Shown here in pieces: positions 1 to 64,000 of a stretch of 64,000 bases of DNA. The notes beneath the pieces were generated by a model. It ran no database searches, was not told where the DNA came from, and was given only the letters and a program-made list of their open reading frames with translations. Each line of letters starts with the position of its first letter. Positions within the stretch are counted from its first letter, which is position 1. The DNA is taken from NCBI RefSeq assembly GCF_900141715.1, contig NZ_FQYK01000003.1, forward strand, positions 227,847-291,846, written 5' to 3'. The stretch comes from Algibacter luteus (GTDB lineage: Bacteria > Bacteroidota > Bacteroidia > Flavobacteriales > Flavobacteriaceae). The translations under genes were made by a program, and so were the position numbers.

Positions 1-1147
1 CAAAACGTATAGCTCTGTAATTATTAGGGTTTGTAAGGTTTTGATCTCCAGTATTTAAATCACCTTGTCTGGCAATATATTTTCTATTAAAATAACCTGT
101 ATGTTCATAACCTGTACCAAACGTAGCATTATTTGCAGCTGCCCAAGCTTCAATATCTAAAATGGCAACATCTTTACGTAAATCGCCAGCTTCAAATGCA
201 TCAACAACTTCTTGCGTTGGTACATTAAAACTGAAACCCGAATCGAATAAAGGGCCTGTGTAATTTCTGATACCGTTAAATCCAACAGCAACGTTACCCT
301 CGCTACATTGTAAACAACCAAATCCTGCACCTTCAGCATCAGTATACTGTACTTCAAAAACCGACTCTATACCGTTTTCTCCATCATTTTCAAAAATAGT
401 GTCATAATCACTTACTAAATCATATGGTCCGTTTAAAATCAAATTATCTAAAACTGTAGCCGCAGGAGCAAATTTATTTTGATATAAATATGCTTTTCCT
501 AAAAGCGCCTGTGCAGAACCTTTAGTTGCTCTTCCAACTTGAGGTGCTGTATAATTTAAATTATTAATAGCGTACAATAAATCTGATTCAATTAATGCGT
601 AAACATCAGCCACTGGAGATCGCGGTATGCTAGTTTCGTCTCCTAATTGAAATCTTGTTTCTTTTAAAGGAATAGGACCAAACCATTTTACTAATTCAAA
701 ATAATAGTAAGCTCTTAAAAAACGCGTTTCACCTAATATAATTTCTTTTCCTTCAAAATCAGCTTTATCCTGAAATTCTAAGATAAAGTTTGCTCTATTA
801 ACTCCAGAATACATCCAATCCCATAGACTTTTTAATCCGTCATTTACTGGGGTATGTATCATGTCGTCAATTTGTTGCCAACTAATTACATCTGTTGCAC
901 TTTCGCCACCACACAAGGTGTTATCTGAAGCTATTTCACCTAAAATAACATTTAAGTAAGATGCTTGTAATAAATCGTATGCACCAACTAAAGCGTTATA
1001 ATAATCATCTTCAGAATTGAAATAACTTTCTGAATCAATGCTGTATCGTTCAACTTCCTCTAAATAATTGTCACTACAAGAGTATATGCCGAAAGCCAAT
1101 ACGCATACTACTAAACTTGCTAATATTTTATTTATATATATTTTCAT
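1..1147 (-). CDS. SusD/RagB-like outer-membrane lipoprotein (3' end cut off)
   Basis: The frame reads from an ATG at 1147 to the window edge for 382 codons without a stop, so the C-terminus is missing. It begins with a lipoprotein signal (MKIYINKILASLVV..., with a cysteine after GIYS) followed by NYLEE, the usual SusD N-terminus. Further on are the family-typical segments LWDWMYSGVNRANFIL, ETRFLRAYYYFELVKWFG and GSAQALLGKAYLYQ, which belong to the TPR-like scaffold. SusD proteins sit on the cell surface as a lid over the SusC barrel and bind the glycan. The gene starts 12 bp after the susC stop, so the two are co-transcribed. The substrate cannot be told from the sequence, and no glycoside hydrolase is visible on this side of the window. 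Confidence 0.95.
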   Translation of the reverse strand, partial: MKIYINKILASLVVCVLAFGIYSCSDNYLEEVERYSIDSESYFNSEDDYYNALVGAYDLLQASYLNVILGEIASDNTLCGGESATDVISWQQIDDMIHTPVNDGLKSLWDWMYSGVNRANFILEFQDKADFEGKEIILGETRFLRAYYYFELVKWFGPIPLKETRFQLGDETSIPRSPVADVYALIESDLLYAINNLNYTAPQVGRATKGSAQALLGKAYLYQNKFAPAATVLDNLILNGPYDLVSDYDTIFENDGENGIESVFEVQYTDAEGAGFGCLQCSEGNVAVGFNGIRNYTGPLFDSGFSFNVPTQEVVDAFEAGDLRKDVAILDIEAWAAANNATFGTGYEHTGYFNRKYIARQGDLNTGDQNLTNPNNYRAIRF

Positions 1148-1159
1148 CTTTTAAATATT

Positions 1160-4100
1160 TTATATTGATAAGTTTAAGCCTAAGATAAACTGTCTTGATA
1201 TTGGGTAGAACCCGTAATCTATACCTCCACCAATGGCGCTACCATTTGTAGCAGCTGGATCGTAACCGTTGTACTTAGTAAACGTAAACGCGTTATTAAC
1301 AGAAGCATATAAACGGAATTTACTGATACCTAATTTTTCAATAACATCACCTGGTAATGAATACCCTAATTGAATGTTTTGAATTCTTAAGAATGAAGAA
1401 TCTTCAACATAAAAATCTGAAAACAATTTGTTAGTTGTTGCTCCAACTGTTGCTCTTGGAACAGTATTACTTGACCCTTCACCGGTCCATCTGTTTAAAT
1501 ATAAATTTAAACGGTTTACATTAGGTTGGTCACGCTCATAATTACGAACTGTTTCTTTTCCTAATTCTGCATACATATAAGTTCCAAAATCGAAGTTTTT
1601 ATAATTAAAACTTAAATTAAGACCCATAATATAATCGGCTTGTGGTTTACCAAGATAAGTTCTATCTGCGATTGTAATTTCACCGTCGCCATTAACATCT
1701 ACGTAACGAATATCTCCAGGTGAAGCTGCAGACCCCAATCCTGTTTGTGATGGATGTGCATTAACTTCTGCTTGATTTTGGAAAATTCCATCTGATTTAA
1801 GTCCGTAGAAATAACCAATTGGTTGTCCTACTTCCATTCTTGAAATAGCAGGCTGCCCAACACTAAAAGAACCACCTTCTGATATAATATCGTTACTTAC
1901 TGCCGTAACTTCACCATCAATTTTTGTAGCATTATAACTAATTCCGAAAGAAACATCATCAGAGAAAGAATGTTTGTAATTTAGAAAAAGCTCAAGACCT
2001 TTATTTCTTGTTGTACCTGCATTAACTGTTGGTAAACCGGCTCCTGGTGCGCTTGCACCTAAGATTCCTGAAACTGGAAAGCCTCCAATTAATAAATCAT
2101 TTCTATCTTCAACAAAATAATCGGCTACAATCTCTAATTTATTATCAAATAAATTAATATCCAAACCAATATCTAGTTTTTCAGCTGTTTCCCAAGTTGC
2201 ATCTGCATTTGGTAATCTACCGTTAGCTGTACCTGTTATTAAAGCACCATCAAAAACATAGGTTGCTTCACCACTTAATAAAGCTCTATATAAATCGTCT
2301 CCAACATTATTACCTAATGTACCATAACTTGCTCTAAGTTTTAACAAGTTTATAGTTTCAGAATCTTTTAAGAAATTTTCTTCTGAAAGTTTCCAACCAG
2401 CCGTAGCCGATGAGAAATAATCAATTCTATTTTCAGGAGCGAAATCTGAAGATCCATCACGACGAATCATCGCAGATAATAAATACTTGCTTTTATAATC
2501 GTATTGTACTCTTCCAAAAAATGAAGATAACCTTGAATCATAAATAAAAGAACCTGTAGTTTTCGCTTCACTTAATCCGTTTGCTAAAGAAATATCAGCA
2601 AATTCCCAAGAGTTATTAGGCACATCAAAACCTGTTGCGCTAATATTATCTCCCCAAGCACGCTGTGCACTTGTACCTAATGTGAATGATGTGTTATGAT
2701 CTTCCGCAAAAACCTTATTATAAGTGGCGAAAGTATCCCAAGTATAAGAATTATTTGCGTTTTTAGATTGGTTTACACTACTTCTATCTGTATTAAATAC
2801 TTTACCTGAACCGTAATTTACAATTGGGCTAAAAGATTTTCCAGTATCGTTATAAGCTTTTAAACCAACTCGAGAAGTTATTTTAAATCCTTCAAATGCT
2901 TCATATTCTAATTGAAAAGTACCCTCGATAGAACTACCGTTATATTCATTATACGTATTTGCTATTTGAGATATTGGATTAACCACTTCATTTCCTAAAA
3001 ATCCAGATGTATCTTGTTGATCTAAGCTGTATGTAGGAGCGTAGTTAAGCGCGTTGAACAATGGTGTACCTAAAGCGTTCTCACCAATACTTCTTCTATT
3101 TTGGTTAAAGTAGTTAGCTGAAGTTGTGAACTTTAATTTATCTGAAAGTTCAAAAGTAAGCTTCACTTTAGCATTTGCTCTCTGAAAGTTTGATTTATCA
3201 CTAGCAACGATACCATCTTGTTCTAAAATAGAACCACCAAAGTAATACGTACTTTTTTCTCCACCACCAGTTACCGATAAACTGTGATTTGTTATTGGAG
3301 CTGTATCAAATAATTCGTTTTGCCAATCTACACCTGTACCTAAACCGCTTACATTAGGAAAAGGCAATGTCTGACCATTTGCCGCGTAGCTTTCGTTAAG
3401 AATTAAAGCATACTCTGTAGCGTTTAAATACGGTAACTCACGCGTTGTTTCTTGAACTCCAGTATACCCACTATAACTAATTCTAGCTTTAGAGTTTTTC
3501 TTACCGGTTTTAGTAGTCACTAAAACAACACCATTCGCACCCTCAATACCATAAATGGCTGCTTGGGCATCCTTCAGTATCGAGAAGGTTTCAATATCAC
3601 TTGGGTTGATAGAGTTTAAATCTCCTTTATAACCATCAATAATGATTAAAGGACCATTATCACCATTAGAACTTACACCTCTAATTAATATATTAAATCC
3701 TCCACCAGGAGAACCAGAAGGTGCAGTTACTGAAACCCCCGCGGATGTTCCTTGTAATGCCTGTGCTGCATCAATTGGCCTTAACTCTTCTAGAGTTGCT
3801 GCGCTTACAATGGATACCGCACCCGTAACGTCTTTCTTTTTCTGTGTACCATAACCAACAACTACAACCTCATCTAATTGAGCTAAATCTTCTCGTAATT
3901 GAATAGTTAATTTTTTACTGTCTGTAATTACAATATCTCGTGTTACATAACCTATGTAACTAATAGATATTGTAGATCCTGTCTCTACCCCTGCTAAGAC
4001 AAAGTTACCATCAAAATCTGTTGTGGTTCCTTTGGAGGTGTTCTTAACAATGATATTCGCCCCAGGAATTGGAAACCCTGTTTCATCCTGAACATTTCCG

Positions 4101-4174
4101 CTTATCTCTATATTCTGTGCTCCAGAATAAGTTATAAAGAATAAAGCTAAAATTTTAAATAGCGTGTGTCTCAT
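1160..4174 (-). CDS. SusC/RagA family TonB-linked outer membrane protein
   Basis: This 1004-residue protein has the full SusC layout. A signal peptide ends near AQ at residues 19-20. A carboxypeptidase-D-like regulatory domain follows (about 22-95, ISGNVQDETGFPIPGANI). The TonB box lies around DEVVVVGYGTQKK (101-113), the plug domain extends to about 222 (LIIIDG, SILKDAQAAIYG, GANGVVLVTTK), and the remainder is a 22-strand barrel ending in LGLNLSI. It imports oligosaccharides or similar ligands using TonB energy, with the SusD lipoprotein encoded 12 bp downstream. A sensor-regulator gene lies 229 bp upstream on the same strand and is the likely local controller. No TAnnTTTG promoter was found in that gap, but a strong hairpin was. 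Confidence 0.96.
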   Translation of the reverse strand: MRHTLFKILALFFITYSGAQNIEISGNVQDETGFPIPGANIIVKNTSKGTTTDFDGNFVLAGVETGSTISISYIGYVTRDIVITDSKKLTIQLREDLAQLDEVVVVGYGTQKKKDVTGAVSIVSAATLEELRPIDAAQALQGTSAGVSVTAPSGSPGGGFNILIRGVSSNGDNGPLIIIDGYKGDLNSINPSDIETFSILKDAQAAIYGIEGANGVVLVTTKTGKKNSKARISYSGYTGVQETTRELPYLNATEYALILNESYAANGQTLPFPNVSGLGTGVDWQNELFDTAPITNHSLSVTGGGEKSTYYFGGSILEQDGIVASDKSNFQRANAKVKLTFELSDKLKFTTSANYFNQNRRSIGENALGTPLFNALNYAPTYSLDQQDTSGFLGNEVVNPISQIANTYNEYNGSSIEGTFQLEYEAFEGFKITSRVGLKAYNDTGKSFSPIVNYGSGKVFNTDRSSVNQSKNANNSYTWDTFATYNKVFAEDHNTSFTLGTSAQRAWGDNISATGFDVPNNSWEFADISLANGLSEAKTTGSFIYDSRLSSFFGRVQYDYKSKYLLSAMIRRDGSSDFAPENRIDYFSSATAGWKLSEENFLKDSETINLLKLRASYGTLGNNVGDDLYRALLSGEATYVFDGALITGTANGRLPNADATWETAEKLDIGLDINLFDNKLEIVADYFVEDRNDLLIGGFPVSGILGASAPGAGLPTVNAGTTRNKGLELFLNYKHSFSDDVSFGISYNATKIDGEVTAVSNDIISEGGSFSVGQPAISRMEVGQPIGYFYGLKSDGIFQNQAEVNAHPSQTGLGSAASPGDIRYVDVNGDGEITIADRTYLGKPQADYIMGLNLSFNYKNFDFGTYMYAELGKETVRNYERDQPNVNRLNLYLNRWTGEGSSNTVPRATVGATTNKLFSDFYVEDSSFLRIQNIQLGYSLPGDVIEKLGISKFRLYASVNNAFTFTKYNGYDPAATNGSAIGGGIDYGFYPISRQFILGLNLSI

Positions 4175-4334
4175 AAATTTGTTAGTTTTTGTTTTAAGTA
4201 AATCTAGCTATTGATTTTGAAGTATTAGCATTTTCCACCTCAACAAAAAACATACACCATAAAAAAAACTAAATTATATTATCAAATTGATAAATTCCAG
4301 TCTATTTCCTTGTGTTTATGGGGATTGAGCAATT

Positions 4335-4370
4335 CACCAACAATACAACAAACCATGTTGTGTTGTGGTG
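4335..4370. repeat. Inverted repeat between regulator and susC
   Basis: The arm at 4335-4350 (CACCAACAATACAACA) pairs with 4356-4370 (TGTTGTGTTGTGGTG), with one bulge and one mismatch over about 15 bp and a 5-nt loop (AACCA). It starts 34 bp into the minus-strand intergenic region after the regulator stop and lies about 160 bp upstream of the susC start. No T-run follows on the minus strand, so an intrinsic terminator is not clear. It may instead be an operator dyad or an mRNA leader hairpin of susCD. Confidence 0.7.
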
Positions 4371-4403
4371 TTGTATAGGTAATTAACGGGTGTGTTGTAG
4401 AAT

Positions 4404-7217
4404 TTAAATTTCTAGAATATAGTCTGTCAAGCTAGATTCGTGGGGTAATTCCATTTTCTTCCTTAATCTGTAGCGTTTAACCTCAACGCTTCTTGAGGAG
4501 ATATTTAATAATGGTGCTATTTCTTTTGATGATAAATTTAATCGTAAATAAGCACATAAACGTAAATCATTTGAGGTTAGACTAGGGTGAAGCGTTTTAA
4601 TCTTTTTAAGAAAATCTTTATCTGCATTATTAAAGGCTTCTTGGAACAAATTCCAATCGTCTGTATTATTAAGGTTTCTATCTATGATTTTAATAACACT
4701 ATTTAAGTTTTTATTCCCTTGTGCTGCTTCCAATTCTTTCTTAATAGTATTTAAAAACTGATTTTTCTTAATTAGATTCATGGTAGAAGCAGCTAATTCT
4801 CTGTTTTTATTCTCGATATTTTCTTTGAGTTTTTCATTTTTAAAACGCATCAATTGTTGCTTGTTTTCTAATTCCTTTAACTCAAATTCTCTTGTTGTTT
4901 TTAACATTAACCGTTCCCTTTGTTTTCTATAATAGCGTTTATAAATGTTATGCATTAATAGCGAGAATAATAATATTGACAAAGCATATACGGCAATTGC
5001 TAAATTAGATAAAAACCAAGGTCTGGCAATTTCAAAAGTATAGGTCTCTGTATTGTTAGATACCTGATTACCAACCTTACCCATAACACTAAAGGTATAT
5101 TTTCCATGCGGTAGGTTTTCAAAATACACACTACCATTCAATGTCCAATCGCTCCATTCATTATAAATACCTTCTAGTTGATATCTGTATTCTGGCCTCT
5201 GTGTTTTTAAAAACTCTGAAATACTATAAGAAATACTTAAATTATTCTCTTGGTTTTTAAATTTTCCTGGATGCTTCAAATTAACTAACCTAATAGTATC
5301 ATGATGTTTAGATTGACTAATTGAAATTTGGTTAATATTAATCTTATGATCAAAACTGTTAATCATACTTAAATCAAAAATAATATAACCTGTTGTGGTT
5401 CCTAAAAGGTGATTCTCATCGGCAATGTGAACTATGTTTTCAAAACCAACAACATCTTTTCTAACATCTACAGGAAAATGAATAGAGTTTATTTCTTTAT
5501 CACCGCTCAATTTGGAAGTAGTCATGTAATTAATTCCATCCGATGAAAAACTCCAAAGTTTGTTGGTAACTTCATCCGAAACCAATTTTCCGGAAGTAAA
5601 TTTATCAATGTTTATTAATTTACTTAATAAAGAATCTTTTTCGAATTTGTTCTTAGATGTGTCATATTTATATACACCATTTTTACTCGAGTATAATACC
5701 TCATTGTTGTGTTTCGTTAAGCTAGAATAGAGGCCTTTTTTAAGCAAACTATCAAGCTTATAAGAAGTAACCGTTTCAAGATCATTGCTAATCTGCAATT
5801 TAAACACACCTTTATATTCATGATTTACAAAAACTTGGTTGTTATTTAAAAACTCAAAATACCTGCTAGAAATGTTAAAACCTTTAATCTTGTTTCTGAG
5901 TTGCCAAGTTCCAGATTTTTTATGTAAAACATGTAAACCCGTATAATTTCCTTGTACCAATAAATTACTTTGGTTATCAAAAGATTTAATTTGCCATGTT
6001 CCAGGAATATCAGAAATCAATTTTGCTTGATTGTTTTTCACTAAAAACGTACCCATATTATGGCCACAGAAAAGCTCATTGTTAAAAACTTCAATGCACC
6101 ATATTTGTCCTTGTGTACCTTCTATAAATTTAAAACTATCATTACTATTTAAAGGTTTATAGTACAGGCCTTGATTTGTTCCTAGGTATAAAAAGTTATT
6201 GTAAACTGCCGAAGTATAAACACTACCAATTTTTCCATTATTATCATGAAAAATAAGATAAGGCGATTTAATGTTTATACAATTAATGCCGTTATCCAAT
6301 CCCAGCCAAATATTACTATCAATATCTTCATGAAGCGATAAAACTGTGTTATTACTTAAACCATCTGATTGATTTATTCTATAATTAATCTCTCCATTTT
6401 TTGTTAAATGAATTATACCATCTGAAATAGTACCAAGCACAAAACTATTATCGCGTAATTTAATACTACAAAAAACACTTACACTTTTTAATGCACTTCG
6501 CGCAGGTATATTCCATGGTGATACACCTTCACTATTTAAAATATAAAATCCATTGTCTTGGGTAAGGACTAATAATCCTTCGTTTAGACTAAAAACATTA
6601 ACAATAACATTGTTTTTGATTATTGCGTCTTCAGATACTAAGACATCTTTTCCGTTTTCAATTTTAAATAATCCATTGTTTAGATTCTGAAAATATAAGT
6701 TTTCATCAACCTTAAAAAGTCTTGAAAGAACAGTTTTTGAATTTATGATATTGTACGACTGTTTTATTCTATCATAGATTATGATGCGATTTAAAGATTG
6801 AAACAATACCCAGTTTTCTAAACTATGAATATTCCAAAACTCTTCATCTACAATAAATTCAATATCTAACTCTTGAGATAGCGAAGTATAATTTAAAACA
6901 CCAAAATCATCCTTTTTCCAATATCCGAATTGATGAAAACTTCCAGTATAAATTAATGAGTCTACAACTTTTACGCAACGTAGAATAGTTTCGTTAGGAG
7001 ATGGATATAAATTCCATTTAGCCCCATTATACTCTAATAATCCTTTATTATTAGCAACATAAATATAACGATCATCAGATTGTGAAACGGACCAATTTTG
7101 AGATTCGGCACCATAATCATCTGGATTAAAAATACTAATTGGAGGTCTTTCTTGAGCCTGAATAGACAAAGAAAGCCAGAATACCAGAAAACAAACTAAA
7201 CAATTAAGAATTTTCAA
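4404..7217 (-). CDS. Periplasmic propeller / Y_Y_Y / LuxR-type one-component transcriptional regulator
   Basis: This 937-residue protein has a signal peptide (MKILNCLVCFLVFW..., to about residue 21). A long two-component-regulator-type beta-propeller follows (about 35-660, with blades such as IWLGLDNGI and LYLGTNQGL). A Y_Y_Y domain lies near 665-732 (EYRYQLEGIYNEWSDW), then one membrane helix near 736-758, a coiled coil (about 765-830), and a C-terminal LuxR/GerE helix-turn-helix (about 878-935, LTSNDLRLCAYLRLNLSSKEIAPLL). There is no histidine kinase or receiver domain, so signal sensing in the periplasm and DNA binding in the cytoplasm occur in one chain. The gene lies directly upstream of susCD on the same strand, which suggests that it controls them. 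The family role is known only in outline and the ligand is unknown. Confidence 0.85.
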   Translation of the reverse strand: MKILNCLVCFLVFWLSLSIQAQERPPISIFNPDDYGAESQNWSVSQSDDRYIYVANNKGLLEYNGAKWNLYPSPNETILRCVKVVDSLIYTGSFHQFGYWKKDDFGVLNYTSLSQELDIEFIVDEEFWNIHSLENWVLFQSLNRIIIYDRIKQSYNIINSKTVLSRLFKVDENLYFQNLNNGLFKIENGKDVLVSEDAIIKNNVIVNVFSLNEGLLVLTQDNGFYILNSEGVSPWNIPARSALKSVSVFCSIKLRDNSFVLGTISDGIIHLTKNGEINYRINQSDGLSNNTVLSLHEDIDSNIWLGLDNGINCINIKSPYLIFHDNNGKIGSVYTSAVYNNFLYLGTNQGLYYKPLNSNDSFKFIEGTQGQIWCIEVFNNELFCGHNMGTFLVKNNQAKLISDIPGTWQIKSFDNQSNLLVQGNYTGLHVLHKKSGTWQLRNKIKGFNISSRYFEFLNNNQVFVNHEYKGVFKLQISNDLETVTSYKLDSLLKKGLYSSLTKHNNEVLYSSKNGVYKYDTSKNKFEKDSLLSKLINIDKFTSGKLVSDEVTNKLWSFSSDGINYMTTSKLSGDKEINSIHFPVDVRKDVVGFENIVHIADENHLLGTTTGYIIFDLSMINSFDHKININQISISQSKHHDTIRLVNLKHPGKFKNQENNLSISYSISEFLKTQRPEYRYQLEGIYNEWSDWTLNGSVYFENLPHGKYTFSVMGKVGNQVSNNTETYTFEIARPWFLSNLAIAVYALSILLFSLLMHNIYKRYYRKQRERLMLKTTREFELKELENKQQLMRFKNEKLKENIENKNRELAASTMNLIKKNQFLNTIKKELEAAQGNKNLNSVIKIIDRNLNNTDDWNLFQEAFNNADKDFLKKIKTLHPSLTSNDLRLCAYLRLNLSSKEIAPLLNISSRSVEVKRYRLRKKMELPHESSLTDYILEI

Positions 7218-7234
7218 AACTTACAATTTTGTTT

Positions 7235-7250
7235 AGGTACTAAGGTACTA
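7235..7250. repeat. Tandem 8-bp direct repeat upstream of the regulator
   Basis: AGGTACTA occurs twice in a row, beginning 18 bp upstream of the regulator start codon. On the minus strand it reads TAGTACCT twice and contains TACCTTAG, one mismatch from the TAnnTTTG promoter element. It could be a promoter or a repeated operator half-site. The short length makes chance possible. Confidence 0.4.
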
Positions 7251-7315
7251 AAAATGGGCTATAAAAACACTTATGTATGGTTAGTGTTTGGTTTATTTTG
7301 GAAATAGAAGATAGT

Positions 7316-7993
7316 TTATTCTTTTAATATATTAATTTTCCCACCTAAAACTCTACTTTCATCAATTTGTTCTGGATTACCATAAATATATATATTTCCA
7401 CCAGCGCGCACTTTTGCAACTACTTTTTTACTAGCATTGATATTCGCATTTCCTGCAATCCTTATTGATACCTCCGATGTTTTAGTTTTTAAACCCTTCC
7501 CATCGTAATCGCCACCCGTGTAGATTGAAACGTCTTGGTTAACAGCAATCCCTGAAGTTATAATATTAGCTCCAGTTACAGCTCTTACATTAACATATTT
7601 CGTGTCTATTTTTACATCAATTTTTCCGCCTTCTTGTGCGTTTAAATCGATTTCGAATTGTTTTATAACATCTTTTGAATGAATATAAGCGCCTTCATTA
7701 GCATCAAGAATATCAAAAGATGTGTAATAAAGTTTCACTTTTGTATTGTTACCATCAAAAGCTTCTTCTAGTTTCATTTTTATTTTTAGTGTGCCATTTT
7801 TATTGTTCACTAAAACATCTTCAGTATTTTTTCCAGTAATGATTACTTTGTTTACATCTGCTTTTATAAGCTCCACTTCAATGAGATCGTAAACTTTTAA
7901 TTCGCTAAATTCTCCAATTTCCTTTTCGATTGGATGTTGTGCAAAACAAGTGATTGATATAAAAAGTACTAGAATATGAGCTAAGGTTTTCAT
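7316..7993 (-). CDS. Secreted GIN-domain (DUF2807) protein
   Basis: This 225-residue protein starts with a clear signal peptide (MKTLAHILVLFISITCFAQ). The rest matches the putative auto-transporter adhesin head GIN pattern: an opening IGEFSELKVYDLIEVEL, a repetitive beta-helix of short strands (GAYIHSKDV, GGKIDVKID, GANIITSGI, GGDYDGKGL), and an ending with GGNIYIYGNPE. Such proteins are exported single-domain beta-helices common in Bacteroidota. Their biochemical role is unknown. It lies 98 bp upstream of the regulator gene on the same strand and 80 bp downstream of the broken ybjQ gene. It could belong to either unit. Confidence 0.85.
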   Translation of the reverse strand: MKTLAHILVLFISITCFAQHPIEKEIGEFSELKVYDLIEVELIKADVNKVIITGKNTEDVLVNNKNGTLKIKMKLEEAFDGNNTKVKLYYTSFDILDANEGAYIHSKDVIKQFEIDLNAQEGGKIDVKIDTKYVNVRAVTGANIITSGIAVNQDVSIYTGGDYDGKGLKTKTSEVSIRIAGNANINASKKVVAKVRAGGNIYIYGNPEQIDESRVLGGKINILKE

Positions 7994-8073
7994 TAAATAT
8001 ATTTTTCAATTACAACGTAAAACTATCAAGATTTATTCCTTTAGCTATTTACTTTATGAAAAGATTAAGAATG

Positions 8074-8366
8074 TTAAACAACTTTTACAGCAGTACCTGT
8101 TACAGAAACAAAAAAATAAGAGCCCGCTTCGGTTTCCATATCTAATTGAATTCCAACAATAGCATTGGCTTTTAAATTTATAGCATTTGCTTTTAAATTT
8201 TGAAAAGCCTCTTCTTTAGCTTTATAATAATATCTGAAATCATATTCATATTCTTTTCAGTTTTGAATGAAAATGACGTCTTGATATTACTTGAAACTCC
8301 TGTAACTATACCTAAATAATTCTCTATTTTATGTCCTTCAATAGAGTTTGTTGTAGTTAGAATCAT
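8074..8366 (-). pseudogene. YbjQ/UPF0145 family protein, single-base frameshift
   Basis: The ATG at 8366 opens MILTTTNSIEGHKIENYLGI, the start typical of YbjQ (UPF0145, heavy-metal-binding DUF74 fold, a pentamer-forming domain of unclear function). After residue K38 the frame runs into a wrong ending. The other frame continues with KEYEYDFRYYYKAKEEAF, then ANAIVGIQLDME and FVSVTGTAVKVV, and stops at 8074, which is the expected YbjQ C-terminus. Adding one base to the T run at 8254-8257 (A run in the mRNA) would restore an intact 97-residue protein. It is either a real frameshift or a homopolymer sequencing error. It lies 43 bp downstream of RNase R on the same strand. Confidence 0.85.
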
Positions 8367-8409
8367 TGTTAAACCAATTTTTAATAAGAGTAAAAACAAT
8401 TAGTTATTC

Positions 8410-10605
8410 TTACTCTGGTTTACCTAATAAATTAAAATCTAAGTGTTTTTTAACTAAGTCTGTATTTTTAACTTTTACAATAACTTCATCACCTAATTGA
8501 TATGTCATACCTGATTTTCTGCCAACCATAGCGTATTGGTCTTGATCGAATGCATAATGGTCGTCTTTCATATCACGAACACTGACCATACCTTCGCATT
8601 TATTTGAAATTATTTCAACATAAATTCCCCAGTCGGTTACTCCCGAAATAACGCCAACAAATTCTTCATCTTTATGATCTTCCATAAAACGAATTTGCAT
8701 ATATTTTATAGAATCGCGTTCGGCTTTAGTAGCTAAATTTTCCATATTACTGGAATGCTGGCATTTTTCTTCATAAACCTCTTCATTTACAGATTTTCCA
8801 CCATCTAAATAATGTTGTAGTAAGCGATGTGCCATAACATCTGGATATCGACGAATAGGTGAAGTGAAATGACTATAATAATTAAAAGCTAAACCATAAT
8901 GCCCAATATTATGAGTTGTGTATTCAGCTTTACTCATACTTCTTATAGTAAGTGTATCTACCAAATTCTGCTCTTTTTTTCCAACCACTTCTTGTAATAA
9001 ATTATTTAAAGAAGCTGTTGTACTTTTTCGGTCTTTAAAATTTAGTTTATATCCAAAACGACCTACCACATTCTGCAAAGCGGCTAATTTACTATCGTCT
9101 GGTTCGTCATGCACACGGTATACAAAGGTTTTTTTTGGTGATTGTTTTCCAATAAATTCTGATACTTTTCTGTTTGCCAACAACATAAATTCTTCAATAA
9201 GTTTATTAGCATCTTTACTGGTTTTAAAAAATACACCTTCAGGATTATTATTGTCATCTAAATTGAATTTCACTTCAACCTTATCAAAAGAAATGGCTCC
9301 ATTTCGCATACGTTGAGCACGCATAATTTTAGCGAGTTCGTCCATTTTTAAAATAGCATCAGCTAATTTTTGATCGGTTTGATACGTTTTACCAGTTAAT
9401 GAAACATCTACTGGAATGGTATTGGTTTTACTTTCAATAACTGCCTGAGCTTCTTCATAAGCATAACGTGCATCACTATAGGTTACCGTTCTTCCAAACC
9501 ATTCGTTTTTTATTTCTGCTTTGTCATTAATTTGAAATACAGCTGAAAATGTATATTTTTCTTCATGCGGACGTAAAGAACAGGCATTGTTTGATAATAC
9601 TTCAGGAAGCATAGGCACAACTCTATCTACTAAATACACCGATGTAGCACGTTCGTAGGCTTCATCATCTAAAACAGTACCTTCTTCTAAATAATGCGAC
9701 ACATCGGCTATATGAATTCCTATTTCATATAAGCCATTATCTAAAACTTCAAATGATAAGGCATCATCAAAATCTTTAGCATCTTTCGGATCTATGGTAA
9801 AGGTTAAATCTTTACGCATATCGCGTCGTTTAGCAATTTCTTCTTTTGTAATAGAAGTATCTAATTGGTTTGCATAAGCTTCAACTTCATGAGGAAATTC
9901 ATGAGGTAAACCGTATTCCGCAAGTATGGCATGAATTTCTGTATTATGATCTCCAGGTTTCCCAAGAACTTGAATGACTCTTCCGTAAGGTGAATCTGCT
10001 TTTTCAGGCCAATCCTCAAGTGTTACTAAAACTTTATCACCATCTTCAGCCTTATTTATTTTATTAATTGGTACAAAAATATCTTTGTACATTTTATTAC
10101 TATCTGGTACTACAAAAGCAAAATTTTTATTTTCTATAATTTGAATTACACCAACATATTCAGATTTTGCTCGTTTTATAACATTAGTAATTTCACCTTC
10201 TAACTTACCACGTTTTCTGCGTTTGTAAGCATAAAATTCTACTTCATCACCATTTAAAGCTCTATTAATATTATTTGAAGCGATAAAAACATCGTCTTCA
10301 AAATCTTCGCAAATAACGTAACCGTTTCCTTTTGCAGCTAAATCTAAAATACCTGTATGATATTCTGTATTAATGATAGCTCTAAACTTACCACGTTCAA
10401 CTTCTTCTATTTCTTTCTGAACAGCTAGTTTAGCTAGAGTTTTTATAATTTGATTTCTACTACTAGCATCATTTACACCGAGTTTAGCAGCAATTTGTTT
10501 ATAATTAAAACTTTGATTTCTTTCTTTTTTTAAAATACTTAAGATTGTATTTGTAAGGTTGGAAATTCCTTTATTCTTGGATTTCCCTTTTCTTTTTCTT
10601 GTCAT
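8410..10605 (-). CDS. rnr: Ribonuclease R
   Basis: This is a 731-residue RNase II/R family 3'-5' exoribonuclease. A lysine-rich N-terminus and a winged-helix region (about 15-75, KQIAAKLGVNDASSRNQIIKTL) precede the cold-shock OB domains (about 85-215). The RNB catalytic domain carries IDPKDAKDFDDALS, with the metal-binding aspartates D272, D278, D280 and D281. A C-terminal S1 domain (EFVGVISGVTDWGIYVEI) and a short tail complete the usual architecture. It degrades structured RNA in the cytoplasm. The gene is divergent from rpiB across a 613-bp AT-rich gap. A candidate -7 element CAAAGCTA (minus TAGCTTTG) lies at 10697-10704, and a 6-bp hairpin (10629-10642) falls in the leader. Confidence 0.97.
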   Translation of the reverse strand: MTRKRKGKSKNKGISNLTNTILSILKKERNQSFNYKQIAAKLGVNDASSRNQIIKTLAKLAVQKEIEEVERGKFRAIINTEYHTGILDLAAKGNGYVICEDFEDDVFIASNNINRALNGDEVEFYAYKRRKRGKLEGEITNVIKRAKSEYVGVIQIIENKNFAFVVPDSNKMYKDIFVPINKINKAEDGDKVLVTLEDWPEKADSPYGRVIQVLGKPGDHNTEIHAILAEYGLPHEFPHEVEAYANQLDTSITKEEIAKRRDMRKDLTFTIDPKDAKDFDDALSFEVLDNGLYEIGIHIADVSHYLEEGTVLDDEAYERATSVYLVDRVVPMLPEVLSNNACSLRPHEEKYTFSAVFQINDKAEIKNEWFGRTVTYSDARYAYEEAQAVIESKTNTIPVDVSLTGKTYQTDQKLADAILKMDELAKIMRAQRMRNGAISFDKVEVKFNLDDNNNPEGVFFKTSKDANKLIEEFMLLANRKVSEFIGKQSPKKTFVYRVHDEPDDSKLAALQNVVGRFGYKLNFKDRKSTTASLNNLLQEVVGKKEQNLVDTLTIRSMSKAEYTTHNIGHYGLAFNYYSHFTSPIRRYPDVMAHRLLQHYLDGGKSVNEEVYEEKCQHSSNMENLATKAERDSIKYMQIRFMEDHKDEEFVGVISGVTDWGIYVEIISNKCEGMVSVRDMKDDHYAFDQDQYAMVGRKSGMTYQLGDEVIVKVKNTDLVKKHLDFNLLGKPE

Positions 10606-10696
10606 TTAATTTTGTAATCATATTTATTCCTTAAGGTTAAGGAAATTTTGTTATTAAATAGCTCAATATTAGGAGAAGAGATTGCTATTTATTTTA

Positions 10697-10704
10697 CAAA
10701 GCTA
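10697..10704 (-). promoter_or_regulatory. Candidate -7 element for rnr
   Basis: CAAAGCTA on the plus strand reads TAGCTTTG on the minus strand and fits the Bacteroidota TAnnTTTG consensus. It would give a leader of roughly 85 nt. No clear TTG element was seen at the expected upstream distance. Confidence 0.4.
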
Positions 10705-11158
10705 CGGTTTTAAATTTTAACCTATGTTATTTTAATATTAATTGAAGTTATCCACATTATATATTATATAATAATTTTTCTTTTAAAATTTAAAAATATA
10801 AATGGTGGTTATTATAGTGTGTTAATATGTGGTATAACTTTTTTATCTTTTCTTTTGATATGTGTTTTATATATTCTTGTTGATATGAAATGAACATTTT
10901 TAATAGACTTAACTTGTTTAATTTTAAGTACTTTAAGAAATCTATTAACAACTGTTATAAACTCCTATTAACAACTTTTTTTAATAAGAATTTCTACTCA
11001 CATGACTTATAAGTATACAATTTAGTGCTGATAAATTAACCAAAAATTTACATTAACTAATTTGTGTATGAACTAAATGTTATGGGTTGAAAAATTAATC
11101 GATTTATCCTAATTTTTGTTTCACAAAGTAACAAACAGTTATTAACATGTAATGAATA

Positions 11159-11192
11159 TTTGAATGAACATTATTTATAATTAGTACCTTTG
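11159..11192 (+). promoter_or_regulatory. Promoter of the rpiB operon
   Basis: TTTG (11159-11162) and TACCTTTG (11185-11192) are separated by 22 bp and match the Bacteroidota TTTG/TAnnTTTG promoter pattern. The ATG of rpiB is 27 nt after the -7 element, giving a short leader of about 20 nt. Confidence 0.6.
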
Positions 11193-11218
11193 TTAAACCT
11201 AATATAATATATTAAATA

Positions 11219-11653
11219 ATGACAATTTCAATAGGAAACGATCACGCCGGAACCGAATATAAATTTGCTATACTATCTTTATTAGAATCTAAAGGTATTA
11301 AAGTTAATAATTACGGTACAGATACTAATGATAGCGCTGATTATCCAGACTTTGTACACCCTGTTGCTAAAGATGTCGCTGATAAAAAAGTTGATTTCGG
11401 AATTTTAATTTGTGGAAGTGGTAACGGTGTTGCAATGACTGCAAATAAATATAAAGAAGTAAGAGCCGGTTTATGTTGGAATAAAGAAATTGTAAACTTA
11501 ATACGATTACATAACAACGCTAATATTTTATGCATCCCGTCGCGTTATACAGCAATACCACAAGCTTTAGAAATGGTTGAAACCTTTTTAAATACAGATT
11601 TTGAAGGCGGAAGACACCAAAGAAGAATAGATAAAATTCCTTTATCTTGTTAA
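11219..11653 (+). CDS. rpiB: Ribose-5-phosphate isomerase B
   Basis: This 144-residue RpiB/LacA/LacB family enzyme interconverts ribose-5-phosphate and ribulose-5-phosphate in the pentose phosphate pathway. Visible signatures are the N-terminal IGNDHAG (H9), the catalytic-cysteine loop ILICGSGNGV (C65), and the conserved RAGLCWN and HNNANILCIPSR segments. The length is normal for the family (about 145). The gene begins a plus-strand operon: its TAA is followed immediately by the ATG of the CDF transporter. The linked genes share no obvious pathway with it. Confidence 0.95.
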   Translation: MTISIGNDHAGTEYKFAILSLLESKGIKVNNYGTDTNDSADYPDFVHPVAKDVADKKVDFGILICGSGNGVAMTANKYKEVRAGLCWNKEIVNLIRLHNNANILCIPSRYTAIPQALEMVETFLNTDFEGGRHQRRIDKIPLSC

Positions 11654-12571
11654 ATGGGGCACAACCATTCGCATAATCACACACACAACCATAACGACTT
11701 AAAAGGCCGCAACCTACTTATTTCTATTTTACTAAATATAGGCATAACCGTTGCGCAAGTTATTGGTGGTATTTTATCTGGAAGTTTAGCTTTACTAAGT
11801 GATGCACTTCATAATTTTAGCGATGTACTGTCGTTGGTGGTAAGTTATGTCGCCAATAAGTTAACAAAAAAGAAAGCCTCTTTTCATAAAACATTTGGTT
11901 ATAAACGTGCCGAAATTTTAGCTGCATTTATTAATGCTTCTACATTAATTATTGTTGCTGTTTTATTAATTATAGAGGCAATAAATCGTTTTAAAAACCC
12001 GCAGGAAATAGAATCGAATTTAGTTATTTGGCTATCTGTTATAGCTATTTTAGGAAATGGGTTTAGTGTGCTTTTGTTAAAAAAAGATGCTGAAGCTAAC
12101 ATGAATATGAAAAGCGCCTACCTGCATTTATTTACAGATATGATGGCTAGTGTTGCCGTTTTAATTGGCGGTTTGTTAATGAAGTACTACCAAGTTTTTT
12201 GGGTGGATAGTGTGCTTACTTTTATTATTGCTTTGTATTTAATATGGATGGGTTACGATTTACTTAAAACGTCTACTAAAGTACTCATGTTGTTTACTCC
12301 AGATTCCATTCCAATAAAAAAGATTGTTAATGAAATCAATGCCTTTGAGAGTATTAAAAACGTACACCATGTGCATGTTTGGCAACTAAATGAAGATGAA
12401 ATTCACTTAGAAGCTCATATCGATTTTAATCAAGATATTACTTTATCTCAATTTGATACCATTCTTCATGAAATTGAAGATTTAGTTTTTAAAAAATACG
12501 ATATTAATCACGTTAACATTCAACCAGAGTTTGGTAAAGATGATGCTAAAGATGTAATTGTTCAGGATTAA
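11654..12571 (+). CDS. Cation diffusion facilitator (CzcD/ZitB-type) metal efflux protein
   Basis: This 305-residue inner-membrane protein has a histidine-rich N-terminus (MGHNHSHNHTHNHND) that likely binds metal. Six membrane helices follow. The CDF transport-site motifs are present: SDALHNFSD in the second helix (D50, H53, D57) and HLFTD in the fifth. A C-terminal cytoplasmic metal-binding ferredoxin-like domain carries VHHVHVWQL. The family exports Zn(II), Cd(II) or Co(II) in exchange for protons. The start directly abuts the rpiB stop, so translation is probably coupled. The exact metal is not predictable, although the HxxxD signatures favour zinc or cadmium. Confidence 0.93.
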   Translation: MGHNHSHNHTHNHNDLKGRNLLISILLNIGITVAQVIGGILSGSLALLSDALHNFSDVLSLVVSYVANKLTKKKASFHKTFGYKRAEILAAFINASTLIIVAVLLIIEAINRFKNPQEIESNLVIWLSVIAILGNGFSVLLLKKDAEANMNMKSAYLHLFTDMMASVAVLIGGLLMKYYQVFWVDSVLTFIIALYLIWMGYDLLKTSTKVLMLFTPDSIPIKKIVNEINAFESIKNVHHVHVWQLNEDEIHLEAHIDFNQDITLSQFDTILHEIEDLVFKKYDINHVNIQPEFGKDDAKDVIVQD

Positions 12572-12576
12572 AAAAA

Positions 12577-13020
12577 ATGCTAGAAATAAAAATTAAAACC
12601 TTTGCTGAATTAAGTACTCAAGAGCTTTACGATTTACTTCAGCTTAGAAGCGAAGTATTTGTAGTTGAACAGGATTGCGTGTATCAAGATTTAGATGGTA
12701 AAGATGAAAAAGCGTTGCACGTTTTAGGTTTTAAAAATGAAAAATTAGTGGCATACACACGCGTTTTTAAACCTGGTGATTATTTTGAATTTGCAAGTAT
12801 CGGTAGAGTAGTAGTTGCTAGAAATGAGAGAGCATTTAAATATGGTTATGATATTATGAACGCTTCTGCCGAAGCGATAAAAACGAATTTTAATGAAACT
12901 AAAATTAAAATATCGGCTCAAAAATATTTATCAAATTTCTACCAGAATTTAGGCTATAAACAAATAGGTGAAGACTATTTAGAAGATGGTATTCCGCATA
13001 TTGCAATGATAAAAACATAA
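12577..13020 (+). CDS. ElaA-type GNAT acetyltransferase
   Basis: This 147-residue protein begins 5 bp after the CDF gene. The sequence LYDLLQLRSEVFVVEQDCVYQDLDGKDEKALHV is the hallmark start of the ElaA subgroup of GNAT N-acetyltransferases. It is followed by the acetyl-CoA-binding strand IGRVVVARNERAFKYGYDIM and a C-terminal YQNLGYKQIGEDYLEDGIPH. The acceptor is unknown for ElaA proteins. It is the third gene of the rpiB operon. Its TAA directly abuts the stop of the convergent T9SS gene, leaving no room for a terminator between them. Confidence 0.88.
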   Translation: MLEIKIKTFAELSTQELYDLLQLRSEVFVVEQDCVYQDLDGKDEKALHVLGFKNEKLVAYTRVFKPGDYFEFASIGRVVVARNERAFKYGYDIMNASAEAIKTNFNETKIKISAQKYLSNFYQNLGYKQIGEDYLEDGIPHIAMIKT

Positions 13021-14424
13021 TTACCGTTTTAAAGCGAAGTAACCACGTAAAACTTCACGAGAGTTTAGTATAATTTCATACCAATAACTATCACTTGGTA
13101 ACAACTCACCATTTAATGTACCATCCCAACTTGAGTCGCTATTTGGTAAAAATTTCAAAAGTTTGCCATTTCGGTTATAAATAGAAATATGATTTACGAG
13201 TTTTAATCTATCATAAACTTGCCAAACATCATTAGTACCATCATTATTTGGTGTAAAATATTTTGGAATAAAATAGTCCTCATTATTTATGATTACAATA
13301 AAGCTACTTTCATTACTATTACAGGCGGTAGCATTATAAATATAAATGGTTTGTGATGAGGTAATCACATCACCAGGATTTAAAGAGTTTCCTAAACCAC
13401 TAGATGCAGTAAAATAGCTACCATTATTTAGTATTGGTAAAGTATAACTTGTGGCTATAACATTTTCTAAATCATCAACTGGAACAAAATTGCTGCAGGC
13501 CGCAGGCGTGTTCACATAATTTGAAAATGTTGTAGGCACCCAATTGGAATGATTTGCATTAGGATTATCGACCACAACACAACTTAAATCTGGGTTTAAA
13601 TCGAAATTAACAGAGGTGAAATTACTGTTATTTTCGTTTTTAAGATTTAATGAACATAGTTGATTTTGGCTGCAATCGAGCTCTGAAATATTAGGGTTTG
13701 AACTTAGGTTTAATTCCGTAAGTTGATTATTAAAACAATATAAAAAAGATAATTGCGAGTTATTAGAAACATTAAGTTGTGTTAGAAAATTTTGTTCACA
13801 ACCTAGATATGATAAATTGGTGTTCGCAATGATATTTAGGTTTGTTAATCTATTATTTCCACACTGAAATCTATTTAAATTAAGACTATTTGAAACATCG
13901 AGAGTGGTGATTAGATTTTGTTCGCAAGCCAAAACATTTAAGTTGATATTACTTGATGTATCCAGACTTGTGAGTTGATTATTTTCACAACGCAATGAAA
14001 TTAACCCAGAATTTTGCATGACATCTAAGTTTGATAATTGATTATTAAAACACCATAATCGCACCAAGTTTGGCAGGTTAGTAACATCTAAACTTGGTAG
14101 TTGATTCGCGCTACAATACAACTCTATTAAATTGGTGTTTTGCGAAACATTTAAACTGGTAAGCTGGTTGTTAGAGCAGTCCAAATTTGTTAAACTTATA
14201 AAATCTTCAATCCCAGTTAAATCGGAAATATTTAGGTTAATCACGTCTAAATCTGTAATACCGCTAATGTTTGCAGTCAAGACATTATCGTCTAACACGG
14301 TATCATAACCTAAATCGATTAAAGCTTGTTCAAAATTATCGTCTGGCACAAAGGTATTTTGGCTGTAACTGTAATATGTAATAAAACAGAAACTAATAAG
14401 AATAAACTTAGTTTTGGAGCACAT
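13021..14424 (-). CDS. T9SS-exported leucine-rich-repeat protein (type B sorting domain)
   Basis: This 467-residue protein has a signal peptide (to about residue 22, YSYSQ). An opening segment reads VPDDNFEQALIDLGYD. About ten degenerate repeats follow (about 55-285) of the form LxxLxCxxNQLTxLDVSxNxN, a cysteine-containing LRR type common in Bacteroidota surface proteins. The end (about 385-467: YFIPKYFTPNNDGTNDVW, IYNRNGKLLK, GELLPSDSYWYEI) is the gliding-motility-associated C-terminal domain, which directs export by the type IX system and surface attachment. The gene follows the OmpA gene by only 6 bp and is its operon partner, which suggests a joint cell-envelope role. The binding target is unknown. 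Confidence 0.9.
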   Translation of the reverse strand: MCSKTKFILISFCFITYYSYSQNTFVPDDNFEQALIDLGYDTVLDDNVLTANISGITDLDVINLNISDLTGIEDFISLTNLDCSNNQLTSLNVSQNTNLIELYCSANQLPSLDVTNLPNLVRLWCFNNQLSNLDVMQNSGLISLRCENNQLTSLDTSSNINLNVLACEQNLITTLDVSNSLNLNRFQCGNNRLTNLNIIANTNLSYLGCEQNFLTQLNVSNNSQLSFLYCFNNQLTELNLSSNPNISELDCSQNQLCSLNLKNENNSNFTSVNFDLNPDLSCVVVDNPNANHSNWVPTTFSNYVNTPAACSNFVPVDDLENVIATSYTLPILNNGSYFTASSGLGNSLNPGDVITSSQTIYIYNATACNSNESSFIVIINNEDYFIPKYFTPNNDGTNDVWQVYDRLKLVNHISIYNRNGKLLKFLPNSDSSWDGTLNGELLPSDSYWYEIILNSREVLRGYFALKR

Positions 14425-14430
14425 TGAAGT

Positions 14431-15282
14431 TTATTTAGCTTCATCACCCACATGGGTGATTAGTATTTCTACACGTCTATCAAATTTTGGATTGCCACCT
14501 AGTGGAAATTTTCTTCGCATACCTAAATGACGCATTCGTTTTTTATCTATGCCTTTATTTGCAAAATAATCGTAAACATATTTAGCCCTGGCTTCAGATA
14601 GGTTTTGTTTTTTTGTTTTCCTGTTTACTGCATCTCTGGTGTTCTGGGTACAACACACATGACCCTGTATTGTGAAATATATATCATCACGTTCTAAAAG
14701 CGCTTTAGCAATCGATTCTAATGTTTTTTTAGAATCTGGAGTAACTGAGGCGTAACCTGTTTTAAATAAAATATTTTTAAACAAGATTTTATCACCTTTG
14801 GTACTTTCTTTAATTAAATCTACAACACCTTTTTCTTTAGGTTTTTTTTCTTTTACAACCTCTTTTACTTTGGGCTGTTTAGGTTTTACTATAATTTCAA
14901 CTTTCCTATTTAGACCTCTAATTTTTAAAAGATTTTCTTCCTCAACAATTTTAATCAGTATTTCACCTTTACCATCAACATTTGTTATAAGTGTTTCGCT
15001 TATTTCATTATTAGCAAAAACAGCTTTTATAGCATCGGCACGTTGCTGTGAAAGAATTAAGTTATAGGTATCTGCACCTCTATCATCACAAAACCCAAAA
15101 ATTGAAATCGATTCAATATCAACATCGTTTAACGAAGAAATAAATAGAAGTAAACGATTCTCTTCAGTACTAGGAACCTCGTATTTATCCGTATCAAAAT
15201 AAACTTCGTGTGTTAATTTGTTTTGTGAAAAACCAAAAACACTACTAAATGAGATTAATATTAATACTACTAATTTATTCAT
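14431..15282 (-). CDS. Tandem OmpA-domain envelope protein
   Basis: This 283-residue protein has a signal peptide (MNKLVVLILISFSSVFGFSQ) and two OmpA/MotB-like peptidoglycan-binding domains. The first (about 26-132) has YFDTDKYEV, IFGFCDDRGADTYNLILSQQRADA and GLNRKVEIIVK. A lysine-rich linker (about 133-165) separates it from the second (about 168-278), with ILFKTGYASVTPDSKKTLESIA, IQGHVCC, LSEARAKYVYDYF and RRVEI. No beta-barrel is present, so the protein is probably periplasmic and binds the cell wall. The second domain carries an unusual CCTQ insertion after GHV. It lies 6 bp upstream of the T9SS-exported LRR gene and 96 bp downstream of the S41 protease. Confidence 0.88.
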   Translation of the reverse strand: MNKLVVLILISFSSVFGFSQNKLTHEVYFDTDKYEVPSTEENRLLLFISSLNDVDIESISIFGFCDDRGADTYNLILSQQRADAIKAVFANNEISETLITNVDGKGEILIKIVEEENLLKIRGLNRKVEIIVKPKQPKVKEVVKEKKPKEKGVVDLIKESTKGDKILFKNILFKTGYASVTPDSKKTLESIAKALLERDDIYFTIQGHVCCTQNTRDAVNRKTKKQNLSEARAKYVYDYFANKGIDKKRMRHLGMRRKFPLGGNPKFDRRVEILITHVGDEAK

Positions 15283-15378
15283 AGAAGGGCACTGAATAGG
15301 TGTTAAATATACTATTTTTAATCTAAAATCATGCCAGTTGTCTTTTATCCAAAGGGTTTGCCGGATATAAAACCTTTT

Positions 15379-17013
15379 TTATTTTAAATAACCTTGATAG
15401 GTTGATGTGTTGCTAAGTATTTCTGTTGCTTTTTTAATTTCAGAATCATGCTCTTCTAAATATTCGTATAATCCTTCTCGATACACGTAGCGTTTTACAA
15501 TGTCTTGTGTTAATAAATCTATTAAATAGTCTTTATTTTCATCAATAACACTGGTTTTTGAGGCATTTAAATTTGTAATTAATGTGTTATAATCGTTTTC
15601 AATATTATCATTCAGTTCTTCTTTTTTAGAAGTTTCAAAGGCTTTTTTAAGGGCTTTTTCTGTTTCTGTTTCAAATGAAAAATTGTTTTCTTTTAAGTAA
15701 TTCTTAAAATCTAAGAAATCCTTATCAGTCAACTTTAGGTTGTTTATATCATCAATAGTATGATTGTAATAATAGTTGGTAGAAAAGTCGAAAACCAAAT
15801 CATTATTAACAATAGCAGTTGTAATTGGTGATATTTTATGATTACCAATTTGCACATCAGGAAATACACCGCCACCATCAAAAACTTGTCTTCCGTTTTT
15901 AGTTTTAAAGGCGTTGTAATTTTCTTGTTTCACTTTTATCGCTTCGCCTTTTTCATTTCTATTCCAATAATCTAATGCCTGAATACATCTACCAGAAGGT
16001 GTATAATATCTAGAAATGGTAATTTTTACTTGGGTACCGTAGGTTAAGGCTTTCGGACGTTGTACTAGGCCTTTTCCAAAACTTCTAGACCCAACAATTA
16101 CGGCACGATCTAAATCTTGAAGGGCGCCAGAAACAATTTCGCTCGCCGATGCACTACTTCCATCAATTAAAACCACCAACGGAATGTTAGCATCTATAGG
16201 GTCGCTTGGTGTTATATAGGTTCGGTTGTATTTTTTAACTTTAGATTTTGTTGTCACTACCAATTGCCCTTTGGGCACAAAAAGGTTTACAATTTTTATA
16301 GCTTCGTTTACCAAACCACCAGGATTACCACGTAAATCTAGAATAATATTTTCTGCACCCTGAGCTTTTAAATCGCGTAGTGCATAATTGGTTTCAGCAT
16401 GTGCTTTTCTGCTAAACTGACTTAAAACAATATATCCTGTTTTATTATTAATCATAGAAAAATGAGGTACCGCTTTAATTTCAACCTCTGCACGTTTTAT
16501 GGTTGCAGTTTGTGTTTTTCCTTGACGATTGTAAGTTACTTCTATTGAAGAATCTGGAGCACCTTTTAATAATTCACCTGCATTATCATCATAATCTGCA
16601 ATAGAAATATTACCAACTTTAATTATTTCATCTCCAGCCTTTAAACCCGCCTTATCTGCAGGATAATCTTTGTAAGGCTCAATAACAACCAATTTGTCTT
16701 TTTTGGTTTTTATTCTAGCACCTATACCTGTATAATCGCCGGTATTATTAATTCTAGCAGCTTCAACATCTTGCTCGTTCATAAAATTGGTGTACGGATC
16801 CAGATCGCTTAACATGCTTTTTATAGCCGTATCCATTAAATCTCCCGGGTTGGTTTCATCCACATAATTCATGTTTAATTCTTTAAACAACGTGGTGAAA
16901 ATTTCAATTTGCTTTGCAATTTCAAAAAAGTCGTTTTTAAATGCTGTGGTTGAAATAAAAACAACACCTACAAGCAGCGGGATTATTATTTTCTTTTTAA
17001 GAATATGTTTCAT
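15379..17013 (-). CDS. S41 family carboxyl-terminal processing protease (CtpA-type)
   Basis: This 544-residue protease has an N-terminal hydrophobic export segment (about 8-25). A PDZ domain spans about 95-175 (GDYTGIGARI, DYPADKAGLKAGDEI). The tail-specific protease core carries FILDLRGNPGG-like residues (ILDLRGNPGGLV, 224-235), SSASASEIVSGAL with the probable nucleophile S289, and SFGKGLVQ with the general base K314, 25 residues apart as in the family. The C-terminal part (about 380-544) is longer than in minimal CtpA. It cleaves proteins from the C-terminus in the periplasm. It starts 6 bp after rnpA on the same strand. Confidence 0.94.
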   Translation of the reverse strand: MKHILKKKIIIPLLVGVVFISTTAFKNDFFEIAKQIEIFTTLFKELNMNYVDETNPGDLMDTAIKSMLSDLDPYTNFMNEQDVEAARINNTGDYTGIGARIKTKKDKLVVIEPYKDYPADKAGLKAGDEIIKVGNISIADYDDNAGELLKGAPDSSIEVTYNRQGKTQTATIKRAEVEIKAVPHFSMINNKTGYIVLSQFSRKAHAETNYALRDLKAQGAENIILDLRGNPGGLVNEAIKIVNLFVPKGQLVVTTKSKVKKYNRTYITPSDPIDANIPLVVLIDGSSASASEIVSGALQDLDRAVIVGSRSFGKGLVQRPKALTYGTQVKITISRYYTPSGRCIQALDYWNRNEKGEAIKVKQENYNAFKTKNGRQVFDGGGVFPDVQIGNHKISPITTAIVNNDLVFDFSTNYYYNHTIDDINNLKLTDKDFLDFKNYLKENNFSFETETEKALKKAFETSKKEELNDNIENDYNTLITNLNASKTSVIDENKDYLIDLLTQDIVKRYVYREGLYEYLEEHDSEIKKATEILSNTSTYQGYLK

Positions 17014-17019
17014 TTCAGA

Positions 17020-17397
17020 TTATTTTTTAGAAATTTTGTTTGAAAACTTATCAAATACCGTTTTCATTTTACTTTCAACTTGCACAAATGTGGGCATGTC
17101 TTTGCCAATGTACAAAATCATAAACGCGTGTTGTGTTGTTAAATTGTTAAAAAAACTCGCTTTATTTAGCCTATAAGCTTCTCGTAACAAACGTTTTATC
17201 CTGTTTCTGGCTACAGCGGTTTTAAAATGTTTTTTACTTACCGAAACCCCAGTTTTAGCTATAACCTCATCATCAAAAGTAGTACCTAAATACACCAAAC
17301 GCAACGGAAACGCAGAAACCGATTGTCCTTCAGTAAACAATTGGTCTATAAGTTTTTTGCTTTTAAGCTTTTCTTTTTTCGAATAGGTTGCAGTCAT
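17020..17397 (-). CDS. rnpA: Ribonuclease P protein component
   Basis: This 125-residue basic protein carries the RnpA signature RNRIKRLLREAYR (64-76) after TGVSVSKKHFKTAVA. An N-terminal lysine-rich start (YSKKEKLKSKKLIDQLF) precedes it. It binds the RNase P RNA and helps 5' processing of tRNA precursors. rpmH is not adjacent, unlike in many other phyla. It is the first gene of a minus-strand unit that continues into the S41 protease after 6 bp. A candidate promoter lies 18 bp upstream of the start codon. Confidence 0.95.
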   Translation of the reverse strand: MTATYSKKEKLKSKKLIDQLFTEGQSVSAFPLRLVYLGTTFDDEVIAKTGVSVSKKHFKTAVARNRIKRLLREAYRLNKASFFNNLTTQHAFMILYIGKDMPTFVQVESKMKTVFDKFSNKISKK

Positions 17398-17414
17398 AAA
17401 TAGATTTATGCTTA

Positions 17415-17442
17415 CAAAAATACTAATAACAATTCATACCAA
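17415..17442 (-). promoter_or_regulatory. Candidate rnpA promoter
   Basis: CAAAAATA (17415-17422) reads TATTTTTG on the minus strand and fits the -7 element. CAA at 17440-17442 provides a TTG at a 17-bp spacing. The rnpA ATG is at 17397, giving a leader of roughly 10 nt. Confidence 0.5.
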
Positions 17443-17533
17443 GCGTAACAAGGGGCAACATGACAAAAATCATTTTTAAAACGCTTAAACTAAGGTATAT
17501 TGGTATGTTACAACGAATTTAAATTAAACGATT

Positions 17534-19393
17534 ATGGGAGATTTAAGTGTTACAAAACTAAATACTAAAAAAGATAGAGCTAATTATATCCATCATTTGA
17601 TAAATGATATAGAAGCCCTAGACCTCATGATTGAAAACAACATGATTGAAGAAGGCCCAATTAGAATCGGAGCAGAACAAGAATTTTGTTTAGTTAATAA
17701 TCAGTTTTTACCAGAGAGTAATTCTTTGGAGATTTTAGAAGAAATTAACGACGAGCATTTTACAACCGAAATTGGGAATTATAACCTAGAACTAAACTTA
17801 GACCCTTTAATTCTAGTAGGAGATTGTTTTTCAAAATTACACAAACAATTAAATAGCTATTTAAAAAAGGCTAAAGATGTTGTGGCTAAGAACGATGGTA
17901 AAATTATTCTAACCGGCATTTTACCATCCTTATCAGTTAATAATGTTGGCGAAGATAACATGACCAATGTTGAACGATATTCCGTTTTAAATGATGCCAT
18001 TAAATCAAGTAGAAGAACAAGTTTCGATATTCACATCAAAGGTGTAGATGAGCTTAATCTATTACACGATTCTGTAATGCTAGAAGGCTGTAATACCAGT
18101 TTTCAAATGCATTTGCAGTTTGCTGCTAAAAATTTTGTAGATAATTATAATTGGGCACAAGCCATTGCTGGACCTGTTTTAAGTGTTTGTACAAATTCAC
18201 CTTTATTATTTGGAAAAGAATTATGGAGCGAAACTAGAATTGCACTTTTTACACAAAGCATAGATACCAGAGCAAATTCGTATTTATTAAATGACAAACC
18301 TTCTAGAGTAAGTTTCGGAACCGATTGGGAACGCGGCTCAATAACCGATATTTTTAAAAATAATATAGCCCGATTTAGGAGTTTTTTAACCACGCATTTT
18401 ATTCGAAACAGTGTAGATATGCTAAAAAACAACGAAATCCCAAAGCTAAAAGCTTTGCAATTGCATAATGGTACCGTTTACCCCTGGAACAGAGTCTGTT
18501 ATGGTTTAACCAACGGAAAACCTCATTTACGAATTGAAAACAGATACATACCTTCTGGACCAACAACCGTTGATGAAATTGCAAACATGATGTTTTGGGT
18601 AGGTGTCATGTTAGGAAAACCAAAAGCTTACAATAATATTAGCGATAAATGGGATTTTAAAGATGTAAAAACTAACTTTTTTAGCGCTGCAAGATACGGT
18701 ATGTCCACCCAGTTTTATTGGAATGGGAAATACATTTCAAGCCATGAACTTATTTTAAACGAACTTTTACCAATGGCATATAAAGGCTTGTATAAAATGG
18801 GAATTTCTCCAAAAGATGCCGAGTATTACTTAAAAATTATTAATGATAGAGTTATAGGTTATAACGGATCAGAATGGATGGTTAGAAATTACAGGTACCT
18901 TCTAAAAAGCCATAAGCGGTATGAGTCTATGCAAATACTAACAGCAAATATTTATGATAAACAAGAAAAAGGTTTTCCTGTTTCGGTATGGGATATGCTG
19001 CATCATCAAAACGAATCAATCTTAAAAACTAAATATGTGGCGAAACATATTTTAAGTTCGGATATATTTTCAGTAGATAAAAAAGACAGTATCGATTTGG
19101 TATTGCATATCATGAAATGGAAAAACATTCACCACATGCCTGTTATTAATGGGGATAGAGATCTGTTAGGTTTGATAACTTGGAATGACGTTGAAAGCTA
19201 TATCGATCAGCGCGATGAAAAACATAATAGTGTCTCAAAATTAATGAAAACCGATTTAATCACTGTTGAGGAATACACACCTTATGAAACGGTTATAAAA
19301 TTATTAAAAACACATGCAATTGGTTGTTTGCCCGTTGTAAAAAACAAAAAGCTTATTGGTTTAATAACCTCAAACGACTTATTGCATGATTGA
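17534..19393 (+). CDS. GCS2-type carboxylate-amine ligase fused to a CBS-domain pair
   Basis: This 619-residue protein has two parts. Residues about 38-490 show the glutamate-cysteine ligase type 2 (YbdK-like) fold: IRIGAEQEF with E48 and E50, NLELNLDP, NTSFQMHLQF (187-196), GTVYPWNRVCYG, and HLRIENRYIPSGPT (331-344). Residues about 502-619 are two CBS motifs (HILSSDIFSVDKKDSIDLVLHIM..., LMKTDLITVEEYTPYETVIKLL...GLITSNDLL), which normally bind adenine nucleotides and regulate a partner domain. The likely reaction is ATP-dependent amide-bond formation between a carboxylate and an amine. The substrates are unknown. The next gene, a putative amide hydrolase, overlaps it by 8 bp. Confidence 0.85.
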   Translation: MGDLSVTKLNTKKDRANYIHHLINDIEALDLMIENNMIEEGPIRIGAEQEFCLVNNQFLPESNSLEILEEINDEHFTTEIGNYNLELNLDPLILVGDCFSKLHKQLNSYLKKAKDVVAKNDGKIILTGILPSLSVNNVGEDNMTNVERYSVLNDAIKSSRRTSFDIHIKGVDELNLLHDSVMLEGCNTSFQMHLQFAAKNFVDNYNWAQAIAGPVLSVCTNSPLLFGKELWSETRIALFTQSIDTRANSYLLNDKPSRVSFGTDWERGSITDIFKNNIARFRSFLTTHFIRNSVDMLKNNEIPKLKALQLHNGTVYPWNRVCYGLTNGKPHLRIENRYIPSGPTTVDEIANMMFWVGVMLGKPKAYNNISDKWDFKDVKTNFFSAARYGMSTQFYWNGKYISSHELILNELLPMAYKGLYKMGISPKDAEYYLKIINDRVIGYNGSEWMVRNYRYLLKSHKRYESMQILTANIYDKQEKGFPVSVWDMLHHQNESILKTKYVAKHILSSDIFSVDKKDSIDLVLHIMKWKNIHHMPVINGDRDLLGLITWNDVESYIDQRDEKHNSVSKLMKTDLITVEEYTPYETVIKLLKTHAIGCLPVVKNKKLIGLITSNDLLHD

Positions 19394-20576
19394 TGTATAC
19401 AACAAGGCACTAAATAGTAGTTTAAAAATTAACAGAATACTTGGTAAAATAGAAGGTACAAAACCTGGTCCGACGGTTATTTTTTTTGGCGGTATTCATG
19501 GTAATGAAACTTCTGGAGTGTTTGCTCTAAAAGATGCTTTAGCAGGAATAAATAATACCTATGTATCTGGTACTATTTACGGTATCTCGGGAAGTTTAAC
19601 CGCTTTAAAAGCGCATAAACGTTATATTGAAGACGATTTAAATAGGCTTTGGACTAAGCAGCAAATTCAAAACATTTTAAGTAAAGCTCATGTAAATGAA
19701 GACGAAGCTGAATTAGTTGAGCTCAACACCATTTTAAATGAAATTTTAGAAAAACATAAACCGCCATTTTATTTTGTTGATTTGCACACAACATCCAGTA
19801 AAACCTTGCCTTTTATTACAATAAATGATGCCTTAATAAACAGAAAGTTTTCAGAGCAATTTCCAGTACCTATAGTTTTAGGTATAGAAGAGTATTTAAA
19901 TGGTCCGTTATTGAGTTATATAAACCAGTTAGGTTATGTGTCTTTAGGTTTTGAATCTGGGCAACATGACGATTTTGTTGCCATTACCAATAGTATTGCA
20001 TTTGTGTATTTAACCCTAGTGTATTCAGGTGTTTTAAAACAAGAAGCGGTTATTAATTTTTCAAAATATTACGAGCAACTAAAGCAACAATCTAACAATA
20101 CAAAGCAGGTATTTGAAGTGGTGTATTTACATAAAATTCAAAAAAACGAACGCTTTAAAATGCTTAATGGTTTTAAAAGTTTCGAAACTGTTAAAAAAGG
20201 AACGCTACTAGCCATAAGCAACACTAAAGAAATTGAATCTCGTTACAACGGTAATATTTTTATGCCACTTTACCAACAAAAAGGCGCCGAAGGTTTTTTT
20301 ATCATTAAACCCATAAAACCGTTTTTTCTAAAATTATCCACTGTATTAAGACGTATAAAAACCGATAGTTTTTTAGCCTTTTTACCTGGAATTTCTTGGG
20401 CAAATAAAAACGAAGGCATTTTACAAGTTGATTTGAAAGTTGCACGGTATTTTGCTAAACCATTATTTCATTTATTAGGTTACAGAAATAGGCAAATTAC
20501 AAGAACTCATATAAGATTAAACAATAGAGAGCGTGTTGCAAAAACTAAAATTTACAGAAAAGCGCCTTGGTATTAA
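19386..20576 (+). CDS. Succinylglutamate desuccinylase/aspartoacylase family hydrolase
   Basis: This 396-residue protein starts inside the last codons of the ligase gene (8-bp overlap), which implies translational coupling. The N-terminal half has the M14-like zinc site of the AstE/AspA family: FFGGIHGNETSG (H38, E41), EDDLNRLW (82-89, substrate-binding arginine R87), YFVDLHTTSS (H134), and GFESGQHD with the probable general base E190. Such enzymes hydrolyse N-acyl amino acids or related amides. The C-terminal part (about 210-396) is less typical and rich in basic residues. The pairing suggests that it cleaves the product, or a relative of the product, of the upstream ligase. This is inference. 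Confidence 0.85.
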   Translation: MIDVYNKALNSSLKINRILGKIEGTKPGPTVIFFGGIHGNETSGVFALKDALAGINNTYVSGTIYGISGSLTALKAHKRYIEDDLNRLWTKQQIQNILSKAHVNEDEAELVELNTILNEILEKHKPPFYFVDLHTTSSKTLPFITINDALINRKFSEQFPVPIVLGIEEYLNGPLLSYINQLGYVSLGFESGQHDDFVAITNSIAFVYLTLVYSGVLKQEAVINFSKYYEQLKQQSNNTKQVFEVVYLHKIQKNERFKMLNGFKSFETVKKGTLLAISNTKEIESRYNGNIFMPLYQQKGAEGFFIIKPIKPFFLKLSTVLRRIKTDSFLAFLPGISWANKNEGILQVDLKVARYFAKPLFHLLGYRNRQITRTHIRLNNRERVAKTKIYRKAPWY

Positions 20577-20601
20577 TGCTTTAGATTAAAATTTAATAAA
20601 A

Positions 20602-21477
20602 CTAACGCTGCCCTTTTTTAAAGCCATAGGTGTTTTGTCCAATAAAATCTTTAGGAAACTTATCATCGCCTTTAAACCCAATTTCAATCTTACCACCGTC
20701 TTCTGGAATGTAATTAGTTTTAAAAATATAATCCCATAAGCTTAAACTAATACCGTAATTCACACCATATGTTCCTTTTGGTAATACATAAGCATGGTGG
20801 TATAAATGCATCACTGGGTTATTGAAAATATACTTTAATGGTCCCCAAGTTATTTTAATATTTGAATGGTTAAGATGACCAATAGCAATTGTTATAAAGT
20901 GAATAATATAAGCTTGTTCTGGTTCAAAACCGCCAATAATCATGACGCCAAAAGTTTTAAGCGGTTTGTATAACACGTTTTCCATCCAATGGTATCTTAA
21001 ATGTGCTGCAAAACCCATTTCTTTTACGCTGTGGTGAACTTTATGAAATTTCCAAAGAAAACCATACTTATGCAATAATACATGTGTAAACCACTGAACA
21101 AAGTCAAGAATTATGAAGAACACCAATAATTGCAACCATGGCGCCCATTCTGAGATATCCATAATAGCAAGACTTTTTGCGGTGACATTAATTTCGCCTA
21201 AAAGCAATCCAATAACCTTATAAACTCCACTTATGACAATGGAGAAAATGAAGAAATTAAAATACATATAAAATGCGTCTAACCAAAAATCGCGCCTGAA
21301 AATTGATTGATCTTTTCGCCAAGGGAAAGCAATTTCTAATAACCACACGACTATTGAAATTACTGTAAGTCCCCAAAAATAATTGGTATACCATGGCACT
21401 TCAAAAATTATCGATTTCCAAGTCCAATTTAATGTGCCTTCAAAGGCATTAATAAATGCGTCTAAATACTTTTCCAT
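20602..21477 (-). CDS. Sterol desaturase / fatty-acid hydroxylase family membrane protein
   Basis: This 291-residue protein has several membrane helices (about 32-52, 67-92, 112-130, 175-200). The di-iron histidine clusters of the fatty acid hydroxylase superfamily are present: HVLLH (H132, H136), HKVHH (H145, H148, H149) and HLYHH (H224, H227, H228). Members introduce hydroxyl groups into lipids or sterol-like substrates using O2. Here the substrate is unknown. It is the last gene of the minus-strand sulfite-oxidation unit, 5 bp after the rhodanese lipoprotein gene, although no mechanistic link to sulfur chemistry is evident. Confidence 0.88.
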   Translation of the reverse strand: MEKYLDAFINAFEGTLNWTWKSIIFEVPWYTNYFWGLTVISIVVWLLEIAFPWRKDQSIFRRDFWLDAFYMYFNFFIFSIVISGVYKVIGLLLGEINVTAKSLAIMDISEWAPWLQLLVFFIILDFVQWFTHVLLHKYGFLWKFHKVHHSVKEMGFAAHLRYHWMENVLYKPLKTFGVMIIGGFEPEQAYIIHFITIAIGHLNHSNIKITWGPLKYIFNNPVMHLYHHAYVLPKGTYGVNYGISLSLWDYIFKTNYIPEDGGKIEIGFKGDDKFPKDFIGQNTYGFKKGQR

Positions 21478-21482
21478 TTTTT

Positions 21483-22400
21483 TTATTGTGTTAATGTTAT
21501 ACTATCACTTTCAAAAGGTAAGTCGTCAAAATAGCTCCATTCTGTCCATGAGCCATCATAATTAGTTACATTTTTGTACCCTAATAGTTGGGTTAGCACA
21601 AAGGTTGTATGTGCTGAACGAACGCCACTATGGCAATACAAAATGATAGAATCGTTTTTATTTATTTTACTATATATCTTTTCTAAATCTTTTATTGGTT
21701 TAAATTTTTTATTACCACTATAGTTTATAGCTTCTACCCAATCTATATGTATGCTTTTAGGTATTCTTCCTGCCTTGTAAGCACCTTTTTTTTGTTGTTT
21801 TCCTGAAAACTCATCTTCATTTCTAGTGTCTAAAATAACCACATTGTTTTTTAATGCTTCAATGACTTGTTCTTTTGAGGCATAATATCGCATTTTAGGA
21901 TTTGCCTTTAGTTTAAAAACAGTTGTTTCCACTTTTGGTATTTCTGAATTAACTTGACCATTAATTGATTTCCATACTGAAATTCCGCCTAGTAAAAGTT
22001 TAATATTTTCAAAATCATAATTTTGTAATATCCACCATAACCTTGAAGCTTCACACAATCCGTTATCATCATAAATGACTATGGTGTCTTCCGTTTGAAT
22101 TCCTAATTTTCCAAATAAATCTTCTATCTGTTTTTTACCAGCCATAATTCCGGAGTAAGGATATGTTGTGTCTTCGATATCCGTTCTCCAAAGATTTAAA
22201 GCGCCTTCAATATGTTCATTTTTATAACGTTCTTTTTTTCTAAAATCAATTATTTTAATATTTGGTTGTTGATTAATTGCTTTTAATTCATTTGCTGATA
22301 TTAAATATGCCGAATCAAATACTGCTATTTCATTCGCTTTTTCAGGTTTACATGCTGAAATGATAAACAAGAATATTATGATATTAATCCTCCAATTCAT
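21483..22400 (-). CDS. Tandem-rhodanese sulfurtransferase lipoprotein
   Basis: This 305-residue protein has a lipoprotein signal (lipobox cysteine C17 in FIISAC). Two rhodanese domains follow. The N-terminal one (about 30-150) has YDDNGLCEASRLWW, and the C-terminal one (about 170-295) has the active-site loop ILYCHSGVRS with the persulfide-forming C256. The layout is that of thiosulfate or 3-mercaptopyruvate sulfurtransferases, but anchored in the envelope. It overlaps the cytochrome c gene by 17 bp. A thiosulfate sulfurtransferase releases sulfite, which the adjacent sulfite dehydrogenase could oxidise, so the order makes metabolic sense. Confidence 0.9.
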   Translation of the reverse strand: MNWRINIIIFLFIISACKPEKANEIAVFDSAYLISANELKAINQQPNIKIIDFRKKERYKNEHIEGALNLWRTDIEDTTYPYSGIMAGKKQIEDLFGKLGIQTEDTIVIYDDNGLCEASRLWWILQNYDFENIKLLLGGISVWKSINGQVNSEIPKVETTVFKLKANPKMRYYASKEQVIEALKNNVVILDTRNEDEFSGKQQKKGAYKAGRIPKSIHIDWVEAINYSGNKKFKPIKDLEKIYSKINKNDSIILYCHSGVRSAHTTFVLTQLLGYKNVTNYDGSWTEWSYFDDLPFESDSITLTQ

Positions 22401-22860
22401 ACCAATCGATATCTGTTAAAACCGCGCGCCTTCCTTTTGCTTTTGGTGGATAGTTGGTTACTAAATAATTAACAATAACCTCCTGATTCCTTCCTAAATC
22501 CCAAAGATTTTGGGTTTCTTGCATCCATTTAATCGTGGCGTTCCAACGTTCGGCATTCATTCTATTTTGTGTTACTAATTTTGATGAATGACAATTGGTA
22601 CAGTTATTTACAACTATCATTAATCCTTCTGCATCGATCAAACCCGTTCTAACATGAATGCCATTTTCAATCCTATCTTCGTCCACTTCAACTGGTGCAA
22701 TTGCAACAGTTTCAGATTTAGACATGAAATCTAAGATATTTGGATTCACCATATATGAAATGATTCCACCTCCTGCAATTACGAACAACACAAACAGCAG
22801 CGCCAAAAGACGATGTACTTTTTTAACTTGTTTCCTAAAGACGTCTTCTTTTTTGGTCAT
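22384..22860 (-). CDS. Membrane-anchored monohaem cytochrome c, sulfite dehydrogenase subunit
   Basis: This 158-residue protein has a cytoplasmic N-terminal segment (about 1-16), one membrane helix (about 17-36, RLLALLFVLFVIAGGGIISY) and a small periplasmic cytochrome c domain with a single haem site CTNCH (C87, C90, H91). Methionines at MNAERWNATIKWM may supply the axial ligand. The start codon directly abuts the stop of the molybdopterin sulfite oxidase gene, and the 3' end overlaps the rhodanese gene. By analogy with SorB or SoxD it should accept electrons from the molybdenum subunit and pass them to the respiratory chain. Confidence 0.9.
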   Translation of the reverse strand: MTKKEDVFRKQVKKVHRLLALLFVLFVIAGGGIISYMVNPNILDFMSKSETVAIAPVEVDEDRIENGIHVRTGLIDAEGLMIVVNNCTNCHSSKLVTQNRMNAERWNATIKWMQETQNLWDLGRNQEVIVNYLVTNYPPKAKGRRAVLTDIDWYELED

Positions 22861-24111
22861 TTATGTAACTTTTATCGCTATGCGATGGCAAGCATTGTTT
22901 AAATAACCTTTTGGGTTCCATCCTGGTAAAAGCATAGGTTGTGCTATACCATTGGCATCTGTTGCTCTGGCCCAAACCTCGTAATAACCAGGTTTCGGAA
23001 AGTTTATTTTAGCTGTAAAATGTTGCCACGCTAAACGGTTTTCTGGTTTTGCGACATCACATGTTTTCCAAGTAGAACCAAAATCTATGGAATATTCCAT
23101 TTTAGCAACTTCTAATTCTCCTGCCCATGCATGCCCTCTTATATTTAAAGACTGCCCTTTTTTTATTATTGCCCCAGTTTTAGGATAAGTAATAATTGAT
23201 TTTACAGGCATTGACTCGATAATGCACATATCTTCATCTTTTACTTTTTCTCCAGGTGCCACAGGTTCGCAAGGTACTCTGTAAGCAGTACCAGTCATTT
23301 TTGTACCATCATGTACTTTATCGCGAATGCTAATTCTATTTATCCACTTTCCAGAAACTGATGCCGGCCATCCACCTGCAACCAAGCGTAAAGGGTATCC
23401 ATGAATAAGAGGAATGTCTTCTCCATTCATTTTAAATGCTAAAAGCGTTTCATCTTGTAAAGCTTTATTCATTGGGCAACCCCTAGAAATAGGTTCTTTG
23501 TTAGGATCCATACTAAGGTGTTTATCTATGGCATGATATCCAATATAAACAGCATTACTTTTTATACCAGCATCTTCCAAAACGTCACGTAAGCGCACAC
23601 CAGTCCATGAAGCACAATGTACAGCACCAACAGTCCATTGGTTTCCTTTTGCTGGTGGATCAAATTCTGCGCGTCCATTACCACCACATTCTAACGTTAA
23701 TTGATAGGTATGATGCTCAAATTTTGATTTCAATTCAGTCAAAGAATATGTTTTTTTATTTTTTACTGATTCTCCATCAATGGTTAGCGTCCATGTTTTT
23801 GGGTCGATATCTTCAGGTACCAAGCCATTATTTCTTATAAACATGCATGAATTTGGTGTGATTTTATCATCCAATAAATGAGCTTGTGCTTCAATATTCC
23901 ATGGTTTATCGTTTAGAACAACCATGTCTTTGTGTTTATTAAAAAGTTTAAAAGGATCGGGTTCTTGCAACGCTAAAGGCGTATAACCATCTAACATTTT
24001 AGAACCAAAAACAAGCTCTGTACCTATTAATGCAGCAAACGAGCCTAGTGTACCTTTTTTTACAAAATCTCTTCTTTTCAAAATATTTCTATTATAGGTT
24101 TGATTAACCAA
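22861..24111 (-). CDS. Sulfite oxidase-type molybdopterin oxidoreductase (SorA/SoxC-like), Tat-exported
   Basis: This 416-residue protein starts with a twin-arginine signal (LKRRDFVKKG, R13-R14). The sulfite oxidase molybdopterin domain (about 70-280) includes TLECGGNGRAEF with the likely molybdenum-ligating cysteine C142, GAVHCASWTGVRLRDVL, and PLIHGYPLRLVAGGWPASVSGKW. A Mo-co dimerisation domain (about 295-416) ends in VWARATDANG. There is no haem b5 domain, so electrons should leave through the cytochrome c encoded immediately downstream. The predicted reaction is sulfite to sulfate in the periplasm. It is divergent from an uncharacterised membrane-protein gene, and a perfect 16-bp palindrome lies between them. 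Confidence 0.92.
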   Translation of the reverse strand: MVNQTYNRNILKRRDFVKKGTLGSFAALIGTELVFGSKMLDGYTPLALQEPDPFKLFNKHKDMVVLNDKPWNIEAQAHLLDDKITPNSCMFIRNNGLVPEDIDPKTWTLTIDGESVKNKKTYSLTELKSKFEHHTYQLTLECGGNGRAEFDPPAKGNQWTVGAVHCASWTGVRLRDVLEDAGIKSNAVYIGYHAIDKHLSMDPNKEPISRGCPMNKALQDETLLAFKMNGEDIPLIHGYPLRLVAGGWPASVSGKWINRISIRDKVHDGTKMTGTAYRVPCEPVAPGEKVKDEDMCIIESMPVKSIITYPKTGAIIKKGQSLNIRGHAWAGELEVAKMEYSIDFGSTWKTCDVAKPENRLAWQHFTAKINFPKPGYYEVWARATDANGIAQPMLLPGWNPKGYLNNACHRIAIKVT

Positions 24112-24144
24112 CTTCCTAAGTTACAACTTCTAAGCTTCTTTATT

Positions 24145-24160
24145 TGTAACTTATGTTACA
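24145..24160. promoter_or_regulatory. Perfect 16-bp palindrome, candidate Crp/Fnr-type operator
   Basis: TGTAACTTATGTTACA is TGTAAC and GTTACA around a 4-bp centre. It lies 34 bp upstream of the sulfite oxidase start and 51 bp upstream of the divergent membrane-protein start. The shape (TGTAA-N6-TTACA) resembles sites of Crp/Fnr family regulators. The assignment to that family is inference. Confidence 0.55.
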
Positions 24161-24210
24161 TACAAAAGGCATAGTTAACACTAAATTGCACTATTACCTT
24201 AAAATTAGCA

Positions 24211-24903
24211 ATGATGAGAATTATGACAAAAAATTTTGAAACTAAGTTTACTGGTTGGTCGTTTATTTTGGCCGCCTTAATGTTATGGTTAGGTTGGGCG
24301 CTTTCACCACATCATATTGGCGAATACATTGTAGCATCAGATTTTGAGGCTATTGGTGAAAATGTTTGGACCTGGATTTGGATGTATCGTATTCACATTT
24401 TTGGTTGGGTTACCATGGCAATTGCCTTGTTTGCACTGGTGGCGGTAGCGGCTAGAAAGCCATACCGGGTACTTATATTACCAGGTGCTGGCATGATTAT
24501 TATTGGCACGTTTACCTTAGCTATTGCCAATGCTTATTTTTATAATTTTGGTGCTTGGGGTGTGGGTCAAACAATGGGGAAGTCTGCAGTAGAAATTCAG
24601 GCTTTCGTTAATGATATTTTATACACGAATCAATACGTAACATGCTTTATACGTTTTGGACGTGTTTTCTCTGGTGTTGGTTTAGTCTTGTTAGGCTACG
24701 GCTTAATAAAATGGCATATTGTAGCTAAATGGTTAGGCTGGTTTACGGTTTTGTTAGGACTTTCGGCAATGGGCATCGTTATGGGTATTCCTGATAATTA
24801 TGAAATCTACAAGCCATTATTTCATATTAAAGTCATTTGGTTGGTAACTATGGGAGCTTTAATTCTTTTAAAAGGCATTCATTTACCAAAATCTGAGTCA
24901 TAA
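24211..24903 (+). CDS. Uncharacterised six-helix membrane protein
   Basis: This 230-residue protein has no domain that I can name. Hydrophobic segments lie at about 14-31, 58-82, 88-112, 145-166, 172-190 and 206-222, so it is an integral inner-membrane protein with very short loops. Histidines occur in or beside helices (SPHHIGEY, YRIHIFGW, PLFHIKVIW). They could ligate haem or metal, but this is speculative. It is transcribed divergently from the sulfite dehydrogenase operon across 99 bp containing a palindromic site, so a respiratory role is possible. The start could also be at 24223 (ATG), four codons downstream. Confidence 0.75.
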   Translation: MMRIMTKNFETKFTGWSFILAALMLWLGWALSPHHIGEYIVASDFEAIGENVWTWIWMYRIHIFGWVTMAIALFALVAVAARKPYRVLILPGAGMIIIGTFTLAIANAYFYNFGAWGVGQTMGKSAVEIQAFVNDILYTNQYVTCFIRFGRVFSGVGLVLLGYGLIKWHIVAKWLGWFTVLLGLSAMGIVMGIPDNYEIYKPLFHIKVIWLVTMGALILLKGIHLPKSES

Positions 24904-24940
24904 TTAATAGTATTATCAATTAGAACTACCTAATAGCAAA

Positions 24941-24973
24941 AAAAGCCACTTAATTTCAAATTAAGTGGCTTTT
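24941..24973. terminator. Bidirectional intrinsic terminator
   Basis: AAAAGCCACTTAAT (24941-24954) pairs perfectly over 14 bp with ATTAAGTGGCTTTT (24960-24973) around a 5-nt loop. T-rich flanks lie on both strands, and it separates the convergent membrane-protein and M1 peptidase genes. Confidence 0.9.
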
Positions 24974-24988
24974 AAATGAATTATAATC

Positions 24989-26830
24989 TTAATTTTTGTT
25001 GTTTCCCTTTTCAATATCAGCCATTAAACCTTCTGGGTCTATTTCCACAGATTTTACAGGTTTAGTTGCTTCAAACGTGTAAGTTGGATAAGCCCAAGCC
25101 CAGTCTTTTATGATGGTTGCTGAGGTTGGTTTTTCACCACGCATCATTTGTAATGGGATATAAAATGCTTCAGTAGAACCATCAGTATAGGTTACTAAAA
25201 CATCAATAGGCATTGGCATTAATCCTATACGCTCTAAAGTTACCGAGTTGTTTTCAATAGTTTTAACTGCGTAGTCAATAGTATTGGTGGTTTGTGTCCA
25301 GTCAATTAAATACCAATCGAGTTCTAAACCAGATGTTTTTTCGGCAATTCTTAAAAAATCTATTGGTTTTGGGTGCTTAAAAGCATACGTTTTAAAATAT
25401 TGTTTTAATGTTTTTTCTAGATTTTCTTGCCCAATAACATACGCCAATTGTTTCAAGAACACATAACCTTTGTAGTATGCTGAAATTGAATATGAACGAT
25501 TGTAAACATACCTGTCAGAATGTGTAGTTTGCGGTTGTTCTGTACCAGATTTAGCTAAGTATGAATAAACACCGTAAACACGTTTGGAAAGCTCGTTAAA
25601 ATCTTTATTGAAAATATGACTTTCTGCAAGGGTACAAATGTATTCGGTAAAACCTTCATCCATCCAAGAATGTCTTGCTTCGTTCGTTGCCAAAATAAAT
25701 TGAAACCACGAGTGCCCCATTTCGTGAGCTGTTACACCAAACAAACCATCAAAACTACCTTCACCTAAAATAAGCGTACACATGCCGTATTCCATTCCGC
25801 CATCCCCACCTTGAATTACAGAGTATTGATTGTAAGGATATTGCCCCACTTCGTTACTAAAAAACTGCATTAATTCTACAGCTTTTGGCTGCAAATTTTT
25901 CCAATTATCAAGTTTGTCTTGAGGCATGGTGCTTTTGTATAAGAAGTGTAATAACGGACCATTTGGTACTTGTTTGGTATCGTGAATATATTCAGGGTCT
26001 GCAGCCCAAGTAAAATCATGCACATTAGGCGCTACAAAATGCCAAGTTAGTTTATCATAATTTGGACGATTTACAGTACCAGTTTCATAACCATGACCAA
26101 TTTCATTTGGGTTTTGCAGGTAACCTGTTCCGCCAACAACGTAGTTTTTATCTATGGTCAGTTTTACATCAAAATCTCCCCAAACACCATGAAATTCACG
26201 CCCTATGTACGGGTCTGCATGCCATCCTTCAAAATCGTATTCTGCTAATTTCGGGTACCATTGTGCCATTGAAAGCGCCACACCTTCCTTATTATTTCGT
26301 CCAGCTCGACGAATTTGAACAGGTACTTGTCCGTCAAAATCCATATCAAAAGTTACGCTTTCACCAGGTTGAATCGGTGTAGCTAATTCAACCTCTAAAA
26401 CGGTACCAACAGTTTCGTGATTAATCGATACACCGTTTTGTTTAAGCGAATTAACTTTAATGTATCCTATTTCATTAGGTTTTAGTTTACTAATGCGGTC
26501 TTTTACTCTTCCGTCCGGGTCTGCTATAGTTCGTGAACGCACATCCATTTCACTTCCTGGTTGAAATGCGTTAAAGTATAAATGATAAAACACTTTATTT
26601 AATACATCTGGTGAATTATTAGTGTAAACTAATTTTTGCTTCCCTTTGTATTGATAGGTGTTTACATCCATATCAATTTCCATGTAATAATCTACATGCT
26701 GCTGCCAATAAGACGATGTTACAGTTGCATGTGTAGGAGGAGTAAGAGGTGTAGTTGCGGAAAGCCCTCTTGAACTACTGCAAGAAAACAATAATGAAAC
26801 TATAAGAATTGATGAAAAAAATCGCGTCAT
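24989..26830 (-). CDS. M1 family zinc metallopeptidase lipoprotein
   Basis: From the ATG at 26830 this is a 613-residue protein with a lipoprotein signal (MTRFFSSILIVSLLFSC, C17). The M1 peptidase core shows GGMEYG (about 344-349), then HEMGHSW (H369, E370, H373) and the distal zinc ligand E392 in WMDEGFTEY. The N-terminal beta-domain (about 40-290) is of the type seen in bacterial M1 aminopeptidases. It probably removes N-terminal residues from peptides at the outer membrane or in the periplasm. An in-frame start 16 codons earlier is rejected because it would run through the terminator hairpin of the upstream S8 gene and bury the signal peptide. Confidence 0.92.
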   Translation of the reverse strand: MTRFFSSILIVSLLFSCSSSRGLSATTPLTPPTHATVTSSYWQQHVDYYMEIDMDVNTYQYKGKQKLVYTNNSPDVLNKVFYHLYFNAFQPGSEMDVRSRTIADPDGRVKDRISKLKPNEIGYIKVNSLKQNGVSINHETVGTVLEVELATPIQPGESVTFDMDFDGQVPVQIRRAGRNNKEGVALSMAQWYPKLAEYDFEGWHADPYIGREFHGVWGDFDVKLTIDKNYVVGGTGYLQNPNEIGHGYETGTVNRPNYDKLTWHFVAPNVHDFTWAADPEYIHDTKQVPNGPLLHFLYKSTMPQDKLDNWKNLQPKAVELMQFFSNEVGQYPYNQYSVIQGGDGGMEYGMCTLILGEGSFDGLFGVTAHEMGHSWFQFILATNEARHSWMDEGFTEYICTLAESHIFNKDFNELSKRVYGVYSYLAKSGTEQPQTTHSDRYVYNRSYSISAYYKGYVFLKQLAYVIGQENLEKTLKQYFKTYAFKHPKPIDFLRIAEKTSGLELDWYLIDWTQTTNTIDYAVKTIENNSVTLERIGLMPMPIDVLVTYTDGSTEAFYIPLQMMRGEKPTSATIIKDWAWAYPTYTFEATKPVKSVEIDPEGLMADIEKGNNKN

Positions 26831-26866
26831 AACTTTAAAAAGATTGAATCTATAGATTGAAAAGTA

Positions 26867-26903
26867 AAGCATAATCAAGATTGGTATATCCTTGATTATG
26901 CTT
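26867..26903 (-). terminator. Intrinsic terminator after the S8 protease gene
   Basis: AAGCATAATCAAG (26867-26879) and CTTGATTATGCTT (26891-26903) form a perfect 13-bp stem with an 11-nt loop, followed on the minus strand by TACTTTTCA. It lies between the S8 stop and the M1 start codon. Confidence 0.8.
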
Positions 26904-26917
26904 GAACTAAAAATATA

Positions 26918-28525
26918 TTATTTTGACATTTGTTCTGCTAGAATTAAAGCATTGTAAGCATTTGCCATTTTTGAAGATTTACTTAAATCAGCAAACGGTT
27001 TTACATCTTCAGAATTTCCACCAACAATAACCTTAGTTTTAATTGCTAAACCAGAATCTAAAATTACTTGCTTTACTTGTGCAGCAGTTAATTTGGGGTA
27101 GTATGAACGAATTAAAGCGGCTATACCAGCAACGCCAGGAGCTGCCATTGAAGTTCCTCCTTTAGTGTCGTATTCGTTTTCTGGAGTCGTAGAATATACG
27201 CTCGCACCTGGAGCAAAAATATCTACATTTTGTTTTCCGTAGTTAGAAAAACCGGCAACCATACTTGAACCGTATTTTGGTGCTAAAGCACCAACTCTTA
27301 TGTAAGTATCAGTGACTTCAACACCGTTTACATTATCATCTGGATAATTAGGTTCTTTATCTACATTTTTACTGTCGTTTCCGGCAGCATGAACAAAAAC
27401 CACATCATTTTTCCCAGCATAAGCAATGGCATCGCGCACCCAGTCGCTATGCGGTGAAAAACTCTTACCAAAACTTCCGTTAATAACGGTAGCGCCGTTA
27501 TCAACGGCATACCTTATAGCTAATGCCACATCTTTATCATATTCATCGCCGTTTGGTACCGCTCTTATGCTCATAATTTCAACATTATTGGCTACACCAT
27601 TTGCACCTTTACCATTGTTACGTTCAGCAGCAATTATTCCTGCAACATGCGTACCATGGCTCTCAGATTTTTTAACCGGCTTAACATTGCCATTGCCATA
27701 GTATTTTGTAGACATATCATCAGGGTTATCTCCAGTAACACGACCTTTTAATTCTTTGTTTAAGTTATAATTTAAGCGGTCGTTTATGCTTTCTAAACCA
27801 TTTTCAATTTCCGTAATTGCGGTGGCCATAGTATCTAAGCCATTACTAAACATGTAGTTTGCAATTTGTTGTGCTTGTGCCAAACTTTCATTTTCAGTTT
27901 TAATAGCCGCAACCTCTTTTTGAGTGTAATCTTTCTTTCCAAAATGTTTAGTTAAGGCATCATCGGCTGTTTTTACCTGCTGATAAATTTGCTCGTATTG
28001 ATTTTTTCTTCCTAACCATTTTTGATACTCGGTTTCGTAAAGTGCTTTTGCCGCCGCATAATCAGGATTGCTCGTGTCTCCACTCGCTAAAATTCTAACA
28101 TACTCTAACTGCTCATTATAACCATCGCCTAAAAAATTCCAGCCATGAACATCATCAACATAACCATTATTGTCATCATCTTTTCCATTTCCAGGAATTT
28201 CGTCTTTATTTGTCCAGATAACATCATCTAGATCTTCATGATCTATGTCAATTCCAGAATCAATTACAGCCACAATAACTTTTTTACCTTTTCTGTTTTT
28301 AATGATGTCTGTATACGCTTTATCTACACTCATTCCAGGAATGGTGTCTTTAACCAAATCTAGATGTCCCCAATTGTTTTTTTCAGCTTCCGTAAGCTCA
28401 GAAACTTTTAAAGGAGAGGTATCTATATTTTCAACGGGAGTTGATAAAATTGCCGCGGTTCCGCCACAGCCTGAAATTAAAACTGCTAAAAAAGCAGCCA
28501 TTGCTATTAATTTAAATTGCTTCAT
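26918..28525 (-). CDS. S8 subtilisin-like serine protease lipoprotein
   Basis: This 535-residue protein has a lipoprotein signal (lipobox cysteine C20 in LISGC). The subtilase triad is intact: D89 in VAVIDSGIDIDH, H290 in ESHGTHVAGI, and S459 in GGTSMAAPGVAG, with the oxyanion asparagine in HAAGND. Between the Asp and His motifs is an insertion of about 150 residues (about 135-275), rich in Lys, Glu, Gln and Ala and probably helical, which standard subtilases lack. The protease should be tethered to an envelope membrane and may process or degrade extracytoplasmic proteins. It starts 23 bp after the MBL-fold gene, suggesting co-transcription. Confidence 0.93.
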   Translation of the reverse strand: MKQFKLIAMAAFLAVLISGCGGTAAILSTPVENIDTSPLKVSELTEAEKNNWGHLDLVKDTIPGMSVDKAYTDIIKNRKGKKVIVAVIDSGIDIDHEDLDDVIWTNKDEIPGNGKDDDNNGYVDDVHGWNFLGDGYNEQLEYVRILASGDTSNPDYAAAKALYETEYQKWLGRKNQYEQIYQQVKTADDALTKHFGKKDYTQKEVAAIKTENESLAQAQQIANYMFSNGLDTMATAITEIENGLESINDRLNYNLNKELKGRVTGDNPDDMSTKYYGNGNVKPVKKSESHGTHVAGIIAAERNNGKGANGVANNVEIMSIRAVPNGDEYDKDVALAIRYAVDNGATVINGSFGKSFSPHSDWVRDAIAYAGKNDVVFVHAAGNDSKNVDKEPNYPDDNVNGVEVTDTYIRVGALAPKYGSSMVAGFSNYGKQNVDIFAPGASVYSTTPENEYDTKGGTSMAAPGVAGIAALIRSYYPKLTAAQVKQVILDSGLAIKTKVIVGGNSEDVKPFADLSKSSKMANAYNALILAEQMSK

Positions 28526-28548
28526 GGGATAATTAGATTTAGTCTTTA

Positions 28549-29415
28549 TTATAAATTAGTAAATATATCTTTTGTAGTAAAAGTGTCTCTGAGTCGGACT
28601 CCTTTTTCTGTTTTTTGTACGGTAATAATTTCATTATGAGCATCATGTTCTAAAAATAAGTAGAAATTTTGTTCTGCAGCAAGATTTAGAAAACTTTCTT
28701 TTTCATCTAAAGTCAATAATGGCCTTGTATCATAACCCATTACATAGGGAATAGGTAAATGCCCCACTGTTGGCAATAAATCTGCCATAAATGCAATGGT
28801 TTTGTCTTGATATTTAATAAGTGGAATCATTTGTTTATCGGTATGTCCGTCGGCATAAAAAATATCAAATCCTAGCTGGGAGTTATTTAACAGTTGATTC
28901 TGTGGAAGCGCTGTAAATTTTAGCTGCCCACTCTCTTCCATTGGAAGAATATTTTCTTTTAAAAACGAAGCACGTTCACGTTTGTTAGGCTGTGTTGCCC
29001 ATTTCCAATGGTCTTTATTGCTCCAAAAATGTGCATTTTTAAAAGCAGGCTCGTAACCTGAGCGATCTTGATTCCATTGAATACTTCCTCCGCAATGATC
29101 AAAATGTAAATGGGTTAAGAACACATCGGTTATATCATCACGATGAAAACCGTAAGATTTAAGGGATTTATCTAGATTAAAATCGCCCCAAAGATGATAG
29201 TAGCCATAAAATTTTTCTGATTGTTTATTTCCCATACCGTTATCAATCAAAATCAAGCGATTACTGTCTTCAATAAGCAAACAACGTGTTGCTATATCAA
29301 TCATGTTATTAGAATCTGCAGGATTGGTACGCTGCCAAATGGTTTTTGGAACAACTCCAAACATCGCACCACCATCTAGCTTTAAATTTCCGGCATTTAC
29401 AGGGTATAAATTCAT
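28549..29415 (-). CDS. MBL-fold metallo-hydrolase
   Basis: This 288-residue protein has no signal peptide, so it is cytoplasmic. The metallo-beta-lactamase metal site is clear: THLHFDHCGGS (H102, H104, D106, H107), with a later DGHTDKQMIPLI segment and a C-terminal EHD motif (FLEHDAHNE). The overall length and the N-terminal region (CLLIEDSNRLILIDNGMG) resemble the lactonase-like or quorum-quenching subgroup, but the substrate cannot be assigned. It lies 54 bp after the SulP transporter and 23 bp before the S8 protease on the same strand. Confidence 0.85.
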   Translation of the reverse strand: MNLYPVNAGNLKLDGGAMFGVVPKTIWQRTNPADSNNMIDIATRCLLIEDSNRLILIDNGMGNKQSEKFYGYYHLWGDFNLDKSLKSYGFHRDDITDVFLTHLHFDHCGGSIQWNQDRSGYEPAFKNAHFWSNKDHWKWATQPNKRERASFLKENILPMEESGQLKFTALPQNQLLNNSQLGFDIFYADGHTDKQMIPLIKYQDKTIAFMADLLPTVGHLPIPYVMGYDTRPLLTLDEKESFLNLAAEQNFYLFLEHDAHNEIITVQKTEKGVRLRDTFTTKDIFTNL

Positions 29416-29469
29416 AGGAAGGTAAAATTAAGAAAACTATATCACATCCTTAAAATTCTTAAGAATATA

Positions 29470-31671
29470 TTAAGAAATTACTTGTTTTAAACGTTTGCCA
29501 AAATCATAAAGCGCCTTAATTTCTTTTATACTTGCCAATCTTTCTTTTTCAAAAATTAACAAAGCATTTCCGTTAGATTCGACATGATAATAAGGGTTGC
29601 TTTCGAAAAAATGGGTGACATCGTCATTAAAAAATTGGGCGATTCTGGTTTCGTTTTCACCTAGAAGATAGAAGCGGTTTGAGAAATCGTCATGATTTTC
29701 AATAGGAATATCTTTAAATCCAGCTAGAGCTGATACTTTCTCGAGAAACCCTTCTTTATCTAATGTAAATTTAGGAATTTTAAAATCTAATTCAATATGC
29801 AGCATCGTGCTTCTAACAACTTCTTTGGCTATAAACTCACCTTCTGAAAACTCAATATCAAATAACGAAATCGTCAAATCTTTTTGAATTAATTTATTAT
29901 AAATATGGTTGATGTGTTTCGTATTAAAAAACGAAAAACTATTTAGGAATGAAACTTCTTTTTTCTTCTTAGGGCTGTATTTTAAGTTGTAGTTTTTTGC
30001 CAAGGTTTCCATGGTACTTTGGCGTCTTGTAAGACTGTTTTTTATAATATTAGGAACCGGGAGCAATCGTCTGGAGGCAAATGGATGTTTGGTTTCTGTG
30101 TCGTGCATATCCAATCCAATCACATCAAAATGACCATCTCTCTTAGCAAATAACTCTTGATAACCATGAATGTTTTCTAATACGGTATCATCAACAAAAT
30201 CGCATAACGAAAAATCTAGTATAACATCTTTATTTTCCGGAATAGCATCTAAGTGTTTTTTTAATTTATAATAGTTTAAAAAGCTGCAAAAATGCTTAAC
30301 ACTAACATAGTAGTTGTCTTTTTCGCCATGTTCTTTATACATTAAAACATTAGGTTTTAATAAATTCCTGATGAATAATCCCGCACCTAAATGCCTATTT
30401 ATAAAAATATGAATAATAAAAGTGGTTATAACACCAGCAATAATTCCTGTTATAAGCCCTATTTTTAAGGTAACAATTAGGGTTACAAAAAATATAATAA
30501 GCTGCTCTTTACCAATAGAAAACATTTGAGTAACAACTTTTGGCGACGCCAATTTGTAACCTGTATATACTAAAATAGCCATTAATGCCGGTAGTGGTAT
30601 ACGCGTAAGTTGCGTGCTAAAAAATGCTATAAACAACACTAAAAATAAGGCATGAAAAAAGTTTGACGACCTGTTACTACCACCTTGATTTACATTTACC
30701 GAACTTCGTGCTATTACAGTAACCACATTTAGTCCACCTAACAAACCACTACCAACGGTTGCTAAACCAAGAGCTTTTAGATCTCGATTAACATTAGAAC
30801 GTCTTTTTTCTGGGTCCAGTTTGTCAACCGCTTTGATACTTAAAAGTGACTCTATGCTGGCAATAAGTGTTAATGCTAAAACGTTGCCCCAAAACATAAA
30901 ACTCCAAATACTACCAAAATTTGGTGTGGGTATGTCTGCAATTATTTTTTGTATGCTTGGTATGCCCGAAACCATATATTCTGGTGCTATTGGGTTTGCC
31001 TCATGTAAGCCATATTCAAAGTAATAACTAAAACCAATTGAAAGAATAACAATCCACATTGGTGCCGGAATAAGCTGTAAATATTTATTTCTAATTTTTG
31101 AGTAGAACAGCATAATGGTTAAGCTTATTATTCCTGCAAAAGCAGCAAATATTAACCCTTTATTATCATAATGAATCGCATCATTTAAGGTAAAAGGAAT
31201 TTCTAAAAGATAATCTACCGTATCGGCTCGACTAATTTTATGAGCCAGCATGATGTGGAATTGCTTGCCTAAAATAATTAAACCAATGGCTGCTAACATA
31301 CCTTGAATGGCCGAAGACGGAAAAAAATCAGCTAATGCTCCCATTCTAAAAAAGCCTAACAGTAAAAGTAATATTCCTGAGCACATGATGGCGACATACG
31401 CGGTTTCCAATCCTAATGTTGTTATCGCTACTAATAGCACACCAACTAAACCGTTTCCAGGGCCTACAATGGTTACATGGCTTCCGCCTAAAATGGAAAC
31501 AACAATACCGCCTACAACAGCAGCAATAATTCCAGCAATTGGTGGTGCATCACTTGCCATAGCAAGTCCTAAACCTAAAGGTAGTGCGATAAGACTTACC
31601 ACAAAACCTGAGAATATATTTTTTGGTAATGCTTTGAAAAAGGCTTTTATGTTATTTTTTTTCGGACTCAT
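29470..31671 (-). CDS. SulP family anion transporter with STAS domain and extra C-terminal domain
   Basis: This 733-residue protein has the SulP membrane core at about residues 15-425 (FSGFVVSLIALPLGLGLAMAS, GSHVTIVGPGNGLV, ASIESLLSIKAVDKLDP, VVTVIARSSVNVNQGG). A STAS domain (about 448-525, KDVILDFSLCDFVDDTVLENIHGY) follows. After that come about 200 residues (530-733) with no domain that I recognise, including FYLLGENETRIAQFF near the end. SulP proteins carry sulfate, bicarbonate, chloride or dicarboxylates. The divergent Na+/H+-type antiporter would fit sodium-coupled bicarbonate uptake, but sulfate is equally possible. Its start overlaps the stop of the universal stress protein gene by 4 bp. 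Confidence 0.92.
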   Translation of the reverse strand: MSPKKNNIKAFFKALPKNIFSGFVVSLIALPLGLGLAMASDAPPIAGIIAAVVGGIVVSILGGSHVTIVGPGNGLVGVLLVAITTLGLETAYVAIMCSGILLLLLGFFRMGALADFFPSSAIQGMLAAIGLIILGKQFHIMLAHKISRADTVDYLLEIPFTLNDAIHYDNKGLIFAAFAGIISLTIMLFYSKIRNKYLQLIPAPMWIVILSIGFSYYFEYGLHEANPIAPEYMVSGIPSIQKIIADIPTPNFGSIWSFMFWGNVLALTLIASIESLLSIKAVDKLDPEKRRSNVNRDLKALGLATVGSGLLGGLNVVTVIARSSVNVNQGGSNRSSNFFHALFLVLFIAFFSTQLTRIPLPALMAILVYTGYKLASPKVVTQMFSIGKEQLIIFFVTLIVTLKIGLITGIIAGVITTFIIHIFINRHLGAGLFIRNLLKPNVLMYKEHGEKDNYYVSVKHFCSFLNYYKLKKHLDAIPENKDVILDFSLCDFVDDTVLENIHGYQELFAKRDGHFDVIGLDMHDTETKHPFASRRLLPVPNIIKNSLTRRQSTMETLAKNYNLKYSPKKKKEVSFLNSFSFFNTKHINHIYNKLIQKDLTISLFDIEFSEGEFIAKEVVRSTMLHIELDFKIPKFTLDKEGFLEKVSALAGFKDIPIENHDDFSNRFYLLGENETRIAQFFNDDVTHFFESNPYYHVESNGNALLIFEKERLASIKEIKALYDFGKRLKQVIS

Positions 31672-32516
31672 TGCAGAATTAACACATCGGTTGGTAATTC
31701 AGTTAAAATATGTTCAATATCGTGTGGAAATAACCTATCCCAAAACGTCATTTTTGAGGGCGCATTCATCACTAATAAATCGGCTCTAGATATTTGAGCA
31801 TAATGGCCTATGGAATACCCGCGTTTTCCAAAAATGGGTTGCAATTTTATGATTTTATTCTGGGTGTATTCTTTTGGAATATGACTTATTATTTCTTTTA
31901 CTCTTGAGTTTTCTCTTAGTTTAATTCGTTCTTTGGCTATAGTAGCTCTTCTTAACGATTTGTCATCATCTACTTTTACCGCAATTTCATCTTGTCCAAT
32001 TTCTTCAACAATGGTTATTTTTTCGGCATTTAGTTGATTTGCTACGTAAAATGCTGCGGTAATTGTTTGTTCAGTTTTAGGATCTTTTAAACCATTTACA
32101 ACAATATGCTGACAAGGTATACGCTCAACGGAGGGTTTTATTAAAAGTAAAACCGAACAATTGGCTTGTCGCGTAATTTTTCTTGCAATAGAGCCTACAT
32201 AATATTTAACTATTTTTTCTCGTTTAACAGCACCAAGAATTAATAAATCGATCTTTTTTTCTTCAGATATAGATAAGATGACATCTACAGGATTACCTGG
32301 TTTAAAAACAACTTCATACTTTAATTGGTCTTTTTCAAAACTTTTTAGAATTGTACTAAGCAATTTGGATTTTTCTTCGGAAGCTTCACCTACATGAATT
32401 AAAACTAATTTAGCCTCAAAAAAAACAGAAAGTCTTGCAGCCTCAAAAAGGTTTGCTTTTAAGTTTGGAGAATATGCAACTCCAATTCCAATACTTTTAA
32501 AAGGCTTTATAGGCAC
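31668..32516 (-). CDS. Tandem universal stress protein (UspA family)
   Basis: This 282-residue protein contains two Usp domains. The first (about 5-127) has IGVAYSPN, LVLIHVGE, DLLILGAVKRE and YVGSIARKITRQANCSVLLL. The second (about 130-282) ends in DLLVMNAPSK and LPTDVLILQ. The first domain keeps a recognisable nucleotide-binding G-x9-G region, while the second is less clear. Usp proteins bind adenine nucleotides and modulate stress or transporter activity. The ATGA overlap with the SulP gene implies translational coupling, so it may act as a regulatory subunit of the transporter. It is divergent from the CPA antiporter gene. Confidence 0.88.
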   Translation of the reverse strand: MPIKPFKSIGIGVAYSPNLKANLFEAARLSVFFEAKLVLIHVGEASEEKSKLLSTILKSFEKDQLKYEVVFKPGNPVDVILSISEEKKIDLLILGAVKREKIVKYYVGSIARKITRQANCSVLLLIKPSVERIPCQHIVVNGLKDPKTEQTITAAFYVANQLNAEKITIVEEIGQDEIAVKVDDDKSLRRATIAKERIKLRENSRVKEIISHIPKEYTQNKIIKLQPIFGKRGYSIGHYAQISRADLLVMNAPSKMTFWDRLFPHDIEHILTELPTDVLILQ

Positions 32517-32621
32517 AGGTTTTACGTTGTTTTAATACAAAAAGTTGAAAGATAACATTTTTTGAAAACAATAAATGATACGTTTTACTTAAATTAGTGG
32601 TTTTTAACAAGAAAAGTGCCT

Positions 32622-34490
32622 ATGTTAGAACTCGCAGGAATCATTATTTTAGGAATATTAGCCCAATGGGTAGCTTGGAAATTTAAAATCCCAGCAATTT
32701 TACCTTTAATTTTAATTGGGCTTTTAGTAGGCCCTATTGCTGCGGCATATCTAAGCGAAGATGGATCTAAATGGATAGAACCCATTTGGAACGGAAAACA
32801 AGGACTTTTTCCAGGCGAAGGCTTGTATTACTTTGTATCTTTAGCCATTAGTGTCATTCTTTTTGAAGGAGGTTTAACACTAAAACGCTCCGAGGTAAAA
32901 AATGTAGGTCCAGTAATTACTAAGTTAATAACTCTTGGTTCTGCTGTAACTTTTTTTGGCGCGGGTATTCTTGCTCACGTTATTTTTGGTTTAAGTTGGG
33001 ACCTGTCCTTTCTTTTTTCTGGATTAATTATTGTTACCGGACCAACAGTAATTACGCCAATTTTAAGGAACATTCCGCTTAAAAAAGATATCTCAGCAGT
33101 TTTAAAATGGGAAGGTATTTTAATAGATCCTATTGGTGCCTTAGTAGCGGTATTGGTTTTTGAGTTTATTAGTGTTGAAGGCGATAGTGGTTTTACCAAA
33201 ACAGCACTTATCGAGTTTGGTAAAATCATTCTCTTCGGTACTACCTTTGGGTTTACTTTTGCCCATGCATTGGCCTTTGCAATTAATAAAAAACTCATTC
33301 CGCATTACTTATTAAATGTAGTGTCTTTATCAACTGTTTTATTGGTTTTTGTTGAATCTGAAGTTTTTGCACACGAGTCTGGTTTACTTGCCGTTGTAGT
33401 TATGGGCATGGTTCTAGGTAATAGTAAACTTGAAAACATTAAAGAATTACTTTATTTCAAAGAATCGCTAAGTGTCTTGCTTATTTCCATATTATTTATT
33501 TTGCTGGCAGCAAATATCAATATTGAAGATATGATGCTGCTTTATACCTGGAAAACAGGAATTCTTTTTGCTGCGGTTGTATTTATTATAAGACCATTGG
33601 CAGTATTTTTAAGTACCATGGGTTCAAAACTAAAAACGAACGAACGTATATTTATTAGTTGGGTAGGTCCAAGAGGTATTGTTGCAGCAGGTATCGCTTC
33701 ACTTTTTGGCAGTAAGCTGATAAAACAAGGCGTTGAAGGTGCAGAATATATTACACCACTGGTGTTTATGATTGTTTTAGGAACTGTATTACTGAATGCC
33801 ACAACTGCTAGATTATTTGCTAAATTGGTAGGTGTATTCCTTAAGAAGTCTGAAGGAATTTTAATTATTGGTGCATCAAAAATTTCTAGATTGTTGGGTC
33901 ATTATCTAGAAGCTAACGGAAGACATGTTGTGCTTATTGATAGCAATGAACAAAACATTAGAAAAGCAAAAGAATTAGGTTTAGAAGCCTTTAGTAATAA
34001 CATTTACTCTGAAACTTTAACGGATAATATAGAATTGAACGATGTTGGTTATTTAATGGCACTTACCGGAAATCCAGATATTAATAAATACGCTATTAAT
34101 AAGTTTACTAAACAATTTGGAGAAAATGGCTCATTTAGATTGGTTACTACCGAAGAAATGTTAGATGATACCAATAACCCGAAAGAAGGATTGTTTTCGC
34201 ACAAAGATGATTTTAATAGACTTATGGAACTAACCAAAAAGCATCCTTCCATTCAGGAAATTGATTTAGAAGACAAAGCGCACTATGAAAAACTCATAAA
34301 AATTTCGAATAATGATCCTGATATTATCCCGCTTTTTGTAAAAGATAATGAAGGCGAATTACACATCATATCTTCGTATAATTTAGAGGTTGATAAAATT
34401 GAAGAAGGGAATCAATTGGTTTACTTAGGAAAACCTTTTGATGTTGAAAAAGTTCCAACAGCTGATATTAAGGCTACTAAGGAAGAATGA
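32622..34490 (+). CDS. CPA-type Na+/H+ antiporter with TrkA-N (RCK) domain
   Basis: From the ATG at 32622 this is a 622-residue protein. About twelve membrane helices fill residues 2-400 (IIILGILAQWVAWKFKIPAIL at the start; the GPTVITPIL and WVGPRGIVAAGIASLFGS motifs are typical of NhaP/CPA1 exchangers). A TrkA-N nucleotide-binding domain spans about 408-530 (GILIIGASKISRLLGHYLEANG, VVLIDSNEQN), and a short acidic C-terminal region follows. It should exchange Na+ or K+ for protons under nucleotide control. A GTG two codons upstream is possible but less likely. It is divergent from the Usp-SulP pair and may balance their ion flux. Confidence 0.92.
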   Translation: MLELAGIIILGILAQWVAWKFKIPAILPLILIGLLVGPIAAAYLSEDGSKWIEPIWNGKQGLFPGEGLYYFVSLAISVILFEGGLTLKRSEVKNVGPVITKLITLGSAVTFFGAGILAHVIFGLSWDLSFLFSGLIIVTGPTVITPILRNIPLKKDISAVLKWEGILIDPIGALVAVLVFEFISVEGDSGFTKTALIEFGKIILFGTTFGFTFAHALAFAINKKLIPHYLLNVVSLSTVLLVFVESEVFAHESGLLAVVVMGMVLGNSKLENIKELLYFKESLSVLLISILFILLAANINIEDMMLLYTWKTGILFAAVVFIIRPLAVFLSTMGSKLKTNERIFISWVGPRGIVAAGIASLFGSKLIKQGVEGAEYITPLVFMIVLGTVLLNATTARLFAKLVGVFLKKSEGILIIGASKISRLLGHYLEANGRHVVLIDSNEQNIRKAKELGLEAFSNNIYSETLTDNIELNDVGYLMALTGNPDINKYAINKFTKQFGENGSFRLVTTEEMLDDTNNPKEGLFSHKDDFNRLMELTKKHPSIQEIDLEDKAHYEKLIKISNNDPDIIPLFVKDNEGELHIISSYNLEVDKIEEGNQLVYLGKPFDVEKVPTADIKATKEE

Positions 34491-34540
34491 TTTTTAAAAA
34501 AAAGTGATTGATTATATAGGTCTAACATTAATAGATGAAA

Positions 34541-34570
34541 AAAGCCTCTCTTAATCTTAAGAGAGGCTTT
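34541..34570. terminator. Bidirectional intrinsic terminator
   Basis: AAAGCCTCTCTTAA (34541-34554) pairs perfectly with TTAAGAGAGGCTTT (34557-34570). It lies between the convergent antiporter and GH31 genes, with A/T tracts on both sides. Confidence 0.9.
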
Positions 34571-34592
34571 AAATATATTTAAAGATGGTTTT

Positions 34593-36995
34593 TTAAGCCA
34601 TAATATGAAGCTCTGAAAATTCTTTAGTAATGGTTAAGGTATTGTTACCATTAAGCTTTAATTTTTCAAGAGGTATAATCACATTATCAATTTCAATTTT
34701 TGAAATTTTAAATGGTAACCCGTGCAGCTTTAACTTAAAAGTTTTATATGTGGTTACAAACTTACCAGATTTATGTTGTTGAATAATCAATTCGTTTTTC
34801 TTACCAGACAATTTAAAATCTCTTAAGCTATATCTACCTTTAATATAGTCGTAACCATCAGTAGCATCTTCGTAAACTTGAGATGATTCTTTACCCTCTT
34901 TATAATAAACATCAAGAATCAATTCATCAATAGTTTTTTCACCTACATATTGCTGAATAGGGTATTTAGGGATAATAGCCCCTTCTTTTACAAATATTGG
35001 CATGCTGTCTAAATCGGCATCAACCCATTGTTCAGATCCACCTTTAACCAACTCGTCATTCCAGAAATTGTACCATTTACCTAGAGGAAAATACATACGT
35101 CTTCCTTTTTGGTTTGGTGCTGTAATTGGGCAAGCTAATATTTTTTCACCAAAAATAAACTCATCATTTCTGTAATGTGTTTGCGGGTCGTGTTGATCGT
35201 ATAACACAAGCGATTTTAAAATTGGAATGCCCTCTTCGGCATATCTCCAAAACGCTGTATATAAATAAGGCAGTAATTGGTATCTAATTTCAATAAACTT
35301 TCTTACTACATCTGTTATAGTGGTTCCAAAAGCCCACGGTTCTTGGTCACCATGGTCTCCAGAAGAGTGAGTTCTACAAAATGGGTGAAAAACACCTAAC
35401 TGAATCCAACGTGCGTATAATTCCCCGTTTGGTTGTTCTGCAAATCCACCAATATCAGATCCTATAAACGAGAATCCAGACATACACATACGTTGTGCTT
35501 GTAAATTTGCAATGGTTAAATGATCCCAGGTTGCTACGTTATCTCCTGTCCAACTTGATGTGTAACGTTGCGTACCAGAATAAGCCGCTCTAGTAATAAC
35601 GAAAGGTCTTTTCGGGTAAGAGAATTTCTTTAAACCTTGGTAAGTAGCGCGTGCCATCTGCATGCCATATACATTGTGCGCTTTTCTGTGGCTACAAGGG
35701 TTCCCGTCATAATCGTGTCTTACATCATTAGGGAATGTTTTTCCTGGAACGTCCATAACTGCAGGTTCGTTCATATCATTCCAAACACCTTTTACACCAA
35801 TATCTTCAACAAGTTCTTGGAATAAATTAGACCACCATTCTCTTACTTCAGGATTTGTATAATCTGGGAAATAACACTCCCCAGGCCATACTTTACCTTT
35901 CATATAAGGGCCATCGGCACGCTTACAGAAGTAGTCTTTCTCTAAACCTTCTCTAAACACAGAGTAATCCATGTCTATTTTGATTCCTGGATCAATTATT
36001 ACAATGGTTTTAAAGCCATCATCGGCTAATTCTTTAACCATTCGTTTTGGGTCTGGAAAATACTCTTTACTCCAAGTAAAACATCTAAACCCTTCCATGT
36101 AATCGATATCTAAATAAATAGCATCACAAGGAATCTCTAATTCTCTAAATTTTGCAGTAATTTCTTTTACATTAGATTCAGGATAGTAGCTCCATTTACA
36201 TTGGTGATATCCTAAAGTCCAAAGTGCAGGCATTTCATGTGGTTTACCTGTTAAATCTGTATAGTTTGCAACCACATCAGACATTTCAGGGCCGTAAATA
36301 AAATAGTAATTCATTTCGCCACCATGCGCCCAGAAACTTGTTATATTTCTTCGTTCGCTACAAAAATCGAAAAATGAACGAAAGGTATTATCAAAAAATA
36401 TACCGTAAGACTTTTTGTTGTGTAACGCTGTATAAAATGGAATGGCTTTGTAAATAGGATCGGTTTCTCTACCATAAGCATAAGAATCTGTTACCCAGTT
36501 TTCAAATCGTTTTCCTTTTAGGTTATTGTCAACAGGTTTATCGCCTAAACCGTAATAACTTTCACCTGCATGCGATGTTTTAGACATTTTAACAACATCC
36601 CCTCCAAACTCATAACTTTCTTCCCAGTGAAAACCAAGCTCGTCTTCACAAATAAGGCTTTTATCCTTAGCATCGTAAATCGATGATCTTAAATCTAACT
36701 TTGAAATATGGCAAATCAGTTTTGCCGTTGTAATGATGTAATTATTTTCATCTTCGGTAACTTCAAGGTGATTATAGCCTCTGCTTGCATATTTTGTAAT
36801 GGCATAAGAAAAATCATTTTCAAAAATACCAGTAGTTGTATATCTAAAACGAAGAACACTATCTCGACGCACCGTAACTTCTAAAACAACACCGTTTTCG
36901 GTGGTAAAAGACAGTACATTTAGGTTCTTTTTGTATGCAATTATTTTGGATGGGAATAAGTTCCCTTTGTATTCTAATTCAGTATTTAATATCAT
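34593..36995 (-). CDS. GH31 family alpha-glucosidase, cytoplasmic
   Basis: From the ATG at 36995 this is an 800-residue protein (a TTG five codons upstream is the alternative). GH31 signatures are WNDMNEP with the nucleophile D407 and SSWTGDN with the acid/base D485. The substrate-pocket strands AIYLDIDYM and HQCKWSYYP are also present. An N-terminal beta-sandwich (about 1-240) and a C-terminal beta domain (about 650-800) flank the barrel. It has no signal peptide, so it acts inside the cell on maltose, maltodextrins or glycogen fragments. It lies downstream of the glg operon on the same strand but is separated from it by 281 bp with a strong hairpin, so it probably has its own promoter. Confidence 0.93.
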   Translation of the reverse strand: MILNTELEYKGNLFPSKIIAYKKNLNVLSFTTENGVVLEVTVRRDSVLRFRYTTTGIFENDFSYAITKYASRGYNHLEVTEDENNYIITTAKLICHISKLDLRSSIYDAKDKSLICEDELGFHWEESYEFGGDVVKMSKTSHAGESYYGLGDKPVDNNLKGKRFENWVTDSYAYGRETDPIYKAIPFYTALHNKKSYGIFFDNTFRSFFDFCSERRNITSFWAHGGEMNYYFIYGPEMSDVVANYTDLTGKPHEMPALWTLGYHQCKWSYYPESNVKEITAKFRELEIPCDAIYLDIDYMEGFRCFTWSKEYFPDPKRMVKELADDGFKTIVIIDPGIKIDMDYSVFREGLEKDYFCKRADGPYMKGKVWPGECYFPDYTNPEVREWWSNLFQELVEDIGVKGVWNDMNEPAVMDVPGKTFPNDVRHDYDGNPCSHRKAHNVYGMQMARATYQGLKKFSYPKRPFVITRAAYSGTQRYTSSWTGDNVATWDHLTIANLQAQRMCMSGFSFIGSDIGGFAEQPNGELYARWIQLGVFHPFCRTHSSGDHGDQEPWAFGTTITDVVRKFIEIRYQLLPYLYTAFWRYAEEGIPILKSLVLYDQHDPQTHYRNDEFIFGEKILACPITAPNQKGRRMYFPLGKWYNFWNDELVKGGSEQWVDADLDSMPIFVKEGAIIPKYPIQQYVGEKTIDELILDVYYKEGKESSQVYEDATDGYDYIKGRYSLRDFKLSGKKNELIIQQHKSGKFVTTYKTFKLKLHGLPFKISKIEIDNVIIPLEKLKLNGNNTLTITKEFSELHIMA

Positions 36996-37227
36996 AAAAC
37001 TATAAATCAATAATAATTGACGAAAATAGTAAATTTTGAATACCTTGTTGATTACTTTTTATCAAAAAAACGCTTGAATTAATGCATTAAAGTCAAATAT
37101 TAACCTAATTAATTATGGATAACTCAGATTGGGATAAATCAACAGAAATTGAAGACTAAATTTAAAACATATAGCATGTTTAAATTCAAGTTTTTTATAG
37201 TTAATGTGTTGATTACATAGAAAGTAT

Positions 37228-37261
37228 AGTAGCGTTTTAAAAATTATTTTAAAACGCTACT
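37228..37261 (-). terminator. Hairpin terminator after glgB
   Basis: AGTAGCGTTTTAAAA (37228-37242) pairs perfectly over 15 bp with TTTTAAAACGCTACT (37247-37261) around a 4-nt loop, starting 16 bp after the glgB stop. The downstream T-tract is weak (ATACTTTCT), so termination may be partial. Confidence 0.75.
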
Positions 37262-37276
37262 TCTTGATTTTATTTT

Positions 37277-39187
37277 TTAGGAATTAAAGGAAAAAATTGT
37301 TACTGCTAATGGGGGTAAAACAATTTCTGCTGAATATTCTTTACCATTCCAAGGATCTTTTTTAACGGTTGTTTGCTTTTTGTTTTTAATGCCACTACCT
37401 CCAAATTCTTCGGCATCACTATTAAAAATCTCGACGAGTTTTCCTTTTGAAGGCACACCAATTTTATAATTTTTTCTAACTGTTGGTGTTAAGTTACAAA
37501 CCACAATTACATTTTCTTCTTCTTTATACCCTTTTCTTACATACGAGATTACACAATTCTCGTGATCATCATAACTTATCCATTCAAAACCTTCACCACT
37601 AAAACCTTTTTCATATAATGCAGGAGTGTTTTTATAAATCGTATTTAGCGATTTGAAATAGTTTTGCATGTCTTGATGAGGTTTAAACTCTAATAGGTTC
37701 CAATCTAAGCTTTCTTCGAAATTCCATTCGTTGTATTGACCAAATTCACCACCCATAAATAGGAGTTTTGTTCCTGGATGTGTAAACATGTAGCCATATA
37801 ATAAACGAAGATTTGCAAAACGTTGCCATTCATCACCAGGCATTCTTCCTAAGATTGAATTTTTGCCATAAACCACCTCGTCATGCGATAGTGGCAACAT
37901 AAAATTCTCTGTAAAAGCATATGCTAAACTAAAGGTAATTTCGTTATGATGATATTTTCTATACACCGGATCTTTAGCAAAATACTCTAAGGTATCGTGC
38001 ATCCAACCCATCATCCATTTCATTCCAAAGCCTAAACCACCTACAAATGTTGGTTTAGAAACCATAGGGAACGCCGTAGACTCTTCTGCAATGGTTTGCA
38101 CATCAGGGAAAGAGGCATATATTTCTTCGTTTAATTCTTTTAAAAAACTAATAACTGCTAGATTCTCTCTTCCACCGTAAATATTAGGTTCCCACTCGCC
38201 ATCTTCTCTTGAATAATCTAAAAACAGCATTGAAGCAACAGCATCAACACGTAAACCATCGGCATGGTATTGATCCATCCAAAACACCGCGTTACTTATT
38301 AAAAATGAACGCACTTCATTACGTTCGTAATTAAAAATTAAGCTTTTCCAATCTTGATGATATCCTTTTCTTTTATCAGGATGCTCATAAAGATGCGAAC
38401 CATCAAAAAACCCTAAACCATGTGCGTCTTCGGGAAAATGTGACGGCACCCAATCCAAAATTATTCCTATACCCGCTTGATGTAATTTATCAACGAGATA
38501 CTTGAATTCTTCTGGGTAACCAAAACGCGATGTTGGTGCAAAATATCCTGTAATTTGGTATCCCCAAGAAGGATCGTAAGGAAATTCCATAATAGGCATA
38601 AGTTCCACATGGGTAAAATTCATGTCTTTTACGTAGTTCACTAAGTCGTCTGCCAACTCGAAATAAGACATGAAACGATCTTCTTCAAGATGTTTTTTCC
38701 AAGACCCTAAATGCACTTCGTAAACCGAGTATGGCGCATCAATGGCGTTGTGATTTTTACGCGTTTTCATCCAGTCTTTATCCTTCCATTTATAATTATC
38801 GTCCCAAACAATTGATGCTGTTCTAGGAGGATGCTCATAACGTCTAGCATAAGGATCTGCTTTTTCGGTTTTTATATCATTATTATGACTTTGAATTTTG
38901 TATTTGTAAGCAGTACCTTTAGTTATAAGCGGAATAAACCCTTCCCAAATACCACTAGAATCCCAACGAACATTTAATTGGTGTTCACCTTCCATCCAAT
39001 AATTAAAATCGCCAATTACAGATACTTGTTTTGCTGTTGGTGCCCATACTGCAAAATACACACCATCAATACCATCAACGGTTACAAGGTGCGAACCGAA
39101 TTTTTCGTATAGCCTAAAATGCTTGCCTGATTTAAAAAGGTTTATATCAAATTCGGTAAATAAACTGTGAACTTTTACTTGTGCCAT
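37277..39187 (-). CDS. glgB: 1,4-alpha-glucan branching enzyme
   Basis: This is a 636-residue GH13_9 branching enzyme. An N-terminal CBM48 (about 35-125, VYFAVWAPTAKQVSVIGDFNYW) is followed by the catalytic barrel (about 150-510): WGYQITGYFAPTSRFG, DGLRVDAVASML with the nucleophile D315, TIAEESTAFP with the acid/base E368, and LSHDEVVYGK with D436. A C-terminal beta domain ends in LPPLAVTIFSF. It moves alpha-1,4 segments to alpha-1,6 positions on glucan. It is the last gene of the operon, 3 bp after the maltokinase gene. In this context it branches the linear chains made by GlgE. Confidence 0.96.
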   Translation of the reverse strand: MAQVKVHSLFTEFDINLFKSGKHFRLYEKFGSHLVTVDGIDGVYFAVWAPTAKQVSVIGDFNYWMEGEHQLNVRWDSSGIWEGFIPLITKGTAYKYKIQSHNNDIKTEKADPYARRYEHPPRTASIVWDDNYKWKDKDWMKTRKNHNAIDAPYSVYEVHLGSWKKHLEEDRFMSYFELADDLVNYVKDMNFTHVELMPIMEFPYDPSWGYQITGYFAPTSRFGYPEEFKYLVDKLHQAGIGIILDWVPSHFPEDAHGLGFFDGSHLYEHPDKRKGYHQDWKSLIFNYERNEVRSFLISNAVFWMDQYHADGLRVDAVASMLFLDYSREDGEWEPNIYGGRENLAVISFLKELNEEIYASFPDVQTIAEESTAFPMVSKPTFVGGLGFGMKWMMGWMHDTLEYFAKDPVYRKYHHNEITFSLAYAFTENFMLPLSHDEVVYGKNSILGRMPGDEWQRFANLRLLYGYMFTHPGTKLLFMGGEFGQYNEWNFEESLDWNLLEFKPHQDMQNYFKSLNTIYKNTPALYEKGFSGEGFEWISYDDHENCVISYVRKGYKEEENVIVVCNLTPTVRKNYKIGVPSKGKLVEIFNSDAEEFGGSGIKNKKQTTVKKDPWNGKEYSAEIVLPPLAVTIFSFNS

Positions 39188-39190
39188 AAA

Positions 39191-40822
39191 TTAATGATTT
39201 ATAATATTAGATATCCCTTTTAGAGGAATTACTGCCCATTGCGGACGAGAATTGAGTTCGTAACCCAATTCGTAAACTGCTTTTTCAAGTAAGCAGTATT
39301 TTAATATAAAGATACGTTCTTTATTGTAACCTAAATTTAAATTTGCGTTTTGCGTTTCTGTAACATAAGTGCCTAAAAACAGACCTGTTATATACCTGTA
39401 TAATATTTCTGAAGCATTAAATAAGGCTTCCTGAGATTCTTTATAATGTGTTTCACTATTGTTAAAAACCGTAGCGTACAATGCGTAATGAAATGATCTA
39501 AACAAGCCAGCAACGTCTTTTAAAGGTGGTTGTTTTACTTTTCTATCGCGTATGGTACTTTCTGGTTCGCCTTCAAAGTCTAGAATATAATAATCGTTAT
39601 CTTTTACTAATACTTGGCCTAAATGATAATCACCATGAACCCGGATGCGTTCGCCTTTAAGTTTGGTCCAGTCAAAATTCACAAAGCGCTTTCTAATGCT
39701 ATTTTTTTTGTCAAGAAACTCTTGTGCTAAAGATACGGCTAAACCCTCCAGTTTACCTTGGTTGTTTTCAATAATATTTAACCTATTTTGAAATTGATAT
39801 AACATTTTATTTTTTAACCACACTTCGTAATCGCCATTGTAATGGGCTGGTGTAAAAGCGGTTTCTTCAAACTCTGAACCCAAAGCAATATGCATTTCTG
39901 CAGTACGTTTTGCTAAGGTTTGTACTTGATTAAACAAATTTAGTCCCGCCCAGTCTATAATTTGTGGTGGAATATCTTGAATGGTTAAACGTTGGTATAA
40001 TTCTGTATTAGGTAAATTATTTATAACTATCTTTTTGTATTCTAGATTAGAAAAAACCCTGTGTAATTCTTTTAGCATATAATCCCACGCATCACCTTCA
40101 TTGGGGATCATTTCTTGCATCAATCCTATGGTAATGTTGGTGTTTTCTGAGTCAACTAAATTAATACTTCCTAAATAGGCAGGTGTATTTTTAAATTCTT
40201 TTTTCTCTGACAAAAAACGACTCATTTCGTAGTCGGGGTTTTTATCTCCAAAAATGCGTCTGAAAAACTTTAATACATATTTATCGTTATAAACCAAAGA
40301 GGTATTACTTTGTTCTAGGCCCATAAACCTTGATGATTCATATGAAACATTATTGAACAAATGACTTTTATGGTATTGCACCTTGGTTGTGTCTTTGGGC
40401 TCAGCAGTAATAATACGCTCAAAAACTAATTTTCTAAAGGCTTCTAAGTTAACCGCATCTATGATATGACCTTTTTGATTTTGAATGCTTATGGGAAGAA
40501 TTCTATCTTTTTGAGCAAAATTTTCATCGGTTACAAAAGCAATTGGCAAAAAATAATGCTGATAAAAAGATTCTACAAAATTTACTTCAAGGATAAGTCC
40601 AAAATAAACCTCGCCATGTTGCTGAATTCTAAAATATTCGGCTAGTTCTATATATTTTATCTGACTCGATTTTCCACCATACCAGCGTTGTTTTATAATA
40701 TAGTCTTCTAATACATCTGATAAAAAGGTTTTAACGAACGCTTCATTATCAAGCAAAACCTCCCAGGCCTCATCAGACTTAAAATGGCTATCTATTGATG
40801 ATATTGAAGCTTCATGCGTCAT
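39191..40822 (-). CDS. mak: Maltokinase (Mak/Pep2-type)
   Basis: This 543-residue protein has an N-terminal cap region beginning near KQRWYGGKSSQI (44-55), typical of maltokinases, and an aminoglycoside-phosphotransferase-like kinase lobe. The catalytic loop is RVHGDYHLGQ (D398) and the metal-binding motif is ILDFEGEP (D415). It phosphorylates maltose with ATP to alpha-maltose-1-phosphate, the donor for GlgE. In many bacteria this domain is fused or linked to TreS. Here it stands alone, 4 bp after glgE and 3 bp before glgB, and no TreS is present in the window. Confidence 0.9.
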   Translation of the reverse strand: MTHEASISSIDSHFKSDEAWEVLLDNEAFVKTFLSDVLEDYIIKQRWYGGKSSQIKYIELAEYFRIQQHGEVYFGLILEVNFVESFYQHYFLPIAFVTDENFAQKDRILPISIQNQKGHIIDAVNLEAFRKLVFERIITAEPKDTTKVQYHKSHLFNNVSYESSRFMGLEQSNTSLVYNDKYVLKFFRRIFGDKNPDYEMSRFLSEKKEFKNTPAYLGSINLVDSENTNITIGLMQEMIPNEGDAWDYMLKELHRVFSNLEYKKIVINNLPNTELYQRLTIQDIPPQIIDWAGLNLFNQVQTLAKRTAEMHIALGSEFEETAFTPAHYNGDYEVWLKNKMLYQFQNRLNIIENNQGKLEGLAVSLAQEFLDKKNSIRKRFVNFDWTKLKGERIRVHGDYHLGQVLVKDNDYYILDFEGEPESTIRDRKVKQPPLKDVAGLFRSFHYALYATVFNNSETHYKESQEALFNASEILYRYITGLFLGTYVTETQNANLNLGYNKERIFILKYCLLEKAVYELGYELNSRPQWAVIPLKGISNIINH

Positions 40823-40826
40823 ACAA

Positions 40827-42764
40827 TTACTTGTTAATATTGAAAATATGGAACGGCATTGTAGGATGTAATTCTACATAACACCATTCGGAATTCCAAT
40901 TATAGCGACTATCTGTAATTAAATCATGCATTTCTAAGTTATGTCCATGGTGCACACCAATGTCGTGTAATGGTACTTGAACTGTGCCTTGTTGGGAGTT
41001 TTGAGCATCTAAACTAATAATAATAAACATTTGGCTAGTTCTGTCGGCGTTCCATTTATAAAATGCTATTAAATTGTCGTTATTTATATGACAAAATTTA
41101 ATGTTATTGGTTTGCTGGAGCGCAGCATTGTTGTGCCTGATATAATTTATTTTTGAAATTATTGTGATTAGCTTGTTTTTAATATTCCAATCGTAATGTG
41201 TGATTTGAAATTTTTCAGAATTTAAATACTCTTCTTTTCCTAGTAGCGAGTTAGATAACATATACTCAAAAACGGGCCCATAAATACCAATACTCGAACT
41301 TAAAGTTGCCGCTAATGCATAACGTTGAATATGCTTAGATTCGTTTGCACCTTGCAAGTGATATGGGTTAATATCTGGTGTATTTGGCCAAAAGTTTGGC
41401 TGCATGTATTCTTTTAATTCTGATTTTGTAAGTTCCTCAACATATTCAATAAGTTCGTGTTTATTTTCACGCCAAGTAAAATATGTATAAGATTGTGTAT
41501 ACCCTTGTTTTGCCAATTGTTGCATGACTTTAGGCGCCGTAAAGGCTTCAGCTAGAAAAATAACATCTGGATGTTTGGCTTTTACTTGAGAAATAATCCA
41601 GTTCCAAAAATAGAAGGGTTTGGTATGTGGGTTATCTACTCTAAAAACATTGATACCACAATCTATCCAGTGCATTAAAATATCTAGGCACTCATTCCAT
41701 AGGTTTTTATAATCTTCACTTTCCCAATAAATAGGAAGAATATCTTGATACTTTTTAGGAGGGTTTTCTGCATATTGAACAGTGCCATCCGGTCTCCATT
41801 TAAACCATTCTGGATGCGCTTTTACCCATGGATGATCAGGAGCTGCTTGTAGTGCGTAATCCATGGCAATTTCAATATCTTGTTCTTTTGCTCTTTGAAC
41901 TAGTGCCTTAAAATCATCAAGCGTTCCTAATTGTGGGTGGATATCTTTATGGCCACCATGTTGTGAACCCACACCCCATGTAGAGCCAACGTCTCCTTCT
42001 TTAGCTTCTACAGTATTGTTTTTACCTTTTCTATTAACTTCGCCTATTGGATGAATTGGAGGTAAATACAAGACATCAAACCCCATACTTTTAACGCGTG
42101 GCAGTAATCGTTCGCAGTCTTTAAACGTACCATGAACCCCTGGAGTTTCTGAGGCTGAACGCGGAAAGAACTCATACCAAGTACTAAAACGAGCTCTTTT
42201 TCTGTCTACATATACCTGAAATTCTTTTGAGGTATTATCAAGTAATTTTATTGGGTTAGCATAAAAAATATTATATAACCGCTCTGTACAGGCTTCTGTT
42301 ATAGCCTCGCCATAATCATTTGTGCTTTTGAATAATTTATGAAGGTGTTCTAAGTAGACTTTATCGTCTCCGCTAACTTTATTTAAAATAGCATTAATAT
42401 ACTCCGCGCCTTCCAGTAATTCAGAAGCCACATGTTGCCCATCATTTATTTTTCTTATTAAACCATAGCGCCAATTGAGAGCATAATCAACCCACGATTG
42501 GACTTTGTAGGTGTAAAAACCTTGTTTTTCAACGGTGAAGGATGCTTGCCATTCGTTATTGGAAATTAAAGTCATTCGGGTTTCTCTCCAAGCTCTATCT
42601 TTTTCATGTTTGTAAAGAATGGAAGCGCCCAAAACATCATGTCCATCGGCCATAATGTGCGCATCTACTTTTACTATTTCATTTACTATACGTTTTATGT
42701 AAAACTCACCACAGTTTACACTAGGCGAGACATAATCAATTACAACTCTTCTTTGGTCTTGCAT
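40827..42764 (-). CDS. glgE: Alpha-1,4-glucan:maltose-1-phosphate maltosyltransferase
   Basis: This is a 645-residue GH13_3 enzyme. An N-terminal domain (about 1-125) precedes a helical insert (about 130-185), and the barrel begins at FSTWYEFFPRS. GlgE-specific motifs are LPPIHPIGEVNRKGKNN (234-250), HGGHKDIHPQLG (269-280) and ALQAAPDHPWV. The catalytic residues are D377 in INVFRVDNPHTKPF, E406 in FLAEAFTAP and D464 in FWPNTPDI. It transfers maltosyl units from maltose-1-phosphate to growing alpha-1,4-glucan and releases phosphate. It follows glgC by 38 bp and precedes mak by 4 bp. The length and motifs leave little doubt. Confidence 0.96.
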   Translation of the reverse strand: MQDQRRVVIDYVSPSVNCGEFYIKRIVNEIVKVDAHIMADGHDVLGASILYKHEKDRAWRETRMTLISNNEWQASFTVEKQGFYTYKVQSWVDYALNWRYGLIRKINDGQHVASELLEGAEYINAILNKVSGDDKVYLEHLHKLFKSTNDYGEAITEACTERLYNIFYANPIKLLDNTSKEFQVYVDRKRARFSTWYEFFPRSASETPGVHGTFKDCERLLPRVKSMGFDVLYLPPIHPIGEVNRKGKNNTVEAKEGDVGSTWGVGSQHGGHKDIHPQLGTLDDFKALVQRAKEQDIEIAMDYALQAAPDHPWVKAHPEWFKWRPDGTVQYAENPPKKYQDILPIYWESEDYKNLWNECLDILMHWIDCGINVFRVDNPHTKPFYFWNWIISQVKAKHPDVIFLAEAFTAPKVMQQLAKQGYTQSYTYFTWRENKHELIEYVEELTKSELKEYMQPNFWPNTPDINPYHLQGANESKHIQRYALAATLSSSIGIYGPVFEYMLSNSLLGKEEYLNSEKFQITHYDWNIKNKLITIISKINYIRHNNAALQQTNNIKFCHINNDNLIAFYKWNADRTSQMFIIISLDAQNSQQGTVQVPLHDIGVHHGHNLEMHDLITDSRYNWNSEWCYVELHPTMPFHIFNINK

Positions 42765-42802
42765 TTCAATTGGTTATATAAAAAATAAAAAAGATTGGAT
42801 GT

Positions 42803-44068
42803 TTATATTATTGTGCCTTTTGGTATTGTAGCTCCTTTTTTAATGACTACTATACCCTGTTTTACCATATAAGTATCTGTTTCAACTTCTTCCAGATGCT
42901 TACCTCCATTTATTCTTACATCATCTCCAATACGGCAATTTTTGTCTAAAATGGCATTTTTTATAAAACAGCGTTCACCAATACCCATAAGAATAGGAAT
43001 ACGTTTGTTATTAATTTCATCTAAAGACTCATAATAATCGCTACCCATCATGTAGGTATTAATAACCGTTGATTCGTCACCAATTCTTGAACGAATACCT
43101 ATGACTGATTTTTCAATTTTTGCAGCGCTAATAATACAGCCTTCAGCAATTACTGTTCTTTCAAGTGCAGTTCCTGCAACTTTTGTTGTAGGCAACATTC
43201 TTGCTCTAGTATAAATACGTTTTTTCTTGTCGTATAAATCGAATTTTGGTATATCATCGGTTAACCCGAGGTTTGCTTCAAAGAATGAGTCTATATTTCC
43301 GATATCGGTCCAGTACCCTTCGTATTGATAGCTCATTGTTTTATGTTTATCAATGGCTTGTGGAATAATTTCTTTCCCAAAATCGTTTGTATCTGGGTTT
43401 TGCATTAATTCCTCTAAAAGCTCACGATTGAAAACATAAATCCCCATTGAAGCTAAATAATGGCGACCTTCTTTTTTCATGTCATCACTAACGTCGGAAG
43501 TCCAATCCGGTAATAGACTAGCGTCTGGTTTTTCAATGAAAGATGTAATGACGTTTTTGTCATCAGATTTTAAAATACCAAACTCAGTTGCTTCTTTAGC
43601 GCTAACAGGAATGGTAGCTATGGATATTTTGGCATCATTTTTTTCGTGCTCTTCTATCAGATGTTCATAATCCATTTGATACAATTGATCACCAGAAAGG
43701 ATTAAGAAATACTGGAAATCATGTCGTAAAAAATGGTGCATACTTTGGCGCACAGCATCAGCAGTTCCTTGAAACCAAGTTTTGTTATGTGGTGTTTGTT
43801 CCGCAGCTAAAACATCAACAAATGCTGAACTAAAAAAACTAAAATGATACGTGTCTTTGATATGCCGATTTAATGAGGCTGAATTAAATTGAGTTAAAAC
43901 AAACATACGCTTGATGTCTGCATTTATACAATTTGAAATAGGAATATCTACTAGCCTATATTTACCTGCAATAGGTACAGCAGGTTTTGAGCGTTCTTGA
44001 GTAAGTGGGTAAAGTCTGGAGCCTTGACCACCCCCTAGAATTATTGCTAATGCCTTGTTATTTATCAT
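42803..44068 (-). CDS. glgC: Glucose-1-phosphate adenylyltransferase
   Basis: This is a 421-residue ADP-glucose pyrophosphorylase. The N-terminal nucleotidyltransferase domain shows ILGGGQGSRLYPLTQERSKP (10-29), LVDIPISNCINA, ILSGDQLYQMDY and GYWTDIGNIDSFFEANL. A left-handed beta-helix (about 290-421) ends in GIVVIKKGATIPKGT. It makes ADP-glucose from ATP and glucose-1-phosphate. The gene lies 17 bp after the synthase gene. In this operon its product should feed the GT4 enzyme, which in the actinobacterial version uses ADP-glucose and glucose-1-phosphate to form maltose-1-phosphate. Confidence 0.96.
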   Translation of the reverse strand: MINNKALAIILGGGQGSRLYPLTQERSKPAVPIAGKYRLVDIPISNCINADIKRMFVLTQFNSASLNRHIKDTYHFSFFSSAFVDVLAAEQTPHNKTWFQGTADAVRQSMHHFLRHDFQYFLILSGDQLYQMDYEHLIEEHEKNDAKISIATIPVSAKEATEFGILKSDDKNVITSFIEKPDASLLPDWTSDVSDDMKKEGRHYLASMGIYVFNRELLEELMQNPDTNDFGKEIIPQAIDKHKTMSYQYEGYWTDIGNIDSFFEANLGLTDDIPKFDLYDKKKRIYTRARMLPTTKVAGTALERTVIAEGCIISAAKIEKSVIGIRSRIGDESTVINTYMMGSDYYESLDEINNKRIPILMGIGERCFIKNAILDKNCRIGDDVRINGGKHLEEVETDTYMVKQGIVVIKKGATIPKGTII

Positions 44069-44085
44069 AATTTGGTTGTTTTAGT

Positions 44086-45288
44086 TTATAGTAATGTTTT
44101 GTATAGTTCTTCAACTTGTTTAGCTATGGCTACCCAGTCAAAATAGTCTTCAACACGTTTTCTACCATTTTTTGCCATGGTTTCCCTTAACGCCTCGTTG
44201 CTTATTACTTTATTGATACCTTCTGCTAAATCTCTAGAAAATTTATCTGGGTTTATAGGTTCAAAAGGCGCTTCGGTTTGTTGTTCTAATGGCACTAGTA
44301 TGCCAGTTTCTCCATCAACCACCACCTCTTTAATACCGCCTACAGCACTTGCAACTACAGCCGTATTACAAGCCATAGCCTCAATGTTTATGATGCCAAA
44401 TGGTTCGTAAATTGATGGGCAACAAAACACATCGGCATGCGAGTATAACTGAATAATTTCTTCTTTAGTTACCATTTTATCAATCCATATCACATTATCT
44501 CGCGACTTTTTAACCTCGTTCACTGCGCTTTCCATTTCCTTGCCAATTTCTGGTGTGTCTGGAGCTCCGGCACAAAGCACTATTTGTGTGTCTGGATCTA
44601 AATATTTTATAGCGTTTACCAAATGAATAATTCCTTTTTGGCGCGTTATTCTTCCAACAAAAAGCACATAAGGCTTGTTTTTATCGACCTTATATTCGTC
44701 TAAAGTAGAAGATTTTGAAGTTTGAACATATTGTTGAAGGTTGATACCATTATAAATAACCTTTACTTTATTTTCGTCTACATTAAAATGTTTAATAACA
44801 TCTTCTTTTGTTTCTTCTGAAACTGCAATTAAGGCATCAGCCATTTCAATGGCTGTTTTTTCAACCCAGGAAGAAGCATCATAACCGCGCCCAAGTTGTT
44901 CGCGTTTCCAAGGGCGTAATGGTTCCAGTGAATGTGTGGTAATTACTAAAGGTGTGCCATAGCATAATTTTGAAACGATTCCTGCAAAGTGTGCATACCA
45001 AGTATGGCAGTGTACCACATCTGCATCAACAACATCGGCATTCATGTGAAGCGAGGTGCTAAGTGTTTTAAAAACCGATTTTAATTTATCGTCAGCATCT
45101 TTAAAAATGCCATCCTCAAATGGAAATCCTTTTACACTCAATGAACCTTCGTTTGAGTTTTGGTCCCCAAAGCATCTAACTTCTAAATCCATTAATTTAG
45201 ACAACTCGTCGGCTAAATATTCAACATGTACTCCTGCGCCACCATATACGTATGGAGGAAATTCTCTTGTGTAAAAAAGTGCTTTCAT
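44086..45288 (-). CDS. glgA: GT4 glycogen synthase of actinobacterial type (GlgA/GlgM, probable maltose-1-phosphate synthase)
   Basis: At 400 residues this is shorter than classical GT5 GlgA (about 480) and lacks its KTGGL start. It opens instead with FYTREFPPYVYGGAGVHVEYL, the start of the GlgA family found in Corynebacterium and Mycobacterium. The C-terminal Rossmann domain carries VGRITRQKGI and the GT4 EX7E motif EPFGIINIE (E295, E303). The mycobacterial member, GlgM, makes alpha-maltose-1-phosphate from ADP-glucose and glucose-1-phosphate. It is first in an operon with glgC, glgE, mak and glgB, which fits that role better than direct glucan elongation. Exact specificity is inference. Confidence 0.88.
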   Translation of the reverse strand: MKALFYTREFPPYVYGGAGVHVEYLADELSKLMDLEVRCFGDQNSNEGSLSVKGFPFEDGIFKDADDKLKSVFKTLSTSLHMNADVVDADVVHCHTWYAHFAGIVSKLCYGTPLVITTHSLEPLRPWKREQLGRGYDASSWVEKTAIEMADALIAVSEETKEDVIKHFNVDENKVKVIYNGINLQQYVQTSKSSTLDEYKVDKNKPYVLFVGRITRQKGIIHLVNAIKYLDPDTQIVLCAGAPDTPEIGKEMESAVNEVKKSRDNVIWIDKMVTKEEIIQLYSHADVFCCPSIYEPFGIINIEAMACNTAVVASAVGGIKEVVVDGETGILVPLEQQTEAPFEPINPDKFSRDLAEGINKVISNEALRETMAKNGRKRVEDYFDWVAIAKQVEELYKTLL

Positions 45289-45375
45289 AAAAATCTAAAA
45301 ATTAAGTTACAGTTGGGTAACAATAACCCATTTATAATTTATCGCGCAAAGTATATGAGTGCGCTTATAAACATA

Positions 45376-45409
45376 CAAAATTATTGTTAATAACTTTGTT
45401 GAAATCAAA
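45376..45409 (-). promoter_or_regulatory. Candidate promoter of the glg operon
   Basis: CAAAATTA (45376-45383; minus TAATTTTG) fits the -7 element, and CAAA (45406-45409; minus TTTG) fits the -33 element at 22-bp spacing. The predicted leader is about 80 nt before the glgA/glgM start at 45288. Confidence 0.55.
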
Positions 45410-45518
45410 TTTTTAAAGAAAAAAAGGCAGATAATAAGATTATTGAAATAATCATTAAAAAAAACGAATTGATAGGGCTTTTTAGTTACAATAATTCAAA
45501 AACTATTTTGTTTTAAAC

Positions 45519-45547
45519 AAAAAAAGGCTTCAGTTTCTATTCAAGCC
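45519..45547 (-). terminator. Intrinsic terminator of the T9SS protein gene
   Basis: On the minus strand GGCTT and AAGCC flank a 12-nt loop and are followed directly by seven T residues. It lies about 80 bp after the stop of the upstream gene. Confidence 0.75.
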
Positions 45548-45625
45548 AAATGTTAAGACAATAATTAATCAATATAAAATTTATATATTAAATATAGAAT
45601 GAAAGTATTCATTAAAAACGCTTTT

Positions 45626-48046
45626 CTATTTTTTAATTAGCTTTTTTGAAACGGTGAGCCCGTTATCAGTCGTTCCTTTTATAATATATATACCTTTTGA
45701 AAGGGCTTTTACTGAAATGGAATTTGCTTTATTGCCGAGTACTTTTCTTCCATTTATGTCAAAAATATTAATTGATGTAATACTTTTATCTGAAAAAGCC
45801 ACATGATTGTTTGCGGGGTTTGGGCTAATTGATATTTTTTTTGTTTGATTTTTACTATTAGCACTCAATGAAACTTGAGAAATATCTACTCCTTTTTTTA
45901 TTAGGATGCCGTAATTAGTTAACAGCACCAAAATAGCCTGTGTTTCACTATATTGTTTGAAGATTGTTTTCCTAATAGTAATGTCATAGGGTAAATTATT
46001 ATCTAAACTCGCAATGGTTGTTTCAGGGATATCTATAATATCCTTTTCAATTTGGCTTTTACTAGAAGTTTTCGAACTTACTTCGTAATCTTTATCAAAT
46101 AGGCGTTTCAGGGATAATTCAGTTGTTTTAGATGCTCTGCCTCCAAGCCACATCATAAATAAATCAGCAATATCTGTAGCTTCTGCATCTGATATTTCGG
46201 TTTTAACTAAATTTAATGTTTTATCTGGCTGCCCATCATTGTCAAAATCAAATGTTTTCGAATCAGTGTCTGATTCCTTTTTTGCCTCTATAGTATTTTC
46301 GTCTAAAGGAAAAACAGATACAGCGTTTACTGGGTCTTCTTGAATAATTTCTGGATCTAAAATGGTATAGGCACTGTAGGATTCATCGTAACTTGAAGTT
46401 ATATTTCCCGTAGTTTGTTTTAACCAATTTACAACTTCCCGGTTTATGCCTCCAGAAGCATTTGTTTTTACTCCTACCATAGAGATTACTCCTGTGTTCG
46501 GATTTTCGGAGGCGCCAAATTTAACATCTTTAGTTTTGTCTCTATTAATAGTGAATATTTCTTCAGAATTACCAAAAACACCAGTTGTAGTATTGAAAGG
46601 CGTTTTAAAAAGAAGATAGTTAAAGGCATTATCAAAACCTTTATGAACTAAAGTAGCATCACCGTTACTTGAAGTTAGAGTTGCTTTTTTTGTTGAAATA
46701 GCTAAATAATTAGGGATACTATGATTATGACTTGTTAGGTTTCTGTCCTTATCAACAATTACCCACCCATCATTATTCTCTACTACAAATTTATCATTCA
46801 CTGAAACCACGCTAAAGGCGTTTTTACCTGGTGAGGGCGTAACTTCTGAAATACTACCAAAAGCACCAGTAAATGCATCATTTTTATGTTGTGCAAGTAT
46901 TAATAACCTTTCCCCTCTTGTCATACCAATAAAAATGGAGTCAGCGGGATTAATAATATCAATATCTGATATATATGACGAATCCGCTTTTTCTGGGCTA
47001 TTTAAATAATTAATATTCATATTTAAGCAGGTAGATGTGGTTGTGTTAAATTGAGTTAGAGTACCGTTTTGAGGAAATGTCCACTGTCCGCTATAAACAT
47101 TTCCATCTCCACCAAATGAACAGGTACTATAAATATTTTCGTCTAAACAGTTAGTGCCATCTTCTTTGTAATTTGTCCATGTGCATGAATTGTAATTAAC
47201 AATGCTAATCCCATTAATAGTAGCACTATTAGGTTTGGAGTTACGAACTAAAATATCGTTGCTTTTAGGGTCTAAGCTTATTTCGTAAACAGTAATTGGG
47301 CTTGCCGCGTTACAATTAGTAATGGTTCCATTTGGTTCCAGTCTATCTAAACCTTGAAAATGGCCAATAAATAAATTATCGTTAGAATCTATAGCAAAAG
47401 TGTTTATAAAGTTACTTGTTAGGCTTGAATTGGAAGTTGTATAATTATTCCAAGTAGTTGTTGCTTTTTCTAATTCCCATAGGCCATTGTTTGCTCCAGC
47501 AAAATAAGTTTTTGTTCCAGAATTATTTTCAATTATATCTTGTGGTTTAAATGTAGTGGAAACTTCAGTTTCAAAAACACCATTGTTGAATTTTTGATAT
47601 CCAAAAGCATCTTCCTTAAAGATATATAAAGAACCATCTTTAGCATAAGTTATTTCTAAATCAAAAAATTGGTTTGTTGATTCACCAATGGTTAAATCAG
47701 AACTATCATAGGTATACTTAGATACGCTTGTGCCGTTATAAACGGCAATTCCCTTCTTTAACGTAAAAGCGATATCATTACTTGTAGGGTCTAATGCCAT
47801 TCCTCTTACATCACCAATTGATGGGTCTTGACTTGTAAGGTTTAAAAAATCAGTAACTGAATTAGAGGAGGTGTTGTATTTTATATATCCAATATCTGTA
47901 GTTAAGTGTAATTCGTTTGCGTTAACATTATCAGGAAGTATTTTGGTAATTTCAGAAGGCTTGTTAAGTAAATACCAATCATTAGTTTGTGATATAATAG
48001 TTGAAAAATAAAGTAGGAATATTACAAACAGGAATCTATTTTTCAT
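45626..48046 (-). CDS. T9SS-exported beta-propeller surface protein (type A sorting tail)
   Basis: This 806-residue protein has a signal peptide (MKNRFLFVIFLLYFSTIISQ). Its long N-terminal region resembles two-component-regulator propeller blades (IGDVRGMALDPTSNDIAFTLKKGIAVYNG; FINTFAIDSNDNLFIGHFQGLDRLEPNG). A middle region (about 400-720) is unassigned and includes DFDNDGQPDKTLNL, a calcium-binding-like EF-hand or dockerin style stretch. The end (about 735-806, ISPNPANNHVAF, INIFDINGRKVL, GIYIIKG) is the Por secretion system tail. It should be displayed on or released from the cell surface. No enzymatic motif was seen. It is monocistronic, with its own terminator. Confidence 0.85.
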   Translation of the reverse strand: MKNRFLFVIFLLYFSTIISQTNDWYLLNKPSEITKILPDNVNANELHLTTDIGYIKYNTSSNSVTDFLNLTSQDPSIGDVRGMALDPTSNDIAFTLKKGIAVYNGTSVSKYTYDSSDLTIGESTNQFFDLEITYAKDGSLYIFKEDAFGYQKFNNGVFETEVSTTFKPQDIIENNSGTKTYFAGANNGLWELEKATTTWNNYTTSNSSLTSNFINTFAIDSNDNLFIGHFQGLDRLEPNGTITNCNAASPITVYEISLDPKSNDILVRNSKPNSATINGISIVNYNSCTWTNYKEDGTNCLDENIYSTCSFGGDGNVYSGQWTFPQNGTLTQFNTTTSTCLNMNINYLNSPEKADSSYISDIDIINPADSIFIGMTRGERLLILAQHKNDAFTGAFGSISEVTPSPGKNAFSVVSVNDKFVVENNDGWVIVDKDRNLTSHNHSIPNYLAISTKKATLTSSNGDATLVHKGFDNAFNYLLFKTPFNTTTGVFGNSEEIFTINRDKTKDVKFGASENPNTGVISMVGVKTNASGGINREVVNWLKQTTGNITSSYDESYSAYTILDPEIIQEDPVNAVSVFPLDENTIEAKKESDTDSKTFDFDNDGQPDKTLNLVKTEISDAEATDIADLFMMWLGGRASKTTELSLKRLFDKDYEVSSKTSSKSQIEKDIIDIPETTIASLDNNLPYDITIRKTIFKQYSETQAILVLLTNYGILIKKGVDISQVSLSANSKNQTKKISISPNPANNHVAFSDKSITSINIFDINGRKVLGNKANSISVKALSKGIYIIKGTTDNGLTVSKKLIKK

Positions 48047-48249
48047 AATTTATATTTTATTTAATAAAATAATAGGTTTTGAAAATAGATAGAATAAGGA
48101 CTATATTTAAAAGGTACAATCTAATTTTTTAAACGACGATTAATAATCGTTGAATGACCAAAAAACCAAGACTAATTGGACAAACCAAAATTAAAAATTA
48201 ATTGAAATTGAATAGCAGAATTTAGATTTATGAGCGAAATTTTCTGAAA

Positions 48250-50046
48250 TTAATCATTCAGCTTTAATACTGCCATAAATGCTTGCTGCGGAATCTCGAC
48301 ATTTCCTACTTGACGCATACGCTTTTTACCTTTTTTCTGCTTTTCAAGAAGCTTACGCTTACGCGAAATATCACCACCATAACATTTAGCAGTAACATCT
48401 TTACGAAGTGCTTTTATGGTTTCACGCGAAATAATTTTAGCACCAATAGCTGCTTGGATAGGAATATCGAACTGTTGGCGTGGAATTAACTCTTTAAGTT
48501 TTTCGCACATTTTTCGTCCTATAAATTGTGCGTTATCGGCATGTATTAAAGCAGAAAGCGCATCTACCGGTTGTGCATTTAATAAAATATCTAAACGCAC
48601 TAATTTTGATGGTTTCATGCCAATTGGATGATAATCAAAAGAGGCGTAACCTTTAGATACTGTTTTTAGTCTGTCGTAAAAATCGAAAACTATTTCTGCT
48701 AAAGGCATTTCAAAAGTAAGCTCAACACGTTCTGGTGTTAAATAGGTTTGATTGGTGATAATACCTCGTTTTTCAATACACAAAGACATCACATTACCAA
48801 CAAAATCGGCTTTTGTAATGATGGTTGCTTTGATATATGGTTCTTCAACGCGGTTTACAGTTGATGGTTCTGGTAAATCGGAAGGGTTGTTAACCACAAA
48901 GGCTTCATCTGGATTTTTGTTTGTATAGGCGTGATAAGATACGTTGGGAACGGTTGTTATTACCGTCATATCAAATTCACGTTCTAAACGTTCTTGAATA
49001 ATTTCCATATGCAACATGCCTAGGAAACCACATCGGAATCCGAATCCTAATGCCGCTGAACTCTCCGGAGAGAACACCAACGACGCGTCATTTAACTGCA
49101 GCTTTTCCATTGAGGCACGAAGCTCTTCATAATCTTCAGTATCAACAGGGTAGATACCTGCAAAAACCATTGGTTTTACATCTTCAAAACCTTCAACTAT
49201 ATTGGTTGTTGGTTTTGCATAATCGGTAATGGTATCACCTACCTTTACCTCTTTGGCTGTTTTAATACCTGTAATTAAGTAGCCTACATCTCCTGTTTTT
49301 ACACTTTGTTTTGCTACTTGAGTTAGTTTTAAAGTTCCAACTTCATCGGCGTAATAATCTTTATTCGTGGCAACAAATTTAATGTGCTGTCCTTTTTTTA
49401 TTTCACCATTGAATACTCTAAAATAGGTTTCAATGCCTCTGAAAGTGTTATAAACTGAATCGAAAATTAAAGCTTGTAACGGTGCGTCTGGATCACCTTT
49501 TGGTGCAGGAACACGTTTTATAATGGCTTCAAGAATATTATCTACTCCAAAACCTGTTTTGCCACTGGCGTGAATAACTTCTTCTGGGTTACAACCTAAT
49601 AGGTCTACAATATCATCAGTTACCTCTTCTGGGTTGGCACTTGGTAAATCTACTTTATTTAAAACGGGAATAATTTCCAGATCGTTTTCTAAAGCTAAAT
49701 ATAAATTAGAAATGGTTTGCGCTTGAATACTTTGAGCTGCATCAACAATTAACAATGCACCTTCGCAGGCTGCAATTGATCGAGAAACCTCATATGAAAA
49801 ATCTACATGACCAGGAGTATCAATAAGGTTCAAAATATATTTTTCACCTTCATATTCATAATCCATTTGTATGGCGTGCGACTTAATGGTAATACCACGT
49901 TCGCGCTCCAAATCCATACTGTCTAGTAATTGGTCTTGCTTTTCTCTAGCGGTTACAGATCCTGTAAAATCTAATAAACGGTCGGCAAGTGTACTTTTAC
50001 CATGATCAATATGTGCAATGATGCAAAAATTTCTAATATTCTTCAT
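48250..50046 (-). CDS. lepA: Elongation factor 4 (LepA)
   Basis: From the ATG at 50046 this is a 598-residue translational GTPase, the normal LepA length. G motifs are AHIDHGKST (G1), [12 protein letters not shown] (G3) and NKVDLPSA (G4). LepA-specific parts follow: the EF-G-like domains, [14 protein letters not shown], and the C-terminal domain with [25 protein letters not shown]. It acts on ribosomes, affecting back-translocation or initiation. An in-frame start ten codons earlier is rejected because it falls inside a -7 promoter element (50074-50081). Confidence 0.97.
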
Positions 50047-50073
50047 AAGGACATCTCTATAAAAAAGATTTTG

Positions 50074-50081
50074 CAAATATA
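50074..50081 (-). promoter_or_regulatory. Candidate -7 element of lepA
   Basis: CAAATATA reads TATATTTG on the minus strand and matches TAnnTTTG. It lies 28 bp upstream of the ATG at 50046, which decides between the two possible starts. No clear -33 element was found. Confidence 0.5.
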
Positions 50082-50121
50082 GTTGAAATATTCAGCTATT
50101 TCGCGAATATTTCAAAAGCTA

Positions 50122-51219
50122 TTAATCTTGCCATTCAGCAATAAAAAGATTCGTGTCTCTTCCGCCACCGTTATTTCTATTTGATGAAAATGCTAAATAT
50201 TTCCCATCGTTTGAAAACACAGGAAAGGCATCAAAAGTTTCACTATGAGTAACGCGCTCTAAGTTTTTACCATCTATATCAATTAGGTATAAATTAAACG
50301 GAAAACCGCGCTCAGCTTCAAAATTTGAAGAGAATAATATTTTTTTACCTGAAGGATGAAAAAACGGACTCCAATTGGCATTTCCTAAATCGGTTAATTG
50401 TCTTAAATCGTTTCCATCAGCATTACAAATATACAACTCCATATCGGTTGGTTCTACTAATCCTTCAGCCAATAAATCTTTGTATTCTTTAATTTCTTGT
50501 TCCGTTTTTGGGCGAGACGAACGGAAAATGATTTTGGTACCATCTGGCGAAAAGAAAGCACCACCATCATAACCTAGTTCATCAGTTATTTGCTTTACAT
50601 CGGTGCCATCAAGATTCATGGTGTATAATTCTAAATCGCCACTTCTAGTTGAGGTGAATACAATTTTATCACCTTTGGGCGATACAGTCGGTTCTGCATC
50701 ATAACCTTTTTCGTGAGTTAATTGTTTCACGATATTGCCTTCTAAATCGGCAACAAAAATATCGAAGGTATCATAAACAGGCCAAATGTATTTACCATTT
50801 TTTCGTAATGGGGTGTCTGGACAATTTTCATCTCCTAAATGTGTTGATGCATAAATAATATGTTTGTTGTCTGGCAAAAAATAAGAACAAGTTGTACGCC
50901 CTTTACCTGTAGATATCATTGGAGGCATGTTGTCTTTAAAAGTTTCGCCAACATTAATTAAAAACATTTGGTCGCAACTTACATTCCAGTTTTTGTTATT
51001 AGATTGAAACACAATTTGTTTATCGTCAAAACTCCAATAAGCTTCAGCATTATCGCCTCCAAAAGTAATTTGCTTAATGGATTTAAAATGAGTTTCTCCC
51101 GGGAAAATTAGCGAGTCCGTAGTTTCTTGAACTTGCACTGTTTTTTCAGGGTTTTCTTTTTTTTCATTTTTACATGCAAAAACTAAAAACAACAAAGCAA
51201 CTAAGTATATCTTATTCAT
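50122..51219 (-). CDS. TolB-like PD40 beta-propeller lipoprotein
   Basis: This 365-residue protein has a lipoprotein signal (LLFLVFAC, cysteine at 16). It contains a series of PD40/WD40-like repeats of the TolB type, for example GYDAEPTVSPKGDKIVFTST, GYDGGAFFSPDGTKIIFRS, NWSPFFHPSGKKILFSS and FDAFPVFSNDGKYLAFSS. It should be a periplasm- or surface-facing six-bladed propeller. TolB itself pairs with Pal and TolA, but no tol-pal genes are adjacent, so this is a stand-alone homologue of unknown partner. It is transcribed divergently from an M28 peptidase gene with overlapping candidate promoters in the 54-bp gap. Confidence 0.88.
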   Translation of the reverse strand: MNKIYLVALLFLVFACKNEKKENPEKTVQVQETTDSLIFPGETHFKSIKQITFGGDNAEAYWSFDDKQIVFQSNNKNWNVSCDQMFLINVGETFKDNMPPMISTGKGRTTCSYFLPDNKHIIYASTHLGDENCPDTPLRKNGKYIWPVYDTFDIFVADLEGNIVKQLTHEKGYDAEPTVSPKGDKIVFTSTRSGDLELYTMNLDGTDVKQITDELGYDGGAFFSPDGTKIIFRSSRPKTEQEIKEYKDLLAEGLVEPTDMELYICNADGNDLRQLTDLGNANWSPFFHPSGKKILFSSNFEAERGFPFNLYLIDIDGKNLERVTHSETFDAFPVFSNDGKYLAFSSNRNNGGGRDTNLFIAEWQD

Positions 51220-51243
51220 TCTGAAAAATTTATAAGTAATGTT

Positions 51244-51251
51244 TAAATTTG
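51244..51251 (+). promoter_or_regulatory. Candidate -7 element of the M28 peptidase gene
   Basis: TAAATTTG matches TAnnTTTG and lies 22 bp upstream of the ATG at 51274. It faces the minus-strand element at 51254-51261 with only 2 bp between them. No TTG was found at the expected upstream spacing. Confidence 0.45.
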
Positions 51252-51253
51252 AA

Positions 51254-51286
51254 CAAAATTAATATTTATAACTATGAAATACTCAA
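51254..51286 (-). promoter_or_regulatory. Candidate promoter of the TolB-like gene
   Basis: CAAAATTA (51254-51261; minus TAATTTTG) fits the -7 element, and CAA at 51284-51286 gives a TTG at 22-bp spacing. The upstream element would lie inside the start of the divergent gene. Confidence 0.45.
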
Positions 51287-52497
51287 TAGCGCTTCTTTTT
51301 TTGTTTTTACTGAATTCTTGCAAAGAAGAACCTGTTAAAATAGTTTCGATAAAAGATGATGTTACATTTTTATCTGATGATGCTCTAGAAGGCAGGCAAA
51401 CCGGAACCGAGGGCGAAAAAGCCGCTGCAGATTATATCGCGAAGCGTTTTGAAAATTTAGGTTTAGAGGCCAAAGGAACAAACGGTTATTATCAAAATTT
51501 CACGTTTAAACCTAAAACCAATCCGCATCAAACAGTAAATTATACCGTGAAAGATGGCGATAGTACCATAACAGGAACAAATGTTTTAGGGTTTTTAAAT
51601 AGCAATGCTGATAATACCATTGTTATTGGTGCGCATTTCGATCATTTGGGTTATGGCGCTGAAGGTTCTCTTCATAGAGGTGAAAAAGCCATTCATAATG
51701 GTGCCGATGATAATGCCAGTGGCGTTGCCGTTATGCTAAATTTGGCTGATAAATTAAAAAATAAAAACACCAACAACAACTACTTGTTTATGGCATTTTC
51801 GGGTGAAGAAATGGGTTTGTTAGGTTCTAATTATTTTGTAAAAAACGCAACCATTGACACCCAAAAAATTAATTATATGATTAATATGGATATGGTTGGA
51901 CGATTAAAAGCCGACAGTACGCTTGCGGTTTATGGCGTTGGTACATCACCTATTTTAAAACAAACCTTAAACGCACATAATAGTACTTTTAAATTAATCC
52001 AGAAAGAATCGGGAATAGGCCCAAGCGACCACACATCGTTTTACAATGCCGATATTCCTGTGTTGCACTTTTTTACGGGTCAGCATGAAGACTATCACAA
52101 ACCAACCGACGATTTTGATAAACTGAATTATGAAGGGATGACAACCATTTCGAATTATATTTTTGAAGTCATTTCAGATTTAGATAACAACGGCAAATTA
52201 CCGTTTAGAAAAACAAAAAACGAAAGTGAAGAAACACCACGATTTAAAGTCGGCCTAGGTGTTATTCCAGATTATATGTTTGATGGAAAAGGCATGCGTA
52301 TTGATGGCATTAGTGAAGACAAACCTGCACAAAAAGCAGGATTACAAAAGGGCGATATTGTTATAAAATTAGGTGACAGTACTGTGACAGATATGATGAG
52401 CTACATGAAAGTGCTATCAACTTTTGAAGCTGGAGATAAAACTGAGGTTACAGTTGATAGAAACGGCAAAGAGGTAAAGGCCACCATTCAATTTTAA
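51274..52497 (+). CDS. M28 family zinc peptidase lipoprotein with PDZ domain
   Basis: This 407-residue protein has a lipoprotein signal (LFLLNSC, C16). The M28 aminopeptidase core shows GAHFDHLG (H121, D123), NGADDNASGVA (D145), FSGEEMGLLGS (E178, E179), NMDMVGR and HKPTDD (H275). A protease-associated-like N-terminal region is short. A PDZ domain occupies about 325-405 (ISEDKPAQKAGLQKGDIVIKLGD). It is an envelope-anchored di-zinc aminopeptidase, perhaps directed to particular peptides by its PDZ domain. A DUF4345 membrane-protein gene follows 9 bp downstream and is probably co-transcribed. Confidence 0.92.
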   Translation: MKYSIALLFLFLLNSCKEEPVKIVSIKDDVTFLSDDALEGRQTGTEGEKAAADYIAKRFENLGLEAKGTNGYYQNFTFKPKTNPHQTVNYTVKDGDSTITGTNVLGFLNSNADNTIVIGAHFDHLGYGAEGSLHRGEKAIHNGADDNASGVAVMLNLADKLKNKNTNNNYLFMAFSGEEMGLLGSNYFVKNATIDTQKINYMINMDMVGRLKADSTLAVYGVGTSPILKQTLNAHNSTFKLIQKESGIGPSDHTSFYNADIPVLHFFTGQHEDYHKPTDDFDKLNYEGMTTISNYIFEVISDLDNNGKLPFRKTKNESEETPRFKVGLGVIPDYMFDGKGMRIDGISEDKPAQKAGLQKGDIVIKLGDSTVTDMMSYMKVLSTFEAGDKTEVTVDRNGKEVKATIQF

Positions 52498-52506
52498 ACG
52501 TTTTAA

Positions 52507-52899
52507 ATGATTAAAACCAAACAGGATATTATCAATAAAATACACCTGATAATTTCGGTCGTAATTGTGGTTCCTGTAGCTTTTGTTTATGGTTTTAATC
52601 CAGATTGGCAATTCGATATTCACTTAAATACTACAGACGAACACAACTTTTTTAAAGCGATAATGGGTTTGTATTTAGGGTTTTCTGCACTTTGGATCTT
52701 GGGTGTTTTTAAAGAACGATATCTAAAATTAGCCCTAATAAGTAATCTTATTTTTATGCTAGGATTGGGTTTGGGCCGACTGTTAAGTTTGTTACTAGAT
52801 GGAGCACCAACATTTGCCTACCTATTTGGAACTTTTGCTGAATTATTTTTAGCCTTTTATGGCATATGGGTGCTTAAAAACCTAAAATTAAATTCCTAA
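52507..52899 (+). CDS. DUF4345 family small membrane protein
   Basis: This 130-residue protein has four membrane helices (about 10-29, 47-66, 72-94, 103-124). The sequence FFKAIMGLYLGFSALWILGVF and the later LGLGRLLSLLLDGAP fit the DUF4345 family. No function is known for the family. It follows the M28 peptidase gene by 9 bp. Its 3' end overlaps the end of the convergent lipoprotein gene by 12 bp. Confidence 0.8.
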   Translation: MIKTKQDIINKIHLIISVVIVVPVAFVYGFNPDWQFDIHLNTTDEHNFFKAIMGLYLGFSALWILGVFKERYLKLALISNLIFMLGLGLGRLLSLLLDGAPTFAYLFGTFAELFLAFYGIWVLKNLKLNS

Positions 52900-53421
52900 A
52901 ACTTTAGCATCAACTTTAAAAGTGGCAAAAAAGTCGATGTCATAGAATTCCGAAGTCGTTTCATCTGCTACGGCCGCTATTCTGAGTTTAAAAGCATCTT
53001 CTTGCAGATAGTTTTTTAATTCAACATTAATAGTATTTAATTCAAGACTATTAGCGTTGGTATTTTGAATATCAAATAAATTAGCAATTTCAACCTCTTC
53101 AACATTTTCGGTACTTATGTAGATTTGAATATATTTTAAGAAATTAAAATTCCCTGTTTCTGGAGACGAAATTACCAGCTTCAAACTTTTTAGTTTAATG
53201 CTTTCAATACCATTGGCATTGGTGTTATTATTTTCAAAAGTAGTTTCAGTGTTTGTTTCAATGTCCGATGTAAAAAGACTCACCGGCACACCCACAACGG
53301 GTACGGGGTTTAATGTATAGCTTGTATCGTAGTCTAAATCAAACTTCGTTAGTTCATCAACAACATCACAGTTTAGCAACGGTAAAAAGAACAATATTAG
53401 TAAGTAACACTTGGCTTTCAT
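52888..53421 (-). CDS. Hypothetical lipoprotein
   Basis: This 177-residue protein has a clear lipoprotein signal (MKAKCYLLILFFLPLLNC, lipobox cysteine C18). The mature part is rich in Asn, Thr, Glu and Val, with predicted beta-strands (GIESIKLKSLKLVISSPE, YIQIYISTENVEEVEIANL, VELKNYLQEDAFKLRIAAV, YDIDFFATFKVDAKVLGI). This pattern suggests a single small beta-sandwich domain. I do not recognise a family. It overlaps the convergent DUF4345 gene by 12 bp at the 3' end and stands alone upstream, 121 bp from the chosen dusB start. Confidence 0.75.
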   Translation of the reverse strand: MKAKCYLLILFFLPLLNCDVVDELTKFDLDYDTSYTLNPVPVVGVPVSLFTSDIETNTETTFENNNTNANGIESIKLKSLKLVISSPETGNFNFLKYIQIYISTENVEEVEIANLFDIQNTNANSLELNTINVELKNYLQEDAFKLRIAAVADETTSEFYDIDFFATFKVDAKVLGI

Positions 53422-53519
53422 AGATAATAATTTCGTGTAAATATAAACATTTAAAGGCTAGATTATTAGCCTTTACGTATTTACAACGGTGTGTGGCTTA
53501 AATAAATTAATAAAACCTG

Positions 53520-53527
53520 TATTTTTG
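53520..53527 (+). promoter_or_regulatory. Candidate -7 element of dusB
   Basis: TATTTTTG matches TAnnTTTG. It lies 15 bp upstream of a GTG at 53543 and argues against the in-frame GTG at 53489, which would be upstream of the promoter. Confidence 0.5.
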
Positions 53528-53542
53528 CAAAAAAAAGAATTC

Positions 53543-54538
53543 GTGGTAAAAATAGATAACATAGAACTTCCAGATTTTCCATTGTTGTTAGCACCTATGG
53601 AAGATGTAAGCGACCCACCATTCCGTGCATTGTGTAAAGAACAAGGCGCCGATGTGGTGTATACCGAGTTTGTATCTAGCGAAGGCTTGATTCGTAATGC
53701 TGCAAAAAGCGTTATGAAGCTTGATATTTATGAAAAAGAAAGACCAGTAGGCATTCAAATTTTTGGAGCCAATCTGGATAGCATGTTGCAGACCATTGAT
53801 ATTGTTGAAAAATCCAATCCAGATATAATCGACATTAATTTTGGGTGTCCGGTAAAAAAAGTAGTGAGTAAAGGAGCTGGTGCAGGTATTTTAAAAGATG
53901 TGTGTTTAATGGAAAAACTCACTGCCGAAATGGTAAAACGAACCAACATTCCAATAACCGTAAAAACCCGTTTGGGCTGGGACCACGATTCTATAAAAAT
54001 TGTTGAAGTTGCCGAACGTTTGCAAGATGTTGGTTGTAAAGCCATAGCCATTCACGGCCGCACGAGAGCTCAAATGTATAAAGGTAATGCCGATTGGAAA
54101 CTAATTGCAGCAGTAAAAAACAATCAACGCATGCACATTCCCGTATTTGGAAATGGCGATGTAGATACCCCAGAAAAAGCTGCCTTAATGCGCGATGAAT
54201 ATGGATTAGATGGCGCTATGATAGGGCGTGCAAGTATTGGTAACCCTTGGTTTTTTAAGCAGGTAAAACACTTTTTTGAAACAGGCGAGCATTTAGCACC
54301 TATAAGTTTGGAAGAACGTGTGGAAGCGGCACGCAGACATCTGCAAATGTCTATAGATTGGAAAGGTGAAATACTAGGTGTTTTTGAAACCAGACGCCAC
54401 TACACCAACTATTTTAAAGGCATTCCGCATTTTAAAGAATACCGTATGAAAATGGTAACTTCAGATCATTCAGAAGATGTTTTTGCGGCCTTCGATGAGG
54501 TTCTTGAAAAGTTTGCAGGGTATCAGTTTACCGAGTAG
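53543..54538 (+). CDS. dusB: tRNA-dihydrouridine synthase B
   Basis: With a GTG start at 53543 this is a 331-residue protein, the usual length of DusB. Signatures are LLLAPMEDVSDPPFRALC (15-31), QIFGANLD, and INFGCPVKKVVSKGAGAG with the catalytic C102. The segments TVKTRLGWD, IHGRTRAQMYKGNADW and GAMIGRASIGNPWFF are also present. It is an FMN enzyme that reduces uridines in the tRNA D-loop. The GTG start is chosen because the -7 element lies just upstream, and because a start at 53489 would add an unconserved 18-residue leader. A 43-bp structured repeat follows about 40 bp after the stop. Confidence 0.94.
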   Translation: MVKIDNIELPDFPLLLAPMEDVSDPPFRALCKEQGADVVYTEFVSSEGLIRNAAKSVMKLDIYEKERPVGIQIFGANLDSMLQTIDIVEKSNPDIIDINFGCPVKKVVSKGAGAGILKDVCLMEKLTAEMVKRTNIPITVKTRLGWDHDSIKIVEVAERLQDVGCKAIAIHGRTRAQMYKGNADWKLIAAVKNNQRMHIPVFGNGDVDTPEKAALMRDEYGLDGAMIGRASIGNPWFFKQVKHFFETGEHLAPISLEERVEAARRHLQMSIDWKGEILGVFETRRHYTNYFKGIPHFKEYRMKMVTSDHSEDVFAAFDEVLEKFAGYQFTE

Positions 54539-54578
54539 TTTTTTTATTTGGGCAAATGGCAAGCCACCGCGCTATTCG

Positions 54579-54621
54579 TTACTAGTTTTGGCTCGATGCG
54601 CGCCTCGCCAAAAGCTAACCA
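54579..54621. repeat. Dispersed 43-bp structured repeat, copy 1
   Basis: This segment matches 63314-63356 at 42 of 43 positions, in the same orientation. It contains the inverted repeat TTTTGGC (54586-54592) / GCCAAAA (54607-54613) around a GC-rich centre (GATGCGCGCC), which is unlike the surrounding AT-rich DNA. It lies in the 155-bp gap after dusB. Flanking sequence differs between the copies. Confidence 0.85.
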
Positions 54622-54693
54622 CTACTATCGCTTTTGCAACTATCAGCCAGCAACTTTATTAATTCTAAAAGTTTTTGCATCTAAATAAATACC

Positions 54694-55899
54694 TTAAATG
54701 TGTTTAACCAAAGACTTGGTAATTCTAGACGATGCTATTTTTGAGGCGATGATGCCTAAAACCGAAATGGTTATAAACACAATAAAGAAGTTTTCTAGCT
54801 TGATGGTTACGGGGTATGCTAGTGTTGGCGTTATCATTACCCAGCTAAAAGTTTTTTGCAGCGCTATAATAATAAGTGCTAATCCTAAGCCAATAAGCCC
54901 GCCAACAACTCCAATTAAACTGCCTTGATAAAAGAAAATTTTACGAATATCTTTTAACGTAGCGCCAATATTAAACAAGGTGTTTAGACTTTGTTTTTTA
55001 TCTAACACCATCATGATAAGCGAGCCAATAACATTAAAAAAGGCAATAATTAGCACTAAAGTGAAAATGAGGTAAACGGCTAAATTTTCGGTGTTGAGCA
55101 TTTTATAAAGGGCATCGTTTAGTTGTGCTCGGTTTTTTAAAACAACCTTGTCGCCTAAAATATTTTGTATTTGTGCTTTAGCTTGGGTTTCGTCTAGACC
55201 GTTTTTAAGTTTAAATTCTATGGCTGAAATTTGATTGGGCTCGTAATTCAACAAATGTTTGGCTAAATCTATAGGCGCAAAAATGTATGAATCGTTTAAT
55301 GTTTCGTTAATGTAAAACACACCAACACTTAATGTTTTTACGCTATTAAATGCATTCTTGGTACTGGTAATTTGGCCTTTACCAGGTTTTGGCACGTAAA
55401 CCGTTATTGGTTTGGTGAAATTTAAAAGCCCTAAAGATAAACTGTTGGAAATACCCCAACCGGTAACAATTTGATTGGATTTTTGTTCAAGCCAATTGCC
55501 GTGGTCTATAGTCGATTGTATTTCAACAACATCTTGAAAATGTTCGTCTACACCTTTAATTATGGCCAGAGTGTTTTTGTCTTCAGAAGAGAGGAAAACA
55601 CGTTCTTCAATTATTTTTGAAAAACTGGCAACATCTACTAAATTCTCGAGTTTCGAAGCTTCTTCTTCGGTAAGAAAAAACGATTTTCCTTGCGCCGCTT
55701 CAGCTTTTAAATCAGGGTCTACCTGACTTGTAAATTGAAGTGTAAAATCTTTTAAGCCCGCAAACCCAGAAAGCACAATAAATAACGAAGCAGAGCCTAG
55801 AATAACACCAATTATGGCAATATAGGTTATGAAGTTTATAGCATTGTTACTGCTTTTTGATCGCAGGTAACGTTTTGCTATGTATAATGAGAAGCTCAA
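54694..55899 (-). CDS. ABC transporter permease, lipoprotein-releasing LolC/LolE (FtsX) type
   Basis: This 401-residue protein has one N-terminal membrane helix (about 21-46, INFITYIAIIGVILGSASLFIVLSGFAG), a large periplasmic MacB-PCD-like domain (about 50-265) and three C-terminal helices (about 272-298, 322-345, 368-390) of the FtsX fold. The start MSFSLYIAKRYLRSKSSNNAINFI is typical of LolC/LolE. It should work with a LolD-like ATPase, not encoded here, to release lipoproteins from the inner membrane. It follows rbfA by 8 bp on the same strand. Bacteroidota often encode several such permeases, so the exact role is open. Confidence 0.9.
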   Translation of the reverse strand: MSFSLYIAKRYLRSKSSNNAINFITYIAIIGVILGSASLFIVLSGFAGLKDFTLQFTSQVDPDLKAEAAQGKSFFLTEEEASKLENLVDVASFSKIIEERVFLSSEDKNTLAIIKGVDEHFQDVVEIQSTIDHGNWLEQKSNQIVTGWGISNSLSLGLLNFTKPITVYVPKPGKGQITSTKNAFNSVKTLSVGVFYINETLNDSYIFAPIDLAKHLLNYEPNQISAIEFKLKNGLDETQAKAQIQNILGDKVVLKNRAQLNDALYKMLNTENLAVYLIFTLVLIIAFFNVIGSLIMMVLDKKQSLNTLFNIGATLKDIRKIFFYQGSLIGVVGGLIGLGLALIIIALQKTFSWVMITPTLAYPVTIKLENFFIVFITISVLGIIASKIASSRITKSLVKHI

Positions 55900-55907
55900 T
55901 GATTTAC

Positions 55908-56312
55908 TTAAGATTTTTTTCTTTTATCAAGAATAGTAGGGTCTTTTATTGGGTTTTCTTTTCCCTTTAAAGATTTTTCAATCTGGTCTATATACTCTAA
56001 TGAATCGTCAATGAAAAACTCTAAATTTGGCATACGTCTTAATTGATGTTTGGTGCGTTGTGCTAATTCATGTCGAATTAACGGCGTGTTAGATTTTATG
56101 CCTTCAAGTAGTTCTTTGCCTTTATCGTTGGGGAAGATGCTTAAATATACTTTAGCAACACCTAAATCTACCGTTACTTTTACTTTAGTAACAGAAATTA
56201 TAATACCACGCATACCGCCTTGTGTTGCAGCACCTTGCAATACTTCAACTAAATCTTGTTGTAAAACAGAACCTATTTTTTTTTGCCTTTGACTTTCTTC
56301 TGCGTTGCTCAT
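55908..56312 (-). CDS. rbfA: 30S ribosome-binding factor A
   Basis: This 134-residue protein has the single KH-like RbfA domain: SQRQKKIGSVLQQDLVEVLQG at the start, IISVTKVKVTVDLGVAKVYLSIFP in the middle, and RHELAQRTKHQLRRMPNLEFFIDDSLEY near the end. It assists maturation of 16S rRNA in the small subunit, especially in the cold. It is the first gene of a two-gene unit with the LolC-type permease, an arrangement without a known functional link. A candidate -7 element lies about 29 bp upstream. Confidence 0.95.
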   Translation of the reverse strand: MSNAEESQRQKKIGSVLQQDLVEVLQGAATQGGMRGIIISVTKVKVTVDLGVAKVYLSIFPNDKGKELLEGIKSNTPLIRHELAQRTKHQLRRMPNLEFFIDDSLEYIDQIEKSLKGKENPIKDPTILDKRKKS

Positions 56313-56340
56313 AATAAATTAACCGTTAAGGGTTATGCTG

Positions 56341-56348
56341 CAAAAATA
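56341..56348 (-). promoter_or_regulatory. Candidate -7 element of rbfA
   Basis: CAAAAATA reads TATTTTTG on the minus strand and fits TAnnTTTG, 28 bp upstream of the rbfA start. The -33 element is unclear. Confidence 0.45.
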
Positions 56349-56463
56349 ACGGATATTTAAAGATTATGTTACTTTTAGTTTGCTATTTTCATATCTTGAT
56401 GATGATTTTCAGGAATTTTAAAATAGAACCCCTTCTTTAAGGGAATGACAAAATGATTATTTT

Positions 56464-56868
56464 ATGAATAAAATTGAACATATAGGTATAGCTGTTAAAA
56501 GCCTTAAAGATTCAAATACGTTATTTTCAAAACTCTTTGGTGAGGCACATTATAAAATAGAAGTAGTGAAAAGCGAAGGCGTAAACACCTCTTTCTTTAA
56601 GGTGGGCGAAAATAAAATCGAACTTTTGGAAGCCACTAAAAAAGATAGCCCAATTGCAAAATTTATTGAGAAAAAGGGAGAAGGCATTCATCATATAGCT
56701 TTCGATGTGGATGATATAGTTGCTGAAATTGAGCGACTTAAAAAAGAAGGTTTTGAAGTACTTAACGAAACGCCAAAAAAAGGTGCTGATAACAAGTTGG
56801 TTGCTTTTTTGCATCCAAAATCATCAAATGGTGTTTTAATAGAATTGTGTCAGGAAATAAAGGATTAA
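56464..56868 (+). CDS. mce: Methylmalonyl-CoA epimerase
   Basis: This 134-residue protein of the VOC/glyoxalase superfamily has IEHIGIAVKSLKDSNTLF (H6), then KIELLEATKKDSPIAKFIEKKGEGIHHIAFDVDD (H83 region) and GVLIELCQE (the glutamate metal ligand near the C-terminus). The pattern of ligands and the SPIAKFIEKKGEGIHH segment are characteristic of methylmalonyl-CoA epimerase. It interconverts the S and R epimers in propionyl-CoA metabolism. The mutase genes are not in this window. A tRNA gene follows 50 bp downstream. Confidence 0.92.
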   Translation: MNKIEHIGIAVKSLKDSNTLFSKLFGEAHYKIEVVKSEGVNTSFFKVGENKIELLEATKKDSPIAKFIEKKGEGIHHIAFDVDDIVAEIERLKKEGFEVLNETPKKGADNKLVAFLHPKSSNGVLIELCQEIKD

Positions 56869-56918
56869 TTTTTTCTTGCTAACAATTAAAATAAGTAGTA
56901 ATATTGCACTCCAATTTC

Positions 56919-56992
56919 GGTCCTATAACTCAGTTGGTTAGAGTATCTGACTCATAATCAGAAAGTCCCTGGTTCGAGCCCAGGTGGGACCA
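56919..56992 (+). tRNA. tRNA with CAU anticodon (Met by anticodon, possibly Ile2)
   Basis: The full cloverleaf is visible: acceptor GGTCCTA with TGGGACC plus discriminator A, D-loop AGTTGGTTA, anticodon stem CTGA/TCAG with the loop CTCATAA (CAT at 56953-56955), and T-loop GGTTCGAGCC. No CCA is encoded. It lacks an initiator-type mismatch at 1-72. The acceptor pairs C4-G69 and C5-G68 match the identity elements read by TilS, which favours tRNA-Ile2 (lysidine at C34) over elongator tRNA-Met, but the call is not certain. Confidence 0.93.
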
Positions 56993-57006
56993 CTTCTAGA
57001 AATTGT

Positions 57007-57035
57007 AAAGCCTTTCAGTATTGAAAGGCTTTTTT
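57007..57035 (+). terminator. Intrinsic terminator of the tRNA
   Basis: AAAGCCTTTCA (57007-57017) pairs perfectly with TGAAAGGCTTT (57022-57032) around a 4-nt loop and is followed by a T run. Confidence 0.9.
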
Positions 57036-57289
57036 ATTTAATATAATTTATTCAAAATCTTATCGTTATACTTTACACCTAAAATTAAGAGAACCAAACT
57101 TAAATTTTCGGTTTACAAGTATTTACATATATTTGTTCTGTAAATTAAAAGTGAGGGATTAATTTTACACAACTTGTTTGTTTAACGTTGTTATTAACAA
57201 ATGTTTATTGAAAAATGATAGAAAAATGCATTTCATCGATGTTTTTGGTCGTTTCATAGACGTTTTTTGACAGATAATCGTGTAATTAT

Positions 57290-57319
57290 TTTGTGAACTC
57301 TCTTTTTTTTATACATTTG
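57290..57319 (+). promoter_or_regulatory. Promoter of the PID-CTERM gene
   Basis: TTTG (57290-57293) and TACATTTG (57312-57319) are separated by 18 bp. The ATG at 57327 is only 7 nt after the -7 element, so the transcript is likely leaderless or nearly so. Confidence 0.6.
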
Positions 57320-57326
57320 TGACCCA

Positions 57327-57530
57327 ATGACAATACAAAATAAAAGAATTATTGCCTCAATCTTATTTGTATTAATAAGTGTTGTATGCATCGCTCAAAC
57401 TGGGCCCACACCGCCGCCTCCAGGTCCGCCGCCACCAAAAGGATTTCCTATTGATGGAGGGTTGCTATACGGTATGGCATTTGCCTTATTCTATGGGGTT
57501 AAAAAGTTACTTGTAAAGCGTAACAACTAA
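57327..57530 (+). CDS. Small PID-CTERM sorting-domain protein
   Basis: This 67-residue protein has a signal peptide (about 1-23, ending CIAQ), a proline-rich spacer (TPPPPGPPPPKGF) and a tripartite C-terminus: PIDGG, a hydrophobic stretch (LLYGMAFALFYGV) and a basic tail (KKLLVKRNN). This matches the PID-CTERM protein-sorting signal of Flavobacteriia, thought to be recognised by a processing or sorting enzyme in the envelope. Almost nothing would remain after cleavage at both ends except the proline-rich piece of roughly 15-20 residues. Its stop overlaps the convergent ribE stop by 4 bp. Confidence 0.85.
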   Translation: MTIQNKRIIASILFVLISVVCIAQTGPTPPPPGPPPPKGFPIDGGLLYGMAFALFYGVKKLLVKRNN

Positions 57531-58123
57531 GACAACTTGTTAATCTCAACAAGTTTTGCAACATATTTTCCTAAAACATCAAATTCTAAATTAACCACAG
57601 TACCTACTTTAAAAGTATTAAAATTGGTGTGCTCATAAGTAAAAGGAATAATCGCCACACTAAAAGAATCTTCACCAGAGTTTACAACAGTTAAACTAGT
57701 TCCATTTACTGTTATTGATCCTTTTTCAATGGTTATATTATTTAAAGTACTGTCATATTTAAAGGTGAAAACCCAACTACCGTTTTCTTGTTTTATGTTT
57801 GTGCAAACTGCTGTTTGATCTACATGTCCTTGTACAATGTGCCCGTCAAGTCGGTCGCCAAGTTTCATTGCGCGTTCCAAATTTACTTTATCCTCTACTT
57901 TTAAATGATATAGATTCGTTTTATCTAAAGTTTCTTTTATCGCAGTTACTGTATATTCATCATTATTTATGGCAACAACGGTAAGGCAAACCCCATTATG
58001 AGCAACGCTTTGGTCTATTTTTAGTTCAGGAGTAATTTTACTTTTAATTGATATATGAAGATTATCTAAATCAGGTCTTAAATTCGAAACCACACCAATA
58101 TCTTCAATAATTCCAGTAAACAT
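57527..58123 (-). CDS. ribE: Riboflavin synthase alpha subunit
   Basis: This 198-residue protein has two tandem lumazine-binding domains. The first starts with the diagnostic MFTGIIEDIGVV and includes SVAHNGVCLTVV. The second begins MKLGDRLDGHIVQGHVDQ and includes GSITVNGTSLTVV. It catalyses the dismutation of two 6,7-dimethyl-8-ribityllumazine molecules to riboflavin. It stands alone, divergent from pdxA over 62 bp, with closely opposed candidate promoters. No FMN riboswitch was seen upstream in the short gap. Confidence 0.96.
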   Translation of the reverse strand: MFTGIIEDIGVVSNLRPDLDNLHISIKSKITPELKIDQSVAHNGVCLTVVAINNDEYTVTAIKETLDKTNLYHLKVEDKVNLERAMKLGDRLDGHIVQGHVDQTAVCTNIKQENGSWVFTFKYDSTLNNITIEKGSITVNGTSLTVVNSGEDSFSVAIIPFTYEHTNFNTFKVGTVVNLEFDVLGKYVAKLVEINKLS

Positions 58124-58144
58124 TATATTCTTTATTTAATTAGT

Positions 58145-58152
58145 TAAATTTG
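58145..58152 (+). promoter_or_regulatory. Candidate -7 element of pdxA
   Basis: TAAATTTG matches TAnnTTTG, 33 bp upstream of the ATG at 58186. An in-frame TTG start at 58150 would lie inside it. It is 3 bp from the opposed ribE element. Confidence 0.45.
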
Positions 58153-58155
58153 CAT

Positions 58156-58163
58156 CAAAATTA
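58156..58163 (-). promoter_or_regulatory. Candidate -7 element of ribE
   Basis: CAAAATTA (minus TAATTTTG) fits TAnnTTTG, 32 bp upstream of the ribE start at 58123. No good -33 element was found. Confidence 0.4.
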
Positions 58164-58185
58164 CAAACAAAAGTTGTCATATATA

Positions 58186-59238
58186 ATGAAGCAAGAAGAA
58201 AATATAAAAGTAGGCATATCCATAGGCGACTTAAACGGTATTGGTGGAGAAATCATTTTAAAAACATTTGAAGACTCAAGAGTTTTAGATTTTTGTACGC
58301 CAGTAATCTTTGCTTCGGCAAAAACAATGAATTTTTTAAAAACGCATTTCAAATCTGAAATCAATTTTAACAATATTAATAATTTGAGCCAGATAGCTCA
58401 TAATAAGGTTAATGTTTTCAATTGTTGGAAAGACGAAGTAAAAATCGAATTCGGTAAAGAAGATATGAAAATAGGGGCTTTTGCCATAAAATCTTTAGAG
58501 TCTGCAACAAAGGCGTTAAAAGATGGAGAAGTAGATGTATTGGTAACGGCGCCAATTAATAAGCATAATATTCAATCTGAAGCATTTAAATTCCCAGGAC
58601 ATACCGATTATTTAGCACAAGAATTGGAAGGCGAAAGTTTGATGTTTATGATAACAGATACTCTTAGAGTTGGCTTGCTTACAGACCATGTACCTGTAAA
58701 AGATGTATCAACTCATATTACATCAGCATTAATCGAACAAAAAATAAACACAGTTTATAATTCGCTGTTAAAAGATTTCAGAATTCAAAGACCTAAAATA
58801 GCAATATTGGGCATCAACCCGCATACTGGAGATAATGGTGTTATTGGAAGTGAAGACGATGAAGTTTTAAGACCCACATTGCATAAAATAAAAGCGCAAG
58901 GAAAATTAGTTTTTGGTCCTTATGCTGCCGATAGCTTTTTTGGCTCAAACAATTATAAAAATTTTGATGCCATAATTGCTTCATACCACGATCAAGGGTT
59001 AATTCCGTTTAAAACATTATCCTTTGGTCAGGGTGTCAATTACACTGCAGGTTTAAATAAAGTAAGGACTTCACCAGATCATGGAACAGCATACGAAATA
59101 GCGGGAAAAGGTGTTGCGGACGAAAACTCGTTTAAAGAAGCCGTTTTTAGTGCCATTAGGATTTTTAAAAACAGAACGAGTTATGAACAACTAACCGCAA
59201 ATCCATTAAAAAAATCTCCTAAAAAAGAGCGTCGTTAA
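58186..59238 (+). CDS. pdxA: 4-hydroxythreonine-4-phosphate dehydrogenase
   Basis: From the ATG at 58186 this is a 350-residue PdxA. Visible signatures are VGISIGDLNGIGGEI at the start, GHTDYLAQ (H139), LLTDHVP (H168), NPHTGDNG (H213) and ASYHDQGLIPFK (H268). The last three histidines fit the divalent-metal site of the family. It oxidises 4-phosphohydroxy-L-threonine in the pyridoxal phosphate pathway. The start is chosen over an upstream in-frame TTG because that codon overlaps the -7 element. It is followed by 125 bp before yceD. Confidence 0.95.
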   Translation: MKQEENIKVGISIGDLNGIGGEIILKTFEDSRVLDFCTPVIFASAKTMNFLKTHFKSEINFNNINNLSQIAHNKVNVFNCWKDEVKIEFGKEDMKIGAFAIKSLESATKALKDGEVDVLVTAPINKHNIQSEAFKFPGHTDYLAQELEGESLMFMITDTLRVGLLTDHVPVKDVSTHITSALIEQKINTVYNSLLKDFRIQRPKIAILGINPHTGDNGVIGSEDDEVLRPTLHKIKAQGKLVFGPYAADSFFGSNNYKNFDAIIASYHDQGLIPFKTLSFGQGVNYTAGLNKVRTSPDHGTAYEIAGKGVADENSFKEAVFSAIRIFKNRTSYEQLTANPLKKSPKKERR

Positions 59239-59333
59239 ATAGCTGAATATGAGTTGAAACTCTACTGAAAAAAGGGTTAAAAAAACATAATCAAAAAAAT
59301 GTTGATAACTCATGCTAGGTAAATAAAAATTTA

Positions 59334-59341
59334 TATATTTG
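59334..59341 (+). promoter_or_regulatory. Candidate -7 element of the yceD-rpmF unit
   Basis: TATATTTG matches TAnnTTTG and lies 22 bp upstream of the ATG at 59364. No -33 element was seen at normal spacing. Confidence 0.5.
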
Positions 59342-59363
59342 CAGGCTCAAAATAGATGTGATT

Positions 59364-59906
59364 ATGAAGCTGTTGAAAGAGTTTACAATTCCATTTGTAG
59401 GATTAAAAATAGGGAAACATCATTTTGAGTATGCGATAAAGCAAGCGTTCTTTGAACATTTTGAGTATGAAGATTTTAATGATGTAAATATTAATGTTAA
59501 TCTAGAGTTTGAAAAAAAGAGCACATTATTAGAATTGCACTTTAAAATTACTGGATGGGTTAATATTAATTGCGATATCACAAACGAACCATATAACCAA
59601 ATAATTGAAAATGATTTTGTTTTGGTGGTGAAGTTTGGCGATGAATATAACGATGAGAATATTGATATTCTTATTGTTCCTCATGGCACTTACGAAGTTA
59701 ACATACAGCAATATATTTATGAATTATCTGTATTAGCTGTGCCTATTAAAAGAGTGCATCCAGGAATTGAAGATGGTACATTAAACTCAGAAATACTCGA
59801 AAAGTTAGAGGCTTTAAGCCCAAAAGAACAAAACGAAAACAAAGAGAAAAAAGAGGAAATTGATCCTCGTTGGAATACATTAAAGAAATTATTAACGGAT
59901 AAATAA
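59364..59906 (+). CDS. YceD family (DUF177) protein
   Basis: From the ATG at 59364 this is a 180-residue protein (a GTG two codons earlier is possible). It shows the DUF177/YceD pattern: an N-terminal beta region (EFTIPFVGLKIGKHHFEYAI), a central strand block (LLELHFKITGWVNINCDITNEPY) and the late motif VNIQQYIYELSVLAVPIKRVHPG, followed by an acidic tail ending DPRWNTLKKLL. The family is nearly always found next to rpmF, as here (9 bp upstream), and has been implicated in 23S rRNA accumulation or ribosome assembly. The cysteine ligands of the typical bacterial version are reduced. Confidence 0.9.
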   Translation: MKLLKEFTIPFVGLKIGKHHFEYAIKQAFFEHFEYEDFNDVNINVNLEFEKKSTLLELHFKITGWVNINCDITNEPYNQIIENDFVLVVKFGDEYNDENIDILIVPHGTYEVNIQQYIYELSVLAVPIKRVHPGIEDGTLNSEILEKLEALSPKEQNENKEKKEEIDPRWNTLKKLLTDK

Positions 59907-59915
59907 ACATATAAA

Positions 59916-60119
59916 ATGGCACATCCTAAAAGAAAAATCTCGAAAACAAGAAGAGATAAGAGAAGAACACATTACAAAGCAACTGCGCCACAGATTGCTA
60001 CATGCCCAACAACAGGTGAACCACATTTATACCATAGAGCTCACTGGCATGAAGGAAAATTATATTACAGAGGTCAAGTATTAATTGATAATTCTGGAGA
60101 AGTAGAAAACGTTGCATAA
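59916..60119 (+). CDS. rpmF: 50S ribosomal protein L32
   Basis: This 67-residue basic protein begins [22 protein letters not shown], the invariant L32 start. The later part reads [26 protein letters not shown]. Only one cysteine remains, so the zinc-ribbon found in many L32 proteins is absent, as in the zinc-independent form. It follows yceD by 9 bp and ends at an intrinsic terminator about 20 bp later, so the fabH-acc genes beyond are probably reached by read-through or a separate promoter. Confidence 0.97.
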
Positions 60120-60140
60120 ACTATTATGCATGCATATATA

Positions 60141-60167
60141 AAACGCTCATTTATGAGCGTTTTTTTT
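60141..60167 (+). terminator. Intrinsic terminator after rpmF
   Basis: AAACGCTCAT (60141-60150) pairs perfectly with ATGAGCGTTT (60153-60162) and runs into eight T residues. It separates yceD-rpmF from fabH. Confidence 0.9.
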
Positions 60168-60299
60168 ATGAAATGCTTTTTCTACTTAACAAAAACGTGT
60201 AATTTGTAAATTATTAAGTGAAAATTTAGTAGTTTTCATGAAATTTTGAACGTTTTTGTCCTATTTTAATCAATTTTTGGTCGAATTAACTATAAAAGT

Positions 60300-61301
60300 A
60301 TGAGTAAAATCTCAGCGGCAATAACAGCTGTAGGTGCATATGTGCCAGAGTATGTATTAACCAATCAAATTCTTGAAACAATGGTTGATACTAACGACGA
60401 ATGGATTACCTCAAGAACAGGAATCAAAGAGCGTCGTATTTTAAAAGAAGATGGTAAAGGAACTTCTTTCCTAGCCATTAAAGCAGCTCAAGACCTTATT
60501 AATAAAAGAGGTATAGACCCAAAAGATATAGAGTTGGTAATTGTTGCAACCGCAACACCAGATATGAAGGCAGCTTCAACAGCTTCTTTTACGGCTTCAG
60601 AAATTGGAGCAACGAATGCGTTTTCATTCGATATGGATGCCGCATGCTCTAGTTTCCTTTATGGTATGTCTGTTGCTTCAACCTACATCGAGTCCGGACG
60701 ATACAAAAATGTTTTACTTATAGGAGCAGATAAAATGTCGTCTATCATAAATTATAAAGACAGGGCCACTTGTATTATTTTTGGCGATGGTGCTGGTGCC
60801 GTTTTGTTCGAGCCTAATGAAGAAGGATTAGGGTTACAAGATGAATATTTAAGAAGTGACGGTACAGGTAGAGAGTTTTTACAAGCAACTTATGGAGGTT
60901 CTTCACATGCTTTAACATCAGAAACTCTTGCACAAGGAGGGCATTACGCGTTTCAAGAAGGGCGAACAGTTTTTAAAAATGCCGTTTTTAATATGGCAGA
61001 TGCGACAGTTAAAATTTTAGAACGAAATAATCTTACCAAAGATTCTGTAGATTGGTTGGCAGCACATCAAGCTAATAAGCGAATTATTGATGCAACTGCA
61101 CAGCGAATAGATTTAGACGAGAAAAAAGTAATGATAAACATTCACAAGTACGGAAACACGACTTCTGCGACGTTACCATTGCTATTACACGATTACGAAT
61201 CACAACTTAAAAAAGGAGACAATATTATTTTTGCTGCCTTTGGAGGCGGATTCAATTGGGGTGCTATTTATTTAAAATGGGCTTATAATTCAAAAAACTA
61301 A
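60300..61301 (+). CDS. fabH: 3-oxoacyl-[ACP] synthase III
   Basis: This is a 333-residue KAS III. The catalytic triad is complete: C116 in DMDAACSSFLYG, H256 in AAHQANKRI and N286 in HKYGNTTSA. Other conserved parts are the start ITAVGAYVPEYVLTN, the DEWITSRTGIKERR segment, FGDGAGAVLFE and FAAFGGGFNWGA. It condenses acyl-CoA with malonyl-ACP to begin fatty-acid synthesis. It lies 180 bp after rpmF and 22 bp before accB, forming a lipid-initiation cluster with the acetyl-CoA carboxylase genes. Confidence 0.96.
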   Translation: MSKISAAITAVGAYVPEYVLTNQILETMVDTNDEWITSRTGIKERRILKEDGKGTSFLAIKAAQDLINKRGIDPKDIELVIVATATPDMKAASTASFTASEIGATNAFSFDMDAACSSFLYGMSVASTYIESGRYKNVLLIGADKMSSIINYKDRATCIIFGDGAGAVLFEPNEEGLGLQDEYLRSDGTGREFLQATYGGSSHALTSETLAQGGHYAFQEGRTVFKNAVFNMADATVKILERNNLTKDSVDWLAAHQANKRIIDATAQRIDLDEKKVMINIHKYGNTTSATLPLLLHDYESQLKKGDNIIFAAFGGGFNWGAIYLKWAYNSKN

Positions 61302-61323
61302 CCACTAACTAATTAGTATAATT

Positions 61324-61809
61324 ATGGATATCAAAGAGATTCAAAACTTAATTAAGTTTGTTGCCAAATCTGGCGCCAGCGAGGTTAAATTAGAAATGGA
61401 TGATATTAAAATCACCATTAAAACAGGGTCAGATTCAGATACAACTATTGTGCATCAGGTTCCTGCTCAAATGCCGCAACAAGTCATTGCAGCTCCTGCA
61501 GCTGAAACTCCTGCAGCTCCTGCGGCAGCCTCAGAACCTGGGGCTCCTGCAGCTTCAGACGACTCAAAATACATTACAATCAAATCACCAATCATTGGTA
61601 CATTTTATAGAAAACCTTCTCCAGATAAACCTTTATTTGTTGAGGTAGGACAAACCATTGCTGAAGGCGATGTATTATGTATTATTGAAGCAATGAAACT
61701 TTTCAATGAAATTGAATCTGAAGTTTCAGGGAAAATTGTAAAGATTTTGGTAGACGATTCTTCTCCAGTAGAGTTCGATCAACCATTATTTTTAGTCGAT
61801 CCATCATAA
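61324..61809 (+). CDS. accB: Biotin carboxyl carrier protein of acetyl-CoA carboxylase
   Basis: This 161-residue protein has an N-terminal dimerisation segment (IKEIQNLIKFVAKSGASEVKLE), an Ala/Pro-rich flexible linker (about 48-78, many AP repeats), and a biotinyl domain with IIEAMKLFNEIES, where K125 is biotinylated. It carries carboxybiotin between biotin carboxylase and the carboxyltransferase. It starts 22 bp after fabH and is followed after 86 bp by accC. The linker DNA is GC-rich and repetitive (ctcctgcagc units), so it is a likely site of length variation. Confidence 0.96.
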   Translation: MDIKEIQNLIKFVAKSGASEVKLEMDDIKITIKTGSDSDTTIVHQVPAQMPQQVIAAPAAETPAAPAAASEPGAPAASDDSKYITIKSPIIGTFYRKPSPDKPLFVEVGQTIAEGDVLCIIEAMKLFNEIESEVSGKIVKILVDDSSPVEFDQPLFLVDPS

Positions 61810-61819
61810 CCTATTAAAG

Positions 61820-61871
61820 ATTCCAATAAACAAATCTCAAAATCCAATATTTGGAATTTGGCGATTGGAAT
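61820..61871. repeat. Nested inverted repeat between accB and accC
   Basis: Three pairs nest around one centre: ATTCCAAT/ATTGGAAT (61820-61827, 61864-61871), CAAAT/ATTTG (61831-61835, 61856-61860) and TCCAA/TTGGA (61843-61847, 61851-61855). It would fold into a long, interrupted mRNA hairpin. It lacks a T run, so a processing or stability element is more likely than a terminator. Confidence 0.6.
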
Positions 61872-61895
61872 TTGTAATTTTTAATTCAAGAAGTT

Positions 61896-63248
61896 ATGTT
61901 TAAAAAAATATTGATTGCCAATAGAGGGGAAATAGCACTTCGTGTTATTAGAACCTGTAAAGAAATGGGTATTAAAACCGTAGCAGTTTATTCTACTGTT
62001 GATGCAGAAAGCTTACACGTTAAGTTTGCCGACGAAGCGGTTTGTATAGGCCCTGCTCCAAGTAGCGAGTCTTATTTAAAGATGTCTAACATCATATCAG
62101 CTGCAGAAATAACTAATGCAGATGCGATTCACCCAGGATATGGATTTTTATCAGAAAACGCAAAGTTTTCAAAAATTTGTGAAGAACACGGAATAAAATT
62201 TATTGGTGCTTCTCCAGAAATGATAGAACGTATGGGCGATAAGGCAAACGCCAAAGCCACTATGAAAGCTGCAGGTGTACCTTGTGTACCTGGAAGCGAA
62301 GGGGTTATTAAAGATTTTGCAGAATGCCAAAAAGTAGCTAAAGAAACCGGTTACCCAGTTATGCTTAAAGCATCTGCTGGTGGCGGTGGAAAAGGCATGC
62401 GAGGTGTTTTTAAACCCGAAAAATTAAAAGAAGCTTGGGACTCTGCAAGACAAGAAAGTAAGGCAGCTTTCGGTAACGACGATATGTATATGGAAAAGCT
62501 TATTGAAGAGCCAAGACATATCGAAATTCAAATAGTAGGCGATTCTACAGGTAGAGCTTGTCATCTTTCAGAGAGAGATTGCTCAATTCAACGTCGTCAT
62601 CAAAAATTAACAGAAGAAGTGCCATCGCCATTCATGACCGATGCACTGCGTAAAAAAATGGGTAAAGCTGCGGTAAAAGCTGCAGAATATATAAAATACG
62701 AAGGTGCTGGAACTATCGAGTTTTTAGTAGATAAGCACCGTAATTTCTACTTCATGGAAATGAATACACGTATTCAAGTAGAGCACCCAATTACTGAGCA
62801 AGTTATCGATTTCGATTTAATTCGCGAGCAAATTCTAGTAGCAGCAGGCGTTCCAATTTCAGGTAAAAATTACGAGCCAAAACTACATTCTATCGAGTGT
62901 CGTATTAATGCTGAAGACCCTTACAACGGTTTCCGTCCGTCGCCAGGAGTTATTACAACGTTACATGCTCCAGGAGGACACGGTGTGCGTTTAGATACGC
63001 ATGTTTACGCAGGTTATGCCATTCCACCAAACTACGATTCTATGATTGCTAAGTTAATTACAACGGCGCAAACCAGAGAAGAAGCCATCAATAAAATGAA
63101 ACGTGCTTTAGATGAGTTTGTTATAGAAGGTATAAAAACAACCATTCCATTCCACAGACAACTTATGGATCATCCAGATTATTTAGCCGGTAATTACACC
63201 ACTAAATTCATGGAAGACTTTGTTATGGAAAAACCAAACAACGACTAA
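61896..63248 (+). CDS. accC: Biotin carboxylase, acetyl-CoA carboxylase subunit
   Basis: This is a 450-residue biotin carboxylase of normal length. The N-terminal domain starts [21 protein letters not shown]. The ATP-grasp core has the glycine loop [12 protein letters not shown], the segment [16 protein letters not shown], and [18 protein letters not shown]. The C-terminal domain includes [18 protein letters not shown]. It carboxylates biotin on AccB using ATP and bicarbonate. It is the last gene of the yceD-rpmF-fabH-accB-accC cluster and is followed by a strong terminator. Confidence 0.97.
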
Positions 63249-63255
63249 ATTTTAG

Positions 63256-63285
63256 AAACTCCGGAAGTAATTTCGGAGTTTTTTT
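63256..63285 (+). terminator. Intrinsic terminator after accC
   Basis: AAACTCCG (63256-63263) pairs with CGGAGTTT (63274-63281) around a 10-nt loop and is followed by a T run. Confidence 0.88.
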
Positions 63286-63372
63286 GGCGTTACCACATGG
63301 GTCGGGCTTTCCATTACTAGTTTTGGCTTGATGCGCGCCTCGCCAAAAGCTAACCATTGCAATCCCTAACGC
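63286..63372. repeat. Dispersed structured repeat, copy 2 (with outer inverted repeat)
   Basis: The core 63314-63356 is nearly identical to 54579-54621. It includes TTTTGGC (63321-63327) / GCCAAAA (63342-63348). In this copy the element is longer and is bounded by GCGTTA near 63288 and its complement TAACGC near 63367, giving a nested hairpin of about 80 bp. It sits directly after the accC terminator. The GC-rich centre stands out from the local AT-rich sequence. Confidence 0.75.
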
Positions 63373-63409
63373 AGTTCAAAACTTCAATTTAAAATCCTAA
63401 ATTAGCATC

Positions 63410-64000
63410 ATGAATTGGTCCTACTGGGAAATAAAATCATGGTTATCACAAGTCGATTACTGTGTCGTTGGCAGTGGTATTGTTGGGCTTAGTTGTGCAT
63501 TTCAATTAAAAGCACAACACCCCAAAGCTAATATCCTTATTCTTGAAAAAGGAGTTTTGCCACAAGGCGCAAGTACAAAAAACGCAGGATTTGCTTGCTT
63601 TGGAAGCCTTAGTGAGATACTTGATGATTTAGAAACACATACAGAAGATGAAGTTTATCAACTTATTACAAAACGCATCAACGGATTAAAACTATTAAGA
63701 ACAACCCTAGGCGACAAAGCAATCGGGTACCAACAATTAGGCGGTTACGAGCTGTTTTTAAATCAAGATAAAGCCTTATTCGATGCTTGTATCTCAAAAA
63801 AGGAGGACATTAATAAGTGGCTAAAACCAATTTTTAAAGACTATGTATTCAGTATAAAAGACAATATTTTCAACTTTAAAAAAATAAAAAATAATTACAT
63901 ATTCAATCAATTTGAAGGTCAAATAGATACTGGAAAAATGATGGAAGCATTGCTTGAAAAAGTATATTCAAAAGGCATAAAGATATTAAATAATACTAAT
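63410..64000 (+). CDS. FAD-dependent oxidoreductase, DAO family (3' end cut off)
   Basis: The frame opens at the ATG at 63410 and runs 197 codons to the window edge without a stop. A short leader (MNWSYWEIKSWLSQ) precedes the dinucleotide-binding motif VVGSGIVGLSCAFQL (GSGIVG, 21-26). The ILEKG strand end follows and then GASTKNAGFACFGS, typical of the D-amino-acid-oxidase/glycine-oxidase superfamily. About half of the expected protein is visible. The substrate, probably an amine or amino acid, cannot be inferred. Confidence 0.88.
   Translation, partial: MNWSYWEIKSWLSQVDYCVVGSGIVGLSCAFQLKAQHPKANILILEKGVLPQGASTKNAGFACFGSLSEILDDLETHTEDEVYQLITKRINGLKLLRTTLGDKAIGYQQLGGYELFLNQDKALFDACISKKEDINKWLKPIFKDYVFSIKDNIFNFKKIKNNYIFNQFEGQIDTGKMMEALLEKVYSKGIKILNNTN

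Follow-up and report, generated by a model that had tools for sequence, protein, structure and literature searches.

The window analysed here, a 64,000-nucleotide stretch of the Algibacter luteus genome, carries two neighbouring open reading frames (ORFs), for a predicted ligase with a CBS pair at its C-terminus and for a zinc amidohydrolase of the AstE/AspA type. Both lie at the positions and on the strand given by an earlier sequence-only reading, which had also noted their overlap (Table 1). The overlap suggests that ligase and hydrolase are translationally coupled. The intergenic gap between the two genes runs from -61 to +17 nt in relatives, as measured in 78 of 79 adjacent pairs, the remaining pair (L074) being cut by a contig end and left out. 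A promoter scan of the region returned 12 sites against a mean of 15.1 in shuffled sequences, a kind of scan that is uninformative for Bacteroidota.

Table 1. Coordinates within the window of the two genes and their predicted parts
Feature	Position	Strand	Evidence
Ligase ORF with C-terminal CBS pair, 619 aa	17534..19393	+	ORF reading
Predicted GCS-fold carboxylate-amine ligase domain, residues 1-488	17534..18997	+	AF2 model, structure alignment, GCS2 matches of relatives
Predicted AcuB-like Bateman domain (CBS pair), residues 501-619	19034..19390	+	PF00571, AcuB match
Overlap of ligase stop with hydrolase start, 8 bp	19386..19393	+	ORF coordinates
AstE/AspA-type zinc amidohydrolase ORF, 396 aa	19386..20576	+	PF24827 (2.3e-17), AF2 model, Foldseek
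Hydrolase C-terminal extension, about residues 312-396	20319..20573	+	Matched ranges and lengths; outside the Pfam match

The ligase and its CBS pair

The Algibacter luteus ligase itself has no match to Pfam GCS2 (PF04107), and a sequence-profile search of the PDB returned matches to its CBS region only among those listed (60 of 120). The best structural matches of its AlphaFold2 model (mean pLDDT 87.4) are plant GCL and YbdK. In VIA-align comparisons, residues 29-478 align to 1tt4 with a Z of 33.8 (343 residues at 2.6 A) and residues 25-478 to YbdK with a Z of 33.3, while plant GCL gives a Z of 29.6; the catalytic domain of the predicted model has the GCS fold. Eight of the ten ligase relatives scanned exceed the PF04107 cut-off of 21 bits (L122, L123, L132, L133, L134, L119, L120 and L115), and the other two, L126 and L136, fall under it. 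Despite the protein's lack of a GCS2 match of its own, the modelled fold and the matches of its relatives support the first gene as a GCS-fold ligase, in agreement with the GCS2-like enzyme proposed earlier.

Seven residues are kept across the CBS-fused, Chlorobi, actinobacterial and archaeal relatives, and we take them, from GCL structures, to belong to the active site. Counting the rows that have a letter at the position in an alignment of 155 rows (147 distinct), E48 and E50 are each found in 147 of 147, E86 in 146 of 147, H193 in 155 of 155 and R333, E335 and R337 in 154 of 154. The ligase thus has in common with the YbdK/GCS2 group, including EgtA and plant GCL, the fold over residues 25-478 and the E48xE50, H193 and R333xE335xR337 positions; it is, however, only 12-17% identical to 1tt4, YbdK and plant GCL, and it adds the C-terminal CBS pair and a conserved LHNGTxxxWNR segment of its own. 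A glutamate-cysteine ligase or EgtA proper was considered and rejected, since the actinobacterial and green sulfur relatives score far under the NCBIfam cut-offs of the EgtA and YbdK-type models (17-31 bits for L132 and L122 against 176-371). The Algibacter luteus protein has no EgtA or glutamate-cysteine ligase match among the NCBIfam matches listed (25 of 26). A profile comparison with the GCS2 protein on contig C7 of the same genome was not significant, probably because the template held four sequences only.

The CBS pair is real, as the sequence-only reading had it: PF00571 matches the C-terminus in two stretches (E 7.6e-21), and positions predicted to bind adenine nucleotides are conserved. 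It matches AcuB, an energy-charge sensor of Bacillus and Geobacillus, with an E of 6.6e-15, 30-35% identity and a structural Z of about 19. According to PMC13121692, Asp52 and Asp122 of AcuB bind the ribose and His34 bridges the phosphates, and the Bateman domain is joined there to an ACT domain, whereas here it is joined to a ligase. These three residues align with D552, D615 and H534 of the ligase. Among 66 aligned sequences, D552 is kept in 64 and D615 in all, and I532 and H534 are invariant; both CBS motifs and the Asp pair for ribose binding are thus retained. Judged by these likenesses, the pair is likely a built-in sensor of cellular energy close to AcuB, from which we infer nucleotide binding and a direction of control. 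The fusion had been called unusual, a description that a genome sweep rejects for Bacteroidota: since a CBS-fused ligase is present in 93 of 395 genomes, the fusion is not rare in this phylum and would be unusual at most outside it.

The hydrolase and its gene partners

The second gene product matches AstE_AspA_cat (PF24827) with an E of 2.3e-17 and 63.6 bits against a cut-off of 25. Foldseek places its AF2 model (mean pLDDT 91.1) with AstE (1yw6, 5.3e-15) and also with DoeB, CphZ and ASPA. H38, E41, H134 and E190, the residues on which its earlier assignment as an AstE/AspA zinc hydrolase had been based, occur in 129 of 129 aligned rows (125 distinct sequences); by analogy with aspartoacylase they are presumably the HxxE...H zinc ligands and the catalytic Glu. 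The hydrolase thus shares its fold and its zinc and catalytic residues with AstE, aspartoacylase, DoeB and CphZ. It differs from this group in being paired with a GCS-fold ligase, in carrying, as a long form, some 85 additional aa at the C-terminus, which a short form (about 303-329 aa) lacks, and in scoring under the NCBIfam cut-offs for succinylglutamate desuccinylase and aspartoacylase (50.4 against 180, 44.2 against 170 and 36.7 against 305.65 bits).

Of the 395 Bacteroidota genomes, 59 have the hydrolase; it follows the ligase directly, on its downstream side, in 51 of them, lies apart from it in 5 and occurs without it in 3. Both genes are present in 56 genomes, the ligase only in 37, the hydrolase only in 3 and neither in 299 (Fisher p 4.5e-39, from genomes that are related and so not independent events). 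The table rests on lists copied manually out of tables of profile matches per genome, at thresholds of 1e-70 or better for the CBS-fused ligase and 1e-50 or better for the hydrolase, which were set after seeing a gap in the E-values. One genome whose ligase match is in two pieces (G293) is counted among the 93, and 23 genomes whose ligase lacks the CBS pair (family f18) are counted under neither. The sequence-only reading would have fallen had the pair not been conserved in other genomes; with direct adjacency in 51 of the 56 genomes that have both, it is not refuted on that count. The pairing is far above chance: among ligase loci read from genome contigs, the hydrolase adjoins the ligase in 79 of 80, a set that includes L051, with no hydrolase, L074, at a contig end, and L095, with the hydrolase reading frame in two pieces; adjacent pairs are found in families f1, f8 and f24. 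The 37 of 93 CBS-fused ligase genomes without such a hydrolase argue against obligate coupling, and because of them the ligase appears able to work without it.

The hydrolase also keeps company with other ligases. Its neighbours in all three hydrolase-only genomes are a MATCAP peptidase and an ATP-grasp ligase of the glutathione-synthetase type. MATCAP matches occur in 19 of the 395 genomes; N-formylglutamate amidohydrolase is present in all 8 clusters read of the 16 others and absent from the 3 that carry the AstE-type hydrolase, an apparent swap between the two hydrolase types. Seven of the loci L162-L169, all seven confirmed by Pfam, and L001 supplied the sequences for the N-formylglutamate amidohydrolase profile; the eighth, L168, though outside the profile, matched it at 6.7e-79. 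The swap may be a single event, because its three hydrolases form one clade in a tree of 64 thinned rows (support 100/96).

Twenty-four more distant AstE-type loci were hand-picked from the weak hydrolase matches listed. RimK adjoins the AstE-type gene in 12 of them, which include L145, L147 and L148, the loci from which the RimK profile was built; the RimK proteins of these three also match the independent glutathione-synthetase-type profile. At L183 a zinc protease (PF05618) accompanies RimK. A further 3 have an ORF of 474-475 aa beside the AstE-type gene, and the two of these ORFs that were scanned have no Pfam match and match ATP-grasp models weakly. The notion that every AstE-type gene adjoins a ligase was rejected, as none of the ligase profiles applied has a match at 9 of the 24 loci and a Pfam scan of the neighbours at 6 of those 9 detected no such amide ligase. 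Outside Bacteroidota, a CBS-less ligase overlaps a divergent AstE in 10 of 10 green sulfur bacterial loci read, while no AstE was found in the annotated neighbourhoods of actinobacterial and haloarchaeal ligase relatives or in the scanned loci L132-L136. Taken together, the pairing, the swap to a glutathione-synthetase-type ligase and the green sulfur pairing suggest a functional link between the AstE-type hydrolase and amide ligases.

What the pair may do

We incline, tentatively, to an energy-charge-gated GCS-fold ligase that acts with a product-cleaving hydrolase to control one amide metabolite. The ligase would be an ATP-dependent carboxylate-amine ligase of the GCL fold that activates the carboxyl of a side chain, with the gamma-carboxyl of glutamate as the likeliest candidate, and couples it to an amine. 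Its AcuB-like CBS pair would bind adenine nucleotides and thereby tie synthesis to energy charge. The hydrolase, which belongs with the AstE, AspA and CphZ zinc amidohydrolases, would cleave what the ligase makes or something closely derived from it, so that the two enzymes would jointly set the level of the amide-linked metabolite. The computed basis consists of the predicted folds, the conservation of active-site residues, the pairing of the genes and one hydrolase swap to another ligase type; the substrate of the ligase, and the action of both enzymes on the same bond, we infer. Counting against this reading are the 37 ligase-only genomes, the single clade of the swapped hydrolases, the 9 distant AstE-type loci with no ligase match, the non-significant comparison with the GCS2 protein on contig C7 and the actinobacterial and haloarchaeal loci in which no AstE was found. 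The sequence-only reading is supported in part: the GCS-fold ligase, the CBS pair with its conserved positions, the intact zinc hydrolase and the adjacent pair hold, the rarity of the fusion does not in this phylum, and cleavage by the hydrolase of the bond that the ligase makes, a gamma-glutamyl product and a fixed ratio of the two proteins stay at the level of proposals.

The two enzymes could instead act on different bonds of a linear pathway, in which the hydrolase frees an acidic amino acid of a formyl, acetyl, succinyl or similar N-acyl group and so feeds or finishes the ligase reaction. AstE, AspA and N-formylglutamate amidohydrolase are indeed best known for acting on N-acyl glutamate or aspartate, the AstE-type enzyme occupies the place that N-formylglutamate amidohydrolase has in the other MATCAP/glutathione-synthetase-type clusters read, and Algibacter luteus itself has a separate cluster of ATP-grasp, GCS2 and N-formylglutamate amidohydrolase genes. 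On the other hand, CphZ, a member of this fold group, hydrolyses an isopeptide at a side chain (PMC10206079), and in the 37 ligase-only genomes the feeding step would be missing if no other enzyme takes it over; we regard such a pathway as possible and rather doubtful. We think it unlikely that the pair reversibly modifies a protein or peptide, with glutamate or an amine attached by the ligase to a carboxyl or lysine of the protein and taken off again by the hydrolase. Pup ligase/Dop and RimK/RimB are parallels for such modification, the ligase model gives a Z of about 18 with Dop and AstE-type genes also adjoin RimK, at L183 with a zinc protease, but YbdK and GCL align far better (Z 33.8 and 29.6).

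The pair might also be neighbours by descent, co-transcribed and serving unrelated pathways. The wider gene order is common to many loci as well (two upstream genes, 64 loci each), and the ligase often occurs without the hydrolase. Yet in family f24 the pair is retained amid different flanking genes (L112, L113 and L125), five f5 genomes have both genes though apart, the hydrolase adjoins another ligase type where the CBS-fused ligase is missing, and green sulfur bacteria have a parallel pairing. Mere neighbourhood seems quite improbable to us.

Ligase-amidohydrolase modules are an already known type of unit, of which a CBS-fused GCS-fold ligase with AstE is a variant. A gene-neighbourhood network linking amidoligases to peptidases and amidohydrolases was reportedly described by Iyer, Aravind and colleagues in Mol Biosyst in 2009; it would share with the present pair the principle that non-ribosomal amide ligases occur in clusters with unrelated hydrolases. 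The rimABK operon, which serves ribosomal S6 glutamylation, similarly joins a ligase to a partner hydrolase or protease, but its ligase fold differs and there is no RimK at the Algibacter luteus locus. In the open-licence literature we found no title naming a CBS-fused ligase with an AstE-type hydrolase, which does not imply absence from print, and no substrate for the pair.

On a wider and more speculative view, which we consider possible at best, Bacteroidota would have modular amide-turnover units with interchangeable ligases (CBS-gated GCS, CBS-less GCS, and glutathione-synthetase-type or RimK-type ATP-grasp) and hydrolases (AstE-type or N-formylglutamate-amidohydrolase-type). The unit here would be an energy-charge-gated one for the synthesis and breakdown of an undescribed isopeptide of the gamma-glutamyl type, which might serve as a store, osmolyte or cofactor. 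The apparent hydrolase swap points to a rule, open to testing, by which functions might be assigned to further orphan clusters of ligase and hydrolase. About one sampled Bacteroidota genome in seven has both genes, and if the energy-gated reading is true, these bacteria would have an unrecognised metabolite whose level follows adenylate charge, with two enzymes by which to find it.

Domain composition and folds of the two proteins

The ligase and hydrolase genes (table below) have 8 bp in common. Apart from a pair of CBS motifs (PF00571, E 7.6e-21), the ligase has just one Pfam match, to a phage domain and below that model's cut-off; its relationship to glutamate-cysteine ligases (GCS, GCL) is invisible from its sequence alone. 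An AlphaFold2 model was built from 66 aligned sequences, comprising the window protein and related loci (mean pLDDT 87.4; residues 234-249 under 50). The top Foldseek matches of its ligase-domain part are plant glutamate-cysteine ligase (E 6.4e-12) and YbdK (E 4.3e-11), and VIA-align gives Z scores of 33.8 for 1tt4, 33.3 for YbdK and 29.6 for plant GCL, with lower values for yeast GCL (26.6), GshA (about 20) and the depupylase Dop (about 18). Eight of the 10 relatives scanned pass the GCS2 (PF04107) cut-off: two CBS-less green sulfur, three actinobacterial and three CBS-fused proteins; a CBS-fused protein (L126) and a haloarchaeal one (L136) miss it. E48, E50, E86, H193, R333, E335 and R337 are conserved in the CBS-fused, green sulfur, actinobacterial and haloarchaeal groups, and by analogy with GCL structures we take them to be metal, ATP and glutamate sites.

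Among solved structures, the CBS pair is closest by sequence to MJ1225 (E 1.3e-16), followed by AcuB of Geobacillus (6.6e-15) and Bacillus (1.1e-14). B. subtilis AcuB binds the ribose through Asp52 and Asp122, with His34 as the bridge between the phosphates of the two nucleotides (PMC13121692). By alignment, His34 and Asp52 correspond to ligase H534 and D552, with a spacing of 18 in both proteins, and Asp122 to D615. H534 is unvaried throughout the 66 sequences, D552 is present in 64 and D615 in 66; the retention of these equivalents makes nucleotide binding by the CBS pair likely.

The hydrolase matches AstE_AspA_cat (PF24827, E 2.3e-17) and scores far under the thresholds of the AstE and aspartoacylase models in NCBIfam. 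Its model (mean pLDDT 91.1) matches AstE, DoeB, CphZ and aspartoacylase. H38, E41, H134, E190, R79, D84 and N86 occur in all 129 aligned rows (125 distinct sequences) and R87 in 128. The anatomy proposed in the sequence-only reading, with overlapping genes, a CBS pair, a GCS2-like ligase and an AstE/AspA-type hydrolase, is borne out. The hydrolase comes in two lengths: 383-433 aa in the long form and 303-329 aa in the short form, which lacks the C-terminal extension (one short-form row is longer owing to a distant first start). R381, E382 and Y390 of the extension are invariant and W395 almost so; the extension is perhaps a contact with the ligase.

Coordinates of the features discussed (L-numbers are loci read)
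Feature	Sequence	Position	Strand	Remarks
Ligase gene	window	17534-19393	+	619 aa
Hydrolase gene	window	19386-20576	+	396 aa
Hydrolase C-terminal extension (long form)	window	20319-20573		about 85 aa
Hydrolase frame split into two pieces	L095	7843-9033		
474-475-aa ORF	L170	1004-2431		one-base overlap with AstE-type gene
474-475-aa ORF	L173	2949-4373		one-base overlap with AstE-type gene
474-475-aa ORF	L174	2910-4334		one-base overlap with AstE-type gene
Second ligase-hydrolase cluster	L149 (also L001), own genome	4769-8125		
Third cluster	L169, own genome	4449-8701		

Conservation of the pair

The predicted conservation of the pair was confirmed. Among loci from the genome_contigs database, the hydrolase adjoins the ligase in 79 of 80, with a gap of -61 to +17 nt in 78 measured loci. 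Among 395 Bacteroidota genomes, 93 encode a CBS-fused ligase (1e-70 or better), so the fusion is less unusual in this phylum than had been thought, and 59 the hydrolase (1e-50 or better); 56 have both, 37 the ligase only, three the hydrolase only and 299 neither (Fisher p 4.5e-39, ignoring kinship among these related genomes). The hydrolase lies directly downstream of the ligase in 51 of the 56; the remaining five, all of family f5, have the genes on separate contigs (four) or 66 kb apart (one). Flanking genes in the loci read from family f24 are unlike those of the window, and shared synteny alone is therefore an insufficient explanation of the pair. Genome G321 encodes the ligase three times and the hydrolase twice; the third, distant ligase is accompanied by its own hydrolase.

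Several variants were observed. In genus g96 of f24 (L112, L113, L125), the CBS-fused ligase is duplicated in tandem upstream of a single hydrolase; in Mariniflexile L051 no hydrolase was found adjoining the ligase; and L095 has a split hydrolase frame.

Family f18, which the FMO protein marks as green sulfur bacteria (present in 3/3 f18 genomes tested vs 0/9 others), has strong matches to a CBS-less ligase in 23 genomes, 18 of which also match the hydrolase profile. This ligase overlaps a divergent AstE-type gene in all 10 loci read, by 13 bp in five and 109 bp in five, counted from the first start codon. The f18 hydrolase sits on a very long tree branch (4.9 changes per column), so the pairing may either be inherited or have arisen twice. 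Actinobacterial and haloarchaeal ligase relatives have no AstE neighbour in the loci examined.

Other ligase partners of AstE-type hydrolases

Three genomes (L137-L139) have the hydrolase but no CBS-fused ligase. Next to it they carry an ATP-grasp ligase of glutathione-synthetase type (PF02955; E 1.2e-50, 1.2e-52, 1.7e-49), with a MATCAP metallopeptidase (PF08014) nearby. Their hydrolases form a single clade (100/96), and the partner swap may thus be a single event. MATCAP matches occur in 19 of the 395 genomes; N-formylglutamate amidohydrolase is present in all eight other MATCAP loci read (L162-L169, of 16 others; Pfam check on seven) and absent from the MATCAP clusters of L137-L139.

Among 24 more distant AstE-type loci, hand-picked from hydrolase profile matches, 12 have an adjoining RimK-type ligase and three a 474-475-aa ORF; the two such ORFs scanned (L170, L173) have no Pfam match and weak ATP-grasp similarity (RimK or D-Ala ligase). 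The other nine have neither neighbor. Ligase pairing in the hydrolase family is therefore common, not universal.

The A. luteus genome itself holds two further clusters. The second combines a RLAN/RimK-type ATP-grasp protein, a GCS2 protein (E 2.2e-25) and N-formylglutamate amidohydrolase; its GCS2 gene is strongly matched in four of 60 genomes searched (one being its own) and weakly in a fifth. In the third, an ATP-grasp protein resembling glutathione synthetase accompanies a MATCAP peptidase and N-formylglutamate amidohydrolase.

Probable function

Text searches of an open-licence library listed no title naming the pair. The proposal that the two enzymes make and break one amide-linked metabolite was put too strongly. 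In the main rival explanation, the hydrolase would instead remove an acyl group, working in the ligase's pathway on a bond other than the one the ligase forms. PMC10206079 documents isopeptide hydrolysis within the hydrolase's family, and describes the isoaspartyl dipeptidases of cyanophycin breakdown in Bacteroidota as still undiscovered. Most likely, the pair consists of a carboxylate-amine ligase whose activity would be gated by its CBS pair, and a partner enzyme that would hydrolyse the ligase product or a derivative of it.
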